Source of the DNA: Nocardia nova SH22a
GTDB lineage: Bacteria; Actinomycetota; Actinomycetes; Mycobacteriales; Mycobacteriaceae
DNA length: 64,000 nucleotides
Direction: 5' to 3'
Assembly: GCF_000523235.1 (NCBI RefSeq)
Contig: NZ_CP006850.1
Coordinates: 4,402,001-4,466,000, forward strand
Shown: positions 1 through 64,000 of the stretch, piece by piece
Layout: each line of letters starts with the position of its first letter
How positions within the stretch are numbered: position 1 is the first letter of the stretch
The notes under the pieces: generated by a model
The model's database searches: none
What the model was told of the DNA's origin: nothing
The model's input: the letters and a program-made list of their open reading frames with translations, nothing else
Program-made: the position numbers and the translations under genes

Positions 1-255
1 CGGTCCGGTTTCAACGAGGAGACCCAGGCCGCCGAGACCAAGCTCCAGGCCACCTTCGGGCGCGGGCGCTGGCGCTCGGACGAGGAGATCCTCAGCCTGT
101 TCGGTGACCTGGAGATCCTCGATCCCGGCCTGGAGATCTGCGCCCGCTGGCGACCCGCGGAACCCGATGAGACGGTTGCGCGCATCGGTCCCGCCGAGCG
201 TGAACTCACCCTGTGGGAGCAGCTGATTTCGTGCGCTCTGGCCCGCAAACCGTGA
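1..255 (+). CDS. SAM-dependent methyltransferase (DUF574 type), C-terminal fragment
   Basis: The reading frame is open from the first base and stops at 253-255, giving the last 84 residues of a protein whose start lies outside the window. It matches the C-terminus of the complete protein encoded at 18202-19008: both have FGRGRWR followed by DEE, then LFGDLE, and a final LTLWEQLI / LSLWEELI block. That family (DUF574, S-adenosyl methyltransferase) is greatly expanded in actinomycetes and its substrates are mostly unknown. The SAM-binding half is missing here, so the assignment rests on the paralogue. The next gene starts 20 bases downstream on the same strand and may be co-transcribed. Confidence 0.8.
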   Translation, partial: RSGFNEETQAAETKLQATFGRGRWRSDEEILSLFGDLEILDPGLEICARWRPAEPDETVARIGPAERELTLWEQLISCALARKP

Positions 256-275
256 AGCACTGATAGCTTGGGCGC

Positions 276-635
276 ATGATTATCGGTGCGCATACCATCA
301 TGTACGCGGCCGACGCCGACCGCGCCCGCGCCTTCCTGCGCGATGTGCTGGGCCTCCCGCACGTCGACGCGGGCCAAGGGTGGCTGATCTTCCGTTCGCC
401 ACCCGCCGAGCTGGCCGTCCATCCCTCCCCCGCTCCCGCGGGCGGAATTCTCGAGCTGTATCTGATGTGCGACGACCTGGAGGCCACCATCGCGGATCTG
501 CGCGCGAAAGGCGTCGAATTCACCAGCGAGATCATCGAGCAGCAGTGGGGGCGCCTGATCACCCTCGCCGTGCCGGGAGCCGCGGACATCGGCCTGTACG
601 AGCCGCGGCATCCCACCGCCTACGATCTGGAATAA
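276..635 (+). CDS. VOC family (glyoxalase/bleomycin-resistance-like) protein
   Basis: A 119-residue protein, the usual length of a single-unit VOC protein. It shows the paired beta-alpha-beta-beta-beta pattern: an N-terminal IIGAHTIMYAADADRARAFL strand-helix and a central LELYLMCDDLEATIADLRAKG strand-helix, ending in a conserved-looking IGLYEPRHP. The N-terminal His (residue 6) and a Glu in the C-terminal strand (LYEP) are at typical metal-ligand positions. VOC proteins include isomerases, dioxygenases and drug-binding proteins, and nothing here selects a substrate. The ribosome site before the ATG is weak. The preceding methyltransferase gene ends 20 bases upstream. Confidence 0.8.
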   Translation: MIIGAHTIMYAADADRARAFLRDVLGLPHVDAGQGWLIFRSPPAELAVHPSPAPAGGILELYLMCDDLEATIADLRAKGVEFTSEIIEQQWGRLITLAVPGAADIGLYEPRHPTAYDLE

Positions 636-665
636 CCCGCCGCGGCGGTTAAGCTGCGAGGCGAT

Positions 666-1490
666 ATGTGCACACCTCGCATCGTCCAGTTCGCCCACGA
701 CAGCGCCGATCTCACATCTCGGCCGTCACGACGCAGGCTGCTCGGCGCGGCCGGTCTCGCCGCACTCGCGGTGGCCGCGACCGCACCGGCCGCGGCCGCC
801 CACAGTGGATCGGTCGTCGACCTGACCCATCCCCTCGGCCCGAATACGCCGGTGTGGCCGGGTAATCCGCCGTTCGCGATGATGCCGGTCGCCGCGCAGG
901 CGCTGGGCGGATTCAACCAGAACGCGGTCGCCATGTGGGAGCACACCGGAACCCACGTCGACGCGCCGTTGCACCGGGCGCCGGGCGGCATGTCGGTCGA
1001 TACGCTGTCGGTGACCGATCTCGTGGCGCCGTTGATCGTCATCGATATCAGCGCGAAGGCCGCCTTCGACGTCGATGCCGCGGTCACCGTCGACGATATC
1101 GATGCCTTCGAACGGATCTACGGCCACATTCCCGAGCGTGCCTTCGTCGCCATGTATTCGGGGTGGGAACGCAGGCTCGCGGTGCCCTCGGCGTTCGTCA
1201 ATCTCGATTCCCACGGCACGCCGCACGCTCCCGGATTCGCCGCCGATGCCGCCGAATACCTTGTCACGCAACGCAATATCGTCGGCGCGGGCGTGGACAC
1301 CCTGAGCCTGGACCGGGCCGCCGATCCCGCCTGCGGCGCGCACACCGCATTTCTCGGCGCGGGCCGTTACGGCGTGGAGATGCTCGCTGATCTGGGCAGT
1401 GTGCCCCCGACCGGCGCCACCGTGGTGGTCGGCGCGCCCAAACATGTCGGCGGCACCGGCGGGCCGTGCCGGGTACTCGCTCTCACCTGA
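666..1490 (+). CDS. Tat-exported cyclase family (kynurenine-formamidase-like) metal hydrolase
   Basis: A 274-residue protein with a Tat signal peptide: SRRRLLG at about residues 20-26, then an Ala-rich hydrophobic stretch ending in AAAA near residue 45. The mature part carries the cyclase-family metal motif HTGTHVDAPLH (about residues 96-106), matching HxGTHxDxPxH, and a later DTLSLD segment. The family includes metal-dependent formamidases and isatin or polyketide-ring hydrolases. Export in a folded, metal-loaded state fits the Tat route. The ATG at 666 has a gagg-type site four bases upstream. It converges end to end with the FAD oxidase gene, leaving only two bases between the stop codons. 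The substrate is unknown. Confidence 0.8.
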   Translation: MCTPRIVQFAHDSADLTSRPSRRRLLGAAGLAALAVAATAPAAAAHSGSVVDLTHPLGPNTPVWPGNPPFAMMPVAAQALGGFNQNAVAMWEHTGTHVDAPLHRAPGGMSVDTLSVTDLVAPLIVIDISAKAAFDVDAAVTVDDIDAFERIYGHIPERAFVAMYSGWERRLAVPSAFVNLDSHGTPHAPGFAADAAEYLVTQRNIVGAGVDTLSLDRAADPACGAHTAFLGAGRYGVEMLADLGSVPPTGATVVVGAPKHVGGTGGPCRVLALT

Positions 1491-1492
1491 GG

Positions 1493-3058
1493 TCAGAGTT
1501 CGACCGAAAGCCGGTGGTGGAAGACATTCCCCGGATCCCACATCGCCTTCACGCGCTGCAACCGGGGATATCCGGCGCCGTAATAGAACTCGTGCCACGG
1601 CACGCCGGAGGTGTTCCAGGCCGGATCGGCCAGGTCCGGATCCGGATAATTGATATAGCTTCCGCCGTTGCGCTCGTCGGGCACCGGCACACCACCGGTG
1701 TCGGCATAGAGTTCGCGGTAGGTGTCACGCGCCCAGGCGATGTAGCGGTCGTCGTCCGACGGCAGCCGCCACGAGGCGTGAATGAGCATCTTCATGAACG
1801 AATCGCGCGCGGGCATGGCGGTCGCGCCCGCGGCGGCGGCGTTGATCGCGCCGCCGAACGGCAGGAATTCCAGTTCCGATTCGCCGATGAACGCCGGATC
1901 CGTCATGCGCCGGTAGCAGATTCGCAACTGCTCGCTCGAATACGGTTGCCGCAGATAGGCAGCCTTGATCTTGACCCGCGGCGGGATCGGCGCTTTCGCG
2001 TAGTAGCTGTGCTCGACGGTGTCGGCGTAGGACTCCTCGGCAGGCGGCAGCACCACCGCGGGCGGGGACACTCCCTCGGTGACCGCGGCGACGAATTCGT
2101 CGATCTGGCGCTGCGCGTCGGGGTGATCGGCGTCCTGCAGGATCAGCACTTCGATGAAGGCGTCGGCGACCGGGCGCACATCCAGGGGCGCGTAGAGCCC
2201 GGCGAACGGATCGCCGGGCGCCCGGTGCCGGGAGAAGAAGTCCAGGTAGTTGCCGAGGAATCGGACGAAGGAGTCCTCGTTCGTCATCGGGACCACGAGC
2301 CGTCCGGTGAGCATGCGGCCGGGCGGGCGCGGCAGCGCGCGGGCGGGGTCGGAGCCGTCCGAATCCGGTGAGCGCAACAGGAAGCGGGTGACGACACCGA
2401 AATTGCCGCCGCCACCGCCGGTGTGGGCCCACCAGAGATCCTGGTTCGGTCCGTCCTTGGTCGCGGTGACGAGTGTGGCCTCTCCGGCGGCGTTCACGGT
2501 GACGACCTCGACCCCGTACAGGTGATCGGCGACGAGTCCGTGGCGGCGTGACAGCGGCCCGTATCCGCCGCCGCTGATGTGCCCGCCGACGCCGACCCCT
2601 TTGCAGATTCCGGCCGGAACGGTGACACCCCAGCGCGCCAGTTCGCGGTACACGTGGTCCAATTCGGCGCCGGCGCCGATGGAGAACGCGCGGTATCGGT
2701 CGTCCCAGGTGACCTGGTCGAGCCGTGCGATGTCGACGATCGCCCGCGTATCAGGAGAATCGACGAATCCGTCGAAGCAATGTCCTCCGGCGCGGACCGC
2801 GATCCGCAGTCGTTCCCGGACCGCCTCGCCGACCGCGGCACGCACCTGCGCGGCGTCGGCGGGAACATAGATCCGGTCGGGCCGGGCCACGAATCTGCTG
2901 TTGTAGCCGCGCCGGGTCAGGACCTCGTAGTCGAGATCGCCGGAGCGGACCACGCGAATCGCGTCCGCGTGTGCCGGCGGCGCCGCGAACCACGCCACAC
3001 CGCCCAGGGCCGCCGCCGCGAACAGACCTCGGCGCGACAGCGCTCCCCCACCCGACAT
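1493..3058 (-). CDS. Tat-exported FAD-linked oxidase, berberine-bridge-enzyme (BBE) type
   Basis: A 521-residue protein with a Tat signal (LSRRGLF followed by an Ala-rich core ending AHA near residue 32). The PCMH-type FAD domain occupies roughly residues 60-250 and the C-terminal BBE segment is near the end (YYGAGYPRLQRVKAMWDPGNVF). Both residues that bind FAD covalently in berberine-bridge enzymes are visible: His in RAGGHCF and Cys in GICKGVGVGGH, so a bicovalent flavin is likely. Such enzymes oxidise sugars, alkaloids or polyketides with O2. I start at 3058 because GGGAG lies seven bases upstream; an in-frame start 33 bases further upstream (3091) exists but lacks a comparable site. Confidence 0.85.
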   Translation of the reverse strand: MSGGGALSRRGLFAAAALGGVAWFAAPPAHADAIRVVRSGDLDYEVLTRRGYNSRFVARPDRIYVPADAAQVRAAVGEAVRERLRIAVRAGGHCFDGFVDSPDTRAIVDIARLDQVTWDDRYRAFSIGAGAELDHVYRELARWGVTVPAGICKGVGVGGHISGGGYGPLSRRHGLVADHLYGVEVVTVNAAGEATLVTATKDGPNQDLWWAHTGGGGGNFGVVTRFLLRSPDSDGSDPARALPRPPGRMLTGRLVVPMTNEDSFVRFLGNYLDFFSRHRAPGDPFAGLYAPLDVRPVADAFIEVLILQDADHPDAQRQIDEFVAAVTEGVSPPAVVLPPAEESYADTVEHSYYAKAPIPPRVKIKAAYLRQPYSSEQLRICYRRMTDPAFIGESELEFLPFGGAINAAAAGATAMPARDSFMKMLIHASWRLPSDDDRYIAWARDTYRELYADTGGVPVPDERNGGSYINYPDPDLADPAWNTSGVPWHEFYYGAGYPRLQRVKAMWDPGNVFHHRLSVEL

Positions 3059-3133
3059 CGACGAACTCCCGTAACGAACTGCTGTGCCCACTGCGATCTT
3101 CCGCCCCGACCCTAGCGGACGACCGCGACGGGT

Positions 3134-3733
3134 TCATCCGGTCACGGGATGGACCTGTAGCGCGCAGGTGTCGATCGTGGTGTGCAGGGTGCGGGTGTCG
3201 GTCGAATTCGGTGCTGTGACAGCGAGACTCGTGTACAGCGGGCAGTCCTTGCCATCGGGGCCCATGGCCGAGCCCTCGACGACGGCGCGGGCGGGACGTC
3301 CCGGCAGGACCGTGACCACCGGCGGAGTGTCGTCACCCTGCGGCAGACCGCCCATATAGCCGCGCGGGGTGCGTTCGGCGTGCAGGACCGGGCCGCCCTC
3401 TCCGGTGTCGACGCCGGGATAGCCGCTGATCGTGCAGGGCGGGGTGTCGGCGGCGAGGGTGAAGCTCAGTTCGACGCCGCGATGCAGCATTCCCGGCGAC
3501 ATGGTCTGGGCGCCGATATCGAGTTGCCGTGGTCCGCAGGCGGCGATCGCCGCCGTGGTGGGGGCCGCTTCCGAGGTCGCGGAGGGGGCACTCACCGGTG
3601 GTGGTGCGGCCGAAGGCGAAGCCGTGGTGGCTGTTCCGGAGTCGCCGGAGTTCGCACATCCGGCCAGTGCCGCCACTCCCGCCGCCGCCAGTAGCGCCGC
3701 CGCGATGCGGTGTCCTGTCGCGCCGATCGTCAC
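3134..3733 (-). CDS. DUF4232 lipoprotein
   Basis: A 199-residue lipoprotein: a hydrophobic signal with the lipobox LAGC (Cys at about residue 26), a Thr/Ser/Pro/Ala-rich linker to about residue 60, then a DUF4232-type domain beginning CGPRQLDIGA and containing CTISGYPG and a late CPLY/CALQ cysteine pattern. DUF4232 domains occur in exported actinobacterial lipoproteins and are beta-sandwich-like; their role is unknown. It lies 75 bases downstream of the BBE oxidase start on the same strand, and the next upstream gene (3749-4330) begins only a few hundred bases away in the same direction, so the three may share transcription. Confidence 0.8.
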   Translation of the reverse strand: MTIGATGHRIAAALLAAAGVAALAGCANSGDSGTATTASPSAAPPPVSAPSATSEAAPTTAAIAACGPRQLDIGAQTMSPGMLHRGVELSFTLAADTPPCTISGYPGVDTGEGGPVLHAERTPRGYMGGLPQGDDTPPVVTVLPGRPARAVVEGSAMGPDGKDCPLYTSLAVTAPNSTDTRTLHTTIDTCALQVHPVTG

Positions 3734-3748
3734 TTCACCACCTCCTGG

Positions 3749-4330
3749 TCAGGTCATGGTCTCTCCGTGCGCGGGGTCGGTCGTCGCTTCCAGCACCACA
3801 CCGCGCGCCGGATTTCCGTCCGGGTCGATCCAACTGGCGATCACCCGGCCGCGCGGGGATCCGGCCACGGTGTCGGGAGTGCGATGGATCCGCACCGACA
3901 GCGGCGAATCCGGCTGCGCGGCAATAAGTTCGACGGTGTCGGCGAGAGTGTCGCTGTGATGCTGATGCTGTGCCTCGGCCGTCCCGGTCAGCAGTGCCGC
4001 CAGTTGCGCGAGAGCCACCGGATCCGAGGCGCCGTCGTACACCCAGCGATGTCCCAGGACACCGTGTTCGGTGGTGCCGACGAGGTCCCCGCCGGGCAGC
4101 GGAGCGCCGCGGTAGGTCAGCGGCACGAAATAGACCGGCAGGCGGGTGTCGGCGGTGTCGATCACGATCATGCATTCGATGCCGACTTCACCGGCGGGAT
4201 CATCGAGGCGGAACCCACCGGCCCGGTGCAGTCGGGGGACGGCGCCGGTGAACCAGTCGCGGCTCGGCAGCCACGCGGTCAGCAGGTCGAGTTTGCCGGG
4301 TTCGAGGGTGGTGTTGTGGACGACTGCCAT
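3749..4330 (-). CDS. maltokinase N-terminal cap-like domain protein
   Basis: A 193-residue soluble protein with no signal or membrane segment. The start MAVVHNTTLEPGKLDLLTAW and the following GAVPRLHRAGGFRLDDPAGEVGIECMIV resemble the N-terminal cap domain of actinobacterial maltokinases, which also occurs as a stand-alone protein in Nocardia and mycobacteria. The kinase domain is absent, so catalysis is not expected. The family role of stand-alone caps is not established. It ends 15 bases before the DUF4232 lipoprotein start and follows the HdeD gene by nine bases, so hdeD, this gene and the lipoprotein gene look like one transcription unit. Confidence 0.6.
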   Translation of the reverse strand: MAVVHNTTLEPGKLDLLTAWLPSRDWFTGAVPRLHRAGGFRLDDPAGEVGIECMIVIDTADTRLPVYFVPLTYRGAPLPGGDLVGTTEHGVLGHRWVYDGASDPVALAQLAALLTGTAEAQHQHHSDTLADTVELIAAQPDSPLSVRIHRTPDTVAGSPRGRVIASWIDPDGNPARGVVLEATTDPAHGETMT

Positions 4331-4339
4331 GAAACGACC

Positions 4340-4966
4340 CTAATCGGTGACCCGGACCCGATGATCGGCGCGCGGGCCGAGCAGACCGCGCACTCCCACC
4401 TGATCGCCGTCGGCGGCGTGGCGGCGGATGCGGGTGGCGAGCCGGATCTCCATGGCTCCCAGCAGGATCAGCCCCACCCCGACGAGCACCGACAGCGCGG
4501 CGACGGTGTCGATCGGCCACACCAGCACGATCACCCCGGCCAGCAGGGTGATCAGCCCGTATCCCTCGCGCCGCCCGGCCTTGGGCAGGTCGTGCGACCA
4601 GGCCGCGACGATGGCCTGCACGATCCCGCGGACCATCCAGGCCATGCCGATCCACATCGCCAGCAGTGCCACCGACCCGCCGCTGTGCATGCACAACAGG
4701 CCCAGCACCACCGACAGCACCGCCCCGAAGAATTCGAGCGCCTTGAGCATGCCGTTGATCCGGGCGCGGAACGACACGGTGAGCTGCCAGGCCGCGGTCA
4801 GGAACAGCGTGACGGCGAGCAACAGCTCCGTTATTCGAACGGACTTATCGGGCCAAACGAGCAGAACGACACCCACGCCGATCGAGGAACACCCGATCAC
4901 ACACGCCATCTGCCATGCGTCACCAGCGAAGACATCAGTACGTCCGGCCACTCGAAAGGTGGGCAT
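4340..4966 (-). CDS. HdeD family membrane protein
   Basis: A 208-residue integral membrane protein with six hydrophobic segments in repeated pairs, including GCSSIGVGVVLLVWPDKS and ITLLAGVIVLVWPIDT. This repeated VLLVWPD / VLVWPID pattern at the end of helices is typical of HdeD-type proteins (DUF308 repeats), linked to acid stress in Escherichia coli and common but uncharacterised in actinomycetes. I use the ATG at 4966; upstream codons in the same frame are Arg/Pro-rich and lack membrane character. The P450 gene diverges from it across 182 bases. The C-terminal tail from about residue 185 is charged and cytosolic. Confidence 0.75.
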   Translation of the reverse strand: MPTFRVAGRTDVFAGDAWQMACVIGCSSIGVGVVLLVWPDKSVRITELLLAVTLFLTAAWQLTVSFRARINGMLKALEFFGAVLSVVLGLLCMHSGGSVALLAMWIGMAWMVRGIVQAIVAAWSHDLPKAGRREGYGLITLLAGVIVLVWPIDTVAALSVLVGVGLILLGAMEIRLATRIRRHAADGDQVGVRGLLGPRADHRVRVTD

Positions 4967-5148
4967 AGCCCGATGATATGGGTACCGGCGCCGCCGGTCG
5001 GGCAATTCGGCAACCTCGGCCGGGCCGATGTGGCAACCCGGCAGCCTCCACGCTGTCGCGGACCACGGTGGTACCGGGCCGCAACCGCGGTTACCGTAGG
5101 GAAATACCGGATCTCGCACGGCCGCGACCTCGTCGGAAGGTGTATGCC

Positions 5149-6468
5149 ATGACTGCCGTCTATCCGCCGGGGCCCCCGTTGCCGAGAATCGTGCAGACGG
5201 TGCTGCACGCGAAGTGGCGGGCCCGGTTCGCCGCCGCGGCGTCCCGCCGCTACGGCGATGTGTACACGATGCGCATGATCGCACCGTATGCCGAACACCT
5301 GGTGGTGTTCTCGCGCCCGGAGCACATCCGCGAGATCTTCGCCGGGGACCCGGCGGATCTGCACGCGGGCGAAGGCAATCGGGTGCTGGGCCCGGTCATG
5401 GGACAGCATTCAGTGCTGCTGACCGACGAACACGAGCACGCCCGCGCCCGGCGGCTACTGATGCCCGCCTTCACCGGGTCGTCGCTGCGCGGATACCGGA
5501 GCATGGTCGAGGCGATCGCCAAGGACCATGTCGATCGCTGGCGGCCGGGCGCGCCGATGACCACCCACGACCGGATGAACGAACTCACCCTCGATGTGAT
5601 CACGCAGGTGGTGTTCGGTGTCAGCGAGGAACACGGCCGCGACGAACTCGCGCCGCGGCTGCGGTACCTGGTCGAGGCCGGTCCGCTGATCTTCATGGGC
5701 TGGAAATGGCAGCGACTGCAACGGTTCGGGCCGTGGAAGCGCTTCGCCGACAACAAGAACGCGATCGACGCGCTGCTCTACGACGAGATCGCCCGTCGGC
5801 GCACCCGGCCCGAGGCGGGCGCGCGGGCGGATGTGCTGTCGCGGTTGCTGGCCGTGGGCGCGGAGGCCGCGGCGGACGAGGCGCCGGCCGATCCTCCCCT
5901 GACCGATGCCGAATTGCGTGATCAGCTGGTGACTCTGCTGCTGGCCGGGCACGAGACGACCGCCTCGGCGTTGTCGTGGGCGATGTACGAGTTGGCCGCC
6001 CATCCGCAGGTGCAGGAGCGGGCCCGGCGCGCGGCGGCCGAAGGGGACGAGAAGTATCTCGAGGCGGTTCTCAAGGAGGCCATGCGCCGCCGCACCGTCA
6101 TCGGGGGCACCGTGCGACGACTGACGCGCGATATGACCATCGCGGGTTATCCGCTCCCCCGCGGCACCGTCGTGCAGACCTCGATCATCCTCGCGCACGC
6201 GAACCCCGCCAGTCATCCCGACCCCGAATCCTTCCGTCCGGAGCGCTTTCTCGACGGCGCTGTCGCGGCCGGTACCTGGTTGCCGTTCGGCGGCGGTGTG
6301 CGCCGGTGCATCGGCGCGGGATTCTCGCTGATGGAGGGCACCGCGGTGCTGTCGGAAGTGTTGCGCCGCTTCGCCCTGGCACCGGCGCGGGACCACGAGA
6401 ACGCCCGCACCCGCAACATCACCCAGGTGCCCGCGCACGGCGCGCCGGTGGTGGCGCACCCGCTGTGA
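5149..6468 (+). CDS. cytochrome P450
   Basis: A 439-residue soluble P450. All core motifs are present: the I-helix oxygen-activation segment LLAGHETTASALSW, the K-helix ExxR as EAMR, and the heme loop FGGGVRRCIGAGF with the thiolate ligand Cys387. The N-terminus is short and starts with the proline-rich YPPGPPLP, as in soluble bacterial forms. The heme loop and PPGP start resemble mycobacterial CYP135/CYP138-type enzymes, but the family cannot be fixed by eye. The ATG at 5149 has GGAAGG at 5135-5140. The gene converges with narI with only four bases between them. No ferredoxin or reductase gene is adjacent, so electron donors must be encoded elsewhere. Confidence 0.9.
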   Translation: MTAVYPPGPPLPRIVQTVLHAKWRARFAAAASRRYGDVYTMRMIAPYAEHLVVFSRPEHIREIFAGDPADLHAGEGNRVLGPVMGQHSVLLTDEHEHARARRLLMPAFTGSSLRGYRSMVEAIAKDHVDRWRPGAPMTTHDRMNELTLDVITQVVFGVSEEHGRDELAPRLRYLVEAGPLIFMGWKWQRLQRFGPWKRFADNKNAIDALLYDEIARRRTRPEAGARADVLSRLLAVGAEAAADEAPADPPLTDAELRDQLVTLLLAGHETTASALSWAMYELAAHPQVQERARRAAAEGDEKYLEAVLKEAMRRRTVIGGTVRRLTRDMTIAGYPLPRGTVVQTSIILAHANPASHPDPESFRPERFLDGAVAAGTWLPFGGGVRRCIGAGFSLMEGTAVLSEVLRRFALAPARDHENARTRNITQVPAHGAPVVAHPL

Positions 6469-6472
6469 CCGG

Positions 6473-7207
6473 TTACTGCACCCGTTCCCAGCCGCGCGGC
6501 GGCCGGTGCGCGCCGAGGCTCACATCCCGGCTGCGGTACACCAGATACGGCCGGGTGAGATAGCCGATCGGCGCGGAGAACACGTGCACCAGGCGACTGA
6601 AGGGCCAGAACGCGAACAGCGCGCACGCCGACAGCGCGTGCAGCTGGAATCCCCATGGCGCCTGGGCCATCAGTTGCGGATGCGGGTCGAGGTAGAACAG
6701 CGAGCGGAACCACGGCGAGATGTCGTCGCGGTAGTTGTGCGGATGGCCGGTGATGGTACCGTAGAGCGTCGCGGTGAGTCCGAGCAGCAGGGTCAGGCCC
6801 AGCAGCACGTACATGATCTTGTCGTTGCGGGTGGTCGCCGAGAACACCGAACCGACGGTGCGGCGGCGGTAGATCAGGATGGCCAGCCCGGCCACGGTCG
6901 CCACGCCCGCGACGACGCCGAGGCTGAACGAGACCGCGTGATAAGCGCTTTCGCCGATGCCGATCGCCTCGGTCCACGACTGCGGGACGACGAGTCCGAG
7001 GACGTGACCGAGGAAGACGAACACGATGCCGTAGTGGAACAGCGGGCTGCCCAATCGCAGCAGCCGGTTCTCGTAGAGCTGTGACGAGCGGGTGGTCCAG
7101 CCGAATTTGTCGTAGCGGTAGCGCCAGACCAGCCCGACCACGCACACGGCCAGCGCCGCGTACGGCACCGCGACCCACAGCAGCACATCGGATGCGCTCA
7201 CGGTCAT
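6473..7207 (-). CDS. narI: respiratory nitrate reductase gamma subunit NarI (b-type cytochrome)
   Basis: A 244-residue membrane protein with five transmembrane helices. It is the quinol-oxidising, heme-b-carrying anchor of NarGHI and passes electrons to NarH. Visible family features are PLFHYGIVFVFLGHVLG, with candidate heme-ligand histidines in one helix, WFRSLFYLDP on the periplasmic side, and a late LHALSACALFAFWPFSRLVHVFSAP helix with the second histidine pair. The start codon at 7207 overlaps the narJ stop as ATGA, so translation is probably coupled. It is the last gene of the operon; the P450 stop lies four bases beyond its stop in the opposite direction. Length is slightly above the 225 residues of the E. 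coli protein. Confidence 0.95.
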   Translation of the reverse strand: MTVSASDVLLWVAVPYAALAVCVVGLVWRYRYDKFGWTTRSSQLYENRLLRLGSPLFHYGIVFVFLGHVLGLVVPQSWTEAIGIGESAYHAVSFSLGVVAGVATVAGLAILIYRRRTVGSVFSATTRNDKIMYVLLGLTLLLGLTATLYGTITGHPHNYRDDISPWFRSLFYLDPHPQLMAQAPWGFQLHALSACALFAFWPFSRLVHVFSAPIGYLTRPYLVYRSRDVSLGAHRPPRGWERVQ

Positions 7208-7839
7208 CGACGGCCTCCGATCGGTGTCGTCATATACGTGGGCGGTGCGAACGGTTCGGTGCCGACCTCTTCGCCGGGCGGACCGGCCGCGATCAGCCGG
7301 GCGACGGCATCGCTGTCGGAACCGCGCAACGGTGGCAGCGTCTGCGACACCGAATCCAGAACTCCGGCCCACAGTGAGCGCGATTCCCGCAGCGCCGCCC
7401 GCATCACCTCGACACCGGCCCGGTAGTCGGTGAGCACGCGCAGCCCGGATTCCGGTTCGGTGGCGGCGAATTCCAGCACGACGGCCAGATGGTCGGGCAG
7501 TTCACCGTCGTCGAGTTGCCAGCCCGCGCCGCGGTAGAGCTGTTTGAGTCGCAGCAGCGCCATTCCGCGCTTACGGGTGTCGCCGTCGGTGAAGTAGGTC
7601 AGGTAGGGGCTGAATCGTTTCCGATGATCGAAGGTGTCGACGTATTCGCTGGCCAGCCGGACCGGCGGGGAGCCGGACAGATGTGACAGCAGCGGGCGCA
7701 CCGGTGCGCCGAGCGCCAGCGGCAGGGCGTGCGCGACCCGGGTCAGCATCGGCAGCGAATTCAGCAGTGCCGCATCGGGATAGCTCAGCAGCAGCGACTG
7801 CATCTGCCAGGCCGCACGGCGGGTTTCGGTGCGAATCAT
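7204..7839 (-). CDS. narJ: nitrate reductase molybdenum cofactor assembly chaperone NarJ
   Basis: A 211-residue soluble all-helical protein of the TorD/NarJ chaperone family. It is needed for insertion of the molybdenum cofactor into NarG and for membrane attachment, and it is not part of the final enzyme. The family-typical YVDTFDHRKRFSPYLTYF and DTRKRGMALLRLKQLY segments are at about residues 80-115. The start at 7839 overlaps the narH stop by four bases, and its own stop overlaps narI in the same way. Upstream in-frame codons are Arg-rich and overlap narH, so the ATG at 7839 is clearly the start. Confidence 0.95.
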   Translation of the reverse strand: MIRTETRRAAWQMQSLLLSYPDAALLNSLPMLTRVAHALPLALGAPVRPLLSHLSGSPPVRLASEYVDTFDHRKRFSPYLTYFTDGDTRKRGMALLRLKQLYRGAGWQLDDGELPDHLAVVLEFAATEPESGLRVLTDYRAGVEVMRAALRESRSLWAGVLDSVSQTLPPLRGSDSDAVARLIAAGPPGEEVGTEPFAPPTYMTTPIGGRR

Positions 7840-9491
7840 TTCCGGTGCCTCCCCGCGCGTGCGGGCAACAGCCCTTCCGGACGGCCGCGGCCATCCCAGT
7901 TCAGCAGGTTCACCCGCGCCGGTCCCGCGGCCGGGGCGTCGGCGGTCTGGCGGTCCTGCAACATGCGGAAGTTCTCCACGGCCACCGGGGTCGGGCCGCC
8001 GGAGCTCTCGCCGAACGGACCCCAGCCGCCCATCCCGGGCCCGCCGTCGCGATCGAGATCGCATTCGGTGGCCAATTCCTCGAGTCCGTGCGCCTGTTCG
8101 GCGTGCGCGGCCGGGATGACATAGCGATCGTCGTATTTCGCCAATGCCAGCAATCGATACATCTCGTAGAGCTGTTCCTCCGACATGCCCACCGCCTCCG
8201 GTATTTCCGGACGCGGCGGGCGGCCGAGATTGATGTCGCGCATATAGCTGCGCATCGCCGCCATCCGCCGCAGTACCGCCTCCACCGGTGCGGTGTCACC
8301 GGCGGTGAACAGCTGGGCCAGATAGTCCACCGGAATGCGCAGTGCCTCGATCGCGGCGAACAGATTGCCGTGATCCTCGGCATCGTGGCCGGTGTCGCGC
8401 AACGCGTCCACCACCGGCGACAGCGGCGGGATGTACCAGACCATCGGCACCGTGCGATATTCGGGATGCAGCGGCAGGGCCACCCGATAGGTACGGATCA
8501 GCGCGTAGACAGGTGAACGCTGCGCGGCCTGAACCCAGTCGCGCGGAATTCCGGCCCGTTCGCAGGCCGAGACGACCCGCGGATCGAACGGGTCGAGAAA
8601 CGCATCACGTTGCGCGGCATACAGATCGCGCTCGTCGGGAGTGGCCGCGATATCGCCGACCACGTCGGCGTCGTAGAGCATCACCCCGATATACCGCAGC
8701 CGCCCCACACACGTTTCCGCGCACACGGTCGGCAGCCCGACCTCGAGCCGCGGGAAACAGAAGGTGCATTTCTCGGCCTTGCCGGTGCGGTGGTTGAAAT
8801 ACACCTTCTTGTACGGACATCCGGACACGCACATCCGCCAGCCCCGGCACCGGTCCTGATCGACCAGCACGATGCCGTCCTCGGCGCGTTTGTAGATCGC
8901 GCCCGACGGGCAGGCCGCCATACACGCCGGATTGAGACAGTGTTCGCAGATGCGCGGCAGATAGAACATGAAGGTCTGCTCGAATTCGAATTTGACCTTG
9001 TCGCCGACCTTTTCCAGCAGCGGGTCCGCGGCCGCCAGTTCGGGCGCTCCGGCGAGATTGTCGTCCCAGTTGGCCGACCAGGTGATCTTGGTGTCGCGAC
9101 CGGTGATCAGCGACCGCGGCCGCGCGACCGGCGGATGTCGCTGCAGCGGTGCGGTGGTGAGCGTGTCGTAGTCGTAGGTCCACGGCTCGTAGTAGTCCGA
9201 CAGCTCGGGCAGGGTGGGATTGTCGAAGATGGTGAACAGCGTCTGCATGCGGCCGCCGCGCCGCAGCCGCAACCGGCCCTTGCGGTCGAGGACCCAGCCG
9301 CCCTTCCACCGTCTCTGATTCTCGTAGGTGCGCGGATATCCCTGTCCGGGACGGGTTTCCACATTGTTGAACCAGACGTATTCGACCCCGGCCCGATTGG
9401 TCCAGGTCTGTTTGCAGGTCACCGAACAGGTGTGGCAGCCGATGCATTTGTCGAGGTTCATCACCATCGCCAGCTGCGCCATCGGTCTCAT
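7836..9491 (-). CDS. narH: nitrate reductase beta subunit NarH (iron-sulfur protein)
   Basis: A 551-residue electron-transfer subunit carrying four iron-sulfur clusters between NarI and NarG. Cysteine groups visible in order are CIGCHTCSVTCK near residue 16, CEHCLNPACMAACPSG near 180-200, CRGWRMCVSGCPYKK near 220-235, and CTFCFPR with CAETCVGR near 250-270. The Trp in CRGW marks the site of the [3Fe-4S] cluster, as in E. coli NarH. The C-terminus after about residue 480 is Gly/Pro-rich and longer than needed for the clusters. The start overlaps the narG stop as ATGA, and an in-frame ATG three codons later is an alternative. Confidence 0.97.
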   Translation of the reverse strand: MRPMAQLAMVMNLDKCIGCHTCSVTCKQTWTNRAGVEYVWFNNVETRPGQGYPRTYENQRRWKGGWVLDRKGRLRLRRGGRMQTLFTIFDNPTLPELSDYYEPWTYDYDTLTTAPLQRHPPVARPRSLITGRDTKITWSANWDDNLAGAPELAAADPLLEKVGDKVKFEFEQTFMFYLPRICEHCLNPACMAACPSGAIYKRAEDGIVLVDQDRCRGWRMCVSGCPYKKVYFNHRTGKAEKCTFCFPRLEVGLPTVCAETCVGRLRYIGVMLYDADVVGDIAATPDERDLYAAQRDAFLDPFDPRVVSACERAGIPRDWVQAAQRSPVYALIRTYRVALPLHPEYRTVPMVWYIPPLSPVVDALRDTGHDAEDHGNLFAAIEALRIPVDYLAQLFTAGDTAPVEAVLRRMAAMRSYMRDINLGRPPRPEIPEAVGMSEEQLYEMYRLLALAKYDDRYVIPAAHAEQAHGLEELATECDLDRDGGPGMGGWGPFGESSGGPTPVAVENFRMLQDRQTADAPAAGPARVNLLNWDGRGRPEGLLPARAGRHRK

Positions 9492-12400
9492 CGGTAGTTC
9501 ACCTCCTGGCTGCGGCGCCGGATCACGGTCACCTCGTCGCGCTGATTGCCGGTCGGGCCGAGATAGTTGAACGCGAACGACAATTGGGCGTAGCCGCCGA
9601 TCAGGTGGGTGGGTTTGATCAGCAGCCGAGTCAGCGAATTGTGGATGCCGCCGCGTTTACCGGAGGTTTCGGCCAGCGGCACGTCGATGAGCCGGTCCTG
9701 GGCGTGATTCATGTAGACCGTGCCCTCGGGCATCCGGTGGGTGACGACCGCCCGCGCCACCACGACTCCGTTGCGGTTGACGGCCTCGATCCATTCGTTG
9801 TCGCGCACACCGAGTTTCGCGGCGTCGCGATCCGACATCCACAGTGTCGGGCCGCCGCGTGACAGGCTCAGCATCAGCAGATTGTCCTGATATTCGGAAT
9901 GGATGGACCATTTCGAATGCGGGGTCAGATAGCGCAGGGCCAGCCCGTCGCCACTGTGCTGGCCGGGCCGGGGTTCGGCGAACAGCGCCGACATGTCCAG
10001 TGGCGGCCGGAATACCGGAAGTTGTTCGCCGACCTCGGCCATCCAGTCGTGGTCGAGGTAGAAATGCTGTCGTCCGGTGAGGGTGTGCCAGGGTTTGGCG
10101 CGTTCGATGTTCACGGTGAACGGTGAATAGCGTCGCCCGCCGCTTTCGGAGCCGGACCATTCCGGTGAGGTGATCACCGGGACGGGCGCGATCTGGGTGT
10201 CGGCGAAGGTGATTCGCTTTCCCTCGTGTTCGGCCGCCAGATCCGCGAGCCGGGTTCCGGTGCGCTGTTCGAGGGTCCGGAATCCCTGTACGGCGAGGCG
10301 GCCGTTGGTGGTGCCGGACAGGGCGAGGATCGCCTCGCAGGCGTCGATGTCGCGTTCCAGGCTGGGCCGTCCGGCGGCCGGTCCCCCGTGCACGATCCCG
10401 TTGCGCGCGGCCAGATCGGCGACCTCGGCGGTCACATCGAAGGTGACGCCCTTGGTCGCGGCGCCGAGCCGGTCCACCACCGGTCCCAGTGCGCCCATCT
10501 TGGCCCGCACCGCGCCGTAGTCGCGTTCCACGGCCGTCAGCCGCGGCATGGTCAGCCCCGGAATCGGTTCGCAGTCACCGGATTTCCAGTCCTTGACCAC
10601 GCCGTGCGGGTTGGCCAGTTCGTCGGGGGTGTCGTGCAGCAGCGCGGTGGCGACGATGTCGGTGCGCACACCGAGGTGGCGGCGGGCGAGGCGGCTGAAT
10701 TCGGCGGCGATGCCCATGAAGGCGTCCCAGTCGGTGCGGGTCTGCCAGGGCGGTGCGATGGCCGGGCTGAAGGAATGGACGAACGGGTGCATGTCGGTGG
10801 ACGACAGATCGTATTTCTCGTACCAGGTCGCCGCGGGCAGCACCACATCGGAGTACATGGTGGTGCTGGTCATCCGGAAGTCCAGGGTCAGCAGCAGATC
10901 CAGCTTCCCGGTGGGCGCCTGGTCGTGCCAGACCACTTCGCGCGGGCGTGATCGTGGTGGCGCCTCCTCGGCGCGCAGCGAGGAATCGGCGCCGAGCAGA
11001 TGGCGCAGGAAGTACTCGTTGCCCTTGGCGGAGGAACCGAGCAGATTCGACCGCCAGATCGACAGCACCCGCGGGAAGTTCGCCGGATCGTCGGGATCCT
11101 CGCAGGCGAACCGCAGCTCCCCCGATTGCAGTTGCGTCACAACATGTTCGGCGGGGGTGCGGCCCGCCTGTTCGGCCTCGTCGGCCAGATCGAGCGGATT
11201 GCGGTCGAAGGTCGGGTACGACGGCGTCCAGCCCATCCGCGCGGTCTGGGCGATCAGGTCGGCGGTGCTGCGGCCCGACAACGCGCCCGCGCCGGTGGTC
11301 GTGGTGAGATCGGCGGCGCTGAACGGGTCGTAGCGGAACTGATCGGTGTGCAGGTACCAGTAGACGGTCTGGTTCATCTGCCGCGGCGGGCGGGTCCAGT
11401 CCAGGGCGTTGGCCACCGTCGCCCAGCCGGTGACCGGGCGGCATTTCTCCTGGCCGACGTAATGCGCCCAGCCGCCGCCGTTGCGGCCCTGGCAGCCGGT
11501 GAGCGTCGTGAGCGCCAGGAAGGTGCGGTACATGGTGTCGGAGTGGAACCAGTGATTGGTTCCGGCGCCGAGGATGATCATCGAACGCCCCTGTGTCTCT
11601 TCGGCATTCGCGGCGAACTCGCGGCCGATGCGGGCGGCGACGGCGGCCGGGACACCGGTGATCGTCTCCTGCCACCCCGGAGTGCCGGGCCGGGTGGCGT
11701 CGTCGTATCCGGCAGGCCAGTCGCCCGGCAGACCGTCGCGGCGCACGCCGTAGCGGGCCAGCATCAGATCGAAGACGGTGGTGACCCGATGCCCGCCGAT
11801 CGTGCGGACCGGCACCCCGCGCCGCAGCATGGTCGCGGCGCCATCGGCGGTGTCGAAGCGCGGCAACTCGACCAGGACGGCGTCGTCGCCACCCACCGAC
11901 AGCGCCGGACGCACCCCGTCCAGCTCCAGATTCCAGCGGCCCGCGCCGTCGTCCCCGTAGCGGAATCCCAGTGACCCGTTGGGCAATACCGGTTCACCGT
12001 CGTCGCCGAGCAGCACCGTCTTGAATTCGGCGTGTTCGGCGTCGGCGAACTGCTCGAGATCGGCGGCGGTGAGGAATTTTCCGGGCCGGTACACCCCGCC
12101 GGTCTCCTCGAGCCGGACCAGGAACGGCAGATCGGTGAAGCGGCGGACGTAGTCCTGGAAGTACGGCACCTGCCGGTCGACGAAGAATTCCCGCAGAATC
12201 ACATGTCCCATCGCCATTCCGAGTGCGGCGTCGGTGCCCGGGCGCGGAGCGAGCCATTCATCGGCAAACTTCACGTTGTCGGCGTAGTCGGGCGCCACCG
12301 CGATCACCTTCTGACCGCGGTAGCGGGCCTCGGTCATCCAGTGCGCGTCCGGTGTCCGCGTCACCGGCACATTCGATCCCCACATGATCAGATATCCCGC

Positions 12401-13183
12401 GTCCCACCAGTCGCCGGATTCGGGCACGTCGGTCTGGTCGCCGAAGACCTGCGGGGAGGCGACCGGCAGATCGGCGTAGAAGTCGTAGAACGACAGCATC
12501 GAACCGCCGATCAGCGAGATGAACCGCGATCCGGCGGCGAACGACACCATCGACATCGCCGGAATCGGCGAGAACCCCGCGACCCGGTCGGGCCCATAGG
12601 TTTTGATCGTGTGCACGTGGGCGGCGGCGACCAGCTCGACGGCTTCCTCCCAGCCCGCGCGCACGAGGCCGCCGCGGCCGCGCGCGCTCTTGTAGCGCCG
12701 TGCCGCCTCGGGATCGGAGACGATGGACTCCCAGGCGGTCACCGGATCTCCGGTGCGCGCCTTGGCTTCTCGGTACATCTCGAGCAGCACACCGCGGATG
12801 TAGGGGTAGCGGATCCGTGTCGGGCTGTAGGTGTACCACGAAAAGGCCGCTCCGCGAGGGCAACCCCGGGGCTCGTACTCCGGGCGGTCCGGGCCGACCG
12901 AGGGATAGTCGGTGGCCTGGGTCTCCCAGGTGATGATGCCGTCCTTGACATACACCTTCCACGAACACGATCCGGTGCAGTTGACGCCGTGCGTGGAGCG
13001 CACCACCTTGTCGTGTGCCCAGCGGTCGCGATAGAACTCGTCGGCCTGGCGGCCGCCGCGGACGTATTCGGTGCGCAGATCCGCGGCGAAGGTTGCGCGG
13101 GTGAAGAATCGGCGCGATCGGATCAGGGCCGCGGTCAGCTCGGAATCGAGGGAACCGTTGTCCCCGCGCGCGGTACGTGCCAT
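9488..13183 (-). CDS. narG: respiratory nitrate reductase alpha subunit NarG (molybdopterin catalytic subunit)
   Basis: A 1231-residue catalytic subunit that reduces nitrate to nitrite at a Mo-bis-MGD centre in the cytoplasm. The FS0 cluster motif HGVNCTGSCSW with the later CPRGA is near the N-terminus. GFSPIPAMSMVSF and FGDQTDVPES, which contains the Asp that ligates Mo in E. coli NarG, follow, then WGSNVPVTRTPDAH and YADNVKFADEWLAP. There is no cleavable Tat signal. I chose the ATG at 13183, preceded by a GAGAGGCGGG site; another in-frame start at 13231 would add 16 Arg-rich residues. It is the first gene of narGHJI. In mycobacteria the same enzyme serves both respiration and nitrate assimilation. 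Confidence 0.97.
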   Translation of the reverse strand: MARTARGDNGSLDSELTAALIRSRRFFTRATFAADLRTEYVRGGRQADEFYRDRWAHDKVVRSTHGVNCTGSCSWKVYVKDGIITWETQATDYPSVGPDRPEYEPRGCPRGAAFSWYTYSPTRIRYPYIRGVLLEMYREAKARTGDPVTAWESIVSDPEAARRYKSARGRGGLVRAGWEEAVELVAAAHVHTIKTYGPDRVAGFSPIPAMSMVSFAAGSRFISLIGGSMLSFYDFYADLPVASPQVFGDQTDVPESGDWWDAGYLIMWGSNVPVTRTPDAHWMTEARYRGQKVIAVAPDYADNVKFADEWLAPRPGTDAALGMAMGHVILREFFVDRQVPYFQDYVRRFTDLPFLVRLEETGGVYRPGKFLTAADLEQFADAEHAEFKTVLLGDDGEPVLPNGSLGFRYGDDGAGRWNLELDGVRPALSVGGDDAVLVELPRFDTADGAATMLRRGVPVRTIGGHRVTTVFDLMLARYGVRRDGLPGDWPAGYDDATRPGTPGWQETITGVPAAVAARIGREFAANAEETQGRSMIILGAGTNHWFHSDTMYRTFLALTTLTGCQGRNGGGWAHYVGQEKCRPVTGWATVANALDWTRPPRQMNQTVYWYLHTDQFRYDPFSAADLTTTTGAGALSGRSTADLIAQTARMGWTPSYPTFDRNPLDLADEAEQAGRTPAEHVVTQLQSGELRFACEDPDDPANFPRVLSIWRSNLLGSSAKGNEYFLRHLLGADSSLRAEEAPPRSRPREVVWHDQAPTGKLDLLLTLDFRMTSTTMYSDVVLPAATWYEKYDLSSTDMHPFVHSFSPAIAPPWQTRTDWDAFMGIAAEFSRLARRHLGVRTDIVATALLHDTPDELANPHGVVKDWKSGDCEPIPGLTMPRLTAVERDYGAVRAKMGALGPVVDRLGAATKGVTFDVTAEVADLAARNGIVHGGPAAGRPSLERDIDACEAILALSGTTNGRLAVQGFRTLEQRTGTRLADLAAEHEGKRITFADTQIAPVPVITSPEWSGSESGGRRYSPFTVNIERAKPWHTLTGRQHFYLDHDWMAEVGEQLPVFRPPLDMSALFAEPRPGQHSGDGLALRYLTPHSKWSIHSEYQDNLLMLSLSRGGPTLWMSDRDAAKLGVRDNEWIEAVNRNGVVVARAVVTHRMPEGTVYMNHAQDRLIDVPLAETSGKRGGIHNSLTRLLIKPTHLIGGYAQLSFAFNYLGPTGNQRDEVTVIRRRSQEVNYR

Positions 13184-13201
13184 CTGCCCGCCTCTCGGCC
13201 G

Positions 13202-13224
13202 GATCGCGCGCGTGCCGCGCGATC
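13202..13224. promoter_or_regulatory. inverted repeat upstream of narG
   Basis: Perfect 9-bp arms gatcgcgcg and cgcgcgatc separated by cgtgc, lying 19-41 bases upstream of the narG start. Its position fits a leader hairpin or an operator for the nar operon. No FNR-type TTGAT-N4-ATCAA site was seen in the 211-base space between narG and the divergent dehydrogenase gene. GC-rich short palindromes are common in this genome, so function is unproven. Confidence 0.35.
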
Positions 13225-13394
13225 GACTCACCCGTCACACGAACACCCGCACCGTAGTCGCAAACGACCGGCAACCGTGGTATTTCGCGGGGAAGGATGC
13301 CGAGTCGACATCACCGCCACCCGCGCGCGAGCGCACCCCGCGCGGCATTCACAATCGGTGGGAACAGGATTCGCCGACGGAGAGGAGTCCACTC

Positions 13395-14063
13395 GTGAAG
13401 GTGTTCCAGATCGGTGCGGCCGGCGGTGTGGGCCGCCGTCTCGCCAAGCTTCTCACCGACCGCGGTGACCAGGTCACCGGTATGCATCGCAATCCCGATC
13501 AGGGTGCGGTCGTGGCCGCGTCCGGCGCGACGCCGCTGACCGGTGATCTCATCGCCGACAGCGTCGCGGAATTGGCGGCGAAGTTCGCGGGCCACGACGC
13601 GATCGTGTTCTCCGCGGGCGCGCACGGCACCGGCGCCGACCAGACGACAGCGATCGACGGCGCCGGTCTGGAGAAGGCGGCCGCCGCGGCGGCGAGCGCG
13701 GGAGTCTCGCGGTTCGTACTGGTGTCGGTGTTTCCCGACGCCGGGCGCGATCGCGAGACCTCCGCCGGATTCGAGCACTACATGCGCGTGAAGAAGTCCG
13801 CCGACGTGTATCTCACCCACACCGATCTGGATTGGGTGATCGTGCGGCCCGGAACCCTTCTCGACGATCCGGGTGCGGGCACGGTCACCGCGGGCACGGC
13901 CATCGAATACGGGACGGTGTCGCGCGACGATGTCGCCGCGTTCATCGACGCCGCACTGCACGAGCCCGCGCTGAGCCGCGTCATCGTCGAACTCACCGGT
14001 GGTCCGACGCCGGTGGCCGACGCGGTGGCCGAGGTGGTCGCCGCGACCGGTCCACGGGGCTGA
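13395..14063 (+). CDS. NAD(P)-binding atypical SDR (NAD(P)H-binding family)
   Basis: A 222-residue Rossmann protein. The N-terminal KVFQIGAAGGVGRRLAKLL carries the GxxGxxG dinucleotide motif, and FSAGAHGTGADQT and SRFVLVSVFPDAG are at the usual positions of the family's strand 4 and 5 segments. DWVIVRPGTLLDDPGAGT is typical of atypical SDRs of the YwnB/SDR_a5 group. The Tyr-Lys pair of classical SDRs is not evident. Start is GTG at 13395 because GGAGAGGAG lies at a suitable distance upstream; extending further would cross Arg-rich sequence. It diverges from narG and ends just before a strong hairpin shared with the convergent MerR gene. Confidence 0.85.
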   Translation: MKVFQIGAAGGVGRRLAKLLTDRGDQVTGMHRNPDQGAVVAASGATPLTGDLIADSVAELAAKFAGHDAIVFSAGAHGTGADQTTAIDGAGLEKAAAAAASAGVSRFVLVSVFPDAGRDRETSAGFEHYMRVKKSADVYLTHTDLDWVIVRPGTLLDDPGAGTVTAGTAIEYGTVSRDDVAAFIDAALHEPALSRVIVELTGGPTPVADAVAEVVAATGPRG

Positions 14064-14073
14064 GCAGAATGGA

Positions 14074-14108
14074 GGTGTCCCCTCCGCACGGGCCGCGGAG
14101 GGGACACC
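14074..14108. terminator. bidirectional hairpin terminator
   Basis: Perfect 14-bp stem (ggtgtcccctccgc / gcggaggggacacc) with a seven-base loop. It lies between the convergent stop codons of the SDR gene (14063) and the MerR gene (14112). There is no T-tract, as is usual in high-GC actinomycetes. Position and stem strength support a terminator serving both strands. Confidence 0.85.
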
Positions 14109-14111
14109 CCG

Positions 14112-14870
14112 CTATTCCGGTAGCCGCTCGGCGGCGTAGGCGGCCATCGCGTCGCGCTGATATTCGGCCAGCCCGGTGGCGATGCGGTCGTAGTTCGCCT
14201 TGAACCGCTCGTCGTCGACATACATCTGCCCGAGGCATACGTATGCCTGCCGGTTGGGCGTCCAGAACCGGCAGATGCCCTGGTACTGCTCGTGGATTTC
14301 GGACTGCACGGCCGGGTCGCCGACCGGGGTGCCCGCGGCCATGAATTCCGCCATACGGATCATCGCCGCGGTCATCTCGCGCTGCATGCGCTCGACATCC
14401 TCGGGGGTCATTGCGGCGGTGGCCTGTCGGGACCGTTCGAATTCCTCGGGCCAGCGCTCGCGGGCCTCGTCGTCGTACCGGGTGTGGTCGAAGCCCTCGA
14501 ACAGATTTTCCGGCCGGTTGATCTGTACTGCCATCTCCTGATTCCCTTCGAGTTCGGCGATGGTGCGTGCCACGGTGGCGGCCATCCGTCCCAGGCGGTC
14601 GCGCTCGGCGAGCAGCCGGACGTACTGACGCTTCAAGGCGGCCAGGGTGTCCGGTTCGGAATCGACCGCCGCGGCGATCTCGGTCAGATTCAGGCCGAGT
14701 TCGCGCAGGACGAGGATCTGCTGCAGGCGCAACAGTTGCTCGTCGTCGTAGTAGCGGTAGCCGTTGGCGCCGACCCGGGCGGGCGGCAGCAGTCCGATGT
14801 CGTCGTAGTGGCGCAGCGTGCGGGCGGTGACGCCCGATATCCTCGCGACCTCGGCGATCGACCGGCTCAT
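14112..14870 (-). CDS. MerR family regulator with TipAS-like ligand domain
   Basis: A 252-residue regulator. Residues 1-70 are a MerR winged helix (IAEVARISGVTARTLRHYDDIGLLPPARVGANGYRYYDDEQL), followed by a long dimerisation helix to about residue 115. The C-terminal half (FEGFDHTRYDDEARERWPEEFERS and later DERFKANYDRIATGLAEYQRDAM) is a TipAS/antibiotic-recognition domain, which in Streptomyces TipAL binds thiopeptides. The regulator may therefore respond to a peptide antibiotic or other bulky ligand. Targets are not evident; the acyl-CoA carboxylase gene diverges from it across 136 bases and is the obvious candidate alongside autoregulation. Confidence 0.88.
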   Translation of the reverse strand: MSRSIAEVARISGVTARTLRHYDDIGLLPPARVGANGYRYYDDEQLLRLQQILVLRELGLNLTEIAAAVDSEPDTLAALKRQYVRLLAERDRLGRMAATVARTIAELEGNQEMAVQINRPENLFEGFDHTRYDDEARERWPEEFERSRQATAAMTPEDVERMQREMTAAMIRMAEFMAAGTPVGDPAVQSEIHEQYQGICRFWTPNRQAYVCLGQMYVDDERFKANYDRIATGLAEYQRDAMAAYAAERLPE

Positions 14871-15006
14871 GGCACTCCATCCTCCGCGAGACCGGACCTT
14901 CCGGCCTCGTCTTCGACGGTAGAAGTTTCCGCTACGTGAAGGTCAAGCCGAAAACCGCGCCGGGGTGTGGTGGCGTTCGAATTCGATCTCGATCAGACTG
15001 AGCGGC

Positions 15007-18000
15007 ATGCGGGTGGTGGTGGCGAACCGGGGTGAGGTGGCGGTCCGAGTGGTGCGTGCGGCACGCGAGCGTGGCGCGGCCACGCTGGCGCTGTCGACCG
15101 AGGACGAACCCGACGCGATGGCGGTGCGGCTGGCCGATCGGGCGCAGTGCCTGCCCGGGCAGGGCCCCGCCGCCTATCTCGACATTCCGGCGGTGGTGGC
15201 CGCCGCCCGCACCGCCGGCGCCGGGGCATTGGTCCATCCGGGGTACGGATTCCTCAGTGAGAGCGCCGAATTCGCGGCCGCCTGCGAGGCGGCCGGGCTG
15301 GTGTTCGCCGGTCCGGCGCCGGAGGTGCTGCGGGTGTTCGGCGACAAGGTCGCCGCCCGCGAGGCCGCCGCGCGGGCCGGGCTCGCGCTGATCCCCGCCA
15401 CGGCGGGCGCGGCCGGGCCCGAACAGATCGAAGCGCTGCTGGCCGAACATCGCGGCGGCGTGATGATCAAGGCCACCGCCGGTGGGGGCGGGCGCGGTAT
15501 GCGCATCGTGCGCTCCCGTGCCGATCTCGCCGAGGCCTATGCCTCCTGCCGTGCGGAGGCGCATGCCGGTTTCGGCGACGACACGGTCTACGCCGAGGCC
15601 CTGATCGAGCGGGCCCGCCACCTCGAGGTGCAGATCGCCGCCGACGGCGTGCGTGCCGTCGCGCTGGGCGATCGCGACTGCAGTGTGCAACGCCGTCGGC
15701 AGAAACTCGTCGAGATCGCACCGGCGCCCCACCTGCCTCCGCCGCTGCGCGCGGAACTGCACGACCAGGCGGTGCGCCTGGCCGAATCGGTCGGCTGCCG
15801 GGGTGTGGTGACGGTGGAATTCCTGCTCGCCGACGGCGAATTCCGGTTCCTGGAGGTCAATCCGCGACTGCAGGTCGAGCACACGGTCACCGAGGAGGTC
15901 ACCGGAATCGACCTGGTCGCTCTGCAATTCGATCTGGCCCTGGGCCGTTCGCTCACCGATCTGGGCCTGTCCCCCGTCCCGCCGCGCGGCTGTGCGGTAC
16001 AGGTCCGGGTGAACGCCGAAATCCTCGGCGCCACCGGAGATCTCCTGCCCAGCACCGGGGTCGTCACCCGGTTCACGCCACCCACCGGCGTGGGCGTGCG
16101 GGTGGACACCGCCCTCTACCCCGGGATGCGGCAGGGCGCGCGATTCGATTCGCTGCTCGCCAAGATCATCACGCGCGGCCCCGACCGTGCGGCGGCGTTG
16201 CGCCGGGCGGCCGACGCGCTGGCCGAGACCGCCGTCGACGGCATCGACACCACCGTCGCACTCCAGCGTGCGATCATCGACGCGTTGCTCACCGAGGAGA
16301 CCGTCGACACGTTGTGGTTCGAACGTATCAGTACCGAACTACTCGGCCGGGCAATCGAATTCAGCCCGCCCACGATCCCCGAAACCCGGACGACGGAAGA
16401 CACCACTCCGGACGACGAGCGGGCACTGCGTTCCCCGCTGGGCGGCACGGTCGTCAGTATCGCCGGACCGGGCGCGATGATCGCGGCCGGTGGTGAAATC
16501 GCGGTCGTGGAGGCGATGAAGATGCATCACGTGGTCCGCGCCGATCGCGCGGTGCGGGTCGTGCGGGTGCTGACCGAACCGGGCACGGTCGTCGATCCGC
16601 ACACCGCCCTGCTGCTCGCCGACGACGCCGACCACGACGGAGACAGTGCCGATATCTCGGCCGTCGACCTCGATGCCGACCGGGCGGATCTCGCCGAGGT
16701 CCGCGAGCGGCACCGGATCGGCCTGGACGAGGCCCGGCCCGAGGCGGTGGCCAAGCGGCATCGGCTGGGCCGCCGCACCGCCCGCGAGAACATCGCCGAT
16801 CTGGTCGACGACGGCAGTTTCGTCGAATACGGTGCGCTGGCGGTGGCGGCCCAGCGCTCGCGGCGATCGTTGGCCGATCTCATCGAGAAGACGCCCGCCG
16901 ATGGTTTGGTCACCGGTGTGGCGACGATCGGCGCCGACCGGTTCGGGCCCGACCGGTCCCGGGCGGTGGTGCTGTCCTACGACTACACGGTCCTGGCGGG
17001 GACGCAGGGTATCCGCAATCATGCCAAGACCGATCGGATCCTGGAACTGGCTCGCGCCCAGCGGCTTCCGGTGATCTTCTGGACCGAGGGCGGCGGCGGG
17101 CGCCCCGGCGACACCGACCACTCCGGCATCTCCGGGCTCGATGTCACCACGTTCCGCGCGATGGCCGAGCTGTCGGGTGAGGTCCCGCTGATCGGCATCG
17201 TGTCCGGGCGCTGTTTCGCCGGTAACGCGGCGCTGCTGGGCATGTGCGATGTCGTCATCGCGACACCCGAGGCGAATATCGGTATGGGCGGGCCCGCGAT
17301 GATCGAGGGCGGTGGTCTGGGGGTGTACGCGCCCGAGGACATCGGTCCCGTCCGGGTACAGCGCCGCAACGGGGTGGTGCACATCGTGGCCGCGGACGAG
17401 GCCGAGGCGGTGGCGCTCGCACGGACATATCTGGGGTATTTCCAAGGGCCCCTCGATGATTGGGACGAACCCGATCCGCGCCTGGCCCGGCACGTGGTGC
17501 CGGAGAACCGGTTGCGCGCCTACGACGTCCGCACGGCCGTCGCCGCGATCGCCGACACCGGTTCGGTACTGGAGGTCCGCCGCGACTGGGGCGTGGGTGT
17601 GGTGACCGCGCTGATCCGGGTGCGGGGCAGGGCATTCGGGCTCGTCGCCAACGATTGTCATCATCTCGGCGGCGCCATCGACGCACCGGCCGCCGACAAA
17701 CTCGGCGCATTTCTCCGGCTGTGCAATGCCCACGGGCTGCCGATCGTATCCTTGTGCGACACACCGGGTTTCATGGTCGGGCCGGAGGCCGAGACACACG
17801 GCACGGTCACGCGGTTCAGCCGTTTGTTCATCGATGCGGCGAAGATGACGGTGCCGTGGGGCACCGTGATTCTGCGCAAGGGATACGGGCTGGGCGCGCA
17901 GGCGATGGCGGCGGGATCGTTCCGGGCGCCGCGGTTCGTGATCGCCTGGCCCACCGGCGAGATCGGCGGTATGGGCCTGGAGGGTGCGGTGCGGCTGGGC

Positions 18001-18174
18001 TTCGCGAAGGAACTCGCCGCGATCGAGGATCCCGCCCAGCGCGCGGAGGCCTTCGACGCTCTCGTGCGTGCGGCCTACGACAGCGGCAAAGCGCTCACGG
18101 CCGCAACGGTTCTCGAACTCGACGATGTGATCGATCCGGCCGATACCCGGCGCTGGATCGACACCCTGCGCTGA
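15007..18174 (+). CDS. single-chain acyl-CoA carboxylase (biotin carboxylase-BCCP-carboxyltransferase)
   Basis: A 1055-residue fusion of all activities of a biotin-dependent acyl-CoA carboxylase. Residues 1 to about 440 are the biotin carboxylase (VANRGEVAVRVVRAA, HPGYGFLSE, KATAGGGGRGMR, FLEVNPRLQVEHTVTE). About 470-540 is the biotin carrier with EAMKM, the biotinylated Lys being residue 505. About 560-1055 is a carboxyltransferase of the AccD type (GRRTARENIADLVDDGSFVEYG, CDTPGFMVGPEAE). Most actinomycetes use separate AccA and AccD chains; one-chain enzymes of this layout are known from mycobacteria (long-chain acyl-CoA carboxylase). The acyl specificity is not readable. The ATG at 15007 starts exactly at the conserved RVVVANRGE; its ribosome site is weak. 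Confidence 0.92.
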   Translation: MRVVVANRGEVAVRVVRAARERGAATLALSTEDEPDAMAVRLADRAQCLPGQGPAAYLDIPAVVAAARTAGAGALVHPGYGFLSESAEFAAACEAAGLVFAGPAPEVLRVFGDKVAAREAAARAGLALIPATAGAAGPEQIEALLAEHRGGVMIKATAGGGGRGMRIVRSRADLAEAYASCRAEAHAGFGDDTVYAEALIERARHLEVQIAADGVRAVALGDRDCSVQRRRQKLVEIAPAPHLPPPLRAELHDQAVRLAESVGCRGVVTVEFLLADGEFRFLEVNPRLQVEHTVTEEVTGIDLVALQFDLALGRSLTDLGLSPVPPRGCAVQVRVNAEILGATGDLLPSTGVVTRFTPPTGVGVRVDTALYPGMRQGARFDSLLAKIITRGPDRAAALRRAADALAETAVDGIDTTVALQRAIIDALLTEETVDTLWFERISTELLGRAIEFSPPTIPETRTTEDTTPDDERALRSPLGGTVVSIAGPGAMIAAGGEIAVVEAMKMHHVVRADRAVRVVRVLTEPGTVVDPHTALLLADDADHDGDSADISAVDLDADRADLAEVRERHRIGLDEARPEAVAKRHRLGRRTARENIADLVDDGSFVEYGALAVAAQRSRRSLADLIEKTPADGLVTGVATIGADRFGPDRSRAVVLSYDYTVLAGTQGIRNHAKTDRILELARAQRLPVIFWTEGGGGRPGDTDHSGISGLDVTTFRAMAELSGEVPLIGIVSGRCFAGNAALLGMCDVVIATPEANIGMGGPAMIEGGGLGVYAPEDIGPVRVQRRNGVVHIVAADEAEAVALARTYLGYFQGPLDDWDEPDPRLARHVVPENRLRAYDVRTAVAAIADTGSVLEVRRDWGVGVVTALIRVRGRAFGLVANDCHHLGGAIDAPAADKLGAFLRLCNAHGLPIVSLCDTPGFMVGPEAETHGTVTRFSRLFIDAAKMTVPWGTVILRKGYGLGAQAMAAGSFRAPRFVIAWPTGEIGGMGLEGAVRLGFAKELAAIEDPAQRAEAFDALVRAAYDSGKALTAATVLELDDVIDPADTRRWIDTLR

Positions 18175-18201
18175 GGCGCGGGTGCCGATCCGGATCGCCG
18201 G

Positions 18202-19008
18202 TCAGCCGACCTTCTGCGCCAGGCCGGAGACGATCAGCTCTTCCCACAGGCTCAGTTCACGCCCGGAATCGTCGGCCGGTACATCCGGCCACCACTTCGC
18301 GCACGGACGCAGACCGGGTTCGATCAGTTCGAGGTCGCCGAACAATGCCCGGACCTCCTCGTCGTTACGCCAGCGGCCACGGCCGAAGGCGTCGAGGATC
18401 TTCCGTTCGGTGGTGCTGGTCTCCCGGTTGTGCCCGGACTGGAAGTGCGACACATAGACCTGACTGCCGACGGGCACCCGTTCGGCCCAGGACCTGACCA
18501 CTCCGACCGGATCCTCGCCGTCCTCGACGAAGGCGAGCACGATACCGAACAGCAAACCGACCGGCTCGTCGAAATTGATCAGCCGCCGCACATCCGGATG
18601 GTCGGCGATATCGGCTACCGAGCACAGGTTGTTCTCCAGCACCGCGATCCGGTCGTCGATCTGCATCAGCGCCTTGCCGTGCGCGACGACGAACGGATCG
18701 TTGTCGACATAGATGATCGGTGCGTCCTGATACACACGGCGCACGACCTCGTGCACGTTCTCACTGGCGGGCAGACCACATCCCAGATCGATGAACTGGC
18801 GAATTCCCTTGGCGCACATACTGCGTACCGCACGCAGCGTGGCGGCACGAGCGGTGATGGCGACCTGTTCGGACCCCGGCAGGAAATCGATGAAGTAATC
18901 GGCGAGGCTCTGGTCGACACCGTAGTTGTCGCGTCCGCCGAGAATGTAGTCGTATACCCGTGCCACGCTCGGCTTGGTCTGCCGCGCTCGCATGGCGTCG
19001 TCGTTCAC
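18202..19008 (-). CDS. SAM-dependent methyltransferase, DUF574 type
   Basis: A 268-residue S-adenosyl methyltransferase of the actinobacterial DUF574 family. The start contains the family hallmark SVARVYDYILGGRDNYGVDQ, followed by the SAM-binding FIDLGCGLPASENVHEV at about residues 90-106 and VDNDPFVVAHGKALM after the second strand. The C-terminus has FGRGRWRNDEEVRALFGDLELIEPGLRP. It is paralogous to the partial gene at 1-255. Substrates are unknown for nearly all members. It converges with the carboxylase gene, with 27 bases between the stops and no clear hairpin. Confidence 0.9.
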   Translation of the reverse strand: MNDDAMRARQTKPSVARVYDYILGGRDNYGVDQSLADYFIDFLPGSEQVAITARAATLRAVRSMCAKGIRQFIDLGCGLPASENVHEVVRRVYQDAPIIYVDNDPFVVAHGKALMQIDDRIAVLENNLCSVADIADHPDVRRLINFDEPVGLLFGIVLAFVEDGEDPVGVVRSWAERVPVGSQVYVSHFQSGHNRETSTTERKILDAFGRGRWRNDEEVRALFGDLELIEPGLRPCAKWWPDVPADDSGRELSLWEELIVSGLAQKVG

Positions 19009-19162
19009 TTGTCACCTCTCGATTTCCGCGAAGCCCGCCGCAGGGGTGGCTGATTTCAGTTGTCGAGCATAGTCCCCCCGGCACCTCGGAGCCGACGTTC
19101 GACCACCGTCGCGGCGAGGTTTTCGGGCGTGTCGCCGTTGGATAGCCGGTACCGCGAGTACG

Positions 19163-20305
19163 TCAGCGGTCATCGGCCATATCCGGTGCGCCCGTACCGC
19201 TTTCATCCGCCCCGGCCGCTGACCGCGCGGCCCGCCGCGACAGTTCGGCGTCGAGTTGCGCCTCCGCGCGTTCGGCCCGGGTGAGGGTCTGGCGCCGGGC
19301 GTCCTCGAGGGCCGCCAGCCGCGCCTCCGTCTGGGCGGCGGCTTGTTCGGCGGCCGCGGCGGCTTCGGCGCGTACGGCGGCGATGTCGTCGGCGGCGCGC
19401 CGGAGCGCGGCCTCGCCGGTGGCGCGGACCCGCTCGGTCTCGCGGCGGGCGTGGGTGAGTTCGTCCTTCATCTCGGCCAGGGCCCGAGTGCGTTCGGCCA
19501 CAGCCGATTCGGCGCGCTCGATGGCGCGCTCGGCGTCGGCGGCGCGCTGGACGGCGAGATCGCGTTCGGCGGCCGCGGCCGTGACGCGCTGGGCACTGTC
19601 CCGGCGGACCTGTTCGATCTCGGTCGCGGACTTCGCGCGCGCCGATTCGATGTCCTCGTCCGCACGCCGCCGCGCGTCCTCGACATCCTGCGCACACTGC
19701 CGGCGAACATCACGTATCTCGGCCTCCGCCTCGGCACGGGCGGCGAAGACCTCGTCGGCCGCCTGTTTGCCCGCCCGCTCGACCTCGCGCATCGCATCGT
19801 CGCGCGCGGCGAGAGCGTCGGCGATGCGGGCCTCGGCGGACTCGGCCGCCGTGGCGGCATCCTCGGCGGCGGACTCGGCGGCCTCGCGCGCTTTCTGCGC
19901 CTCCCGGCGGGCCTGTTCGGCGGCCACCGCCGCGACCTCCGCCTCCGCGATCCGGCGCGCCGCGTCGGCCTGGACCGCCTGCACCTGAGCCTCGGCCACC
20001 GACGGATCGGCGAGTGTCGACAATTCCGCGACGGCCACCGACAGCGTGCCGCTGAGCTGATCGGCCAGCGTCCGGAACTGGGCGAGTAGCTCGTCGGCTC
20101 GCAAGCGCGCGGCCGTCACCGGACCCTGTTGTGTCACAGTGACGTTCGCTGCGGTTCCCTCGTCCTCCTGCTGTCGCCGCTGGCGTTCCTTCCACGCTCG
20201 CCACCGCGTGTGTTCGGGATGGTCGCAGTACTCCGAGGGCCGTCCGGGCGTTCCGCCGCGAGTGATGGTGCGCGTACAACCCGGGTAGTTGCAGATACTC
20301 GACAC
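19163..20305 (-). CDS. zinc-finger-like plus long coiled-coil protein of unknown function
   Basis: A 380-residue protein in two parts. The first 35 residues hold a possible zinc site, Cys5-x4-Cys10-x16-Cys27-x4-His32, followed by a basic WRAWKERQRRQQ stretch. From about residue 60 to 360 the chain is almost entirely Ala, Glu, Arg and Gln with heptad-like spacing (for example ERDLAVQRAADAERAIERAE), predicting a long alpha-helical coiled coil. There is no signal or membrane segment. The layout (small zinc/DNA-contact head plus rod) recalls KfrA-like or other DNA-organising proteins, but I recognise no named family. Start is GTG. The antisense strand also looks open here, an effect of the repetitive Ala/Arg codons. 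Confidence 0.75.
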   Translation of the reverse strand: MSSICNYPGCTRTITRGGTPGRPSEYCDHPEHTRWRAWKERQRRQQEDEGTAANVTVTQQGPVTAARLRADELLAQFRTLADQLSGTLSVAVAELSTLADPSVAEAQVQAVQADAARRIAEAEVAAVAAEQARREAQKAREAAESAAEDAATAAESAEARIADALAARDDAMREVERAGKQAADEVFAARAEAEAEIRDVRRQCAQDVEDARRRADEDIESARAKSATEIEQVRRDSAQRVTAAAAERDLAVQRAADAERAIERAESAVAERTRALAEMKDELTHARRETERVRATGEAALRRAADDIAAVRAEAAAAAEQAAAQTEARLAALEDARRQTLTRAERAEAQLDAELSRRAARSAAGADESGTGAPDMADDR

Positions 20306-20354
20306 CCGGGAATCCTAACGCCGCTGGCGAATTCGCCTCGCCCGCCGAAGCGCG

Positions 20355-20849
20355 CTACCGGTCCGCTCCCGGACCCGCCGTCGTCGCCAGGTGGGCGTTG
20401 ATGCGGTTGAGCAGACCGAACAGCTGCGCACGTTCGTCGTGATCGAGCGGCGTCATGAGGTATTCGTTGACGCCGTCGAGAACGCGGTCGAGTTCGGCGA
20501 GGCGCCGCTCACCGCTGCGGGTGATGGTGATGACGTTGCGTCGCTTGTCCGCGGGGTCGGGGGCACGGCGAACCCACCCGCCGCCTTCGAGGTCGTTGAG
20601 GACGGACACGAGGTCGCTCTTGTAGACGCTGGTCGTCTCCGACAGTGCCGCCTGGCTCGCCGGTCCGCGGTCGGCGAGCGCGGCCAGCACCACGAAGTGG
20701 TCCTTGCGGGCGCCCGCGGCCCGCAACGCTTCACGCGAGACTCGCGTCATCCGCGCGGCCGTCATCGAGGTGAGACGTGAGAGCTGTTTCCGCAGCCGCG
20801 CCGGGGTGTCCTCATCGTGGCCGAAGCACACTTCCTCGCCGGTCTCCAT
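20355..20849 (-). CDS. MarR family transcriptional regulator
   Basis: A 164-residue winged-helix regulator. The recognition region is ADRGPASQAALSETTSVYKSDLVSVLNDLEGGGWVRRAPDPADKRRNVITIT at about residues 58-110, with the DxRR wing motif of the family seen as DKRR. It diverges from the NTF2-like gene, and the 96-base space between the start codons carries two copies of a GTTAGTG-type palindrome, the expected architecture for a MarR protein repressing itself and its neighbour. The CxGHDED start (residues 7-13) contains a Cys that could act as a redox sensor, but this is speculative. Confidence 0.9.
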   Translation of the reverse strand: METGEEVCFGHDEDTPARLRKQLSRLTSMTAARMTRVSREALRAAGARKDHFVVLAALADRGPASQAALSETTSVYKSDLVSVLNDLEGGGWVRRAPDPADKRRNVITITRSGERRLAELDRVLDGVNEYLMTPLDHDERAQLFGLLNRINAHLATTAGPGADR

Positions 20850-20871
20850 GTTCGGAGCCTACCGCACTTGC

Positions 20872-20886
20872 GTTAGTGTCACTAAC
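20872..20886. promoter_or_regulatory. MarR-type operator, site 1
   Basis: Perfect palindrome gttagtgtcactaac (7-1-7), extended by one more pair at each end to 20871-20887. It lies 22 bases upstream of the MarR start codon and so probably overlaps that gene's promoter. Confidence 0.75.
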
Positions 20887-20912
20887 GATCTACATTCGTT
20901 TATGCATCTAAC

Positions 20913-20927
20913 GTTAGTGTTACTAAC
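20913..20927. promoter_or_regulatory. MarR-type operator, site 2
   Basis: A near-perfect second copy, gttagtgttactaac, differing from site 1 at one base. Its start is 41 bases from that of site 1, about four helical turns, and it lies 19 bases before the start of the NTF2-like gene. Each divergent promoter therefore has its own site on the same face of the DNA. Confidence 0.75.
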
Positions 20928-20945
20928 AGATAGTAGGAGATTCGC

Positions 20946-21383
20946 ATGACCACCACCGATGCCCTGATCCGCGACCTCGCCGACCGTGCCGAACTGGCCG
21001 AGCTGGTCGCCCGCCACAGCCTGTGGGTCGACGAAGGTTTCGCCGACACCGACCGGCTCTTCACCGACGATGTCGTGGTCGGTTCCATCCACGGGGACGC
21101 CCGCGGCCGCGAGGCGCTCGCCGCACTCGCACGCAAAGCGCACGACGCATACGTCCGCACCTTGCACTGCAAGTCGAACATCGTCATCGAGATCGACGGC
21201 GACACCGCGACGGCACGGGCGCACGACATCGCCGTCTATGTCATCGACGACGAGACCGAAGCCGTCGCGACCGCGATCCTGCGCTACAACGCACGCCGCA
21301 CCGCGGACGGCTGGCGTTTCGACCGGCTCGAGGTGTCGCCGGTCGCGCGGACCGAGCCGCTGGCTCGGGCCGTCCTGGGCTGA
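20946..21383 (+). CDS. NTF2-like (SnoaL-type) protein
   Basis: A 145-residue protein with the alpha+beta barrel pattern of SnoaL/NTF2-like proteins. An N-terminal helix pair (IRDLADRAELAELVARHSLWVDEGFADTDRLFTDDVVV) is followed by antiparallel strands ending in GWRFDRLEVSPVARTEPLARAVLG. Members act as small hydrolases, isomerases or lipid-binding proteins. AGGAG is seven bases upstream of the ATG. It is controlled, by inference, by the divergent MarR protein through the two sites at 20872-20927. No catalytic residue can be assigned with confidence. Confidence 0.8.
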   Translation: MTTTDALIRDLADRAELAELVARHSLWVDEGFADTDRLFTDDVVVGSIHGDARGREALAALARKAHDAYVRTLHCKSNIVIEIDGDTATARAHDIAVYVIDDETEAVATAILRYNARRTADGWRFDRLEVSPVARTEPLARAVLG

Positions 21384-21683
21384 TCGCCCGCGGCGACCAG
21401 CACCGCCCCTCACACTCCCCGCGGTCCAGGGCCCACGCGCTCCGGTCTTCGTTCGAGTGCCACCGGGGAAATCTGGTGAGCACGAAAGTTCCACCGCCCG
21501 AACGCGATCGGGTCGTCCCCGGGGCGAGCAGGTGCGCAGCTCACCGGCGCCACCCCGCCCAAGGCCAGCCCACTCCGGACGGCGACGCGATTTCGCAGCC
21601 TGCCCGGAACGAGAACGTGTTACATTTTCACCTCGCGAAGGGGCGCCGGACCTCGATCCGGACCGTGCCGGACAGGAGTCGGA
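21384..21683. other. intergenic region upstream of the SDR-VOC pair
   Basis: No convincing gene. The open frames here are Arg/Pro/Ser-rich and lack ribosome sites. At 21611-21624 is GAGAACGTGTTACA, containing an AAC-N2-GTT core like that bound by KstR-type TetR regulators of lipid and steroid catabolism. It lies about 60 bases upstream of the SDR start. The match is partial and unproven. The AT-richer stretch at 21618-21630 right after it is a plausible promoter element for the downstream pair. Confidence 0.35.
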
Positions 21684-22424
21684 ATGAGCGGTGTGTCGGG
21701 AAAAGTGGCGCTGGTGACCGGCGCGTCGTCGGGACTCGGGGCTCAGGTCGCGCGACTGCTCGCGGAACGGGGCGCGTCGGTACTGGGCGTGGCGCGTGAT
21801 GAGCAGCGATTGGCCGCCACCTTCGCCGACTCCCCCACCGGGCGCTACGTCGTGGCGGATCTGTCCACCGCCGATGCCTGCCGATCGGTGGTCGCGCAAT
21901 GTGTCGAGATATTCGGGCGGCTCGACACATTGATCAATGTCGCGGGATTTCACCGCATGCGCCACACCACGGAGATGACCGACGCGGAGTGGGATCACGA
22001 CCTCGCGGTCAATCTCCACGGACCGTTCCATCTGTGCCGTGCCGCGCTGCCTCATCTGCTCGATGTCGGCGGCAACATCGTGAATGTGGCCTCGATCGCC
22101 GGGGTCGAGGGCCAGGCGTATTCCGCCGGGTACTGCGCCGCCAAACACGGCCTCGTCGGCCTGACCCGCGCGCTGGCGGTCGAATTCACCGCCGATCGCC
22201 TCCGCGTGAACGCCGTGTGCCCGGGCGGCATGCTGACCCCGCAGATCACCGGATTCACCCTCCCCGACGGCGCGGATCCGAACCTGGTCATGCGGACCGC
22301 CTCGCCGCGCGGTATCAGCGATCCCGCCGACGTCGCGAAGGTGGTGACCTTCCTCGCCAGTGACGACGCCGTCGCGGTTCACGGCGCGGTGTACGCCGCC
22401 GACAACGGTAAGACCGCCGGATGA
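21684..22424 (+). CDS. short-chain dehydrogenase/reductase
   Basis: A 246-residue classical SDR. TGASSGLGAQVARLL near residue 12 is the cofactor motif; NVAGF is in place of NNAG; the catalytic Ser is in VNVASIAG, with Tyr and Lys in YSAGYCAAKHG, and a late PGGMLTP follows. Arg in GVARDEQR suggests NADP(H), though this is not certain. It overlaps the next gene by four bases (ATGA), so the dehydrogenase and the VOC protein are probably made together for one catabolic step. A GGAG site precedes the ATG. It could use a hydroxyacyl or steroid-like substrate given the KstR-like motif upstream, but that is only inference. Confidence 0.9.
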   Translation: MSGVSGKVALVTGASSGLGAQVARLLAERGASVLGVARDEQRLAATFADSPTGRYVVADLSTADACRSVVAQCVEIFGRLDTLINVAGFHRMRHTTEMTDAEWDHDLAVNLHGPFHLCRAALPHLLDVGGNIVNVASIAGVEGQAYSAGYCAAKHGLVGLTRALAVEFTADRLRVNAVCPGGMLTPQITGFTLPDGADPNLVMRTASPRGISDPADVAKVVTFLASDDAVAVHGAVYAADNGKTAG

Positions 22425-22912
22425 CCGTCGAGTACGGGCCCATCACCCAGATCGCTTGGGTGAGTGCCGATATCGATGCGACCGAGCAGATGTTGAGCGG
22501 GCAGTTCGGCATCGGTGCGTGGACCCGGCTGCCCGACACCGTCTTCGGCCCGCAGATGTGCCGGTATCGCGGCGAGCCCGCCGATTTCACCGCGCACGTC
22601 TCACTGTCCTATTCGGCCAGCATGCAACTGGAGCTCATCCAGCCGGTGCGCGGACGCAGCATCTACACGGAATTCCTCGACCGCTGCGGACCCGGCCTGC
22701 ACCACGTGTGCTTCGAACCAACGGACTTCGACGCGGCGATCGCGCAGGCGACCGCCCGGGGACTGCCGGTGATCCAGGACGGTGACATCGGCGGGATGAT
22801 GCGATTCGCCTACATCGACGGCGCCCCGGCGGGTGTGCCCTACGTCGAACTCGCCGAGATCGGCCCCGCGATGCGCGAGTTCTACCGCTCGATCAAGGAC
22901 CGCGCCCGCTGA
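22421..22912 (+). CDS. VOC family protein, methylmalonyl-CoA epimerase-like
   Basis: A 163-residue VOC protein with two beta-alpha modules. ITQIAWVSADIDATEQMLS and LELIQPVRG are followed by GLHHVCFEPTDFDAAIAQATARGL and a terminal VPYVELAEIG. The metal-ligand pattern (Gln9 or His70-type, Glu in LELI, His in HHVCF, Glu in YVELAE) resembles methylmalonyl-CoA epimerases and related dioxygenases. It is translationally coupled to the upstream SDR. Length is slightly above that of standard epimerases (about 145). The exact substrate is unknown, and it converges with the DprE1-like gene. Confidence 0.8.
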   Translation: MTVEYGPITQIAWVSADIDATEQMLSGQFGIGAWTRLPDTVFGPQMCRYRGEPADFTAHVSLSYSASMQLELIQPVRGRSIYTEFLDRCGPGLHHVCFEPTDFDAAIAQATARGLPVIQDGDIGGMMRFAYIDGAPAGVPYVELAEIGPAMREFYRSIKDRAR

Positions 22913-22960
22913 GCACGCGGTCGCGTTCACACGAACATCTCTCGCGCAGTTGCGGATTCG

Positions 22961-24343
22961 TCAGCGCGCGAGGACCGGCTCGTCGTCCACGAGCCGCAGC
23001 CGCCGCGCCATGTCCGAGACGAATGTCCGCTCCGGATCCACCGCGTCGCGAATCGTCCGCCATTCCTCGAGTCGCGGATACATCGCGCGGATCATCTCCG
23101 GCGTGGTGCGCGACTCCTTGGCGAAGTAGAGGCGGCCGCCGGCGGCCAGTACCCGCCGGTCGAGGTCGGCGCAGAACTCGTTCACTCCCGGTGCGAGGGT
23201 GAAGTCCAGGCTCAGCATGTACCCCGGGTGCGGCCACGACAGGGGTGCCCGGCTGCTGGGGCCCATGCGCTTGAACACATTCAGGAACGACCGGTGGCCC
23301 GAGCGCGCGATCGTACGCACCGCATCGGCCAGCTGGTCCTCGGCGCCGTAGGGCATCGAGAACTGGTATTGGAGAAAACCCCGGCGGCCGTACGCGCGAT
23401 TCCACTCCCCGAGCACATCGAGCGGATGCAGGAACTGTGTGATGTTCTGGATCATGCCCCGGCCCTGTTTGCCGAAGACACGGTAGGTGAGTTCACCGGC
23501 GATCCGGGTGGTCAGGTTGTTCACCATTCCGCTGGGAAAGATGTCGGGCACCGTAAGTAGTTGCGGCGCGGCGAAATGCAGCGGATCGCGGCGCAGTCTG
23601 GGCGGGAGCTGGTCGACGGTGGCGAGGTTGCCGCGGCTGAATCCCGCGCGTCCCAGTTTCGCTCCGGTGCTGATCGTGTCCGGCACCGCGACCGAGTATT
23701 CGTATCCCTCGTCGGATCCGTCGGTCAGCAGACGCATCGTCTCGTCGAGGTCGGTGGTGCGGTCGCAGTCGACGATGAAGTACGCGGTCTCGGTGTGCTT
23801 CATCCGGATCCGTGCCCGCACAACGATTCCCGTCAGGCCCATACCGCCGACCGTGGCCCAGAACAGGTCCGCGTCCGCACCGTCCGGTCCGATTGTGCGC
23901 ACCGTGCCGTCCGCGGCCAGCAAGTCCATCGACAGCACATGGTTACCGAAGCTGCCCTGCGAGTGATGATTCTTGCCGTGGATATCGGAGGCGATCGCCC
24001 CGCCCACGGTGACCTGCCGGGTCCCCGGCAACACCGGCACCCACAACCCGTGCGGCAACGCCGCGCGCATCAACGCGTCGAGACTGACCCCCGCGTCGAC
24101 ATCGACGACACCACTGTCCGGATCGATCGTATGAACGCGATCGAACACGGTCATATCGACGACGAGCCCACCCCCGTTCTGCGCCGGATCGCCGTAACTA
24201 CGCCCGAGTCCCCGCGCGATGACACCCCGCGGCCCCGCCTCCCGCACCGCCCGAGCCACTACGTCGAGATCACGACTGCGCAGCACCCGCGCCACCGTCG
24301 GCGCGGTACGACTCCAGCCACTCAACGGATATTGCTCGATCAC
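22961..24343 (-). CDS. DprE1-like FAD oxidase (decaprenylphosphoryl-ribose oxidase homologue) with Ser at the Cys387 position
   Basis: A 460-residue FAD enzyme resembling mycobacterial DprE1, which oxidises decaprenylphosphoryl-ribose on the way to cell-wall arabinan. [41 protein letters not shown] and YPRLEEW-VDPERTF are all at the expected positions, and the catalytic-pocket Lys is in YFAKESRTT. The benzothiazinone-target Cys387 of M. tuberculosis aligns with Ser378 (PGYMLSLDF). There is no dprE2 or arabinosyltransferase gene nearby, so this may be a paralogue. I use GTG at 24343, giving the family's length; GTG at 24367 is possible. Confidence 0.85.
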
Positions 24344-24515
24344 CGATCCCCCATTCGTGAAATGCACTCCGCCACCGTACCGGCACGATCGCGGAAGATT
24401 CCGCATCTCCCGGACAGCCGCTCGCACGGGAGCCCGGACACCCGCCGCGCGGAGCAATTCGAATGTCACGGCGGTCCGCGAACCGCGTCTCCGGATGTGG
24501 ACCATGATGGGGAGA

Positions 24516-25286
24516 ATGAGCGGAACGCGCGCCCGGTCCTTCGATATCGCCGCTGCTGACTATGCGGCCGCCCGGCCTTCCTATCCTGCTGAGCTTTTCG
24601 ATGCGATCGAAGAACTTTCGGGGCGTGGGCTGGCGGGTGCGCGGGTTGCCGATGTCGGTGCCGGTACCGGGATCGCGACGGAGCTGCTGCGGGACCGGGG
24701 AGCCGAAGTCGTTGCGGTGGAGCCCGGTTCGGCGATGGCCTTCGAGTGCCGACGGGCGGTGGCGGAGGTGCCGGTCGTGCGTGGTGACGGCAATGCTCTT
24801 CCGCTGGCCGACGACTCGCAGGATTTCCTGACCTATGCGCAGTCGTGGCAGTGGACCGATCCCGCGGTCTCGGTACCCGAGGCATGGCGTGTTCTGCGTG
24901 GCAGCGGCGCTTTGGCGATCTGGTGGAATACCACGGCATTCGACGTTCCGTGGTTGCACGCTCAGCATCTGCGCATCGCCCGATATTGCGGGACCGAACC
25001 TCGGCCCGCCTCCCGCCCGGACGACGCCGAAGCGGTCCGGCTCGCGGGTCTGACGGGTCTGCGGGTCGGGCGGCGTCGGATACGCTGGTCCCGCACGGTC
25101 TCGCTGGACACACATCTGGCCAATATCGGCAGTCGTTCGGCGTTTCTCGTGCTCGATGAGGATCGGCGGCGGTCCGCACTCGCCGAGGAGCGGGGAATTC
25201 TCAGCGCCGCGTTCCCGGACGGCATCATCGAGGAGACCTACTCGGTCGACCTGCTGGTCGGGCGCTTCCAGGGTTCGGCGGACTGA
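24516..25286 (+). CDS. class I SAM-dependent methyltransferase
   Basis: A 256-residue methyltransferase of the UbiE/Trm9-like type. [20 protein letters not shown] precedes motif [18 protein letters not shown] at about residue 38, then [10 protein letters not shown] (motif post-I) and the acidic [27 protein letters not shown] (motif II). The C-terminal half has a [24 protein letters not shown] segment seen in this group. The substrate is unknown. The start is uncertain: in-frame ATGs occur at 24495, 24504, 24507 and 24516; only the last begins at the conserved part, but its GGGGAG is very close. The gene diverges from the DprE1-like gene. Confidence 0.85.
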
Positions 25287-25382
25287 CGTCCACGAAAAGC
25301 GCTGGGGCTCATATCTTCCGCGACTCGACCGAGTGCCCATGTCATCGACTGTGGGCGACTTCCGAGACTCACACAGGGTGCG

Positions 25383-25481
25383 TCAGCGCGATTTCTTGCG
25401 GCGGTACTGAATGTATTTGCTGACGCCGAACAGCGTGAGGGCGATGACTGCGACGATGATGCCTTGTTCGAGTCCGGTCAT
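25383..25481 (-). CDS. 32-residue single-span membrane peptide
   Basis: A very short gene. The peptide has a short polar start (MTGLEQG), a hydrophobic helix of about 14 residues (IIVAVIALTLFGVS) and a strongly basic tail (KYIQYRRKKSR), the layout of a small N-out/C-in membrane peptide. GAAGGAG lies nine to ten bases upstream of the ATG, and the ATG overlaps the stop codon of the VC0807-like membrane gene (ATGA), indicating translational coupling. Role unknown; a small partner subunit or regulator of that membrane protein is a reasonable guess. Confidence 0.65.
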   Translation of the reverse strand: MTGLEQGIIVAVIALTLFGVSKYIQYRRKKSR

Positions 25482-26362
25482 GCCGAGGGCTCCTTCTCTG
25501 ATCGGGCATCGGTGGCGAGGGGCATCAAAGCGTCCACTTCGCGGCTGACGACGGGTATCGCGAAGATCCTGATGACGACGAAATAGGCGATGAGCAAGGC
25601 GAGTCCGGGCAGTTGCGAGAGCAACGATGTGCTCACGACCGCGGCTTCGGGCCGACTGTAGATGGTGACGACGCGCAGGACCGCCTCGACCAGCAGGACC
25701 ACACCCAATCCGATGGTCATCGCCTGCTCGGTGCGCCGGAACCGCAGTGACTCGCGGCCCGCGCGCTCGAATGCTTGCGCGCGAACCGGATCGCCTCCGG
25801 CCGCCGCGGCCTTACTCACCTGCATCATGAACGGGCGGGCCGCCGTGGCGGTGCCGAGTACGTAGACACCGGCGATCGCGGTATAGATGCTCGGCCGGGC
25901 GAGGATGAACCGCGGATCGGTGCCGACGGACGTGAGTACGACCGCCGCGACGCTCTCGACCAGAACCAATACGGCGAAGGCGTCGAGACGTCGCGGGCGG
26001 ACGAGCAGCGTCACTGTGACGGCGATCGTCAGCAGGATGCTGCCCACCGCGATCGACACCGCATCGGAGTGACCGGTCTCGGCCGCGGCGATCGTCACGC
26101 TCGCGCACACGATCGCGGTCACGGCGGCCGGAACGAACCCGACGATGGCGGCCTTCGAATCGCCGTCTTCGACCCGCCCGGCAACGGCTTTGGCCGCGAC
26201 GAAGAATCCACCGGCCGTCAACCGCACGCTCGTGGACAGACCGAGCGGGGCCAGTGCGGCGAAGACAACCGTCGGCACGATCAGGTCGATGAGCATATCC
26301 GCCAGGCCCGCGGCGAGCACGCGTGCTTTGACGGCGAGGGAGGCGGAAGTCGACTCGGTCAT
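25478..26362 (-). CDS. VC0807-like integral membrane protein
   Basis: A 294-residue protein with about six to seven hydrophobic segments, resembling the VC0807 family of membrane proteins. It starts MTESTSASLAVKARVLAAGL, has VRPRRLDAFAVLVLVES at about residue 115, and a charged linker (ERAGRESLRFRRTEQAMTIG) before the last helices. The function of the family is unknown. Its stop overlaps the 32-residue peptide gene. Upstream of the ATG at 26362 a further 280 bases separate it from a perfect palindrome shared with the divergent MarR gene, so it probably has a long leader and is repressed by that MarR protein. Longer in-frame starts exist but give Arg-rich, non-membrane sequence. Confidence 0.75.
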   Translation of the reverse strand: MTESTSASLAVKARVLAAGLADMLIDLIVPTVVFAALAPLGLSTSVRLTAGGFFVAAKAVAGRVEDGDSKAAIVGFVPAAVTAIVCASVTIAAAETGHSDAVSIAVGSILLTIAVTVTLLVRPRRLDAFAVLVLVESVAAVVLTSVGTDPRFILARPSIYTAIAGVYVLGTATAARPFMMQVSKAAAAGGDPVRAQAFERAGRESLRFRRTEQAMTIGLGVVLLVEAVLRVVTIYSRPEAAVVSTSLLSQLPGLALLIAYFVVIRIFAIPVVSREVDALMPLATDARSEKEPSA

Positions 26363-26688
26363 GGTCGGACCGAGTGTTGCCGAGCCGACGGGGCCGCGTC
26401 GCCTGCGCGCCGGACACGAGACGGTCGAGGATCGGGTCGAGAAGGATGCCGCGTCGCATCGGCGTTGGGACAGCGCCCTCTCGCCGCGGTGCGATACGCC
26501 GAGGCGAGATCGACGCCGAACAGGCCGACCGATGGGTTCCGCTGCTGGCGTCCGGCGTCGTCGCAGGCTGCGCGATCGTCCGGCGACAGGCAGGAGCACA
26601 GTCCGCCGAGGCCGGTTGTCGGTTTCCGCTGTATGTCCACAGAATTATCTTAGCATCCTAAGATAATTGGTCAGATAAGATTTATGGC
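26363..26688. other. intergenic region between the VC0807-like gene and MarR
   Basis: No convincing gene. A 93-codon frame on the minus strand (26359-26640) starts with GTG beside the operator and ends on the membrane gene's ATG, but its composition (Arg/Pro/Ser-rich, no motif) and lack of a ribosome site argue against it. The last 50 bases next to MarR are AT-rich and hold the palindrome at 26643-26668 and a half-site (tcagataaga) at 26671-26680. The rest is probably a long 5' leader of the membrane-protein transcript. Confidence 0.5.
26643..26668. promoter_or_regulatory. perfect palindromic operator for the divergent MarR gene
   Basis: Perfect 11-bp arms, aattatcttag and ctaagataatt, separated by catc. 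It lies 20 bases before the GTG start of the MarR gene, in the only AT-rich patch of the region. The size and symmetry fit binding by a MarR dimer that represses its own gene and the divergent membrane gene. A related half-site (tcagataaga) follows at once. Confidence 0.8.
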
Positions 26689-27168
26689 GTGAGTGACAAC
26701 GTGACCCCACCGGCGACGCCGACGGCCGGTGAACTGCTCGGGCGTGACTTCATCACCTCGGTCGTGGTGTTCCACGAGGCGGTGGGCGCCCTGCTCGGGA
26801 TCAGTGCGACCGACCGCAAGTCGCTGGATCTGATCTCCCGCGGCCCCGTCACCGCCGGTGACCTCGCCCGCTTCACGGGGCTGAGCACCGGCGCGATCAC
26901 GGGAATGATCGATCGCCTGGTCAAGGCGGGCTACGTGGAACGCCGCGCCGACCCCGCCGACCGCCGCCGGGTTCTCGTCCATCGCAGGGAGGACACCCGG
27001 CTCGACGAGGTCCTGCCTGCCGTGTTCGGACCACTCGGCGCCGACATGGCCGAGCTGAACACCCACTACACCCCCGAGCAGCTGGCCGCGATCGCCGACT
27101 ACATGGCACGAACCCGCGAAATCCTGGTCCGCCACACCCGCCGCATCAGTGACGTCGAAACCGCCTGA
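26689..27168 (+). CDS. MarR family transcriptional regulator
   Basis: A 159-residue regulator. TAGDLARFTGLSTGAITGMIDRLVKAGYVERRADPADRRRVLVH at about residues 64-107 is the winged helix, with the family's DRRR wing. The N-terminal ELLGRDFITSVVVFHEAVGALLGIS helix and the C-terminal LAAIADYMARTREILVRHTRR helix form the dimer interface. Start is GTG at 26689; an ATG five bases earlier is out of frame. The perfect palindrome at 26643-26668 covers its likely promoter, so it is presumably autoregulated and controls the divergent VC0807-like/peptide operon. The inducing ligand is unknown. Confidence 0.9.
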   Translation: MSDNVTPPATPTAGELLGRDFITSVVVFHEAVGALLGISATDRKSLDLISRGPVTAGDLARFTGLSTGAITGMIDRLVKAGYVERRADPADRRRVLVHRREDTRLDEVLPAVFGPLGADMAELNTHYTPEQLAAIADYMARTREILVRHTRRISDVETA

Positions 27169-27284
27169 CGCGTACTACATTCCGGCGCTCGGCATCGTCG
27201 TCGTACGACTCCGACGATGCCCAATTCGCAGATCGCGCGACGACCAGCACGCAGCCGCACCGATCGGTTCGCCATGATCGTTCT

Positions 27285-27824
27285 GTGGACAAACTTTTGG
27301 TGCTGGTCAACGGCCTCCCCGGCTCCGGCAAGTCGACGTTGGGCCGGTCGCTGGCCCGGACGTTGAACGCCGAGTTCTTGTCGAAGGACACCGTCAAGGA
27401 GGCACTCGCGGCCTGCCTCGGCGACGCAACCGATCTGGACGCACTCGGCGGCATCGCGATGGACACGGTCTGGGCCCTGGCACAAGCCATTCCAGGCCCC
27501 GTCGTCATCGACTCCTGGTGGTTCAAGCCACGCGACCTGCATTTCGCCCGGACCGGAATCGGGAACACCGGAGCCTCCCGCGCCGTCGAGATCTGGTGCG
27601 ACGTCCCCGCCGACACGGCAAAAGCGCGCTACGCCAACAGAAACCGCCCAGCCCTGTACCGAGACGAGAAGCGACTCGTCGAAGACTGGGACCTCTGGGC
27701 CGCGCAGGCCGCACCGCTCGAACTCACAGCCACCCTCGTCGTGGACACCACCAACCCGGTCGATTACTCACACCTCATCGACTGGATCCAGCTCACGGCC
27801 GCTCCCATCGCCGATGATCACTAG
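27285..27824 (+). CDS. P-loop kinase-like AAA family ATPase
   Basis: A 179-residue P-loop protein. The Walker A motif GLPGSGKST is at about residues 10-18, followed by FLSKDTVKEAL (the LID/substrate-binding Asp-Lys typical of small-molecule kinases such as gluconate or chloramphenicol kinases). VVIDSWWF marks the Walker B strand and RYANRNRPALYRDEKR a positively charged LID region. It is a stand-alone AAA_33-type kinase; the phosphate acceptor is not identifiable. Start is GTG with the hydrophobic strand (KLLVLVNG) beginning immediately, as expected. It is followed by the convergent aldo/keto reductase gene. Confidence 0.8.
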   Translation: MDKLLVLVNGLPGSGKSTLGRSLARTLNAEFLSKDTVKEALAACLGDATDLDALGGIAMDTVWALAQAIPGPVVIDSWWFKPRDLHFARTGIGNTGASRAVEIWCDVPADTAKARYANRNRPALYRDEKRLVEDWDLWAAQAAPLELTATLVVDTTNPVDYSHLIDWIQLTAAPIADDH

Positions 27825-27962
27825 CGGCGGGCTTACGACCGGCCTTTCGTGGCGGCCGCGGACTCGGTACAGGGGCCCAGGAAGATCTCCGATCATGCCG
27901 ACCAGTTCGCCGACCGCAACGCCGCGGCCGTTGATCATCGACGTAGAACGGTTGAGAACCGC

Positions 27963-28931
27963 TCACTCGATCCGCGCGGAGACCTCATCCAGTGCCGACT
28001 TCTCCTTCGCCGTGAGATCGAACTCGGCCGAGGCCAGCAGAGCCGGCAACTGTTCGACCGTGCGAGCGCTCGCGATAGGTGCGGCCACAGTGGCGCGGCC
28101 GCGCAGCCAGGCGATCGCCACCGTGGCCATCTCCACGTCACGGTCGGACGCGATATCCTCGACCAGCTCCACGACGGCGAGGGCCGCGCCGGAGAAGTTC
28201 CGACCCGCGAGAAGTCGGCGGATGTCCTGTCCATCGCGGATCGGTTGTCCGTCGCCGAGGTCCTTTTTCTCGCGGTACTTGCCGGTCAGAAAGCCACTGG
28301 CCAGAGCGAAATACGGCACGGCGACAATCCCCTCGTCCGCGAGCACGGGAGCGATCTCACGCTCGAACGGCTGTCTCGTCACAAGGTTGTAGTTCGGCTG
28401 GACGACAGACGGGGGCTCGTATCCTTCGCGTCGAGACACCGCCAGCCACTCCGCGATACGGGCACCGGTGTAGTTCGACAGGCCCACCGTCCGGATCTTT
28501 CCGGCCTTGCGCAGCGCATCGAACGCCCCGATGGTTTCGGCGAGTGGCGTTTCGGGGTCGTCATGGTGGGCGTAGTAGATGTCGATGTAGTCGGTTCCCA
28601 GCCGCGCCAGCGACGCCTCCAGGGCCGCAGTGACATTGGCCGGAGTCAGCCCTTTGAAGTCCGGGTGGTCACTCACTTTGGTGCCGACCACAACAGCGTC
28701 CCGGTTCTTGCGGGCGGCCAGCCACGACCCGATGATCGATTCCGATTCGCCGCCGGAATTGCCCGGCACGAACGACGAGTAACTGTCGGCGGTGTCGACG
28801 AAGTTGCCGCCGCCTGCGACATAGGCATCCAGCACTCGATGCGACTCCGCATCGTCGCTGGTCCAACCGAACGTATTGCCGCCGAGAGCAAGCGGGAACA
28901 CTTCGATGTCTGATCGGCCCAGTTGCACCAT
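27963..28931 (-). CDS. aldo/keto reductase
   Basis: A 322-residue TIM-barrel NADPH-dependent reductase of carbonyl compounds. The catalytic residues appear as Asp and Tyr in FVDTADSYSSFVPGNSGGESE, Lys in AVVVGTKVSDHP and His in DIYYAHHDDPETPL. The GLSNYTGARI and late MATVAIAWLRGR segments are typical. The start at 28931 is chosen because AGAGGAAA lies about six bases upstream; an ATG five codons earlier lacks such a site. No regulator is adjacent; it faces the P-loop kinase gene and lies 60 bases beyond the stop of the next minus-strand gene. Confidence 0.92.
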   Translation of the reverse strand: MVQLGRSDIEVFPLALGGNTFGWTSDDAESHRVLDAYVAGGGNFVDTADSYSSFVPGNSGGESESIIGSWLAARKNRDAVVVGTKVSDHPDFKGLTPANVTAALEASLARLGTDYIDIYYAHHDDPETPLAETIGAFDALRKAGKIRTVGLSNYTGARIAEWLAVSRREGYEPPSVVQPNYNLVTRQPFEREIAPVLADEGIVAVPYFALASGFLTGKYREKKDLGDGQPIRDGQDIRRLLAGRNFSGAALAVVELVEDIASDRDVEMATVAIAWLRGRATVAAPIASARTVEQLPALLASAEFDLTAKEKSALDEVSARIE

Positions 28932-28991
28932 GGACTTTCCTCTCATATATGAATCGACAAACCGTGCGCGGCAGGCGTGGGCGTGCGGTGG

Positions 28992-29447
28992 TCAGCTGCC
29001 GATGACGACGGTCTTGCGTCGCCGCTGCCACATGGCCAGCGCGACGACGAGCACGAAGACCTCTGCCGGACTGTCGAGTCCGGACAGCTCGGCCTCCGCC
29101 CCGCGGCCCACCCTACGGACCCGGCCGATACGGTCGTCGCCCTCAGCGAGTTCCAGGTTCCTGCTGCCGAAGCCGGTACGGGTCAGGCAGAACGTCCGCC
29201 CACTGGTCGCGATGCGCCGGCTCCGCAGTCCGTCGCGTCCTGCGCTGGCCACCACTCGCCCGTCCAGGGCACGCAGGCTGCAATCCCCGCCGAACGCCGA
29301 GCCCTCGAATTGGTAGATCTGCCCATCCAGGTCGAACTCGCCCCCGTGTTGCGCGGTCCGCGCGGAAACCGTCGTGACGAGGTCACCGCCGTCGAAGATT
29401 TCGTAACGGGCCGGAAAGCCGGTCGTGCGTACGCGAAGTGTCGACAT
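28992..29447 (-). CDS. hypothetical protein with C-terminal membrane segment, beside the two-component system
   Basis: A 151-residue protein I do not recognise firmly. Residues 1-115 are predicted beta-rich (LRVRTTGFPARYEIFDGGDLVTT, GQIYQFEGSAFGGDCSLRALDG, SRNLELAEGDDRIGRVRR), recalling the tubby/LURP-one type of domain. The end has a hydrophobic stretch (EVFVLVVALAMW) followed by a basic QRRRK anchor. The start is ATG at 29447, with GAGGCTCGGGA just upstream. Its promoter lies in the 71-bp block shared with the peptidase-like hydrolase gene at 34.9 kb, so it is probably controlled by the neighbouring response regulator. Confidence 0.7.
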   Translation of the reverse strand: MSTLRVRTTGFPARYEIFDGGDLVTTVSARTAQHGGEFDLDGQIYQFEGSAFGGDCSLRALDGRVVASAGRDGLRSRRIATSGRTFCLTRTGFGSRNLELAEGDDRIGRVRRVGRGAEAELSGLDSPAEVFVLVVALAMWQRRRKTVVIGS

Positions 29448-29448
29448 A

Positions 29449-29519
29449 TCCCGAGCCTCGCAGCGCCACGAAGCGCCGGATAGTAGCTCGGAGTCATCAG
29501 TTTCGATGACAGCTGTCAT
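29449..29519 (-). promoter_or_regulatory. two-component-system promoter block, copy 1
   Basis: A block nearly repeated at 35027-35097 in the same orientation; by hand count 47 of 71 bases match without gaps, more with two single-base gaps. It contains the perfect palindrome ATGACAGCTGTCAT (29506-29519), an adjoining GTCATC half-site (about 29493-29498), and on the minus strand TACTAT as a possible -10 element. Minus-strand reading leads to the hypothetical gene at 29447; on the plus strand the palindrome ends 36 bases before the histidine kinase start. The arrangement suits a LuxR-type response regulator activating both directions. Confidence 0.7.
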
Positions 29520-29555
29520 ATGTGTGATCGGGTGTCGTGGCGATAGCCTCGATCG

Positions 29556-30737
29556 GTGAGCACCGCGGCAGCCATCGACGCCGAAAACCCGGCGCTCCCC
29601 GCGGCACGCCGGCGAATGGTGATCATCTTCGTCGCGCTGACCGGAACGATCGCCGCCGGGCTGCCGATCGTGGTCCTGATGGCGGACTGGCCGGGAACCA
29701 CATTCGCAGTGCCCCTGGTGCTACTGGATGTCGGTGCACTTGCGCTGCACGCCTGGTGGTTTCGCCGTTCCCTGTGGCAGCCGAGGGAACGCCCGCCCCG
29801 GGGGTATCTCTTCCTCTCGGCGATACTGGGGACGAGCCTGCTCTGCCTCGGAATCCTCAGCAGCCCGTTCGGATCCATCTGGGCATTCGGTCCCGCCCTC
29901 CTGCTCGGCGACAGCCTCACACAACGCAAGCGTCGCACCATCATCGGCTGGGTGACCGGCGCGAGCCTGACCGCGTTCGGTATCGGCGCACTCCTGGCCC
30001 CGCAACCATCCGGCGGAGGACCGAACTGGGCCGCCGCCGCCATCGCCGCTCTCTACCTGGCCGTGCTGTGGACGGCCAGCTTCAACCGCGTCTACTGGCT
30101 GGGGTCCATGAACACCCTCGACACCTCCCGCCGAATGGCCATCGACCTCGCCACCACACGTGAACGGCTCAGGCTGGCCGACGACCTGCACGACATCCTC
30201 GGCCACGCGCTGGAAGTCGTGGCCTTCAAAAGCGAACTCGCAGGCAAACTCCTTCCGCCCGACGCCGTACAGGTACGCAATGAAATCGAGGAGGTGGCGC
30301 AGGTGGCCCGCACCGCGATGAGCGAGATACGCGCCCTCAGCCGAGCACGCCGTACCACCAGCCTGGCCGCCGAACTCGCCGGAGCCCGGGCGACACTCGA
30401 TTCCGCGGGAATCGATCTGTCGGTGACCGGCAACCCATCGCTGCTGCCGAACTCGACTCAGGACATCCTCGGGCGGGTACTGCGCGAGGCGATGACCAAT
30501 CTGCTGCGGCACGCCACGGCCAGCCGCTGCTCGGTAATCCTGCGTTATGACAGGGATATCGCGGAATTGATCGTCGTCAACGACGGCGTGCCTGCCACGA
30601 CAACCCGGCCGAGCACGGACGGCACCGGCCTGGCCGGACTGGAACGCTACCTGACTCAACGCCTCGGCCGACTGACCGCAGGCCCTGGGGAACCCGGCAC
30701 CTTCACCGTCCACGCCCAACTGCCGGTGCACTCATGA
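29556..30737 (+). CDS. sensor histidine kinase, DesK/NarX-like (HisKA_3)
   Basis: A 393-residue membrane sensor kinase. About residues 20-185 hold five to six transmembrane helices with short loops and no large extracellular domain, suggesting it senses a signal in or at the membrane. The phosphoacceptor is His212 in RLADDLHDILGH, the HisKA_3 H-box. A degenerate HATPase domain follows with EAMTNLLRHA (N-box) and GTGLAGLERYL (G-box). The stop overlaps the response-regulator start by four bases. Start is GTG at 29556, 36 bases after the palindrome of the shared promoter block. DesK-type kinases often respond to membrane fluidity or envelope stress. Confidence 0.9.
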   Translation: MSTAAAIDAENPALPAARRRMVIIFVALTGTIAAGLPIVVLMADWPGTTFAVPLVLLDVGALALHAWWFRRSLWQPRERPPRGYLFLSAILGTSLLCLGILSSPFGSIWAFGPALLLGDSLTQRKRRTIIGWVTGASLTAFGIGALLAPQPSGGGPNWAAAAIAALYLAVLWTASFNRVYWLGSMNTLDTSRRMAIDLATTRERLRLADDLHDILGHALEVVAFKSELAGKLLPPDAVQVRNEIEEVAQVARTAMSEIRALSRARRTTSLAAELAGARATLDSAGIDLSVTGNPSLLPNSTQDILGRVLREAMTNLLRHATASRCSVILRYDRDIAELIVVNDGVPATTTRPSTDGTGLAGLERYLTQRLGRLTAGPGEPGTFTVHAQLPVHS

Positions 30738-31339
30738 TCCGCGTCATCCTCGCCGAAGACGAGCACCTCACCCGCAGCGCGGTAGCCACACTGCTCGGCA
30801 TGGAGGCAGACCTGCTCATCGTCGGCCAGGCAGCCACCGGAGACGAAGCGCTGGAAGTCATCCGCATCCACCGACCCGATATCGCGGTACTCGACATCGA
30901 GATGCCCGGACTCGACGGCGCCCAAGTCGCCGAGCGGGTCGCCGCCGACCACCCCGGCACCCGCTGCGTCCTGCTCACCCGGCACGCCCGCCCCGGCGTG
31001 CTACGACGCGCCTTGGCCGCCAAGGCGATGGGGTTCGTCACCAAGAACACTCCGGCCGCCACCCTCGCCGAAGTAATTCGCAACGTGCACACCGGCGCTC
31101 GCTACATCGATCCCGAACTCGCCGCCACCGCACTCGACAACGCCGACTGCCCTCTCACCGACCGCGAACTCGACGTCCTACGCCATGTCGACAATGCAAC
31201 CACTTCCGACGAGATCGCCGCCGCCGTACACCTGTCCCCCGGCACCGTCCGCAACTACCTCTCCTCCGCCATGGGCAAACTCCAAGCTCGCAACCGCATC
31301 GAAGCCTCGGCGCGGGCTCGTGATCGCGGATGGCTGTAG
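30734..31339 (+). CDS. NarL/FixJ (LuxR-type) response regulator
   Basis: A 201-residue response regulator. The receiver domain (1 to about 120) has the acidic pair Glu8-Asp9, the phosphorylated Asp54 in VLDIEMPG, Thr in VLLTRHAR and Lys in FVTKNTP. The C-terminal GerE helix-turn-helix (about 140-198) reads LTDRELDVLRHVDNATTSDEIAAAVHLSPGTVRNYLSSAMGKLQARNR. It is coupled to the kinase by an ATGA overlap. The best candidate binding site is ATGACAGCTGTCAT in the two promoter blocks at 29449-29519 and 35027-35097, which would make the kinase operon, the hypothetical gene and the hydrolase its targets. Confidence 0.92.
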   Translation: MIRVILAEDEHLTRSAVATLLGMEADLLIVGQAATGDEALEVIRIHRPDIAVLDIEMPGLDGAQVAERVAADHPGTRCVLLTRHARPGVLRRALAAKAMGFVTKNTPAATLAEVIRNVHTGARYIDPELAATALDNADCPLTDRELDVLRHVDNATTSDEIAAAVHLSPGTVRNYLSSAMGKLQARNRIEASARARDRGWL

Positions 31340-31510
31340 CCGCTCCTCGCTCCCGGAGGCGACGGCTGACATCACGAAACCGGCATCGCCGCAAACAAAT
31401 TCGACACGCGTACAAGGGTGAAGCGAATCAGCCCGCCATCGCCGCTACGGATGTCCGCACCGGCCGGCGACCGCCTGCTCTACGGCAGACCGACTCCGAG
31501 AGGTGCTAAA

Positions 31511-31527
31511 AGCAACATTCTGTTGCT
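31511..31527. promoter_or_regulatory. candidate TetR operator upstream of the flavin monooxygenase
   Basis: Perfect inverted repeat agcaaca-ttc-tgttgct. It lies 43 bases upstream of the monooxygenase ATG, overlapping or flanking a possible -10 (TATAGT at 31527-31532). The TetR gene directly downstream of the monooxygenase is the likely binder. Confidence 0.65.
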
Positions 31528-31569
31528 ATAGTTGATTGCAGGCACACAAGGGCGAACGGAGGAGCCATC

Positions 31570-32685
31570 ATGCGAATCCTGGTCAGCGGGGCAGGGACGG
31601 CTGGATTGAGCGCAGGCATCGACCTGGCGCGCGCCGGACACGAAGTAGAGATCGTCGAGCGGGCAAACCACCTACGTGTCAACGGCTCGCCCATCGACGT
31701 GCGCGGCGCGGCCATCGAGACCGCGCGCAGCATGGGAATCCTCGACGCGGTGCACGAGCATCGGATCGCGATGACCGAGCAGACGAGGTTCGTCGACCGG
31801 TCCGGCGCGGCCGTCGCCCCCTTGGTGGGACAGGAGATCAACGAGTCCTGCGAGGACATCGAGATCCCCCGCGAAGATCTGATGAACATCCTGCTCCGGG
31901 CCCTGCCCGAACAGGTGGACCTGCGTTTCGAGGAGTCCATCGCGACGATGGCCGACGACGGGAGCCGGGTCACGGTCACCTTCGCCTCAGGCCGGGTGGC
32001 CGCCTACGACCTCGTCGTCGGCGCCGACGGAGTGCACTCGGCGGTGCGCCGGATGGTGTTCGGCCCGGAGGAGGAGTTCACCGAGCACCTCGGGGTGTAC
32101 GTCACGATCGGCGACGCGCCCGGACGAACGGATCCCGACGTCACCCGCGTGACGGAGATCCTCAACCTGCCCGGGCGCTTCGCCGGCGTGGCAGTCTACC
32201 GCGACAAGGCGCTGGGAATCTTCGAGTTCCGGTCCGAGCCGATCGACTACGACTACCACGACCTGGGCGCGCAGCAGCGCATTCTGGCCGACGCCTTCGC
32301 CGGTATCGAGGACTGGAAGGTCCCCGAGTTGGTCGAGACCGCCCGGCACGACCCCAATCTCTACTTCGACGCGATCGCCCAGATCCTCATGCCGACCTGG
32401 CACCGAGGCCGGGTCGTGCTGATCGGGGACGCCGCGCACTGCGCGACTCCGATGGCCGGGCGCGGCGTCTCGCTGGCCCTGCTCGGGGCGTGGACGCTCA
32501 CCGAGGAACTCGGTCGGCACGGTGACGACCTGACGGCGGCCTTCAGTGCCTATGAGCGGCGCCAGCGCCCGCATGCCGCGGCGGCTCAGGAGTTCGCGCG
32601 CGGCGGGGCCGACCTGATGGTTCCCGCCACCTGGGAGGCCATCGAGGCGCGCAACGCCCGGCTGCGGGCGGCCCAGCCGCTGTAA
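31570..32685 (+). CDS. FAD-dependent monooxygenase, TetX/class A hydroxylase type
   Basis: A 371-residue flavoprotein hydroxylase of the PHBH fold. RILVSGAGTAGLSAGIDLARAGHEVEIVER is the FAD-binding Rossmann motif, DLVVGADGVHSAVRR the DG motif at about residue 150, and VVLIGDAAHCATPMAGRGVSLAL the GD motif at about residue 285. Close relatives include TetX-like enzymes that hydroxylate antibiotics and enzymes of aromatic or polyketide metabolism. GGAGG is eight bases upstream of the ATG. The TetR gene follows after a single base gap, and the operator at 31511-31527 lies upstream, so the pair looks like an inducible detoxification or degradation unit. The substrate is unknown. Confidence 0.9.
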   Translation: MRILVSGAGTAGLSAGIDLARAGHEVEIVERANHLRVNGSPIDVRGAAIETARSMGILDAVHEHRIAMTEQTRFVDRSGAAVAPLVGQEINESCEDIEIPREDLMNILLRALPEQVDLRFEESIATMADDGSRVTVTFASGRVAAYDLVVGADGVHSAVRRMVFGPEEEFTEHLGVYVTIGDAPGRTDPDVTRVTEILNLPGRFAGVAVYRDKALGIFEFRSEPIDYDYHDLGAQQRILADAFAGIEDWKVPELVETARHDPNLYFDAIAQILMPTWHRGRVVLIGDAAHCATPMAGRGVSLALLGAWTLTEELGRHGDDLTAAFSAYERRQRPHAAAAQEFARGGADLMVPATWEAIEARNARLRAAQPL

Positions 32686-32686
32686 G

Positions 32687-33328
32687 GTGCCGTCCGTGAG
32701 CGACAACAGCCCCGCGCCGGAACCGGTCCGCCGCCCGGGCGGGCGCACCGCCCGGGTGCGGCGCCGGATTCTCGAGGCCGCGGCCGAGTTGATCGCCCGC
32801 GACGGGATCGGCGGGCTGCGCTACGACCAAGTCGCCGGGCTCGCCGGTGTCAACAAGACCAGCGTCTATCGCAATTGGCCTGACCGCACCACGCTGGTCT
32901 CCGACGCGCTCACCGCCTTCGGGGCCGACGCCGCACCCCTGCGAGACTCCGGCGACCTCGACGCCGACCTTGTCGACTTCCTCGAAGCCGTCGCCACCGC
33001 CACGGCGAGCCCGCAAGGCCGGGCACTGCTGAACGTGGTGGCCTCGGCTCGGGAGAACCCCGAACTGCGGGCCGTCGTCGACGAGGTGTACGACCGGCGG
33101 CTGGCGCCACTGCGAGACCGCCTGCAGACCGCGGTCGAGCGCGGCGAACTGCCCGCGATCGACACCGCTTTTCTCGGCGAAATGCTCACCGGACCCATTC
33201 ATCTGTTCATCGGCCGCGGTGCCCGCACGTTCACCCGAGCCGACGCGCACCAGGTGAGTTCGATCGTGCTCGCCGGAGTGCGCGTCACCGCTGCCGGTGG
33301 CGGCGCGCCGGGCGACGCCGAGCCTTGA
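32687..33328 (+). CDS. TetR/AcrR family regulator
   Basis: A 213-residue TetR repressor. The N-terminal helix-turn-helix reads RRILEAAAELIARDGIGGLRYDQVAGLAGVNKTSVYRNWPDRTTLVSDAL (about residues 25-75), with the expected YRNWPD recognition helix. The C-terminal domain (RDRLQTAVERGELPAIDTAFLGEMLTGPIHLFIGRG) resembles the TetR_C_11/MAE_28990-type ligand domains. It follows the monooxygenase with one base between them (GTG at 32687, or GTG at 32696) and so is co-transcribed. It probably binds agcaaca-ttc-tgttgct upstream of the operon and is released by the monooxygenase substrate. Confidence 0.9.
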   Translation: MPSVSDNSPAPEPVRRPGGRTARVRRRILEAAAELIARDGIGGLRYDQVAGLAGVNKTSVYRNWPDRTTLVSDALTAFGADAAPLRDSGDLDADLVDFLEAVATATASPQGRALLNVVASARENPELRAVVDEVYDRRLAPLRDRLQTAVERGELPAIDTAFLGEMLTGPIHLFIGRGARTFTRADAHQVSSIVLAGVRVTAAGGGAPGDAEP

Positions 33329-33342
33329 ATGCCGTCGCGGAA

Positions 33343-34869
33343 TCACACGGTGCAGCGCGCGTCGGCGGGTGGGATTTTCAGGTCGACCAGGTAGTCGGCG
33401 ACGGCGGTGTTGACGCAGGGGCTGGTACCGGCCAGGGCGATGGTGTGCTGTTCACCGTCGACGGTGAGGACGGTGCCGCCGAGGGCCCGGGCCAGGTTCA
33501 GTCCGCCCTGGTAGGGGGTGGCGGGGTCGCCGGTGACGGAGATCGTCAGCGTCTTGGGCAGGCCCTGGATTCCGGTGGCGTAGGGATAGCCGAGAGTTGG
33601 TGCGGCAGGCCAGAACTCACAGCCGTCTCGGGCTCCGTCCGGCCCCCTGCCCGGATCCGTGAACGGCGCCTCCTGGTAAATCCGCCGACGTAGGTCGGTT
33701 TCCTGTGCGGGAGTGCTGCGCTGTTCGTCCATGCAGTTGATCGCGTAGTCGGCGTCGGCGAAGTTGGGCCAGTGACCGTCCGGGCCGCGGCCGCCGAAAG
33801 CGTCGCCGAGGCGCAGCAGGGTATCACCGCGGCCGGTACCGATTTCGGTGAGACCCTTGATGATTGCGGGCCAGGCGGTGGATTCGTACAGTCCGGCGAT
33901 CACGGCACCCACCGCGTCGGCGTAGCCGAGTTGCCGGCCGCTCGCGGCCGGCAGCGGACGATCGAGCAGTGGCCGGACGATGCGCTGGAAGCTCTCGGTG
34001 GCCTTGCCCGGATCCGTACCCAGCGGGCACACGGGGCGGGTCGCGCAGTCAGCGGCCATCGTGTCGAACGCACGTTGAAATGCCGCGAACTGGGAGACAC
34101 GGCGCTCGGCGGTGCCCGCGCCGGGATCGATGGCGCCGTCGAGGACCATCGCCCGCACCCGCTGCGGGAACATCTGGGCATAGACCGCACCGAGGCGGGT
34201 GCCATAGCTCTGGCCGAGATAGCTGAGCTTCTCATCCCCCAGTGCCGCGCGCAGAATGTCCATGTCGCGGGCGGCATCGCGAGTGCCCACATGAGCAAGC
34301 ACCTCCCGGCCGCCGGAACGTCCGGCACAGCGATCGACCAGGGCCCGGGTATCGGTCGCGGTCCACCGGCCCACGGCGGATGCTGCCGGGTAGGTCGCCG
34401 TGCCGTCGTCGTTCTCGGCATCGGTGTAGCAGTGGACGGCCGGGGTGGAGGCGCCCACGCCGCGTGGGTCGAACCCGATCAGGTCGAAATGTTCGGTAAT
34501 CGGGTCCCGCGCCCAGGTTTTCGCGGCCATGGCGGCCATGCCCATTCCCGGTCCGCCCGGCCCGCCAGGGTTGAGCAGCAACGACCCGATCCGTGTACCG
34601 CGTGCGGGCACCTTCAGCAGCGCGATCTTCATGGTCCGCCCGCCCGGATCGCCGTAGTCGAGAGGCACGTCCAGGCGCGCGCACCGGAAAGCCGGATTGT
34701 CGGCGAACGCCTGCTCGTCGGTCGCGGTCGTCGCATAACCGTCACATGTTCCGAAGGCCGGCTTCTGGTCGTAGAAGTGTTGCCACCGCGGTTGGTCCGA
34801 CGAGCGGCCACAACTCGCGAGTGTCAGCACCAGCACGAAAACCGTTGCGGCGGTGGTGAAGGCTTTCAT
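33343..34869 (-). CDS. exported alpha/beta hydrolase of the tripeptidyl-aminopeptidase (S33/TAP) type, lipoprotein
   Basis: A 508-residue exported hydrolase. The signal (MKAFTTAATVFVLVLTLASC) ends in the lipobox LASC, so the mature protein is probably a lipoprotein. The alpha/beta hydrolase core has LLLNPGGPGGPG and DLIGFDPRGVGAS for the oxyanion region, the nucleophile in YLGQSYGTRLG, and a C-terminal TAP-like part with Asp in GDPATPYQGG and His in GEQHTIAL. Family members cleave N-terminal tripeptides or ester bonds. Start is ATG at 34869, with GGGAG nine to ten bases upstream. Its promoter block (35027-35097) matches the one beside the two-component system, with about 155 bases of leader between. 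Confidence 0.88.
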   Translation of the reverse strand: MKAFTTAATVFVLVLTLASCGRSSDQPRWQHFYDQKPAFGTCDGYATTATDEQAFADNPAFRCARLDVPLDYGDPGGRTMKIALLKVPARGTRIGSLLLNPGGPGGPGMGMAAMAAKTWARDPITEHFDLIGFDPRGVGASTPAVHCYTDAENDDGTATYPAASAVGRWTATDTRALVDRCAGRSGGREVLAHVGTRDAARDMDILRAALGDEKLSYLGQSYGTRLGAVYAQMFPQRVRAMVLDGAIDPGAGTAERRVSQFAAFQRAFDTMAADCATRPVCPLGTDPGKATESFQRIVRPLLDRPLPAASGRQLGYADAVGAVIAGLYESTAWPAIIKGLTEIGTGRGDTLLRLGDAFGGRGPDGHWPNFADADYAINCMDEQRSTPAQETDLRRRIYQEAPFTDPGRGPDGARDGCEFWPAAPTLGYPYATGIQGLPKTLTISVTGDPATPYQGGLNLARALGGTVLTVDGEQHTIALAGTSPCVNTAVADYLVDLKIPPADARCTV

Positions 34870-35026
34870 ATCGAAGAAACTCCCATCGCGTGTTGCGGGG
34901 ACGTGGCGCCATCCGGACGGATCGACGGACATCACCGAGCTGCCAGCGGAACGCGCTCAGGCGAGCGTCGCGGATGTGCCGGGAACCGAATCGGCTGCAG
35001 CTCAGGGGCGCCTCGGCTGTGTCACG

Positions 35027-35097
35027 TCCCAAGCCTCGCAGCACAGCGAAATCCGGAACAGTGCTGGATATCATCCAGTACCGATGACAGCTGTCAT
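35027..35097 (-). promoter_or_regulatory. two-component-system promoter block, copy 2
   Basis: A second copy of the block at 29449-29519. It contains the 16-base perfect palindrome GATGACAGCTGTCATC (35083-35098), with ATGACAGCTGTCAT at 35084-35097, and a preceding ATCATC half-site. On the minus strand CACTGT occupies the position of the first copy's TACTAT. It reads towards the exported hydrolase gene, whose ATG is about 155 bases further on. The same regulator most likely binds both copies. Confidence 0.65.
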
Positions 35098-35418
35098 CAT
35101 CTGCTTTCCCACATGCCACGCGCCTCGACGAAAGCGGCGCACTGCGAGCGCTGTCGGCGGTTTTCCGATTTCGGGCTCACCCGTCTGCGCCGGTCGTAGC
35201 CGTGTCGCCAGTCGTCTTTCACGACAATCGCGCTCAATCCGCTCCCAGATTCGCCAGGGCCTCAGCGCGGTTTCGTTCAGACCTGCCGTATCGCGACCTG
35301 CGACGCGGTGGCCGACACACTGCGCCGATGGCCAGGTAGATAGGCACAACCGCCCCGATTGAAGGCGACGACTGCGACGCGACCGAAGCGTGCTCCCGCG
35401 CCTCGATCACCATAACCT

Positions 35419-35455
35419 TCTGGCCTCCGATAAGTGAACCTTATCGGAGGCCAGA
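35419..35455. repeat. 15-bp perfect inverted repeat with 7-base spacer
   Basis: Arms tctggcctccgataa and ttatcggaggccaga, spacer gtgaacc. The flanking genes point away from it on both sides, so it cannot serve as a terminator for them. Arms plus a seven-base centre resemble the crossover site of a tyrosine recombinase or a large operator. An orphan tyrosine recombinase is encoded 4.4 kb away, but no link is shown. Confidence 0.6.
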
Positions 35456-35727
35456 TGACTCGCTGGTGCGCAAAAGCATTCCGTCGACCGCAGTTTCGTT
35501 TCGTTTTTATCAACGTAACTAAACTCCAACGAAACCCATCAAAAACTAGGCTCGGTGGTACCGGCGTACAAGAACCTGTGGTCGCCTGCCCGGACAGCGG
35601 AGTCGACGGGGACCGGAACGTGGTGGGCTCGAAACCGTTGTGCAGCGGGCGCTGTCGGGGCCGCGTCGTCTGGTGGGGCGGCCTCTCCCCCGCAACGCGC
35701 GATGCGGTGAACGGGTAAGGATGAGGG

Positions 35728-37431
35728 GTGACCGACTACGGGAATCTGCCGACGCAACCGTTGGTCGTGCTGCGGGACCTGCCCGATTACGGGAGCCTGC
35801 CGACGCAACCACTGCCGGTGCTGCCCGGGCGCGGTACGGCGGACGCGGGGGAATCCGATCGCGGGCTCGTCCGGTCCGGACGACATGTCGTCGTCGCCGG
35901 AGTGGTTGGTCGGGTGACGGGGTTCGCGCGCACGATCGCGCTCGCGGCGATTCTCGGGACCGCGGCCGTCGGCGACGCCTTCAACGGGGCGAACACGCTG
36001 CCGAACATGGTGTACGAGTTGCTGCTCGGCAGTGTTTTCGCCAGTGCGCTGCTGCCGGTGCTGACCCGGGCCCGCCATCACGACCGGTCGCGGTCCCCGA
36101 TGTTCACGCAGCGGCTGATCGTCGCGGCACTACTGGCCTCGGCGGCGCTCACCGCGGTCGCGGTGGTGTGCGCGCCACTGGCGGTGCGCGTGTTCGTGGC
36201 CGATGCCGCGCAACGCCGACTGGCGACGACCTTCGCGTATCTGCTGCTGCCGCAGATCTTCTGGTACGCCGCCACGGTGCTGCTCGGGGCCGTGCTGAAT
36301 GTGCGCGACCGTTTCGGGGCCGCCGCGTGGGCGCCGGTGGTCAACAATGTGATCGCGCTGGCGACCTGCGGCGTCTTCGTGCTGCTGCCGGGGCCGGTCA
36401 CACTGACACCCACCTCGATGACCACCGCGCAGATCCTCACCCTCGGTATCGGCACGACCGCGGGGATCGCGGGCCAGGCCGTCTGGGTCGCGGTGGCGTT
36501 GCGGCGCACCGGATTCCGCTGGAGCCGGAGGGTACGGCCCCTCCCCTATACCTGGCGTCCGGTCCGAATCGCGCTGCCCATGATGGGCTGGTTGCTCGCT
36601 TATGCCGCGATCAGTCAGATCGGTGTCGTGGTGACCACCCGGGTGGCCTTCGATCATCACGGTGTCTCGGTGTTCAACTACGCCGATCTGTTGTTCCAGG
36701 TTCCATACGGGATTCTCGCCGCGTCCTTGCTGACGGTGCTGATGCCGCGGATATCGCGGGCGGCGGCCGCGGGTGATCGCGCGGCGATGATCGCCGATCT
36801 CGGTCGCGGCGCGCGTTATCTGACGGTGGCGCTGGTGCCGATGAGTATGGGTCTCGCTCTGCTCGGTCCGGTGGTGGCCGCGGTCGTGTTCACCGGCCGG
36901 GTCGACGGTGAATCGGCCCGGCTGATCGGAGCCACGGTGGCGGCCTCGTCGTTCGGTCTCGCCCCGTACGCGGTGGTGCTGCTGCAGATGCGTATCTTCT
37001 ACGCCGACAACGACACTCGCACCCCCACCTTGATCAATGTGGTGATGGTGGCGACCAAGCTCGTCGTCGTGGCGGCCGGGGTGGCGGTGCTGCCCGCACA
37101 TCTGGTCGTGGTGGCACTCGGGGTGGCGGCGTCGATGTCGTATCTCGCGGGCGCTGTCACCGGTCATGTGCTGCTGCGCGGGCGCTACGGGCTGCTCGGG
37201 TTCTCCGCCGTCGCCGCGACGTTCACCCGCGTGATCTGGGCGACGGTCGCCGGCGGTGCGGCCTGTGCCGCGGTGATGGCCGTGGCCGCGCACACCGTCG
37301 GCGCTGCCACGCTGGGCCGGGTGCTGGTCCTGATCGTGGGCGCCGCCGCGGGCGCGGGCGGATTCCTGCTGGCCGCCCGCGCGATCGGCATCCCGGAGGT
37401 TCGTCACACCCGCACGCTGCTCACCGTCTGA
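35728..37431 (+). CDS. murJ: MurJ/MviN family lipid flippase, short form
   Basis: A 567-residue membrane protein of the MOP superfamily that moves lipid II (or a related polyprenyl carrier) across the membrane. Fourteen or so helices begin at about residue 45 with [25 protein letters not shown], then [31 protein letters not shown], the family hallmark. The N-terminus has a tandem motif, [10 protein letters not shown] and [10 protein letters not shown], before a Gly-rich linker. M. tuberculosis MviN has a pseudokinase-containing C-terminus that is absent here, so this is a short version or a paralogue. Start is GTG with a GGATGAGGG site. Candidate TQP sites in the tail could be phosphorylated, but this is inference. 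Confidence 0.88.
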
Positions 37432-37471
37432 CGCCGGTTGCCGGACGGCAGCGGCGATTGTCGTCGTTACG

Positions 37472-38242
37472 ATGGCGGCCATGGCGGAGATCACGACGGA
37501 ACGGCACGACAAGGTCGCGGTGGTGACCGTGTCGGACCCCGAGCATCGGAATGCGCTGACGCTCGAGCTGTCCGAGCAACTGGCCGCGGCGATCACGGAG
37601 GCCGAGAACGACATCGGCGTGCACGCGGTCGTGATCACCGGCGCCCCACCGGCATTCTGCGCGGGCGCAGATCTCGGTGCGCTGGGCGAGGCGGCCGAGG
37701 AGGGCCTGCGGGCCATCTACGCCGGATTCCTCGCGGTCGCGCAGTGCCGCCTGCCGACGGTGGCCGCGGTCGGTGGCGCCGCGGTGGGCGCGGGCCTGAA
37801 TCTGGCGCTGGCCGCCGACGTGCGCCTGGCCGGACCGCGTGCCCGGTTCGACGCGCGGTTCCTGCGCCTGGGCATTCATCCCGGCGGCGGGATGACGTGG
37901 ATGCTGCAGCGCATCGCCGGTCCGCAGCAGGCGGCGGCGATGACGCTGTTCGGCGAGATCCTCGACGCGGAGGCCGCGCATCGGGCGGGGCTGGTGCATC
38001 GTGTCGTGCTGGGAGATCACGACGATCTGCTGGCGGCCGCGGTGGAGTGCGCCGCCGGTGCCGGCGCGGCGCCCCGTGATCTGCTGATCACCACCAAGCG
38101 CACGATGGCGCTCACCCGGACGTTGGATTCGCATGCGGAAGCGGTCGATGCCGAGATCGCGCCTCAGGTGGTGTCGCTGGGGTCCGAGGAGTTCGGCGCG
38201 CGGCTCGCGGCGATGAAATCGCGGATCAGCTCACCGAGATGA
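37472..38242 (+). CDS. enoyl-CoA hydratase/isomerase family protein
   Basis: A 256-residue crotonase-fold protein. [24 protein letters not shown] leads to [16 protein letters not shown], the oxyanion-hole region, and [27 protein letters not shown] with [20 protein letters not shown], the catalytic-Glu region. The usual catalytic Glu positions appear as His-Pro-Gly-Gly-Gly rather than Glu, so hydratase activity is uncertain. A beta-oxidation-like role in acyl-CoA turnover is likely. ATGs at 37472 and 37481 are both possible starts; the second begins at the family's usual AEITTERHD. It may be read with the thioesterase gene downstream, after a promoter-like gap. Confidence 0.85.
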
Positions 38243-38248
38243 CGGTAT

Positions 38249-38275
38249 GAGAATTACATTCTCTATGAAGTAGAG
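38249..38275. promoter_or_regulatory. overlapping inverted repeats upstream of the thioesterase
   Basis: Two palindromes share bases: gagaat-tac-attctc at 38249-38263 and ctcta-tgaag-tagag at 38261-38275. They sit in an AT-rich patch 51-77 bases upstream of the thioesterase start and look like a regulator site, for example of TetR type. No regulator is adjacent. A promoter function is plausible from the base composition. Confidence 0.5.
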
Positions 38276-38325
38276 TTCCACTTACGTGACCGGTTGGATC
38301 GGCGCGCCGATCGGGAGGAGATGCC

Positions 38326-39108
38326 GTGAGCATCGAAAGCAGACTGTCCCAGCGCCGCCATGTGCTGCTCGAGCTCGGCTTCGCCACCCGGCGGGTCGGC
38401 GACGACATCCACGGTTCCGCGACGATCGTGCCCGAACTGCACGTTCCCGGAATTCCACGGCTGCGCACCGCCATCCTGGCCACCTGGGCCGACACCGTGT
38501 GCGGGTTGCTGGCATCGCTGGTCATGCATCCGCGCGTGCCGGTGACCTTGGAACTCGATGTCAATCTCTATCGCCCCGCTCCCGCCGAAGGCGAGCTCAC
38601 CGCCGTCGGGACAACGATCAAGGTGGGCAGGTCGGTGTTCGTCGCCGAGGTCGAATTCGCCGTCGACGGTGAACCATTGGGGCTGGCGGGCGCCTCCTTC
38701 ATGGGGGCGCCGGATCCGGAACTGCAGCTACCTCGCAGACTCAGCCTCGACATGCCCGCCGGAACCAGGCGACTGACCACCCCGCTGGCCGAACGTCTCG
38801 GCTGCGTGCGGGTGCGCCCCGGGACGGCCCTGCTGCCGCGCACCGACGAGGTGCTCAATGCGGCGGGCACCGTCAACGGCGGACTCATCGCCGTCGCGGC
38901 CGAGGAGGCGGCGCTGTCGCTCGCGCCCGACGACACCCTGAGCTTTCTCGGCTTGCGCTATCTGCAACCCGCGCGGGTCGGCCCGGTGACCGCGACGGCA
39001 ACCCTGCGCGGCGGTGTGGGCCGAATCGAACTGCGCGACACCGGAAGTGACGACCGCCTGGCCACGCTGGCCACCGCACGCACCTTCGGCGCGGTCACCG
39101 CGGGCTGA
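38326..39108 (+). CDS. acyl-CoA thioesterase-like protein, double hotdog
   Basis: A 260-residue protein of two hotdog modules. The first (about 1-140) has TAILATWADTVCGLLASLVMHPRVPVTLELDVNLYRPAPAEGEL, the second (about 150-260) NGGLIAVAAEEAALSLAPDDTLSFLGLRYLQPARVGPVTATA, each with the long hotdog helix and the L-x-I/L-Y/N-L strand. Such tandem hotdog proteins hydrolyse acyl-CoA or act as PaaI-like thioesterases. The start GTG has GGGAGGAG upstream. The nested palindromes at 38249-38275 probably control it. The enoyl-CoA hydratase gene precedes it on the same strand, fitting lipid metabolism. Confidence 0.8.
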   Translation: MSIESRLSQRRHVLLELGFATRRVGDDIHGSATIVPELHVPGIPRLRTAILATWADTVCGLLASLVMHPRVPVTLELDVNLYRPAPAEGELTAVGTTIKVGRSVFVAEVEFAVDGEPLGLAGASFMGAPDPELQLPRRLSLDMPAGTRRLTTPLAERLGCVRVRPGTALLPRTDEVLNAAGTVNGGLIAVAAEEAALSLAPDDTLSFLGLRYLQPARVGPVTATATLRGGVGRIELRDTGSDDRLATLATARTFGAVTAG

Positions 39109-39327
39109 GCCACGGCCTATGCCGGCAGCTTCCCAGGTGTCCACGCGCACCGCGTGGCGCAGTACCGAACGCCGCTCGGCGTCGATGTACTCGGCCGTGC
39201 CGAGCCGCAATTCGGCCCGGGCGGGCAGGAGTCGTGACAACGGCCTGGCCGCCGGATGGGTCTCGAACACGATTGATGTTGTTCCGCAACGCCAGTCACC
39301 GGCATAGCGCGCACGGTCCGGATACGG
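39109..39327 (-). other. possible unstarted coding remnant
   Basis: In the minus frame, a stretch from about 39327 to 39109 has G or C at nearly all third positions, and its product reads like real protein (YAGDWRCGTTSIVFETHPAARP, ELRLGTAEYIDAERRSVLRHAVRVDTWE). There is a stop upstream at about 39330, the only in-frame start-like codon is GTG at 39270, and the frame runs on into the thioesterase gene. I do not recognise the family. It may be the decayed 5' part of a gene or a frameshifted gene whose start is GTG at about 39340 in another frame. Confidence 0.3.
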
Positions 39328-39353
39328 GCGCGCTCACACTGTGATCCCGACCG

Positions 39354-39827
39354 CTACAACGCGATGGTCATGAACACGCTGTCCGTGTCGGCGGGGTATC
39401 CGCCGAAGGGGCCGCAGGTGACGAAGCCGCACCGTGCGTAGAGTCCGCGTGCGGGGCGGAATGCCTCGGCCGCACCCGTTTCCAGGCTCACGCGGTGGTG
39501 GCCGCGGGCGCGGGCGAGGTCGAGCAGACAGCCCACCACCGCGGTCGCGACGCCGGTGCCGCGAGCCTCCGCGGCGGTGTGCATCGACTTCAGCTCCCCG
39601 TGCCCCGCGCCGAGATCCCGCAGCGCGCCGATCCCCAGCAAGCGGCCGTGGGCGCGGGCGCCGACCAGCGTTGTCGACGGGTCGGACAGGGAGTCGCCGT
39701 CGAGGGCGAAGACCGCGCCGGGGTCGGTGTGGGCCCGCGCGAACGCCAGATGCCGTGTCACCAGCGCCTGTACGTCGGGGCGGGCGGGATCATCGACGGC
39801 GACGGTCACTGCGGGCATATCGGTCAT
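39354..39827 (-). CDS. GNAT family N-acetyltransferase
   Basis: A 157-residue acyltransferase. The acetyl-CoA-binding motif A is visible as ELKSMHTAAEARGTGVATAVVGCLLDLARARG, containing the R/Q-x-x-G-x-G/A-type loop as ARGTGVA, followed by motif B, RVSLETGAAEAFRPARGLYARCGF, and PFGGYPADTDSVFMTI. The substrate (a small amine or a protein) is not identifiable. Start at ATG 39827, with another ATG three codons later; upstream codons are Ser/Thr/Arg-rich and overlap the integrase leader. It diverges from the integrase gene with 40 bases between the starts, so they may share a control region. Confidence 0.85.
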   Translation of the reverse strand: MTDMPAVTVAVDDPARPDVQALVTRHLAFARAHTDPGAVFALDGDSLSDPSTTLVGARAHGRLLGIGALRDLGAGHGELKSMHTAAEARGTGVATAVVGCLLDLARARGHHRVSLETGAAEAFRPARGLYARCGFVTCGPFGGYPADTDSVFMTIAL

Positions 39828-39867
39828 TGTTCCCGGTGCCGGTCCCGGCCGGGTAGCGTGTCCGGCG

Positions 39868-41088
39868 ATGAGCGCCTCGCCGGATTCCGTTGTCGTGGAT
39901 GTGGCCGTGCCGGATGCGGTGCGGACCGAATTGCGCCGGGGTGTGCGCAGTGTGCTCGTCGACACGGTGGCGCTGCGGATGGTGCGCGAGCGGTTCGACA
40001 CCGAGCAGGCCGGGGCGCTGGGCCGCTATCTCGAGGCGTCACAGTCGCCGAATACGGTGCGCGCCTACCGATCCGATTGGATCGCGTGGTCGGCGTGGTG
40101 CGCGGCCGAGGCGCGGTGCGCGCTGCCCGCGGACGCCCTGGATGTCGCGGTGTATGTGGCCGCGGCCGCCGATGCGCGAAAACCGTCCGGCGAGTGGGCA
40201 TTCGGACCGGCCACACTGGAACGCAAGTGCGCCGCCATCGCCGCGGTGCACGCGGCCAACGGGCTGGCCTCCCCCACGCGCTCGGATGTGGTGCGCCTGA
40301 CGCTGCGCGGCATCCGGCGCACCCGGCGCAGTGTGCCCAATCGCAAGCGGCCGGTGCTGTTGCACACGCTCGAGCAGTTGCTGACGGGTCTGCCGGAACC
40401 GGGCTGGCCGACCGAGCCCGCGCGCCGCCGTGACCGGCTGGTGCTGCTGGTGGGTTTCGCGGGGGCGTTGCGCCGTAGCGAACTGGCCGGGCTCCGCGTC
40501 GGTGATGTCACCGTGACGACGGATCATCGCACCGGCGAACCGGTTCTGCTGGTCGGGCTGCCCGCCACGAAAACCGATCCGACCGGCGCCGCCGCCCAGT
40601 CGGTGGCACTGCCGCGCGGTGTCCGCCCGGCGACCTGCCCGGTGTGCGCGCTCGCGGACTGGATGGCGTTGCGCGACATACATATCCGGGGCGGAAGTCG
40701 CGGACTGCGCGCCTGGACCGAAGCCCTCGACGCGGATGCACCCGACGATATCCACCGCTGTCACGGCTTCACCGGCGCGACCGGAGTCTCGGCCGAATCC
40801 CCGCTGTTCCCACCGGTCTCGCGCCACGGCGGCATCGCCGACGATCCGATGTCGGGCCGCGCGGTGGCGGAACTGGTGAAGCGCTATGCCGCCCGCGCCG
40901 GACTCGACCCCGCCCTGTTCTCCGGCCACTCGCTGCGCGCGGGATTCGCCACCCAGGCCGCCCTCGGCGGGGCCAGCGACCGCGAGATCATGCGCCAGGG
41001 CCGCTGGTCCAATCCCCGCACCGTGCACGGCTATATCCGCACCGCCAATCCGCTCGAGGACAACGCGGTGACGAAACTCGGCCTGTGA
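39868..41088 (+). CDS. tyrosine-type site-specific recombinase (integrase)
   Basis: A 406-residue tyrosine recombinase. An N-terminal SAM-like DNA-binding domain (about 45-150) includes SQSPNTVRAYRSDWIAWSAWC. The catalytic domain has Arg in GALRRSELAGLRV, Lys-region VGLPATKTD, His-x-x-Arg in HSLRAGFATQ, Trp in GRWSNPRT and the nucleophile Tyr in HGYIRT. A Gly/Ser-rich insertion (about 275-315) is unusual. There is no excisionase, phage gene or attachment site beside it, so it is an orphan that may be domesticated. Start at ATG 39868. It ends at a hairpin shared with the convergent HxlR gene. Confidence 0.9.
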   Translation: MSASPDSVVVDVAVPDAVRTELRRGVRSVLVDTVALRMVRERFDTEQAGALGRYLEASQSPNTVRAYRSDWIAWSAWCAAEARCALPADALDVAVYVAAAADARKPSGEWAFGPATLERKCAAIAAVHAANGLASPTRSDVVRLTLRGIRRTRRSVPNRKRPVLLHTLEQLLTGLPEPGWPTEPARRRDRLVLLVGFAGALRRSELAGLRVGDVTVTTDHRTGEPVLLVGLPATKTDPTGAAAQSVALPRGVRPATCPVCALADWMALRDIHIRGGSRGLRAWTEALDADAPDDIHRCHGFTGATGVSAESPLFPPVSRHGGIADDPMSGRAVAELVKRYAARAGLDPALFSGHSLRAGFATQAALGGASDREIMRQGRWSNPRTVHGYIRTANPLEDNAVTKLGL

Positions 41089-41131
41089 CAACGCTCTTGC
41101 CGGACGTCTCCCTCGACGCGTACTCCTCCTG

Positions 41132-41152
41132 ACGCTTCGATATCAGAAGCGT
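41132..41152. terminator. bidirectional hairpin between integrase and HxlR genes
   Basis: Perfect 7-bp stem (acgcttc / gaagcgt) with the loop gatatca, lying between the convergent stop codons at 41088 and 41154. Its last base is shared with the HxlR stop codon. There is no T-tract. Moderate strength. Confidence 0.55.
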
Positions 41153-41544
41153 TACCGGGTGTCTTCGGAATCGGCGGCGGAGAGGGTCTCGGCCCACTCC
41201 CCGGACCACCGGACGAGCGGGCGCAGCGCGCGGTGGGCGCTGTGGCCCAGCTCGGTGAGACCGTAGGTGGTGTCCGGATGCTGCTCGACGATGGCGGCGT
41301 CGAGCAGATCGGTCAGCCGTTGCCGCAGCACGCTGGAGGACATGTTGTCGCAGCGTTCCTGCAGCGCACGGAACCCGACCGGCCCGTGCCGCAGTTCCCA
41401 GACGATCCGCAGATTCCATCTGCGGCCGAACAGGTCGAGGGCGGCCATCAGCGGCCGACCGGTGCTCGACCCTCGGACCGCCCGTCCCGGCCTGGGTGCT
41501 GCCATCCGTCGTACCGTCCCGTCTTGCGCTTCGATTTCCGACAC
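41152..41544 (-). CDS. HxlR family winged-helix regulator
   Basis: A 130-residue regulator. RPLMAALDLFGRRWNLRIVWELRHGPVGFRALQERCDNMSSSVLRQRLTDLLDAAIVEQ is a typical HxlR winged helix, with the conserved GRRWNLRIVWEL and the SSSVLRQRL recognition helix, followed by the wing TTYGLTELG. HxlR proteins respond to electrophiles or redox stress and usually control a neighbouring enzyme. The EthD-type gene diverges from it across 167 bases and is the likely target. The first 25 residues are a charged, probably disordered extension; a shorter start is possible. Confidence 0.88.
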   Translation of the reverse strand: MSEIEAQDGTVRRMAAPRPGRAVRGSSTGRPLMAALDLFGRRWNLRIVWELRHGPVGFRALQERCDNMSSSVLRQRLTDLLDAAIVEQHPDTTYGLTELGHSAHRALRPLVRWSGEWAETLSAADSEDTR

Positions 41545-41711
41545 ATTATCGTATGTCGAGTCGATTCGTTTTCCGAAGCGCTATGAGGGCTTCGCGAGGC
41601 GATTACTACCGGGTTGTGCGACCGGCCGGGTATCGAGGTGGTGGCGCCGGTACGGCGACAACCCGAGAACTCCGGGGTGTTGTGGTCGTTCGCCGCTGAA
41701 CGGAGGTTGTC

Positions 41712-42023
41712 ATGCACAAGCTGCTGGTGATGTATCCCGAGCCCGCCGATCCCGACCATTTCCGCGACTACTACGTGAACAACCACCTCCCGCTGGTCGC
41801 GGGCATGCCCGGCCTGCTCGCATACCGCTACAGCTTCGAGGTGGCGGCGGCGCCGGGACAGACGCCGTACTTCGCGATCTTCGAGGCCGATTTCGCCGAC
41901 GCCGCGGCAATGGCCGCGTCGAGAGAGTCGCCGCACGGCCGGCAGGTGTCCGCCGATGTCGCCAACTACGCCACCGGCGGTGTGGTCATCATGGATTACC
42001 AGGTGCAGAACGGAACCTTCTGA
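41712..42023 (+). CDS. EthD family protein
   Basis: A 103-residue protein of the EthD/dimeric alpha-beta-barrel family: LLVMYPEPADPDHFRDYYVNNHLPLVAGMPGLLAYRYSF carries the family's FxxYYxxxHxPL motif, followed by PYFAIFEADF and VIMDYQVQNG. EthD was first seen in an ethyl-tert-butyl-ether degradation cluster; members are small dimeric proteins of uncertain activity, often paired with an HxlR, TetR or oxidoreductase gene. GGAGG precedes the ATG at a good distance. It diverges from the HxlR gene and is probably controlled by it. Confidence 0.85.
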   Translation: MHKLLVMYPEPADPDHFRDYYVNNHLPLVAGMPGLLAYRYSFEVAAAPGQTPYFAIFEADFADAAAMAASRESPHGRQVSADVANYATGGVVIMDYQVQNGTF

Positions 42024-42097
42024 ATCCGGCCCCGGGTCACGCGTTCCCGACCGTATGACGCCACCTACCGGCGACTCCCGCCGCATACGGTGTGTTC

Positions 42098-42570
42098 GTG
42101 TTCAACCATGAACCCCGGGTTACGACTGTCCCTTCTGTTTCCTGCTGGCGGGAGGTGAGACCCCGCTCGACAGTCCCCGCGACGTCGTCCTGCGCACCGA
42201 GCTCGCGACGGCGTTCACCGCGGCCCGGTGGTGGCCGGGCAATCTCGGGCATGTGCTGGTGATCGCGAACGACCATTACGAGAACATCTACGACCTGCCG
42301 CCCCGATATGGGCACGCGGTTCACGATGTCGTTCGTGAGATCGCGGTCGCGATGCGCGCGGCCTACGGATGCGACGGGGTGTCGACCCGGCAGCACAACG
42401 AACCCGCGGGCAATCAGGATGTCTGGCATTACCACGTGCACGTATTCCCTCGGTACCACGACGACGAGCTGTATCGGTCGAATCCGTTGCCCGGCTTCGC
42501 TTCCGGCGCACAGCGCTGGGTCTACACCGATCGGCTGCGAGAGCAGCTCGGCGGTCCACTGGTCGGTTGA
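42098..42570 (+). pseudogene. HIT family nucleotide hydrolase gene interrupted by a one-base frameshift
   Basis: The C-terminal 105 residues read normally from GTG at 42253 and contain the HIT triad as HYHVHVFPR, with QHNEPAGNQDVWHYH before it. Upstream, GTG at 42098 begins VFNHEP, a family-typical start, but its frame turns into nonsense, while GYDCPFCFLLAGGE and the rest of the N-terminal domain are in the next frame. The switch is at the run CCCC (42113-42116): one more C would restore a single 158-residue HIT protein with the CxxC zinc pair of the group. HIT proteins cleave nucleotide conjugates. Either a real inactivation or a homopolymer error in the assembly. Confidence 0.75.
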
Positions 42571-42662
42571 ACCCGGTAATCGGGATGCACGGGCCGGGCC
42601 TGGCGTTCTATCGTGGCGGCTCGGGCGCGAGTGGTCGCGGTGATCGGTACGGGGGTGGGTAG

Positions 42663-43340
42663 GTGGAGAATTTGCTGTTGGAGGGGATTGTCGGGTCGCA
42701 GGCGTACGGGCTGGCGACGTCGGACAGTGATACCGACTATGCCGGGATCTATGTGGAGCCCACCCGCAGATTGCTCGGTCTGCATCCGCCCACGCGGCGC
42801 AGCCGGACCGGCCGGGGCGAGGCCGATGCCATCTATCACGAGGTCGGTAAGGCGATGGGGTTGATGTTGTCGTGCAATCCGACCGCCTATGAGTTGCTGT
42901 GGCTGGACGACTACTCCGCGATCACCGTCCTCGGGCGCGAATTGGTCGAATTGCGTGGATGTTTCGCGTCCGCGCAGCGGGTGCGGCGTGCGTATTTCGG
43001 CTATGCGGTCGCGCAGGCGGGCGATCTCGAGCGTGCCCCGCATCCGTCGGCTGCGCGGCGGGCGAAGCAGGCACGGCACGCCATGCGGTTGCTGTGGCAG
43101 GGATATCGGCTCTACACCACCGGATTCCTGCCGATCCGGCTGCCGGACCCGCAGCGCTTCCACGACTTCGGTGCCCTGGCCGCGGCCGAGGGCGCCGACC
43201 CCGTGCGGGAGTTGCTGGCCGAGTACGAGACGGCCTTCGATTCCGCGACCCCGGCGTTGCCGGAGGAACCGGACGAGCAGCCGATCGATGATCTGCTGCA
43301 ACGCATCCGGCAGGCATATCTGGATCGGAAGGCGTCATGA
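42663..43340 (+). CDS. DNA polymerase beta-superfamily nucleotidyltransferase, RlaP-like
   Basis: A 225-residue nucleotidyltransferase. The active-site block GSQAYGLATSDSDTDYAGIYV at about residues 11-31 matches the GS-x-(n)-SDxD pattern of the minimal nucleotidyltransferase fold, and the helical remainder (LMLSCNPTAYELLWLDDYSA, ARRAKQARHAMRLLWQGYRLY) resembles the RlaP/YcgL-like family found in RNA-repair contexts and phages. Start is GTG at 42663 after a G-rich ribosome site. It overlaps the metallophosphoesterase gene by four bases. The chemistry is expected to be NMP transfer to RNA or protein, but the target is unknown. Confidence 0.8.
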   Translation: MENLLLEGIVGSQAYGLATSDSDTDYAGIYVEPTRRLLGLHPPTRRSRTGRGEADAIYHEVGKAMGLMLSCNPTAYELLWLDDYSAITVLGRELVELRGCFASAQRVRRAYFGYAVAQAGDLERAPHPSAARRAKQARHAMRLLWQGYRLYTTGFLPIRLPDPQRFHDFGALAAAEGADPVRELLAEYETAFDSATPALPEEPDEQPIDDLLQRIRQAYLDRKAS

Positions 43341-43948
43341 GCGACGTGTGGTTCCTGTCCGACCCGCACATCGGTCACCGGCTGGTGTCGGGGCTGCGCG
43401 GGTTCGACACCACCGCGCGGCACGATGCCGCGCTCGCCGCGCGCTGGGACGAGCGTGTCCGCACCGAGGACGAGGTGTGGGTGCTCGGCGACATCTCCGT
43501 GGGCGGTAAGCGGGCGCAGCTCGCGGCCCTGGAATGGATCGCGGCCCGGCCTGGAGTGAAACATCTGGTCGCGGGCAATCACGACGGGTGCCATCCGATG
43601 CGCAGTGAGGCCCACCGGTGGCAGCGGATCTATCTGGAATCGTTCGCCTCGGTGCAGCAGTCGGCGATCCGGAAGGTCGACGGCCACCGGATCCTGCTGT
43701 CGCACTTCCCGTTTCAGGGCGACGACGAGGGTGATCACACCGCGGAGAACCGATTCGAGGAGTGGCGGCTGCCCGCGACCGGCGACAATGCCGGACGCTG
43801 GCTACTGCACGGCCACACCCACAGTCCGGTGCGGGTGCGCGGGCACAGCATCCACGTCGGACTGGACGCGCACGAGCTGGCCCCGGTGCCGCTGGACTGG
43901 ATCCGGCAGGTGATCGCGGACCGAACCGACATACTGAATCGAGGATGA
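43337..43948 (+). CDS. calcineurin-like metallophosphoesterase
   Basis: A 203-residue metallophosphoesterase with a full set of motifs: DPHIGH (metal-binding Asp/His), VLGDIS, the GNHD box at about residue 79, SHFPFQGD, and GHTH at about 157. It is a soluble phosphodiesterase or phosphatase of the small bacterial type. Its start overlaps the nucleotidyltransferase stop and its stop overlaps the Imm49-like start, so the three are one translationally coupled unit. With the nucleotidyltransferase it could remove or edit phosphate ends of nucleic acids, but no substrate is shown. Confidence 0.88.
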   Translation: MSDVWFLSDPHIGHRLVSGLRGFDTTARHDAALAARWDERVRTEDEVWVLGDISVGGKRAQLAALEWIAARPGVKHLVAGNHDGCHPMRSEAHRWQRIYLESFASVQQSAIRKVDGHRILLSHFPFQGDDEGDHTAENRFEEWRLPATGDNAGRWLLHGHTHSPVRVRGHSIHVGLDAHELAPVPLDWIRQVIADRTDILNRG

Positions 43949-44790
43949 TGTCCACCGCCAGCGAGTATTTCGCCGATGTCCGTGCCGCCTGGCGGCGGAT
44001 CGAGGAATTGTCGCCGCGGGTGCGCGGCCTCGTCGAATCCGTCGCCGCCGACAGCACCACCCTGCCTGTCCTGTTCGAGCATCTGCTCACGATGTTGCGG
44101 TACCGCGCGGTCGTCGACGGTGCCGCGACCGATCCCGACACCTGGCAGGATCTGGATTTCGCCGCCGAGGCCGCGACGGGGATCTTCGGCCTGGCCGCCG
44201 CCGAGGCGGGAACGATGACCGACACCAGGGTCGGCTGGCTCGACGGACTTCCCGCGACCGGCCCCACCGCCTACGCGACCGGGCGGACCTGGCTGACGGC
44301 GGCGTGGCTGGCGATCGCGCTGCGCGACGCCGCGATGATCGACAAGCTCGTGGCCGTTCCGGTGGCGGCCATGCGCGACGCCGACAGCGACTACGACGCG
44401 TACCTGTACCCGTGGGTGGAGACGTTGCAGGCGTTCCTGGGCCACCGCGAGGTCCCGCCCGAGTTGTTCCTGGCGGTGATGGACGGCACCGATCCCGATC
44501 TGGCGCGCCACACGTCCGCAGAGTTCATGATGCGGGTGATCTATCCACCGATTCGCATGTTCTACTACATTCTCCGTCGCGACGAGGAGAAGTTCGCGAC
44601 CGCGTTGTCCGACGCTGTCGACCGCCATCACCTCCAGTGGGCGACAGCCGATTTCGATACCGACCCGGAGGGCCTGCTGGCATCGGCACCGCTGGCGATG
44701 GTGATCCTGGCACGATCGGTCGGCATGTCGGCCGAGGTCCGGTCGCCGTATCTGCCCGCCGGGTTCCTGCGCGGGCAGCGCGTGTCCTGA
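43945..44790 (+). CDS. Imm49-like helical protein
   Basis: A 281-residue alpha-helical protein without signal or membrane segments. The end SAPLAMVILARSVGMSAEVRSPYLPAGFL strongly resembles the Imm49 immunity-protein C-terminus (a LACLAYDRG-like segment followed by SDYLP). The middle is helical: GRTWLTAAWLAIALRDAAMIDKL and FYYILRRDEEKFATALSDAVDRHHLQ. Imm49 proteins occur in polymorphic-toxin loci, yet no toxin is visible here. It starts at ATG 43945, overlapping the metallophosphoesterase stop as ATGA; ATG 43948 is an alternative. It may instead act as a structural partner of the two enzymes upstream. Confidence 0.65.
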   Translation: MMSTASEYFADVRAAWRRIEELSPRVRGLVESVAADSTTLPVLFEHLLTMLRYRAVVDGAATDPDTWQDLDFAAEAATGIFGLAAAEAGTMTDTRVGWLDGLPATGPTAYATGRTWLTAAWLAIALRDAAMIDKLVAVPVAAMRDADSDYDAYLYPWVETLQAFLGHREVPPELFLAVMDGTDPDLARHTSAEFMMRVIYPPIRMFYYILRRDEEKFATALSDAVDRHHLQWATADFDTDPEGLLASAPLAMVILARSVGMSAEVRSPYLPAGFLRGQRVS

Positions 44791-44942
44791 CCGGTGACGG
44801 CGCGGGCTCCCCCGCAATATCTGGACACTCGCCCAATTGCGCGTCAGAATGACACGGCCGCGTCCGGCCCCGTCCACGCGCGGGCCGGACTAGCGTGGCG
44901 GGGACCGAATGCCGACCACGTCACCAGATGCCGAGGAGTTCG

Positions 44943-46277
44943 ATGCGCAACGTCAGCCGCCGCCGGGTTTTCGGACTGTTCGCCGCCGGGACCGCCGCGG
45001 CCCTGGCCGGTCCCGCCGCACTCGCCGCCGCCCGGCCCGCGCCGCCGGCCACCGTCGCGCCACTCGGCGGTGACTTCCTGTGGGGCGTGGCCAGCGCGGG
45101 GTTCCAGTGCGAAGGCCATGCGCCCGACAGCAATTGGATCCGCTATGTGGAGTCGCATCCCGATTACGATCCCTACGGCGACTCGGTCGACTTCTTCACC
45201 CGCTACGGATCCGATATCGGACTGGCCGCCGGACTCGGCGCCGGGGTGTACCGGATCAGCGTGGAATGGGCGCGGGTGCAGCCCCGGCCGGACGAGTGGG
45301 ACGAGGCCGGATTCGCCTTCTACGACGATGTCCTCGACACCATGGCCGCACACGGTATCCGCCCGATGCTGACGCTGGATCACTGGGTGTATCCGGGCTG
45401 GGCGGCCGAGCGCGGCGGCTGGGCGCATCCGGCGATGCTCGACGACTGGCTGGCCAACGCGCGGAAGGTGGTGCAGCGCTACGCTTCCCGCGATCCGTTG
45501 TGGGTGACGTTCAACGAGCCGGCGTTCTACATCGTCAACGAGACCAACAACGGCGGTTTGTCCCCGGCCGATATTCCGCTGATGCAGCAGCGCTTGATCC
45601 AGGCGCACAACACCGTCTACGACGACATCCATCGGGCGCAGCCCGGCGCGATGGTCACCAGCAATCTCGCCTATATCGTCGGTAGCGCCGAACCGGTGAT
45701 CAACGGACCCATGATCGACGCCATCGCCGCCAAACTCGACTATGTCGGCATCGACTACTACTACGGCCACACCCCCCAGGACCTGGCCCGCCTGTCCCCC
45801 GGCGACATCGAACAGTTGTGGAAGATGCCGTTGCAGCCCGAGGGCATCTACTATGCGCTGGAATACTATTCGCGCCGTTTCCCCGGCAAACCGCTGTATG
45901 TGGTGGAGAACGGCATGCCGACCGACAACGGCGCCCCGCGCGCGGACGGCTACACCCGCGGCGACGATCTGCGCGACACCGTGTACTGGATCCAGCGTGC
46001 CCGCACCGACGGGATCAACGTGATCGGCTACAACTACTGGTCGATCACCGACAACTACGAATGGGGCAGCTACACACCACGTTTCGGCATGTACACCGTC
46101 GATGTGCGCACCGATCCGGCGCTGACCCGCAAGCCCACCGACGCGGTGGACGCCTATCGCGCGATCACCCGCGACGGCGGGGTCGCGGCCGACTACCGGC
46201 CCACGCGGGGCCCGGTGAGCTGCTCACTGGTCGACGTTCCGGGAAGTTGCGCCGACCCGTTGACCGTGCCACGCTGA
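44943..46277 (+). CDS. Tat-exported glycoside hydrolase family 1 protein (beta-glucosidase-like)
   Basis: A 444-residue GH1 enzyme with a Tat signal (SRRRVFG at about residues 5-11, then a hydrophobic core ending ALAAA near 30). Catalytic residues are both present: acid/base Glu192 in TFNEP and nucleophile Glu322 in YVVENG, plus LDHWVYPGW and IGYNYWSITDNYEW around the glycone pocket. The C-terminus ends in PVSCSLVDVPGSC, a Cys pair that can form a disulfide outside the cell. The paralogue at 53715-55070 shares the full layout. GAGGAG is close upstream of the ATG. Retaining glycosidase activity on an envelope or extracellular glycoside is likely. Confidence 0.93.
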   Translation: MRNVSRRRVFGLFAAGTAAALAGPAALAAARPAPPATVAPLGGDFLWGVASAGFQCEGHAPDSNWIRYVESHPDYDPYGDSVDFFTRYGSDIGLAAGLGAGVYRISVEWARVQPRPDEWDEAGFAFYDDVLDTMAAHGIRPMLTLDHWVYPGWAAERGGWAHPAMLDDWLANARKVVQRYASRDPLWVTFNEPAFYIVNETNNGGLSPADIPLMQQRLIQAHNTVYDDIHRAQPGAMVTSNLAYIVGSAEPVINGPMIDAIAAKLDYVGIDYYYGHTPQDLARLSPGDIEQLWKMPLQPEGIYYALEYYSRRFPGKPLYVVENGMPTDNGAPRADGYTRGDDLRDTVYWIQRARTDGINVIGYNYWSITDNYEWGSYTPRFGMYTVDVRTDPALTRKPTDAVDAYRAITRDGGVAADYRPTRGPVSCSLVDVPGSCADPLTVPR

Positions 46278-46379
46278 GCCCGACGGGCGGGCGCCGCGCG
46301 GGGCGGCTAGTTTCGGAAGGCGAACGATCCCCTCGATTCCGGAGTGGGATCGACGTCAGAGCCTGATGGAGGACAACCC

Positions 46380-48074
46380 GTGCGCATCCTGCTGGTCGCC
46401 AGCGCGTTCAACAGTCTCACCCAGCGAGTGCATGCCGAATTGCGGGAGGCCGGTCACGAGATCGGCGTCGAGCTGGCGCTCGGTGACGATCTGCTGCGCG
46501 CCCGGGTGGCCCGTTTCCGGCCGGATCTGATCCTGGCCCCGATGCTGACGACCGCGATTCCCGAGGACGTGTGGACCGAGTACCCGGTGTTCATCGTGCA
46601 TCCGGGCCCGATGGGTGATCGCGGCCCGTCCTCACTGGACTGGGCGATCACCGAGGGCGCGACCCGCTGGGGTGTGACGGTGCTGCAGGCGGTCGCGGAG
46701 ATGGACGCGGGCCCGATCTGGGCGTCGGTGAATTTCGATGTGGCGCCGTGCGGTAAGAGTGAGCTGTACCGCAACGAGGTCTCCGATGCGGCGGTCGCGG
46801 CGGTGCTGAGTGCGGTGCGCCGGTTCGGATCCGGTGACTACGAGCCCGAACCGCTGGACTACGACCGTCCCGATGTGACCGGGAAGCTGCGTCCGTTCCT
46901 GACCCAGCAGGTTCGCCGCATCGACTGGTCGACCGCCGACACCCGCTCCGTGTTGCGCGCACTGCGTGCCGCCGATTCCCAGCCGGGCATTCTCGACACC
47001 TTGTTCGGGCGTGAATTCTTCGTGCACGGCGGTCATTTCGAGGATCGGCTGCGCGGGGAGCCCGGCGCGATCGTCGCCACTCGTGACGGTGCGGTGTGCC
47101 GTGCGACCGTCGACGGCGCGGTGTGGTTGCCGCAGCTGCGCCCGCGGCGGACGCCCGGTGGACCGGCGACGTTCAAGATGCCCGCCACCGACGCGCTCGG
47201 CGCCGATCTGCCCGCCGGAATTCCCGAGGTCGCGGTGTCACCGGCGGAGGCCGCCGAACGCGACACCTGGTCGGAGCTGCGCTACCGCGAGGAGGCGGGG
47301 GTCGGCTATCTCGAATTCGCCTTCGCCGGTGGCGCGATGGACACCCGGCAGTGCCGCCGGCTGCTGGCCGCCTATCGCGACGCGTGCGCGCGGCCGGTGG
47401 ATGTGCTGGTGCTGGGTCCGCAGCGCGATTTCTTCTCCAACGGCATCCATCTCAACGTCATCGAGGCGGCCGCGGATCCGGGCGAGGAATCCTGGCTCAA
47501 CATCAATGCCATGAACGATCTGGTGGAGGCGATCCTGACCACCACCGACAAGCTGGTGATCGCGTCGATGGCCGGTAATGCCGCCGCCGGTGGGGTGATG
47601 CTGGCGCTGGCCGCCGATCAGGTGTGGTGCCGGGAGTCGGCGGTGCTCAATCCGCACTACCGGCTGATGGGCCTGCACGGTTCGGAGTACTGGACCTACA
47701 CGCTGCCGCGGCGGGTCGGCGCCGAGACGGCCGAGCAGCTGACCACTCGGACGCTGCCGGTCGGCGCGCGGGCCGCGGCGGCGGTGGGTCTGGTGGATCA
47801 GGTGTTCGCGGGATCGACCTCGCAGTATCTGGCCCGGGTGTGCCGGGAGGCCGAGAAGCTGGCCGCCGCACCGGAACTGGCCAATCTGCTGCTGGCCAAG
47901 AAGCGCCGCCGCGAGGCCGACGAACAGCGTCGGCCGCTGGCGCGGTACCGGGCCGAGGAGCTGTCGCACATGCACCGCAACTTCTTCTCCCCCGGTGAGT
48001 CCTATCCGCGGCTGCGGCAGGAGTTCGTGGCGGGGGTCAAGCCGCTGGCGACACCGGCGTATCTGCTGGGCTGA
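46380..48074 (+). CDS. hoxX: HoxX: formyl transfer/CO-forming hydrogenase maturation enzyme homologue
   Basis: A 564-residue two-domain protein. Residues 1 to about 270 are a formyltransferase-like domain (VRILLVASAFNSLTQRVHAELREAGHEI, FIVHPGPMGDRGPSSLDWAI, TVLQAVAEMDAGPIWA), and about 300-510 a crotonase-like domain (RYREEAGVGYLEFAFAGGAMDT, GPQRDFFSNGIHLNVIEAA, ASMAGNAAAGGVMLALAADQVWC). This arrangement is that of HoxX, which makes CO from formyl-tetrahydrofolate through formyl-CoA for the active site of O2-tolerant NiFe hydrogenases. No hydrogenase or hyp gene is in the window. Start is GTG at 46380 because GGAGG lies seven bases upstream. Confidence 0.85.
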   Translation: MRILLVASAFNSLTQRVHAELREAGHEIGVELALGDDLLRARVARFRPDLILAPMLTTAIPEDVWTEYPVFIVHPGPMGDRGPSSLDWAITEGATRWGVTVLQAVAEMDAGPIWASVNFDVAPCGKSELYRNEVSDAAVAAVLSAVRRFGSGDYEPEPLDYDRPDVTGKLRPFLTQQVRRIDWSTADTRSVLRALRAADSQPGILDTLFGREFFVHGGHFEDRLRGEPGAIVATRDGAVCRATVDGAVWLPQLRPRRTPGGPATFKMPATDALGADLPAGIPEVAVSPAEAAERDTWSELRYREEAGVGYLEFAFAGGAMDTRQCRRLLAAYRDACARPVDVLVLGPQRDFFSNGIHLNVIEAAADPGEESWLNINAMNDLVEAILTTTDKLVIASMAGNAAAGGVMLALAADQVWCRESAVLNPHYRLMGLHGSEYWTYTLPRRVGAETAEQLTTRTLPVGARAAAAVGLVDQVFAGSTSQYLARVCREAEKLAAAPELANLLLAKKRRREADEQRRPLARYRAEELSHMHRNFFSPGESYPRLRQEFVAGVKPLATPAYLLG

Positions 48075-48082
48075 GCCGAGTC

Positions 48083-48121
48083 CGTCCGGTCGCGGTACGT
48101 GCGCTGCCGCGGCCGGACGGT
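48083..48121. terminator. strong bidirectional hairpin between hoxX and the EthA-like gene
   Basis: Outer stem of eight perfect pairs (ccgtccgg / ccggacgg), one G-T wobble, and an inner stem of five (cgcgg / ccgcg) enclosing an 11-base loop. It lies nine bases after the hoxX stop and before the convergent monooxygenase stop at 48136. No T-tract. Confidence 0.8.
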
Positions 48122-48135
48122 CCGCCGGATTCCGC

Positions 48136-49635
48136 TCAGGCGGACCGGGATTCGGCGACCGGGCGAGCGGCCGCCGATTTCTTTCCGAAGCGCAGGATGC
48201 CGTCCTCGATCGCGGCCTTGCGCAGCAGCGCGCGGTCGCGGTAGTAGTTGTTGATCACCTTCCAGGGGCCGCGGCGGCCCTGGCGTGGCATCACCGCGTC
48301 GCCGCGGGCGATGTAGCCGGAGGTCAGTGCTCCGCCCATCATCGATTCCGGCGCCTTGTCGGCGTCCTCGGCGACGGCGGTGAATGTCGAATACCCGTGG
48401 GCCTTCATGTGATTGAGCAGGCGGCAGAAGTATTCGGCGGCCAGATCGGCCTTCAGGGTCCAGGAGGCGTTGGTGTAGCCGATGATCATCATGGCGTTGG
48501 GCAGCCCGCTCATCAGCGCGCCCTTGTAGGCGACCAGGTCCCGGGTGGCCACGGGTGCGCCGTCGATCTCGAGCGCGGCGCCGCCGAGCATCTGGATGTT
48601 GAGCCCGGTGGCGCTGATGACGATGTCGGCGGGAAGTTCCGTGCCGGATTCGAGGCGGATGCCGGTTTCGGTGAACGCGGCGATGCGGTCGGTGACGATC
48701 GAGGCCCGGCCGCTGCGCAGGACCTTGAACAGGTCACCGTTGGGCACGATGCACAGCCGCTGATCCCACGGGTTGTAGCTCGGGCTGAAGTGGCGCATGT
48801 CGACATCGGGGCCGACGGCGACGCGCACGGCCTGCAGCAGCAGTTTGCGCGACAGGGCGGGGTTGCTGCGCGAGAGGGCGAAACTGGCGCGCTGCAGGGC
48901 GATATTGCGGGCACGGCCGGTCTTGTAGGCCAGCGCGGCGGGCAGTTTGGCCTTCTTCATGCCGACAGCGACCGGATCGTCGGCGGGCAGCGGGGCGATG
49001 TAGGTGGGTGAGCGCTGCAGCATGGTGACGTGCTCGGCGTCGGTGCTCATGGCCGGGACCAGGGTGATGGCGGTGGCGCCGCTGCCGATGACCACGACCC
49101 GCTTGCCGCGGTAGTCCAGATCCTCGGGCCAGTGCTGGGGGTGCACGATCTGCCCGCCGAAGTTCTCCTCACCGGGGAACTGCGGCCGGAAGCCCTGGTC
49201 GTAGTCGTAGTAGCCGGTGCAGCCGACCAGGAAGTTGCTGGTGTAGATCTCGGACTCGCCGGTGCGCTCGTCGACGGCGGTGGTGGTCCACAGCTGCTGT
49301 TCGCTCGACCAGCTCGCGCTCACGACCTTGCGGCCGAACCGGATGTGGCGGGTGACGCCGTATTCCTCGGCGGTCTCGGCGATGTAGTTGCGGATGTTCG
49401 GGCCGTCGGCGAGGACCTTGGTGCCGACCCAGGGGCGGAATCCGTAACCGAAGGTGAGCATGTCGGAGTCCGAGCGGATCCCCGGGTAGCGGAACAGATC
49501 CCAGGTGCCGCCGATCGCCTCGCGCCGTTCCAGGATCAGGTAGCTGCGTCCGGTGTTCTCCCGGCCCAGGTGACAGGCCATTCCGATTCCGGACAGTCCC
49601 GCACCGATGATCAATACGTCGACGTGCCGCGCCAT
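48136..49635 (-). CDS. EthA-like Baeyer-Villiger/flavin-containing monooxygenase
   Basis: A 499-residue flavoprotein. GAGLSGIGMACHLGRE (FAD motif), GGTWDLFRYPGIRSDSDM, the mid-protein HPQHWPEDLDYRGKRVVVIGSGATAITLVPAM (NADPH motif) and DIVISATGLNIQMLGG all match EthA of M. tuberculosis, including the FRYPGIRSDSDM run. EthA activates thioamide prodrugs such as ethionamide and oxidises ketones. Whether this is the orthologue or one of several paralogues cannot be told, as no EthR-type TetR gene lies beside it. The ATG at 49635 is the first codon of the conserved region (ARHVDVLIIGAG). Confidence 0.9.
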   Translation of the reverse strand: MARHVDVLIIGAGLSGIGMACHLGRENTGRSYLILERREAIGGTWDLFRYPGIRSDSDMLTFGYGFRPWVGTKVLADGPNIRNYIAETAEEYGVTRHIRFGRKVVSASWSSEQQLWTTTAVDERTGESEIYTSNFLVGCTGYYDYDQGFRPQFPGEENFGGQIVHPQHWPEDLDYRGKRVVVIGSGATAITLVPAMSTDAEHVTMLQRSPTYIAPLPADDPVAVGMKKAKLPAALAYKTGRARNIALQRASFALSRSNPALSRKLLLQAVRVAVGPDVDMRHFSPSYNPWDQRLCIVPNGDLFKVLRSGRASIVTDRIAAFTETGIRLESGTELPADIVISATGLNIQMLGGAALEIDGAPVATRDLVAYKGALMSGLPNAMMIIGYTNASWTLKADLAAEYFCRLLNHMKAHGYSTFTAVAEDADKAPESMMGGALTSGYIARGDAVMPRQGRRGPWKVINNYYRDRALLRKAAIEDGILRFGKKSAAARPVAESRSA

Positions 49636-49738
49636 TGAGGTATCCGTTTCGTCCGACTACAGAGCCCCGGACCTCACCGTCCGGATACCCGAAGGTTACG
49701 TGTTATTTCTGGTTACGTCTAGTAGCGCGGGTCGCGGG

Positions 49739-50011
49739 TCAGTGCATCGCAGCGCCCAGGATCTCTCCCGCTCCGGCGGTGGCCAGTCCCAGGAACAGCA
49801 CACCGAAGGCCACGGTCGACACCTTGGCGCGCGCCACGCCGCGCCGGGCGGCCACGCGAATCCAGCATCCGACCGCGATCAAGGTCGCCAGCAAATGCAG
49901 CCACACGAGCTGCCGGAGGACCACCGACGTCACCCCCGCGCCCGGCGGAGCCTGCGGCCCGACGTCCTCCCACTGGGCGGTGATCATTTGATGAGCAGCA
50001 TGAATGTCCAT
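49739..50011 (-). CDS. small two-span membrane protein
   Basis: A 90-residue protein of unknown function. A short polar start ([14 protein letters not shown]) is followed by hydrophobic helix 1 ([22 protein letters not shown]), a basic loop ([12 protein letters not shown]) and helix 2 ([22 protein letters not shown]). The layout is an N-out, positive-inside hairpin. The ATG at 50011 is favoured because upstream codons are Pro/Arg-rich and overlap the KAS control region. It is divergent from the KAS gene and 103 bases beyond the EthA-like start. I cannot name a family. Confidence 0.6.
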
Positions 50012-50280
50012 CTCGGGCACGCCCTTCCCTAGCCCGGTACCCGAGGTCCGGATGGTGCGGCGCGAACCTGCGGGTCTTACTACGGTACCTCTCAGAGCTA
50101 ATTCTCGGCATCCCCCGAGAGGCGTCGCAGCGACCGGTACGGCGGTTAGGCTGGCCGGGGCGCACCGGCCGCAGGGCAGGCGGGCCGGCATCCGAGGACG
50201 GCGAGGTCGTGGATGTTCCGGCGGTGCGGCCGTGGCATGCCTGGGGACATCGAGGACCGACAAGTGAGGATTCGACGAAC

Positions 50281-51543
50281 GTGCGCACGCTCGACACCAG
50301 TTTCAGCACCCGCAACGGGGGTTTCCGCGACGTCGTGGTGACCGCCATGGAGATCACCACATCCATCGGCGCCGACACCGAAAGTTCCTGGCAGGGCCTG
50401 CTTTCCGGCGCCAGCGGGATCAAGGTGCTCACCGACGAGGACATCACCCGCCACGCTCTGCCCAACGCCATCGGCGGCAAACTCGTCCACGACCCCACCG
50501 CCGATCTGGACCGGGTGCGCAAGCGCCGCATGTGTTACGTCCAGCAGATGTCGTATGCGATGGGCAAGCGGCTGTGGGAGACCGCGGGGGCGCCCGAGGT
50601 CGACAAGGACCGGCTCGGCGTGTGCATCGGCACCGGTCTGGGCGGCGCCGACACCATCGTCGACGCGAACGACGCGATGCGCGCGCACGGCTACCGCAAG
50701 GTCTCGCCGTTCGCGGTGCCGATGAGCATGCCCAACGGCGTCTCCGGTGTCGTGGGCCTCGAAATCGGCGCGCGCGCAGGACTTGTCACGCCGGTGTCGG
50801 CGTGCGCGTCGGGCAACGAGGCACTGGTGCACGCGTGGCGTTCCATCGTGCTCGGCGAGGCCGACATGGTCGTCGCCGGCGGTGTCGAGGGCTACATCAA
50901 CCCGATGGCGATCGCGGGATTCACCATGGCGCGGGCGCTCAGCTCGCGGGTGGACGAGCCCGAACGCGCCTCCCGGCCCTTCGACCGCGACCGCGACGGA
51001 TTCGTCTTCGGTGAGGCCGCGGCGCTGCTGCTGCTGGAATCCGAACAGCACGCGCTGGCCCGTGGTGCGAAGCCACTGGCCCGGCTGCTCGGGGCCGGAC
51101 TGACCGCGGACGGTTATCACCTGGTCGCACCGGATCCCGAGGGCCTGGGCTGTGCGCGCGCGATGCGCCGGGCGATCGAGACCGCGGGCGTCACGGCCGC
51201 CGATGTCGATCACGTCAACGCGCACGCCACCGGCACCTCGATCGGGGATCTGGCCGAGGCCAAGGGCATCACCTCGGCCATCGGCACCCATCCCTCGGTG
51301 TATGCGCCGAAGTCAGCGCTCGGGCACTCCGTGGGTGCGGTCGGTGCGCTCGAGGCCGCGATCTCGGTGCTGTCGCTGCGCGATCAGGTCGTGCCGCCCA
51401 CCCTGAATCTGGACAATCAGGATCCCGAGGTGGACCTCGACATCGTGCGCGACAAACCACGCCATACCGATATCGAGTTCGCGATGAACAACTCGTTCGG
51501 TTTCGGCGGCCACAACGCGGCGGTGTTGTTCGGCCGCTACTGA
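50281..51543 (+). CDS. beta-ketoacyl-ACP synthase (KasA/KasB, FabF-like)
   Basis: A 420-residue type II ketoacyl synthase. The active-site triad is visible: Cys in [11 protein letters not shown], His in HATGTSIGD and His in [27 protein letters not shown] at the start and [20 protein letters not shown] before the Cys follow the KasA/KasB pattern. Such enzymes elongate fatty acids or meromycolic acids; here it stands alone, without acpM, fabD or accD6. Start is GTG at 50281, with a GTGAGGAT site further away than usual. The GT39 gene begins 91 bases downstream. The actual chain length or substrate cannot be read from sequence. Confidence 0.9.
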
Positions 51544-51634
51544 TCCCGCGCGGCGGCCGGTCCGGTGCGGCATTCACAGAAACCTCCAAGGGTTCGGACA
51601 GGATGGTCACCGGATCGGCTGAGAGGCTCCCGCG

Positions 51635-53635
51635 GTGACAGTGACGACTGCCGGCACCGCCGTGCCCGTATCGCCCGAATCCGCGCCCCCGGCCGATCCG
51701 GATCTGCCCGCGCCGCGACGCCGCGACCGGATCGGGCTGGCGGTGCTGCTGATCGCCACCGCGGCCGCCTACCTGTGGAATATCACCGTCAACGGGATGG
51801 GCAACGGGTTCTATGCCGCGGCGGCGTGGTCGGGATCGCGGAACTGGAAGGCGACGCTGTTCGGATCGCTGGATCCGGCGAATTTCATCACCGTCGACAA
51901 GCCCCCGGTCTCGCAGTGGGTGATGGGGGTGTCCGGGCAGCTGTTCGGCTTCTCGAGCGCGTCGATGCTGATTCCGCAGGCGTTGATGGCCGTGGCCGCG
52001 GTCGCGCTGATGTACGCGGCGATCACCCGCGCCACCGGCAGCCGCGGCGCGGGTCTGCTGGCCGGGCTGCTGCTGGCGGTGACGCCGGTGGTGGCGCTGA
52101 TGTTCCGGTTCGACAATCCCGACGCGGTGATGGTGCTGCTGATGACCGCGGCCGCCTACTGCACGATCCGCGCGCTGCGGCATGGGAGTGCCCGCTGGCT
52201 CGTACTGGCCGGAGTCGCCTTGGGTTTCGCGTTCCTGGCCAAGATGCTCGAGGGCCTGATGGTGCTGCCCGCGCTGGGGCTGGCCTACCTGGTCGTGGCG
52301 CCGGTGAGTCTCGGTAAACGGGTGCTGCACCTGCTGGCGGCGGCACTGGCGCTGGTGGTCTCGGCGGGCTGGTATGTGCTGCTGACGATGCTGTGGCCCG
52401 CCGATCAGCGCCCGTATCTGGCCGGTTCCAAGGACAACACGTTCATGGATCTGGTGCTGGGCTACAACGGGTTCGCCCGCTATCTGGGCCACAACCACGC
52501 CGGGCACAAGATGTTCGAGCTGCCGCAGGGGTATGCGCTGCCGCATTTCGGCGGCGGTGGTTTCGGCGGTTTCGGATCGGGCCCGCAGCGGTTGTTCACC
52601 GGTGAGATCGGATTCGAGATCTCCTGGCTGCTGCCCGCCGCCGTGCTGGGTTTCGTGATCGTGATCGTGGCCCGGTGGCGGTTTCCGCGCACCGATGTGT
52701 TCCGCGGCGCCGCACTGGTTTTCGGTCTGTGGCTGCTGATCGACGGGATCGCGTTCTCGGCCATGCAGGGCGGTATGCACGCCTACTACACCCTCGCGGT
52801 GGCGCCCGCGGTGGCCGGAAGTTTCGTACTCGGCCTCGCGGAGGTGTGGCGGTGCCGCGAGCGGGCGTGGGCACGCGCGGGTGCGGCGGCGCTGATCCTG
52901 GCCGCGGGGATCTGGGGATTCGTTCTGCTGGACCGCAATCCGCACTGGCAGTCGTGGCTGCGCTGGACGATCCTGGTGCTCGCGGTGGTGAGCGCGGCCG
53001 GGCTGGTGGCGACGACGCTGCCAGGGTTCGCGCGCCGGGGCGCGGGCCGGGCGGTCACGGTGCTGGTGGGCGCCGGTGTGGTGGCGAGCCTGGCCGGATC
53101 CGGCGCCTACGCGGTGACGACCCTGCCGCAATCGCACACCGGCGGCAGTCCGGTGGTGGGGCCCGGACGCCCGCGTCTGCCCCAAGCGCTCAATCCGCTG
53201 CGTGATCGGATGGGTGTGCTGATGGGCAGTGGTGACGTCGATCCGGAACTGGTCGCGATGCTGTCGGCCACGACGACGACGTGGTCGGCGGCCATCGATC
53301 GGTCCGGTCCGGCCGCCGGACTGGAATTGGCCAGCCGCACCCCGGTGCTGGCGATCGGCGGGTTCACCTCCGCCGATCCGGTGCCGACGCTGGCGCAGTT
53401 CCAGGATCTGGTCCGCGCACACCGGGTCACCTACTATCTGGCACCCGATATCCCGCTACCGGACGCCTGGCGGGTCCCCGCGCATCCGGCACCGGGCGCA
53501 CCGGCGCCGCACACCCCGCCCGCGCACTGGCATCCGGTCGGGAACACCGACATCTACCAGTGGGTTTCGGCGCATTACACCCCGAAGCACCTCGGTTCGC
53601 TGGAGGTCTACACCCTCACCGATCCCCCGCACTGA
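51635..53635 (+). CDS. GT39/ArnT-like polyprenyl-phosphate glycosyltransferase
   Basis: A 666-residue membrane glycosyltransferase. About a dozen helices start at about residue 30 (IGLAVLLIATAAAYLW). The first extracellular loop has the catalytic Asp region (FITVDKPPVSQWVMG), and the RFDNPDAVMVLLM loop follows, as in GT-C enzymes that use polyprenyl-phosphate sugars. After residue 520 a soluble domain (PVLAIGGFTSADPVPTLAQFQDLVRAHRVTYYLA) resembles the YkcA/B-like C-terminal domain. The acceptor is unknown; in actinomycetes it is likely an envelope lipid, glycan or exported protein. Start is GTG at 51635. The KAS gene upstream and the GH1 gene downstream are co-directional, suggesting a shared envelope locus. 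Confidence 0.85.
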   Translation: MTVTTAGTAVPVSPESAPPADPDLPAPRRRDRIGLAVLLIATAAAYLWNITVNGMGNGFYAAAAWSGSRNWKATLFGSLDPANFITVDKPPVSQWVMGVSGQLFGFSSASMLIPQALMAVAAVALMYAAITRATGSRGAGLLAGLLLAVTPVVALMFRFDNPDAVMVLLMTAAAYCTIRALRHGSARWLVLAGVALGFAFLAKMLEGLMVLPALGLAYLVVAPVSLGKRVLHLLAAALALVVSAGWYVLLTMLWPADQRPYLAGSKDNTFMDLVLGYNGFARYLGHNHAGHKMFELPQGYALPHFGGGGFGGFGSGPQRLFTGEIGFEISWLLPAAVLGFVIVIVARWRFPRTDVFRGAALVFGLWLLIDGIAFSAMQGGMHAYYTLAVAPAVAGSFVLGLAEVWRCRERAWARAGAAALILAAGIWGFVLLDRNPHWQSWLRWTILVLAVVSAAGLVATTLPGFARRGAGRAVTVLVGAGVVASLAGSGAYAVTTLPQSHTGGSPVVGPGRPRLPQALNPLRDRMGVLMGSGDVDPELVAMLSATTTTWSAAIDRSGPAAGLELASRTPVLAIGGFTSADPVPTLAQFQDLVRAHRVTYYLAPDIPLPDAWRVPAHPAPGAPAPHTPPAHWHPVGNTDIYQWVSAHYTPKHLGSLEVYTLTDPPH

Positions 53636-53714
53636 GCGGCCCGGATCCGGGTTCGCGGCCTCGACACGCCTTGCGCACACCGGAATTCAGCAATCTCGTA
53701 GCTACGATCGGTGG

Positions 53715-55070
53715 ATGCGAGAGCCGAGCCGCCGCCAGGTCCTGGCCACCGGACTGGCCGCCGCGACCGCGCTGCTGCTGCCGCTGCGCGCCGGGGCCGA
53801 CCCGGTGCGCCGGTCGGGTTCGGCCGCCCCGGCGCTGGGCCCGGATTTCGTGTGGGGCGTGGCGACCTCCGGTTTCCAGACCGAAGGACATGCCCCCGAC
53901 AGCAACTGGACCCGCTACATCGCCACCGGCGCGGTCGAGCCGTATCGCGATTCGGTGCGTTTCCTCGACAACTACGCCGACGACATCGGGCGGGCGGCAC
54001 GTCTTGGCGCCACGAGTTTCCGGATGAGTATCGAATGGGCGCGGGTGCAGCCGCAGCCCGGCAGCTGGGACGAGGAGGCGTTCGCCACCTACGATCGGAT
54101 CGTCGACGCGGTGTACGCGGCGGGGATGACGCCGACGCTGACCCTGGATCACTGGGTGTATCCGGGCTGGGCGGCCGATCGCGGCGGCTGGCGCGACGAC
54201 GGCATGGTCGAGGACTGGCTGGCCAACGCCCGCACGGTGGTGCAGCGTTACGGGTCCCGCGATCCGATCTGGGTGACGATCAACGAACCGGCCGCCTATC
54301 TGGGCACCGAGCGGCGCATCGGCGCGCTGACCAACGAGGAGTGGCCCGCGGCGATGGACCGGCTCGCCCGGGCGCACAACGCGATCTACGACTTCATCCA
54401 CGCCGCGCACCCGGATGCGATGGTCACCAGCAACATCGGCTTCGTGCCGGGCGCCGAGACCTCGGTCAATCAGCCCTTCGTCGACAAGGTGCGCGACAAA
54501 CTCGACTTCGTCGGCGTCGACTACTATTTCGGGCCCGCCGACTCCCATGATGGTTCGGCACCGACGTCGGCGGGCGCACCGGCGATGTGGGAGCTGCCGC
54601 TGCAACCGGAGGGCGTCTATTACGCGCTGCGCCATTACGCCGCCCAGTTCCCCGACAAGCCGCTGTATGTGGTGGAGAACGGGATGCCGACCGACAACGG
54701 CGCGCCCCGACCGGACGGGTACACCCGCGCCGATCATCTGCGCGACACCGTGTACTGGATCCAGCGCGCCAAGGCCGACGGTATCGATGTGCGCGGCTAC
54801 AACTACTGGAGTCTGACCGACAACTACGAATGGGGCAGTTACGCACCGCGTTTCGGCCTCTACACCGTCGATGTCACCTCGGATCCGGATCTGGTGCGCC
54901 GCCCCACCGACGCGGTGGAGGTGTTCGCGACGCTGGCTCGCGCCGGAGGTGTGCCCGCCGACTACCGGCCGACCCGTGCTCCGGTGGCGTGCTCGCAGGT
55001 CGACCCGCCCGCCAGCTGCGATGAGCCGGTGACGATCCCGGACACCGATCAGGCCGCCGCCGACCGGTGA
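53715..55070 (+). CDS. Tat-exported glycoside hydrolase family 1 protein, second paralogue
   Basis: A 451-residue GH1 enzyme. The Tat signal (SRRQVLATG at about residues 5-13, Leu/Ala core to about 26) precedes DFVWGVATSGFQTEGHAPDSNWTRY. Acid/base Glu191 (TINEP) and nucleophile Glu321 (YVVENG) are intact, and the carbohydrate site residues LDHWVYPGW and GYNYWSLTDNYEW are identical in kind to the paralogue at 44943. The C-terminal Cys pair (PVACSQVDPPASC) is also kept. It follows the GT39 gene by 79 bases on the same strand and ends at a strong hairpin. The two paralogues differ enough to suggest different substrates. Confidence 0.93.
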   Translation: MREPSRRQVLATGLAAATALLLPLRAGADPVRRSGSAAPALGPDFVWGVATSGFQTEGHAPDSNWTRYIATGAVEPYRDSVRFLDNYADDIGRAARLGATSFRMSIEWARVQPQPGSWDEEAFATYDRIVDAVYAAGMTPTLTLDHWVYPGWAADRGGWRDDGMVEDWLANARTVVQRYGSRDPIWVTINEPAAYLGTERRIGALTNEEWPAAMDRLARAHNAIYDFIHAAHPDAMVTSNIGFVPGAETSVNQPFVDKVRDKLDFVGVDYYFGPADSHDGSAPTSAGAPAMWELPLQPEGVYYALRHYAAQFPDKPLYVVENGMPTDNGAPRPDGYTRADHLRDTVYWIQRAKADGIDVRGYNYWSLTDNYEWGSYAPRFGLYTVDVTSDPDLVRRPTDAVEVFATLARAGGVPADYRPTRAPVACSQVDPPASCDEPVTIPDTDQAAADR

Positions 55071-55097
55071 CGCGGGTTCCGGGCACCGGAACCCGCG
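55071..55097. terminator. bidirectional hairpin after the second GH1 gene
   Basis: Perfect 12-bp stem (cgcgggttccgg / ccggaacccgcg) with a three-base loop, starting at the base after the GH1 stop codon and ending six bases before the convergent esterase stop. No T-tract. Confidence 0.85.
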
Positions 55098-55103
55098 CTC
55101 CGA

Positions 55104-56198
55104 TCAGGCGGGCAGTTCGAGCCCGGCGGCCAGGACCGGCCACGACTGCAGCAGCGCGTCGTGCCAGTAGCCCCAGGAATGTGTTCCGGTCGGGGTGAAG
55201 TCGTAGGTGGCGGGGATGCCGAGGTCGTTCAGTTTGGTCTGCAGGTTGTGGCTGCAGTAGTTGACCGCGGCCTCGATCACGCCGCCGATGACGACCTGAT
55301 TGGCCAGCCCGACCGGACCCGGCAGCGTGTACTGGCCGTCGAGGGTGTCGTAGGGGCCGGGCAGTCCGGATCCGCTGGAGATGAACAGGTGCAGTCCGCG
55401 TAGCTGGTCGGCGTGCACGTAGGGGTCGTTGGCGGCCCACATCGGATCGTTCTGCGGGCCGTACATGTTCACCGTGTCGCCGCCGCCCCAGGTGTGTACC
55501 GCGAGGTTGACGAAGGTGTAGCCGGTGGGGTCGCTGATCTGCGCGCATCCGCTGTAGGCGGCCACGGATCGGTACAGGCCGGGTTTGGCGATCGGCAACT
55601 GCAGCACCGAGGTGCCGGAGGTGGACAGCCCGGCGATGGCGTTGAGGCCGTTGGTGCCCAGGGCGCCGTCGACGACCGGCGGCAGTTCCTCGGTGAAGAA
55701 GGTGCGCCATTTGTTGACCCCGAGCACCGGATCGGGTGCGCGCCAATCGGTGTAGTAGCTCCAGGCGCCGCCGATGGGCTGGACGACGTTGACGTCCTTA
55801 CCGGCGAGGAAGGCCAGCGCGTCGGGTACCTGATGCACCCAGGTGGCGGTGTCCTCACCGCCACCCGCGCCGTTGAGCAGATACAGCGTCGGGCGCGGCA
55901 CCGAGGTGTCGGCGGGGCGTTGCACGTTGACCACGACGTCTTCGTCCATGGCCGCGGAGTGCACCTTCATGGTGATGTTGCGGCCGTCGACGACGTGGAA
56001 GTCGACGATCTTCGATCCGTCGGGTGCGACCGGATGTGCCAGTGGCGCTCCGGAATCGATGATCGGATCGGCGGTGGCCGGTCCGGCGGTCATGGTCACG
56101 GTGATCGCGGCGAGTACGGCCGAGACCGTCGCCGCCGTGATCCGCGCGCGGTGTATCCGATATCTTCCGGCGAACCTGCCCGCCCGATTACCCGTCAC
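55104..56198 (-). CDS. exported antigen-85-like mycolyltransferase/esterase
   Basis: A 364-residue exported alpha/beta hydrolase. A positively charged start and hydrophobic signal end in AGPATADP near residue 45. The esterase domain has the nucleophile in AGLSTSGTSVLQL, in the position of the Ser of antigen 85 (GLSM), and the catalytic His in GTHSWGYWHDAL, as in the HSWEYW motif of Ag85. Ag85-type enzymes transfer mycolic acids to trehalose or arabinogalactan. A mycolyltransferase role fits a mycolate-containing organism but is not proved. I start at the second GTG (56198), which has GGAGG five bases upstream; GTG at 56204 is in frame. It is downstream of lexA. Confidence 0.85.
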   Translation of the reverse strand: MTGNRAGRFAGRYRIHRARITAATVSAVLAAITVTMTAGPATADPIIDSGAPLAHPVAPDGSKIVDFHVVDGRNITMKVHSAAMDEDVVVNVQRPADTSVPRPTLYLLNGAGGGEDTATWVHQVPDALAFLAGKDVNVVQPIGGAWSYYTDWRAPDPVLGVNKWRTFFTEELPPVVDGALGTNGLNAIAGLSTSGTSVLQLPIAKPGLYRSVAAYSGCAQISDPTGYTFVNLAVHTWGGGDTVNMYGPQNDPMWAANDPYVHADQLRGLHLFISSGSGLPGPYDTLDGQYTLPGPVGLANQVVIGGVIEAAVNYCSHNLQTKLNDLGIPATYDFTPTGTHSWGYWHDALLQSWPVLAAGLELPA

Positions 56199-56303
56199 GT
56201 GCACCTCCGACTACCGTCCGGTCTTGCGCGGAACCTGCCTGCGCAGAGTAGTTCAGCGGCAACGGTTCGGCCGAGCGGTCGGCGGGCGCGTCGGGCAGGT
56301 CGG

Positions 56304-56960
56304 TCACATTCGCCGCATGACCGAGACCACTTTGCCGAGGATCACCGCGTGGTCGCCGTCGAGTACGGGGTAGGCGGGGTTGCGTGGTTCGAGGTGGATG
56401 TGCCCGCCGCGGCGGCGATACACCTTCACGGTGGCCTCGTCGTCGATCATGGCGGCCACGATGTCACCGGAGTGCGCCTCGTGCTGGCGGCGCACGACGA
56501 CGATGTCACCGTCGCAGATGGCGGCGTCGATCATGGAGTCGCCGCGCACGCGCAGTGCGAACACGGTGCCGCGCCCGACCAGCTGCCGGGACACGGTGAG
56601 CTGGTCGTCGGCGTGTTCCTCGGCGAGGATCGGGGTTCCGGCGGCGATGTCGCCGACCACCGGCACGGTCACCGAATCCGCTTCGGCGGCACGTGTTTCG
56701 GCGGGTGCGAGGAACAGGCGCACGTCGATCGGGCGGGACACGGTCGCGCCGCGGCGCAGGAAACCCTTGTCCTCGAGGTCGGCGAGGTGTTTGGACACCG
56801 ACGACGCCGACCGCAGCCCGACCGCCGCGGCGATCTCGCGGGTGGAGGGCGCGTACCCCTCGCGCCGCACCGCGTCCATGATGACGGTGAGGATGCGGCG
56901 CTGCCGTTCGGGCAGCCGCGAGGTGTCGAGATGGTCGGGCGCGTCGTCGTATCCGGTCAC
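56304..56960 (-). CDS. lexA: LexA repressor of the SOS response
   Basis: A 218-residue LexA. The N-terminal winged helix (about 15-70) reads RQRRILTVIMDAVRREGYAPSTREIAAAVGLRSASSVSKHLADLEDKGFLRR. The self-cleavage site is Ala107-Gly108 (IAAGTP), with catalytic Ser142 in GDSM and Lys179 in TVKVY, all expected for a functional S24 protease. RecA-triggered cleavage would derepress its targets. A perfect SOS box lies at 56989-57000, 29 bases upstream, so it should repress itself. The LCP gene ends within that box. The usual mycobacterial neighbours (nrdR, the LysM protein) are not present. Confidence 0.95.
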   Translation of the reverse strand: MTGYDDAPDHLDTSRLPERQRRILTVIMDAVRREGYAPSTREIAAAVGLRSASSVSKHLADLEDKGFLRRGATVSRPIDVRLFLAPAETRAAEADSVTVPVVGDIAAGTPILAEEHADDQLTVSRQLVGRGTVFALRVRGDSMIDAAICDGDIVVVRRQHEAHSGDIVAAMIDDEATVKVYRRRGGHIHLEPRNPAYPVLDGDHAVILGKVVSVMRRM

Positions 56961-56988
56961 CGGGGCATCGTAGACGCCGCGGTGACCC

Positions 56989-57000
56989 GAACCTCAGTTC
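56989..57000. promoter_or_regulatory. SOS box (LexA operator)
   Basis: GAACCTCAGTTC fits the actinobacterial and Bacillus-type LexA operator GAAC-N4-GTTC exactly. It lies 29 bases upstream of the lexA start codon and overlaps the last codons and stop of the upstream LCP gene. This shows that lexA has its own regulated promoter even though it follows the LCP gene closely. Confidence 0.85.
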
Positions 57001-58928
57001 ACACAGGGGATGTCGGAACCGATGCTGGTGGTGACGGGTTTACCGGAGTCGGGGCGGTCGGTGGTGGCGGTCGCCGTGGCGCCGGAGCTGCTGGTGGTCG
57101 ATCCGGTGGTGGCGTCGGTGGTCGAGGTCTCCGAGGTGGAATCGGTGGAGCCCAAGCTGTCGGGCATGCTGAAATCGCTGCCGATCACGATCTTCACGTG
57201 TCCGGGGTCGAGGGTTTTGGAGGACGCGGTGGGCAGGCCGCCGAGCATGTCGGCGGCCTGGGTGGCGTCGGTGTCGGCGCCGGTTCCGAAGTAGACCACC
57301 GAGCTCGAGCCGTCGTTGTAGGTGGCGTTGCCGACATCGCCCTCGTGGAATCCCTTGTCCACCAGCGCCGCCGACACCTTGGCGGCCATCCCGTTGGCGC
57401 CGCCGGCGTTGACGACGTCGACGGTGCTGGTCGGGGTGGTGGTGGGTGCGCTGGGTTGTGGTTCGGCGACACCGAAGGCGGTGCGCACGGCCTTCTTGAT
57501 CGCGCTGGAGTCGATGACGTTGACGTCCTGGCCGTCGACGGTGTCGTAGCCCTTGACCGGCAGGGTCTGGAATTCGATCGGGATGGATCCGGCCCGGCCC
57601 ATGGTCTGGGCGAAGTCGAGCAGGTTCCAGCCCTGCGACAACACGACGTCCTGCTGGGCGGCGTTGATCAGTTCCTGCAGTTTGCCGATGTTGGTGAGGG
57701 TGCCCGAATCCTTGAGTTCCTTGGCGGCCGAGGTGAGGAAGGCCTGCTGCCGGTGGGTGCGGTCGAGGTCGCCGTTGTCCAGTCCGTGCCGCTGGCGCAC
57801 GAACGACAACGCGTTGGCGGCGTCGAGATGCTGGTGGCCAGCGGGAAACACCGCGCCCGAGTAGTACTCGTCGTCGACGGCGTGATTGAGGCACACGTCG
57901 ACGCCGCCGAGGATGTTGGCCAGGTGGTAGAAGCCGACCAGGGAGATCTCGGCGAACCGGTTGATCGGCACGCCGGTGAGCTGTTTGACCGTGGCCACGA
58001 TCGATTCGCGCCCGGCTTCGCGGCCCTGGCGTTCGAGTTCGACCTTGTCCTTGACGCCCTGGTTCTCGAGCTTCTGTTCCACCGACGCCTTCTTCAGCCC
58101 GTAGGCCTCCTTGATCTTGGCGTGGTCGTAGCCGGGGATCCCCGAGACCGGGACGTAGTCGTCACGCGGGATGGAGAAGGCGGTGATCTTCTTCAGATCC
58201 TTCGGAATGTGCACCAGGATCAGGGAATTGGCGTTGTAGCCGCCCTCGCTGCCGTCTCCGGCGTGCAGCTGGTCGAGGATGTCCTTGGGCAGGTCGTTGC
58301 CGTTCTGGTCCTTGCGGGTGTCCAGGCCGATCAGCAGGATGTTGAGGTCGCCGTCGAGAGCGGCGGCATCGGCCTCGCTGATCGCGTTGGAGCGGGTGAA
58401 GCCCTGATCGACACTGCGTTCGGTGTAGTAGGCGAAACCGGTGCCGCTGACCACGACCACGGCGGTCGCCGCGGCGAGCAGCCGCCCGCCGATCCGCGCC
58501 GCCCGATTGGCGCGTGCGGGCCGGGCGGGCGGTGCGGTGCGGGCGCGGCGGGCGCGCCGGTTGGGGGGCGGGGTGCCGTCCTCGGCCGCGACGGCCGCGG
58601 GCTCCGCGGTGCGCTCGGCGCGACGGCGGCGGGTGCCTTCGGAGGCTTGCGAAGTGGTGTCGCGGTCCGCGCGGGGCTCCGCGCTCGCGGGCCGGTCGCG
58701 CCGCCGGGGACCTTCGGGAGTGTCGGCGGCGGCCTGAGGGCGGCGCCGGATCGGTTCGCTGCCACGCTGTTCGGCCCCGGCGGCGATGCGGCGGTCCCAG
58801 GGCGGGGTCGCGGCGGTGTGGCGGCCGGACCGATCCGCCGGTGCCTCGCCGTGGGATCGCGCGTGCCGCGACTGCCGGTTGCCGCCGCGGGGATCCACCA
58901 CCGGGATCGGTTCGGTTTCGTCGTTCAT
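56994..58928 (-). CDS. LytR-CpsA-Psr (LCP) family cell-wall glycopolymer ligase
   Basis: A 644-residue LCP protein. A cytosolic tail of about 140 residues rich in Arg, Pro and Gln is followed by one transmembrane segment (LLAAATAVVVVSGTGFAYY at about 150). The LCP domain is at about 195-410, with ILLIGLDTR, SIPRDDYV and the Arg cluster in FVRQRHGLDNGDLDRTHRQQ. A LytR_C domain follows (about 485-570), then a Ser/Thr/Asp-rich tail with a terminal Cys. LCP enzymes attach arabinogalactan or other glycopolymers to peptidoglycan. The ATG at 58928 is chosen. Its end overlaps the SOS box, so read-through from this gene into lexA is possible. Confidence 0.9.
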   Translation of the reverse strand: MNDETEPIPVVDPRGGNRQSRHARSHGEAPADRSGRHTAATPPWDRRIAAGAEQRGSEPIRRRPQAAADTPEGPRRRDRPASAEPRADRDTTSQASEGTRRRRAERTAEPAAVAAEDGTPPPNRRARRARTAPPARPARANRAARIGGRLLAAATAVVVVSGTGFAYYTERSVDQGFTRSNAISEADAAALDGDLNILLIGLDTRKDQNGNDLPKDILDQLHAGDGSEGGYNANSLILVHIPKDLKKITAFSIPRDDYVPVSGIPGYDHAKIKEAYGLKKASVEQKLENQGVKDKVELERQGREAGRESIVATVKQLTGVPINRFAEISLVGFYHLANILGGVDVCLNHAVDDEYYSGAVFPAGHQHLDAANALSFVRQRHGLDNGDLDRTHRQQAFLTSAAKELKDSGTLTNIGKLQELINAAQQDVVLSQGWNLLDFAQTMGRAGSIPIEFQTLPVKGYDTVDGQDVNVIDSSAIKKAVRTAFGVAEPQPSAPTTTPTSTVDVVNAGGANGMAAKVSAALVDKGFHEGDVGNATYNDGSSSVVYFGTGADTDATQAADMLGGLPTASSKTLDPGHVKIVIGSDFSMPDSLGSTDSTSETSTTDATTGSTTSSSGATATATTDRPDSGKPVTTSIGSDIPCVN

Positions 58929-59046
58929 GTCGCCGTTCAGTCTTTCATTCCCGGGTGTGGGAAAGCTGAGAATGTGCCGTCGGGTCGTGACAGTCGGGTT
59001 GTGACATCGTGCACGATGAGGAGCGCGAATGCACTCCCGCCGCGCC

Positions 59047-59754
59047 CTACTGCGCTGGCGCAGCGCCGAATCCGAGAATCGTGACCAGATTGTCCAGATG
59101 GATGTCGAAGACCTGGGAGCGATCGGTGAAGGTCTGCGCGCCGTACATGTCGAAGACGTCGAAACTGACCGCACCGAACAGGCCCGTCCACACCGTCAGC
59201 GTCCGGGCCATCGCCCACTCCGGAATCCGCAGGCCCAGTTCCGCGCTGATGCGCGCGATGTCGGCGCCGAGTTCGGGCGGGACGGTCGTATCGCCGCCCG
59301 GATCGGTCAGTTCGCCGGTGCGGCAGGCGGTTTCGACTATGCGCAGCAGCGCCACGATCACCCGGGTGCCGGGGACGACGGTCTCCTGCGCGGGCGCGTC
59401 GTAGCCGGGGACGGGGGTGCCGAACAGCAGTCCGTAGCGGGCGGGTTCGGCCAGCGCCCAGTCCCGCACGGCGTGGGCGAGCACGCGCAGCCGGGTGGCG
59501 CCGTCGTCGGGAGCGCCGGCCAGGGCGGCGTCGACGACATCGGCCAGTTCGGTGTATCCGTCCACGACCAGCATGGTCAGCAGTTCGTCGCGGCTGCGCA
59601 CGTAGCGGTACACCGCCGAGGACACCACCCCGAGATCGCGGGCGACCGCGCGCAGCGACAGCGCGGCGGCGCCGTGCACGGCGAGGTGGTCGCGGCCGAT
59701 CCGCACGATTTCCTCCATCGTGCGGGCGCGGGCACGGGATCGTGGTGTGCTCAT
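59047..59754 (-). CDS. TetR family transcriptional regulator
   Basis: A 235-residue TetR regulator. The helix-turn-helix is RTMEEIVRIGRDHLAVHGAAALSLRAVARDLGVVSSAVYRYVRSRDELLTMLVVDGY (about 10-70), with a YRYVRSRDEL recognition helix. The ligand domain has DWALAEPARYGLLFGTPVPGYDAPAQ, as in the WHG-type TetR_C_13 group, and ends in FGAAPAQ. It diverges from the ChoD gene across 325 bases and precedes the LCP gene on the same strand. Whether it controls ChoD is plausible but not shown. In relatives such regulators respond to lipids or steroids. Confidence 0.88.
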   Translation of the reverse strand: MSTPRSRARARTMEEIVRIGRDHLAVHGAAALSLRAVARDLGVVSSAVYRYVRSRDELLTMLVVDGYTELADVVDAALAGAPDDGATRLRVLAHAVRDWALAEPARYGLLFGTPVPGYDAPAQETVVPGTRVIVALLRIVETACRTGELTDPGGDTTVPPELGADIARISAELGLRIPEWAMARTLTVWTGLFGAVSFDVFDMYGAQTFTDRSQVFDIHLDNLVTILGFGAAPAQ

Positions 59755-60079
59755 CCGCTCAGCTTGCCATATAGAGAGCGGTGCTTACAGCAGTGATCGG
59801 CGATCTGGGCATTTTCGCAGTTCGGACGCGGCCGTCGCGCCGAATTTCCTGCCCGATTCGGTTACGGATACCGGGTGACACACATAACGTACTCGGTAGT
59901 AGCGTTGATGGCCGTCACCGGCGACACACACTCTCAGGAGCACCGATGACTGATAATCGCGCAGCCGGTCGTCGGTGCGACCGGGTGCGGGTGCCCCGCA
60001 CAAACACAGGAGGCCCGATGAGATATTCCGCCCACCCCCTCGTCCGGCCCCGCACGCCCGCGTGTCCGGGAGGTGTCCG
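59755..60079. other. control region between TetR and the ChoD gene, with a nested leader ORF
   Basis: The 325 bases hold divergent promoters. A taccgggt / actcggta imperfect palindrome lies at about 59868-59905. At 59946 a strong AGGAG site opens a 45-codon frame that ends on the ChoD start as ATGA, and a second, stronger AGGAGG site (about 60007-60012) sits before an internal ATG at 60018 of the same frame. No other gene is seen. The two spaced ribosome sites on a short frame suggest a leader peptide or coupling element. Confidence 0.45.
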
Positions 60080-60083
60080 ATGA
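59946..60083 (+). CDS. possible leader peptide upstream of ChoD
   Basis: A 45-residue frame, Arg/Pro/Gly-rich (MTDNRAAGRRCDRV and so on), with a Shine-Dalgarno (caggag) before ATG 59946. An internal ATG at 60018 has an even better AGGAGG and would give a 21-residue peptide. Both end at TGA 60081-60083, overlapping the ChoD start. There is no signal or domain. I infer that ribosomes finishing here reinitiate on ChoD. It may be a chance frame; conservation in other Nocardia species would decide. Confidence 0.35.
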   Translation: MTDNRAAGRRCDRVRVPRTNTGGPMRYSAHPLVRPRTPACPGGVR

Positions 60084-61795
60084 CCGGGCGCGAGACCGAT
60101 TTCGATGTCCTGATCGTCGGTTCCGGCTTCGGCGGCAGTGTCACCGCGCTGCGCCTGGTCGAGAAGGGCTATCGCGTCGGCGTCCTCGAGGCCGGGCGCC
60201 GCTTCGCCGACGACGAACTGCCCGACACCAGCTGGGATCTGCGCAAATTCCTGTGGGCCCCGGCGCTGGGCTGTTACGGCATCCAGCGCATCCACCTGTT
60301 GCGCGATGTCCTGATCTTGGGCGGCGCCGGTGTGGGTGGCGGATCGCTCAACTACGCCAACACCCTCTACGTGCCACCGGAGCCGTTCTTCGCCGACAAG
60401 CAGTGGCGCGACATCACCGATTGGCACGACGAACTGGGCCCCTACTACGAGCAGGCCACGAAAATGCTGGGCGTGGTGCGCAATCCGCACATCACCCCCG
60501 CCGACGAGGTGTTCAAGCAGGTTGCCGACGACATGGGCGTGGGCGACACCTTCGTGCAGACCCCGGTCGGGGTGTTCTTCGGCGAGGCGGGCAAGACGGT
60601 CGACGACCCGTATTTCGGTGGCGTCGGACCGCGCCGCACCGGATGCCTGGAATGCGGCGAATGCATGACCGGCTGCCGCCACGGCGCCAAGAACACCCTC
60701 GTCAAGAACTACCTGTACCTGGCCGAGCGGGCCGGGGCGAAGGTGGTGCCGATGACGACCGTCACCGCGGTGCGGCCGCTGCCCGACGGCAGCTGGCAGG
60801 TCGACACCCGCCGCACCGGCGCCGCGGTGCGCCGCCGGCCCGTCTCCTACACCGCCGGGCACGTCGTGCTGGCCGCCGGCACCCGCGGCACCCAGCAGTT
60901 GCTGTTCGCCATGCGCGACAAGGGAATCCTGCCGGGGCTCTCACCGCGGCTGGGCGAGCTGACCCGCACGAACTCCGAATCCATCCTGGGCGCGGCGACC
61001 CCGAAACTGGAGCCGGGCCGCGACTTCACCCGCGGTGTGGCCATCACGTCCTCGATCCATCCCACCCCCGATACCCATATCGAACCGGTCCGCTACGGCA
61101 AGGGCTCCAATTCGATGGGCCTGCTGCAGACGCTGATGGTCGACGGCGGTGGCCGCATACCGCGCTGGCTGCGGTTCCTGCTCGAGGTCCTGCGTCATCC
61201 GGTGACGCTGGTGCGCATGCTCAGCGTGCGCAATTGGAGTGAGCGCACGGTGATCTCGCTGGTGATGCAGCATCTGGACAACTCGATCACCACCTACACC
61301 AAGCGCGGTGTGTTCGGCCGCAAACTGTCGTCCAAACAGGGCCACGGCGAACCGAATCCGACCTGGATCCCGGCCGGGAACGACGTGACGCGGCGGGTCG
61401 CGGACAAGATCGGCGGCACCGCGGGCGGCACCTGGGGCGAGGTGTTCAACATTCCGCTGACCGCCCACTTCCTCGGTGGCGCGGTGATCGGCGCCGACGC
61501 CGACCACGGTGTCATCGACCCGTATCACCGGGTGTACGGGTATCCGACGCTCAGTGTGGTCGACGGTGCCGCGGTCTCGGCGAATCTCGGGGTGAATCCG
61601 TCACTGACGATCACCGCGCAGGCCGAGCGCGCGGCCGCGATGTGGCCGAACAAGGGCGAGAAGGACACCCGACCCGCTCAGGACGACCGGTACCGGCGCA
61701 TTTCCCCTGTCGCACCCCGCGATCCGGTGGTGCCCGCCTCCGCCCCGGCCGCGCTGGTGCTGCCGATCGTCGAGATCACCAGCGACAGCGCCTGA
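60080..61795 (+). CDS. choD: ChoD-type GMC oxidoreductase with a ferredoxin-like cysteine motif
   Basis: A 571-residue FAD enzyme that closely resembles mycobacterial ChoD. VGSGFGGSVTALRLVEKGYRVGVLEAGRRF is the FAD fingerprint, AGVGGGSLNYANTLYVPP the second GMC-type motif, and SSKQGHGEPNPTWIP and GVIDPYHRVYGYPTLSVVDGAAVSANLGVNPSLTI form the C-terminal FAD/active-site region. Cys189, Cys192, Cys195 and Cys199 (CLECGECMTGC) follow the C-x2-C-x2-C-x3-C pattern of [4Fe-4S] ferredoxins. ChoD is annotated as a cholesterol oxidase, but the cluster suggests a dehydrogenase with another acceptor. GGGAGG is six bases upstream of the ATG. Confidence 0.9.
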   Translation: MTGRETDFDVLIVGSGFGGSVTALRLVEKGYRVGVLEAGRRFADDELPDTSWDLRKFLWAPALGCYGIQRIHLLRDVLILGGAGVGGGSLNYANTLYVPPEPFFADKQWRDITDWHDELGPYYEQATKMLGVVRNPHITPADEVFKQVADDMGVGDTFVQTPVGVFFGEAGKTVDDPYFGGVGPRRTGCLECGECMTGCRHGAKNTLVKNYLYLAERAGAKVVPMTTVTAVRPLPDGSWQVDTRRTGAAVRRRPVSYTAGHVVLAAGTRGTQQLLFAMRDKGILPGLSPRLGELTRTNSESILGAATPKLEPGRDFTRGVAITSSIHPTPDTHIEPVRYGKGSNSMGLLQTLMVDGGGRIPRWLRFLLEVLRHPVTLVRMLSVRNWSERTVISLVMQHLDNSITTYTKRGVFGRKLSSKQGHGEPNPTWIPAGNDVTRRVADKIGGTAGGTWGEVFNIPLTAHFLGGAVIGADADHGVIDPYHRVYGYPTLSVVDGAAVSANLGVNPSLTITAQAERAAAMWPNKGEKDTRPAQDDRYRRISPVAPRDPVVPASAPAALVLPIVEITSDSA

Positions 61796-61838
61796 TCCAC
61801 CGGCGCACCGCCGCGACCGCATCCGGCCCGGCGGTGCG

Positions 61839-62318
61839 CTATTTCGCGCTGATGTGCGCGAACCCCATCGGCGAGGTGGGCGGGGGCACCGAGGTGCGCG
61901 GCGCCCGGAATTCCTGTAGCGCGGCAAGGACATCGACGTGCCGCCCGGCATAGCAGCGCACCTGCGGCAGGGCGTGGGCGACCTCGCTGCGTTCCATCGC
62001 CTCGGCGTCGATGTAGCCGATCGCGTCGAGTTCGATCCGCAACTGTGCGGCGATCCGGGTGATCGCCGCGGATTTCCGCCCCCACCCGACCTCGACGGCG
62101 GCGAACAGTCCGTTGAGGCCGTGCCGTTCCAGTTTGTCCGCCGTCCACGACCATTCGCCGCGGCTGGCCACCGCGTGCAGCACCCCCCGGCCGCCGAGTG
62201 TGTGCAGTGCCCGCACCGCGTCCGGACGCACCGCACCACTGGTCGAATCGCAGACCACACCGTCCCATACGGTGTTGTCCAGTTCCCAGACAAGACATCT
62301 CACTGCCGGTGCTGTCAT
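61839..62318 (-). CDS. HAD family protein, FkbH-like
   Basis: A 159-residue HAD-fold protein. The first motif is CLVWELDNTVWDG, in which the expected nucleophile Asp of DxDxT is Glu (WELDNT), while the second Asp and Thr are kept. The rest reads ALHTLGGRGVLHAVASRGEWSWTADKL and DAIGYIDAEAMERSEVAHALPQVRCYAG, as in FkbH/HAD-IIIC domains that load glyceryl or phosphate groups onto carrier proteins. The Glu substitution makes classical phosphatase activity doubtful. It is next to the TerD-type gene; HAD proteins often accompany Ter stress genes. Start at ATG 62318, after an AGGGGCG site. Confidence 0.75.
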   Translation of the reverse strand: MTAPAVRCLVWELDNTVWDGVVCDSTSGAVRPDAVRALHTLGGRGVLHAVASRGEWSWTADKLERHGLNGLFAAVEVGWGRKSAAITRIAAQLRIELDAIGYIDAEAMERSEVAHALPQVRCYAGRHVDVLAALQEFRAPRTSVPPPTSPMGFAHISAK

Positions 62319-62370
62319 CTCGCCCCTACGGTCCACTCTCCTCTGCCACCGCCATCGACGTTCCGATGAC

Positions 62371-62404
62371 ACCGGACGGCCCGGATATATTTTTCCGGTC
62401 CGGT
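62371..62404. promoter_or_regulatory. AT-rich inverted repeat between the HAD and TerD genes
   Basis: Arms accggac and gtccggt bracket an atatattttt stretch, the most AT-rich run in this part of the window, with inner ccgg pairs. It lies about 53 bases upstream of the HAD gene start on the minus strand, so it is a plausible promoter with an operator for that gene, or the terminator of the TerD transcript. Confidence 0.45.
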
Positions 62405-62477
62405 CCCGCGAGAGGTCATAGTAGGGATGCCGGGCCGCGCACACCAGCCCTGGCAAACCGCCCGCTCGCCGCGGCCC

Positions 62478-63566
62478 TCACAGGCTGGGCATCACCAGCG
62501 GCACCGCCTCGACCGGATGGCCGGCCTGGATGGGAGTGGCGATCGACGCGGCCCGCCACACCGATCCGTCGCGATACACCTTGGCCACCACCATTCCCGT
62601 ATGCGCCCCGCCGCCACGCAGATTGCCGCGGGCGAGTTCGGCGGTCGTGGAACCGTCGACCAGCCGCCAGTATCCGTTGCGGATGCGTTCGAAGGTGTGC
62701 CCGGCGTAGGAGGTCACCACGAACACCACCGCCGACACCTGTGCGGGCAGCCGCGCCAGATCCACGGTGATGACCTCGTCGTCGCCCTTGCCGTCACCGG
62801 TGAGGTTGTCCCCGGAATGCCGGACCGCGCCGTCGCGGGAGGACAGCTGCTGGTAGTAGGCGGTGTCGACGAGGGTCTTGCCGACGAACAGCAGCGCGGA
62901 CGCGTCGAGGTCGACCTCGAGCGGGCGCAGCCCGCGCGGGCCGTGCACCTTCATCGGATCCCAGCCCACACCCATGCGCACCATCGACAGCTCACCGTCA
63001 CGAATGTGGTTGAGCGCCACCTCCTGACCGGGGTCGAGGACGGCGGGACCGCGATAGGGCAGTTGCTCGCTCGCCTGCCCCACCGGAACACCGTGCGCGG
63101 TGACCAGCGCGGCGAATCCGGCCGGGAATCCGTGCCCCAGCGGCCGCAGCTGCCAGCTGCTGCCCACCCGGTCCAGATCGGCGACGATCACCGCCGATTC
63201 CTCGCCCAGACCCTCGACGCTGTACTCGTACACCGGATTTCCCGCGCGATCGGACACCGCCAGCAGCGCCGGTTCGTGGTCTCCGAAGCGCGCCTCGGGG
63301 TCGGCCAGCGACACCACGATGCGCACGTGTTCGATTTCCGGTGGTAGCGAACGCAATCCGATCGACAGCTCCGGACGGTCGGAAGCCAGCCGCACACCGT
63401 GGGCGGCGGTCTGGTTGTAGAAGACGAGATCGGTTTCGTCGCGGACCTTCCCGGCCGAATCCAGCAGCAGCGCCGAAACATCGACGGGTTCGCTGTGCCG
63501 GACCGACACGACGACGTCGTCGTGGGTCAGACGGTCCACCTGTCCCTTGGTCAACTGTGCGGCCAC
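62478..63566 (-). CDS. tandem TerD-domain stress protein
   Basis: A 362-residue protein with two TerD-like domains. The first (about 1-170) starts QLTKGQVDRLTHDDVVV and is degenerate: it lacks the Asp-rich calcium site. The second (about 185-362) has VRMGVGWDPMK, LEVDLDASALLF and SGDNLTGDGKGDDEVITVDLARLPAQVSAVVFVVTSYAGHTF, the typical Ca2+-binding core. TerD proteins are part of the tellurite/phage/oxidative-stress Ter system. Only a HAD gene is adjacent; no other ter genes are seen here. Start is GTG at 63566, just after a GAGGGC site; longer in-frame starts give Arg-rich, unrelated sequence. Confidence 0.85.
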   Translation of the reverse strand: MAAQLTKGQVDRLTHDDVVVSVRHSEPVDVSALLLDSAGKVRDETDLVFYNQTAAHGVRLASDRPELSIGLRSLPPEIEHVRIVVSLADPEARFGDHEPALLAVSDRAGNPVYEYSVEGLGEESAVIVADLDRVGSSWQLRPLGHGFPAGFAALVTAHGVPVGQASEQLPYRGPAVLDPGQEVALNHIRDGELSMVRMGVGWDPMKVHGPRGLRPLEVDLDASALLFVGKTLVDTAYYQQLSSRDGAVRHSGDNLTGDGKGDDEVITVDLARLPAQVSAVVFVVTSYAGHTFERIRNGYWRLVDGSTTAELARGNLRGGGAHTGMVVAKVYRDGSVWRAASIATPIQAGHPVEAVPLVMPSL

Positions 63567-63693
63567 GCCCTCTACTCTACGTCGACGCGGCCGCACTCCG
63601 GACCTGGTGAGTGTTCGCCCCGCCGGTTCCGGTACGCGCGCCCGCGGCGGGTAGCGTGAGCCGCGGTTCGACAGCACGACCGAAGGGGGACCG

Positions 63694-64000
63694 ATGCGAC
63701 CGGGTGTCCGGTGGAAACGACGACTCGTCCGGCAGGGGCCGGTGACCGCGCTGGCGGTCGCGGCCGTGCTGGTGGCCGCCGCGTGCAGTGACGACTCAGC
63801 CGATACCGCGACGCCGCCCTCGTCCGCGACCACCTCCGTGAGCCCGGCCACTCCCGAACCCGCCGCCCCGGCCCGGCCGCAGCTCAGCGCACCCGCGGCA
63901 GCGCCCGAACCGGCCGAGCCCACGACCGATCCGTACGCGGGCAGTCCCCTCATCGATCACACCGAGTGGACCGACGACCCCGACGGCCGCCGCCTGCACG
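63694..64000 (+). CDS. lipoprotein, N-terminal part (cut by the window end)
   Basis: A start of a lipoprotein gene with GAAGGGGGA before the ATG at 63694. The signal (RWKRRLVRQG, then a hydrophobic AVAAVLVAAAC) ends in a lipobox Cys at residue 31, followed by a 50-residue Ser/Thr/Pro/Ala-rich linker and then DPYAGSPLIDHTEWTDDPDGRRL, probably the start of a folded domain. The gene continues past 64000, so the function is unknown. It diverges from the TerD gene across 127 bases. Confidence 0.75.
   Translation, partial: MRPGVRWKRRLVRQGPVTALAVAAVLVAAACSDDSADTATPPSSATTSVSPATPEPAAPARPQLSAPAAAPEPAEPTTDPYAGSPLIDHTEWTDDPDGRRLH

Follow-up and report, generated by a model that had tools for sequence, protein, structure and literature searches.

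A rewired DesK/DesR-type regulon predicted around two palindromic operators in Nocardia nova SH22a

A palindrome that occurs twice, 5.6 kb apart, in Nocardia nova SH22a very probably marks a rewired two-component regulon of the DesK/DesR-YvfTU type. The palindrome would be the operator of the adjacent response regulator, the ABC exporter would have been lost, and the second copy of the operator probably drives an exported hydrolase. That a small local two-component regulon surrounds the palindrome is strongly supported by sequence comparison. The palindrome, ATGACAGCTGTCAT, is matched exactly at positions 29506–29519 and 35084–35097 of the window, which is the whole 64-kb stretch of DNA analysed, and these are the only two sites there when up to two mismatches are allowed; none of 100 shuffles of the window produced two. 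Across the genome (8,348,532 bases, one contig) the same two sites are the only exact ones, and eight further sites each have two mismatches that affect the arms in every case. ATGACANNTGTCAT likewise occurs twice in the genome. An earlier note on this DNA had placed the palindrome in two promoter blocks, and exact searches of window and genome bear this out; the genome search gave two copies only, rather than the many unrelated ones named there as grounds for abandoning the regulon. Among other Nocardia, the exact 14-mer is present in 7 of 149 genomes, once in each and in contexts unlike that of N. nova.

The regulon proposed in that note is further strengthened by the company that the site keeps in other genomes and by its match to the DesR motif as quoted in a published account (PMC11034029). 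Of 38 kinase loci in other genomes, the best 32 carry the palindrome, allowing one mismatch in the arms, no more than 800 bp ahead of the kinase match; most of the 32 are from Pseudonocardia (23) and hence are not independent, and L066 and L067 share an identical promoter sequence. The other six loci (L082–L087), with matches of 24–39% over part of the kinase, have no site in the 800 bp upstream, and L084 has one 2.4 kb upstream instead. In 31 of the 32 loci with a site, the 800-bp intervals hold 31 sites with no more than one mismatch in the arms, compared to two in the remaining 469.5 kb, and those two are second operators. Counted over 32 whole genomes (N. nova and 31 others that have the pair), 31 of 36 full matches lie at the two-component locus, while a reversed control pattern gave one match; L080 and L082–L087 fall outside this count and the gene scan. 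A single operator lies between a divergent ABC exporter and the kinase in 29 of 30 loci; over L050–L079, ABC ATPase and permease were both matched in 29 of 30, the exception being N. vermiculata (L053). Paralogous Nocardia ABC operons have a similar site in all 19 cases with an ATPase match (20 fetched). A kinase search of 397 genomes of the order at E 1e-70 gave two matches, that of N. nova and one at 46%, in a sample in which known close relatives did not surface. The regulator has one orthologue-like match (84%, G139) in 148 genomes of the genus, with others at 53% or less, and a search of 394 genomes of the class for the small protein encoded beside the kinase found only that of N. nova. 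DesR-type operators of actinomycetes were not the subject of any paper found in the open-access library searched.

The kinase gene (29556–30737, plus strand) encodes a DesK-like sensor with a HisKA_3 match (E 3.2e-13), and hydropathy alone gives five to six hydrophobic segments over residues 22–176 with no large outside domain. Its partner (30734–31339, plus strand) is a DesR-like response regulator of the NarL/FixJ family with Response_reg and GerE domains, whose closest solved structure is that of full-length DesR (4LDZ, E 3e-44, residues 1–200). The recognition-helix stretch LSPGTVRNYLSSAM, or a near-identical one, occurs in nearly all regulators compared, yet the paralogue L174 has a different helix, LSEGTVRNHLSSAI, with a perfect site. 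The first gene under copy 1 on the minus strand (28992–29447) encodes a 151-aa protein whose model appears to fit a tubby-like fold, with a 12-stranded barrel and a hydrophobic C-terminal helix; Foldseek by itself returned nothing at E ≤ 0.001, and the tubby reading comes from a second aligner restricted to Foldseek's own candidates. In L050–L052 this small gene follows those of the ABC exporter. An aldo/keto reductase gene (27963–28931, minus strand) adjoins the small gene, as it does in Amycolatopsis anabasis (76%). Genes for an FAD monooxygenase and a TetR regulator (31570–33328, plus strand; TetR at 32687–33328) follow the regulator here and in Sciscionella marina, where the monooxygenase is fragmented. 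Downstream of copy 2 lies the gene for an exported TAP-like alpha/beta hydrolase (33343–34869, minus strand), with a GQSYG motif and a lipobox, LASC, assigned by eye.

The promoter blocks that hold the palindromes (29449–29519 and 35027–35097, both minus strand) are identical at 47 of 71 positions ungapped and at 33 of 57 without the palindrome. No other 71-mer in the window exceeds 37 of 71 against copy 1, and outside the palindrome the alignment is better than that of 500 out of 500 shuffles. The blocks are diverged homologues and not fresh copies. Copy 1 appears to be bidirectional, serving the tubby-fold gene on the minus strand and the kinase on the plus strand; the earlier note, which had overlooked its minus-strand face, correctly put 36 bases between the palindrome and the GTG start codon of the kinase gene (29556). 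A −10-like TACTAT (29480–29485, minus strand) would serve the small gene and a −10-like TAGCCT (29544–29549, plus strand) the kinase, the mRNA of which we infer to be leaderless. Leaderless genes are common in actinomycetes. A putative half-site, TGAC, stands as a direct repeat exactly 9 bases past the palindrome (29493–29496, minus strand). The same note had assigned a half-site and a minus-strand −10 to both blocks, which holds for copy 1; copy 2 has only a degenerate half-site (TGAT), shifted by one base, and a weaker −10 (CACTGT), and no recognisable promoter on its kinase side. A CTAC-like stretch lies near the copy 1 −10 position in most relatives. Among 35 sites, eight have a TGAY half-site 9 bases out (copy 1, L050, L051, L053, L068, L078, L079 and L081), and in 18 of the remaining 27 the half-site takes a spaced form, TGTCA-N10-TGAY. 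The operator spacing presumably resembles that of DosR, a likeness not used as evidence.

No ABC gene was matched at better than E 0.2 between 26001 and 38000, and the N. nova genome has no permease orthologue, only a 31% paralogue. Copy 2 seems to keep a trace of the missing exporter. Next to it, positions 35007–35025 (minus strand) are probably what is left of the opening codons of the lost ABC ATPase gene: they agree with A. anabasis, picked as the best comparison, at 16 of 19 bases, against 11 of 19 ungapped for Sciscionella L050. The match is of a type unique in the window, its reading frame meets a stop after seven codons, and the 156 bases from its start codon to the hydrolase ATG hold a short ORF. 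Beyond these codons no exporter or second-kinase trace was found by copy 2 at E < 0.1; a BLASTN search of 34800–35730 against the collected loci, excluding five loci of the window itself, returned the promoter block alone plus at most 15 bases beyond (E 0.01). Copy 1 is homologous to the exporter-side promoters of L050–L052 and to the same position in L053, and copy 2 aligns better with exporter-side promoters from other genera (z 10.8 with L052, 9.3 with L050) than with copy 1 (z 5.7 to 6.5). Judged from sequence, the two blocks have diverged from the promoter of an ABC-exporter operon that has since been lost.

These elements suggest how the regulon might operate and how it might have arisen. 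With no sizeable outside domain, the DesK-like kinase probably reads some membrane state; it would phosphorylate the DesR-like regulator, a dimer of which would bind ATGACA-N2-TGTCAT and the half-site and activate promoters in which the palindrome overlaps the −35 region. The palindrome centre would lie at about −40 on the minus side and −43 on the kinase side of the predicted starts. In relatives, one such site would drive two operons, that of the kinase and regulator and a divergent one for the ABC exporter. The exporter genes would then have been lost in the N. nova lineage, copy 1 would have become the promoter of the tubby-fold gene that once lay further downstream while still serving the kinase, and copy 2 would have landed ahead of the exported TAP-like hydrolase.

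Copy 2 probably brings the TAP-like hydrolase into the regulon of the pair. A less likely reading, although one that retains some weight, is that copy 2 is a silent remnant of the promoter of the lost exporter operon, that copy 1 is the sole working operator and that the hydrolase has its own promoter. The weaker −10 and half-site of copy 2 and the early stop in its exporter-like codons are consistent with such a relic, as are 15 TAP relatives (53–74%) in other Nocardia that have no palindrome within 1.5 kb, so that control by copy 2 would be private to the N. nova lineage. Against it, the copy 2 palindrome is letter-perfect while its surroundings have diverged, which suggests selection on it, and exported hydrolases recur elsewhere, within the kinase-exporter unit in two Sciscionella and behind a second operator, as a serine hydrolase, in two related Pseudonocardia (P. 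lacus and P. humida). A single ancestral operon split in two was also considered and dropped: the Sciscionella TAP hydrolase is about 30% identical to that of N. nova, and the two are therefore not simple orthologues. Short perfect palindromes are also typical TetR operators, and in two other Nocardia genomes (L011 and L012) TetR-like genes, named from sequence only, stand next to the exact 14-mer. Binding by another protein, such as the TetR-family protein of this locus, is nevertheless very improbable: this TetR gene was matched in 2 of the 30 loci scanned (L051 and L052), whereas the site lies upstream of the kinase in 30 of 30 and is identical to the DesR motif quoted in PMC11034029. Least credible is a recently duplicated or mobile 5.6-kb segment bounded by the blocks, an idea of the earlier note from which shared descent survives: both ends do have the same orientation, but their low identity, the better match of copy 2 to exporter-side promoters from other genera than to copy 1, and a repeat search of 29400–35200, which found no longer repeat linking the flanks, all argue against it.

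Three known systems offer comparisons. DesK/DesR of Bacillus subtilis targets des, a membrane desaturase, and its motif is quoted as ATGACA-N2-TGTCAT (PMC11034029). N. nova shares a regulator that is DesR-like over its full length, a kinase without a large outside domain, and this operator exactly at both copies; a candidate direct-repeat half-site stands at copy 1 and is degenerate and shifted at copy 2. Unlike that system, it is an actinomycete, no desaturase gene was found among nine neighbouring proteins scanned, the kinase and small gene are divergent, and two operators lie 5.6 kb apart. The copy 1 half-site has the spacing (N7 + 2) of the pneumococcal RR11 motif, quoted as ATGACATTTGTCAT-N7-AGTGACA (PMC11034029). 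YvfTU with YvfRS and pneumococcal TCS11 are described as a DesKR-like pair with an ABC transporter (PMC11034029, PMC7726353); relatives of the N. nova pair also have an ABC ATPase and permease under the same motif, whereas in N. nova the exporter has been lost and its place is taken by a tubby-fold protein and probably also by an exported hydrolase. In the Corynebacterium ChrSA/HrtBA system, a heme exporter is reported to be divergent to the two-component system (PMC3353115), an actinomycete arrangement like that of the relatives, and the solved relatives of the N. nova regulator include ChrA; however, ChrA is a more distant match (E 1.1e-18 versus 3e-44 for DesR), and N. nova lacks the exporter.

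These comparisons provide a predicted operator, regulator and targets for an actinomycete two-component family, with about one site per genome, and would extend a Bacillus operator to another phylum almost letter for letter. They also suggest that a two-component system may survive the loss of its main target through promoter rewiring. More tentatively, it is possible that the DesR-type operator is a portable switch in actinomycetes that was copied before exported serine hydrolases after loss of the exporter or of operon order, with one such event in this Nocardia and a separate one in Pseudonocardia. In N. nova, a sensor of membrane state would then control, in place of an exporter, an exported hydrolase and a membrane protein of tubby fold that may bind lipid. 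The repeated association with exported hydrolases hints at what such membrane sensors may defend against or process.

The palindrome ATGACAGCTGTCAT lies at 29506-29519 in copy 1 of a 71-base promoter block (29449-29519, minus strand) and at 35084-35097 in copy 2 (35027-35097, minus strand), with no third site anywhere in the window even when two mismatches are allowed. The genome search suggested in an earlier note finds exactly two full matches to ATGACAGCTGTCAT in 8.35 Mb, and likewise only two occurrences of ATGACANNTGTCAT. Aligned without gaps, the copies are identical at 47 of 71 positions (37/71 for the runner-up to copy 1 in the window), and their alignment without the palindrome scores above all 500 shuffles. 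On these grounds the block, whose recurrence the earlier note had recognized, is judged to be real and its copies old and diverged; the duplication also considered there holds in that the same block occurs twice, but not as a fresh duplicate.

Copy 1 is bidirectional. On its plus side, the DesK-like HisKA_3 kinase gene (29556-30737) starts with GTG 36 bases past the palindrome end, a distance that the earlier note gave correctly; given a -10-like TAGCCT at 29544, the kinase mRNA would be leaderless. The end of the kinase gene is overlapped by the DesR-like regulator gene (30734-31339, plus strand). On the minus side, a -10-like TACTAT precedes a small gene for a 151-residue protein (28992-29447). 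The gene that copy 2 faces (33343-34869, minus strand; ATG at 34869) encodes an exported TAP-like hydrolase, in which the motif GQSYG and, by eye, a lipobox are present. The FAD monooxygenase at 31570-32685 scores 216.9 bits against the NCBIfam tetracycline-destructase subfamily (cut-off 550), and two other families outscore that subfamily, so it is probably another monooxygenase, not a tetracycline destructase.

Among solved structures, full-length DesR (4LDZ) matches the regulator best (E 3e-44); for DesR, an excerpt of PMC11034029 gives the motif ATGACA-N2-TGTCAT. Copy 1 also fits the pneumococcal RR11 motif, published as ATGACATTTGTCAT-N7-AGTGACA in the same excerpt, with TGAC exactly 9 bases past the palindrome. 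DesR-type promoters in Bacillus and relatives are described, in an excerpt of PMC7726353, as likewise having an inverted repeat plus a direct repeat. A half-site at 9 bases, as in copy 1, occurs at 8/35 sites and a spaced version at 18 of the remaining 27; that of copy 2 is degenerate and shifted by one base. Regulators accompanying the palindrome hardly vary in their recognition-helix stretch, LSPGTVRNYLSSAM, and paralogous regulators have LSPGTTRNYLS[SA]AM there; the helix of one paralogue (locus L174) deviates further, yet its site is perfect.

A kinase search across genomes gave 38 loci. Close relatives (76-78%) occur in two Sciscionella, Amycolatopsis anabasis and Nocardia vermiculata, and the palindrome is kept in all four, once with one change at its centre. 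In the best 32 of the 38 loci, the 800 bp preceding the kinase match contain it with no more than one mismatch in the arms; the six lacking it within that distance (L082-L087) are the weakest kinase matches. These 32 (Pseudonocardia 23, Kibdelosporangium 3, Sciscionella 2, and one each from a Pseudonocardiales bin, Amycolatopsis, Nocardia and Rhodococcus) are not independent because 23 are Pseudonocardia. Setting aside L080, which was examined separately, 31 loci hold 31 such sites inside the upstream windows versus 2 in the other 469.5 kb. Across 32 whole genomes (31 relatives' and the window's), 31 of 36 full matches are at a two-component locus, versus one match in all for a reversed control pattern; three of these genomes have zero full matches and only a one-arm-mismatch site at that locus. 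The regulator is predicted, very likely correctly, to bind the palindrome. Elsewhere, four other Nocardia genomes (L013, L014, L016, L017; position 1501 in each) carry the exact palindrome upstream of an HTH-like gene family (MAPxSPxVARWELSxRTRKR...), named from sequence only; in three, the regulator matches listed sit on contigs other than the palindrome's.

In relatives, the palindrome sits between the kinase-regulator pair and a divergent ABC ATPase-permease operon, both genes of which were matched in 29 of 30 scanned loci, the exception being N. vermiculata. Beyond the exporter genes, the operon of both Sciscionella holds a SnoaL-like gene, then the small gene and a gene for a TAP-like hydrolase; that of A. 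anabasis holds SnoaL-like gene pieces, the small gene and an aldo/keto reductase gene. The reductase adjoins the small gene in the window too. The SnoaL-like match of A. anabasis is split in two (L052 5324-5711), and the Sciscionella marina monooxygenase gene is fragmented (L051 9826-10169). The window and N. vermiculata lack the exporter here, and their small gene comes straight after the promoter. Copy 2 agrees with the ATPase gene of A. anabasis at 16 of its first 19 bases, as does no other of the 127,964 positions compared in the window; of three ATPase starts compared, this one matched best (the others give 11/19 and 12/19). The exporter-like start codon is at 35025, 156 bases before the hydrolase ATG, and its frame hits a stop after seven codons. 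Because of this match and alignment scores against exporter promoters of z 10.8 (A. anabasis, L052) and 9.3 (Sciscionella, L050), copy 2 most likely descends from an exporter promoter; copy 1 (z 5.2 to 9.7) is, by its alignments, likewise homologous to it.

Between kinase and regulator, Pseudonocardia lacus and P. humida have a gene for an S33/S15/S9-like serine hydrolase whose start, by eye, resembles a lipobox. A second operator separates this gene from the regulator and lies 82 bases from the gene's ATG; the first operator of P. humida is placed comparably, 83 bases from the start of the ATPase match. Since these hydrolases are about 84% identical and unmatched in the other loci tested, gene and second operator probably reflect one event. 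Fifteen relatives of the TAP hydrolase (53-74%) in other Nocardia have no palindrome within 1.5 kb, which counts against a recurring hydrolase link.

Nocardia also have a paralogous operon of ABC ATPase, permease, kinase and regulator genes, with regulators about 50% identical. Of 20 examples retrieved, 19 gave an ATPase match, and in 19/19 a palindrome like the window's, with no more than two mismatches in the arms, lies 98-197 bp upstream of that match. The window's own genome has this operon near 7.21 Mb (L133, G000:C1:7205000-7220000), where the site is poorer, with two mismatches in its arms, and precedes the ATPase match by about 170 bp. In Nocardia G067, a TAP hydrolase relative (69% to the window's) directly follows the regulator of the paralogous operon (L119 6315-8496).

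The locus is very probably a local regulon of the DesK/DesR-YvfTU type in an actinomycete, in which the usual exporter target is gone and the operator has been kept twice; on balance, copy 2 probably controls the TAP-like hydrolase.
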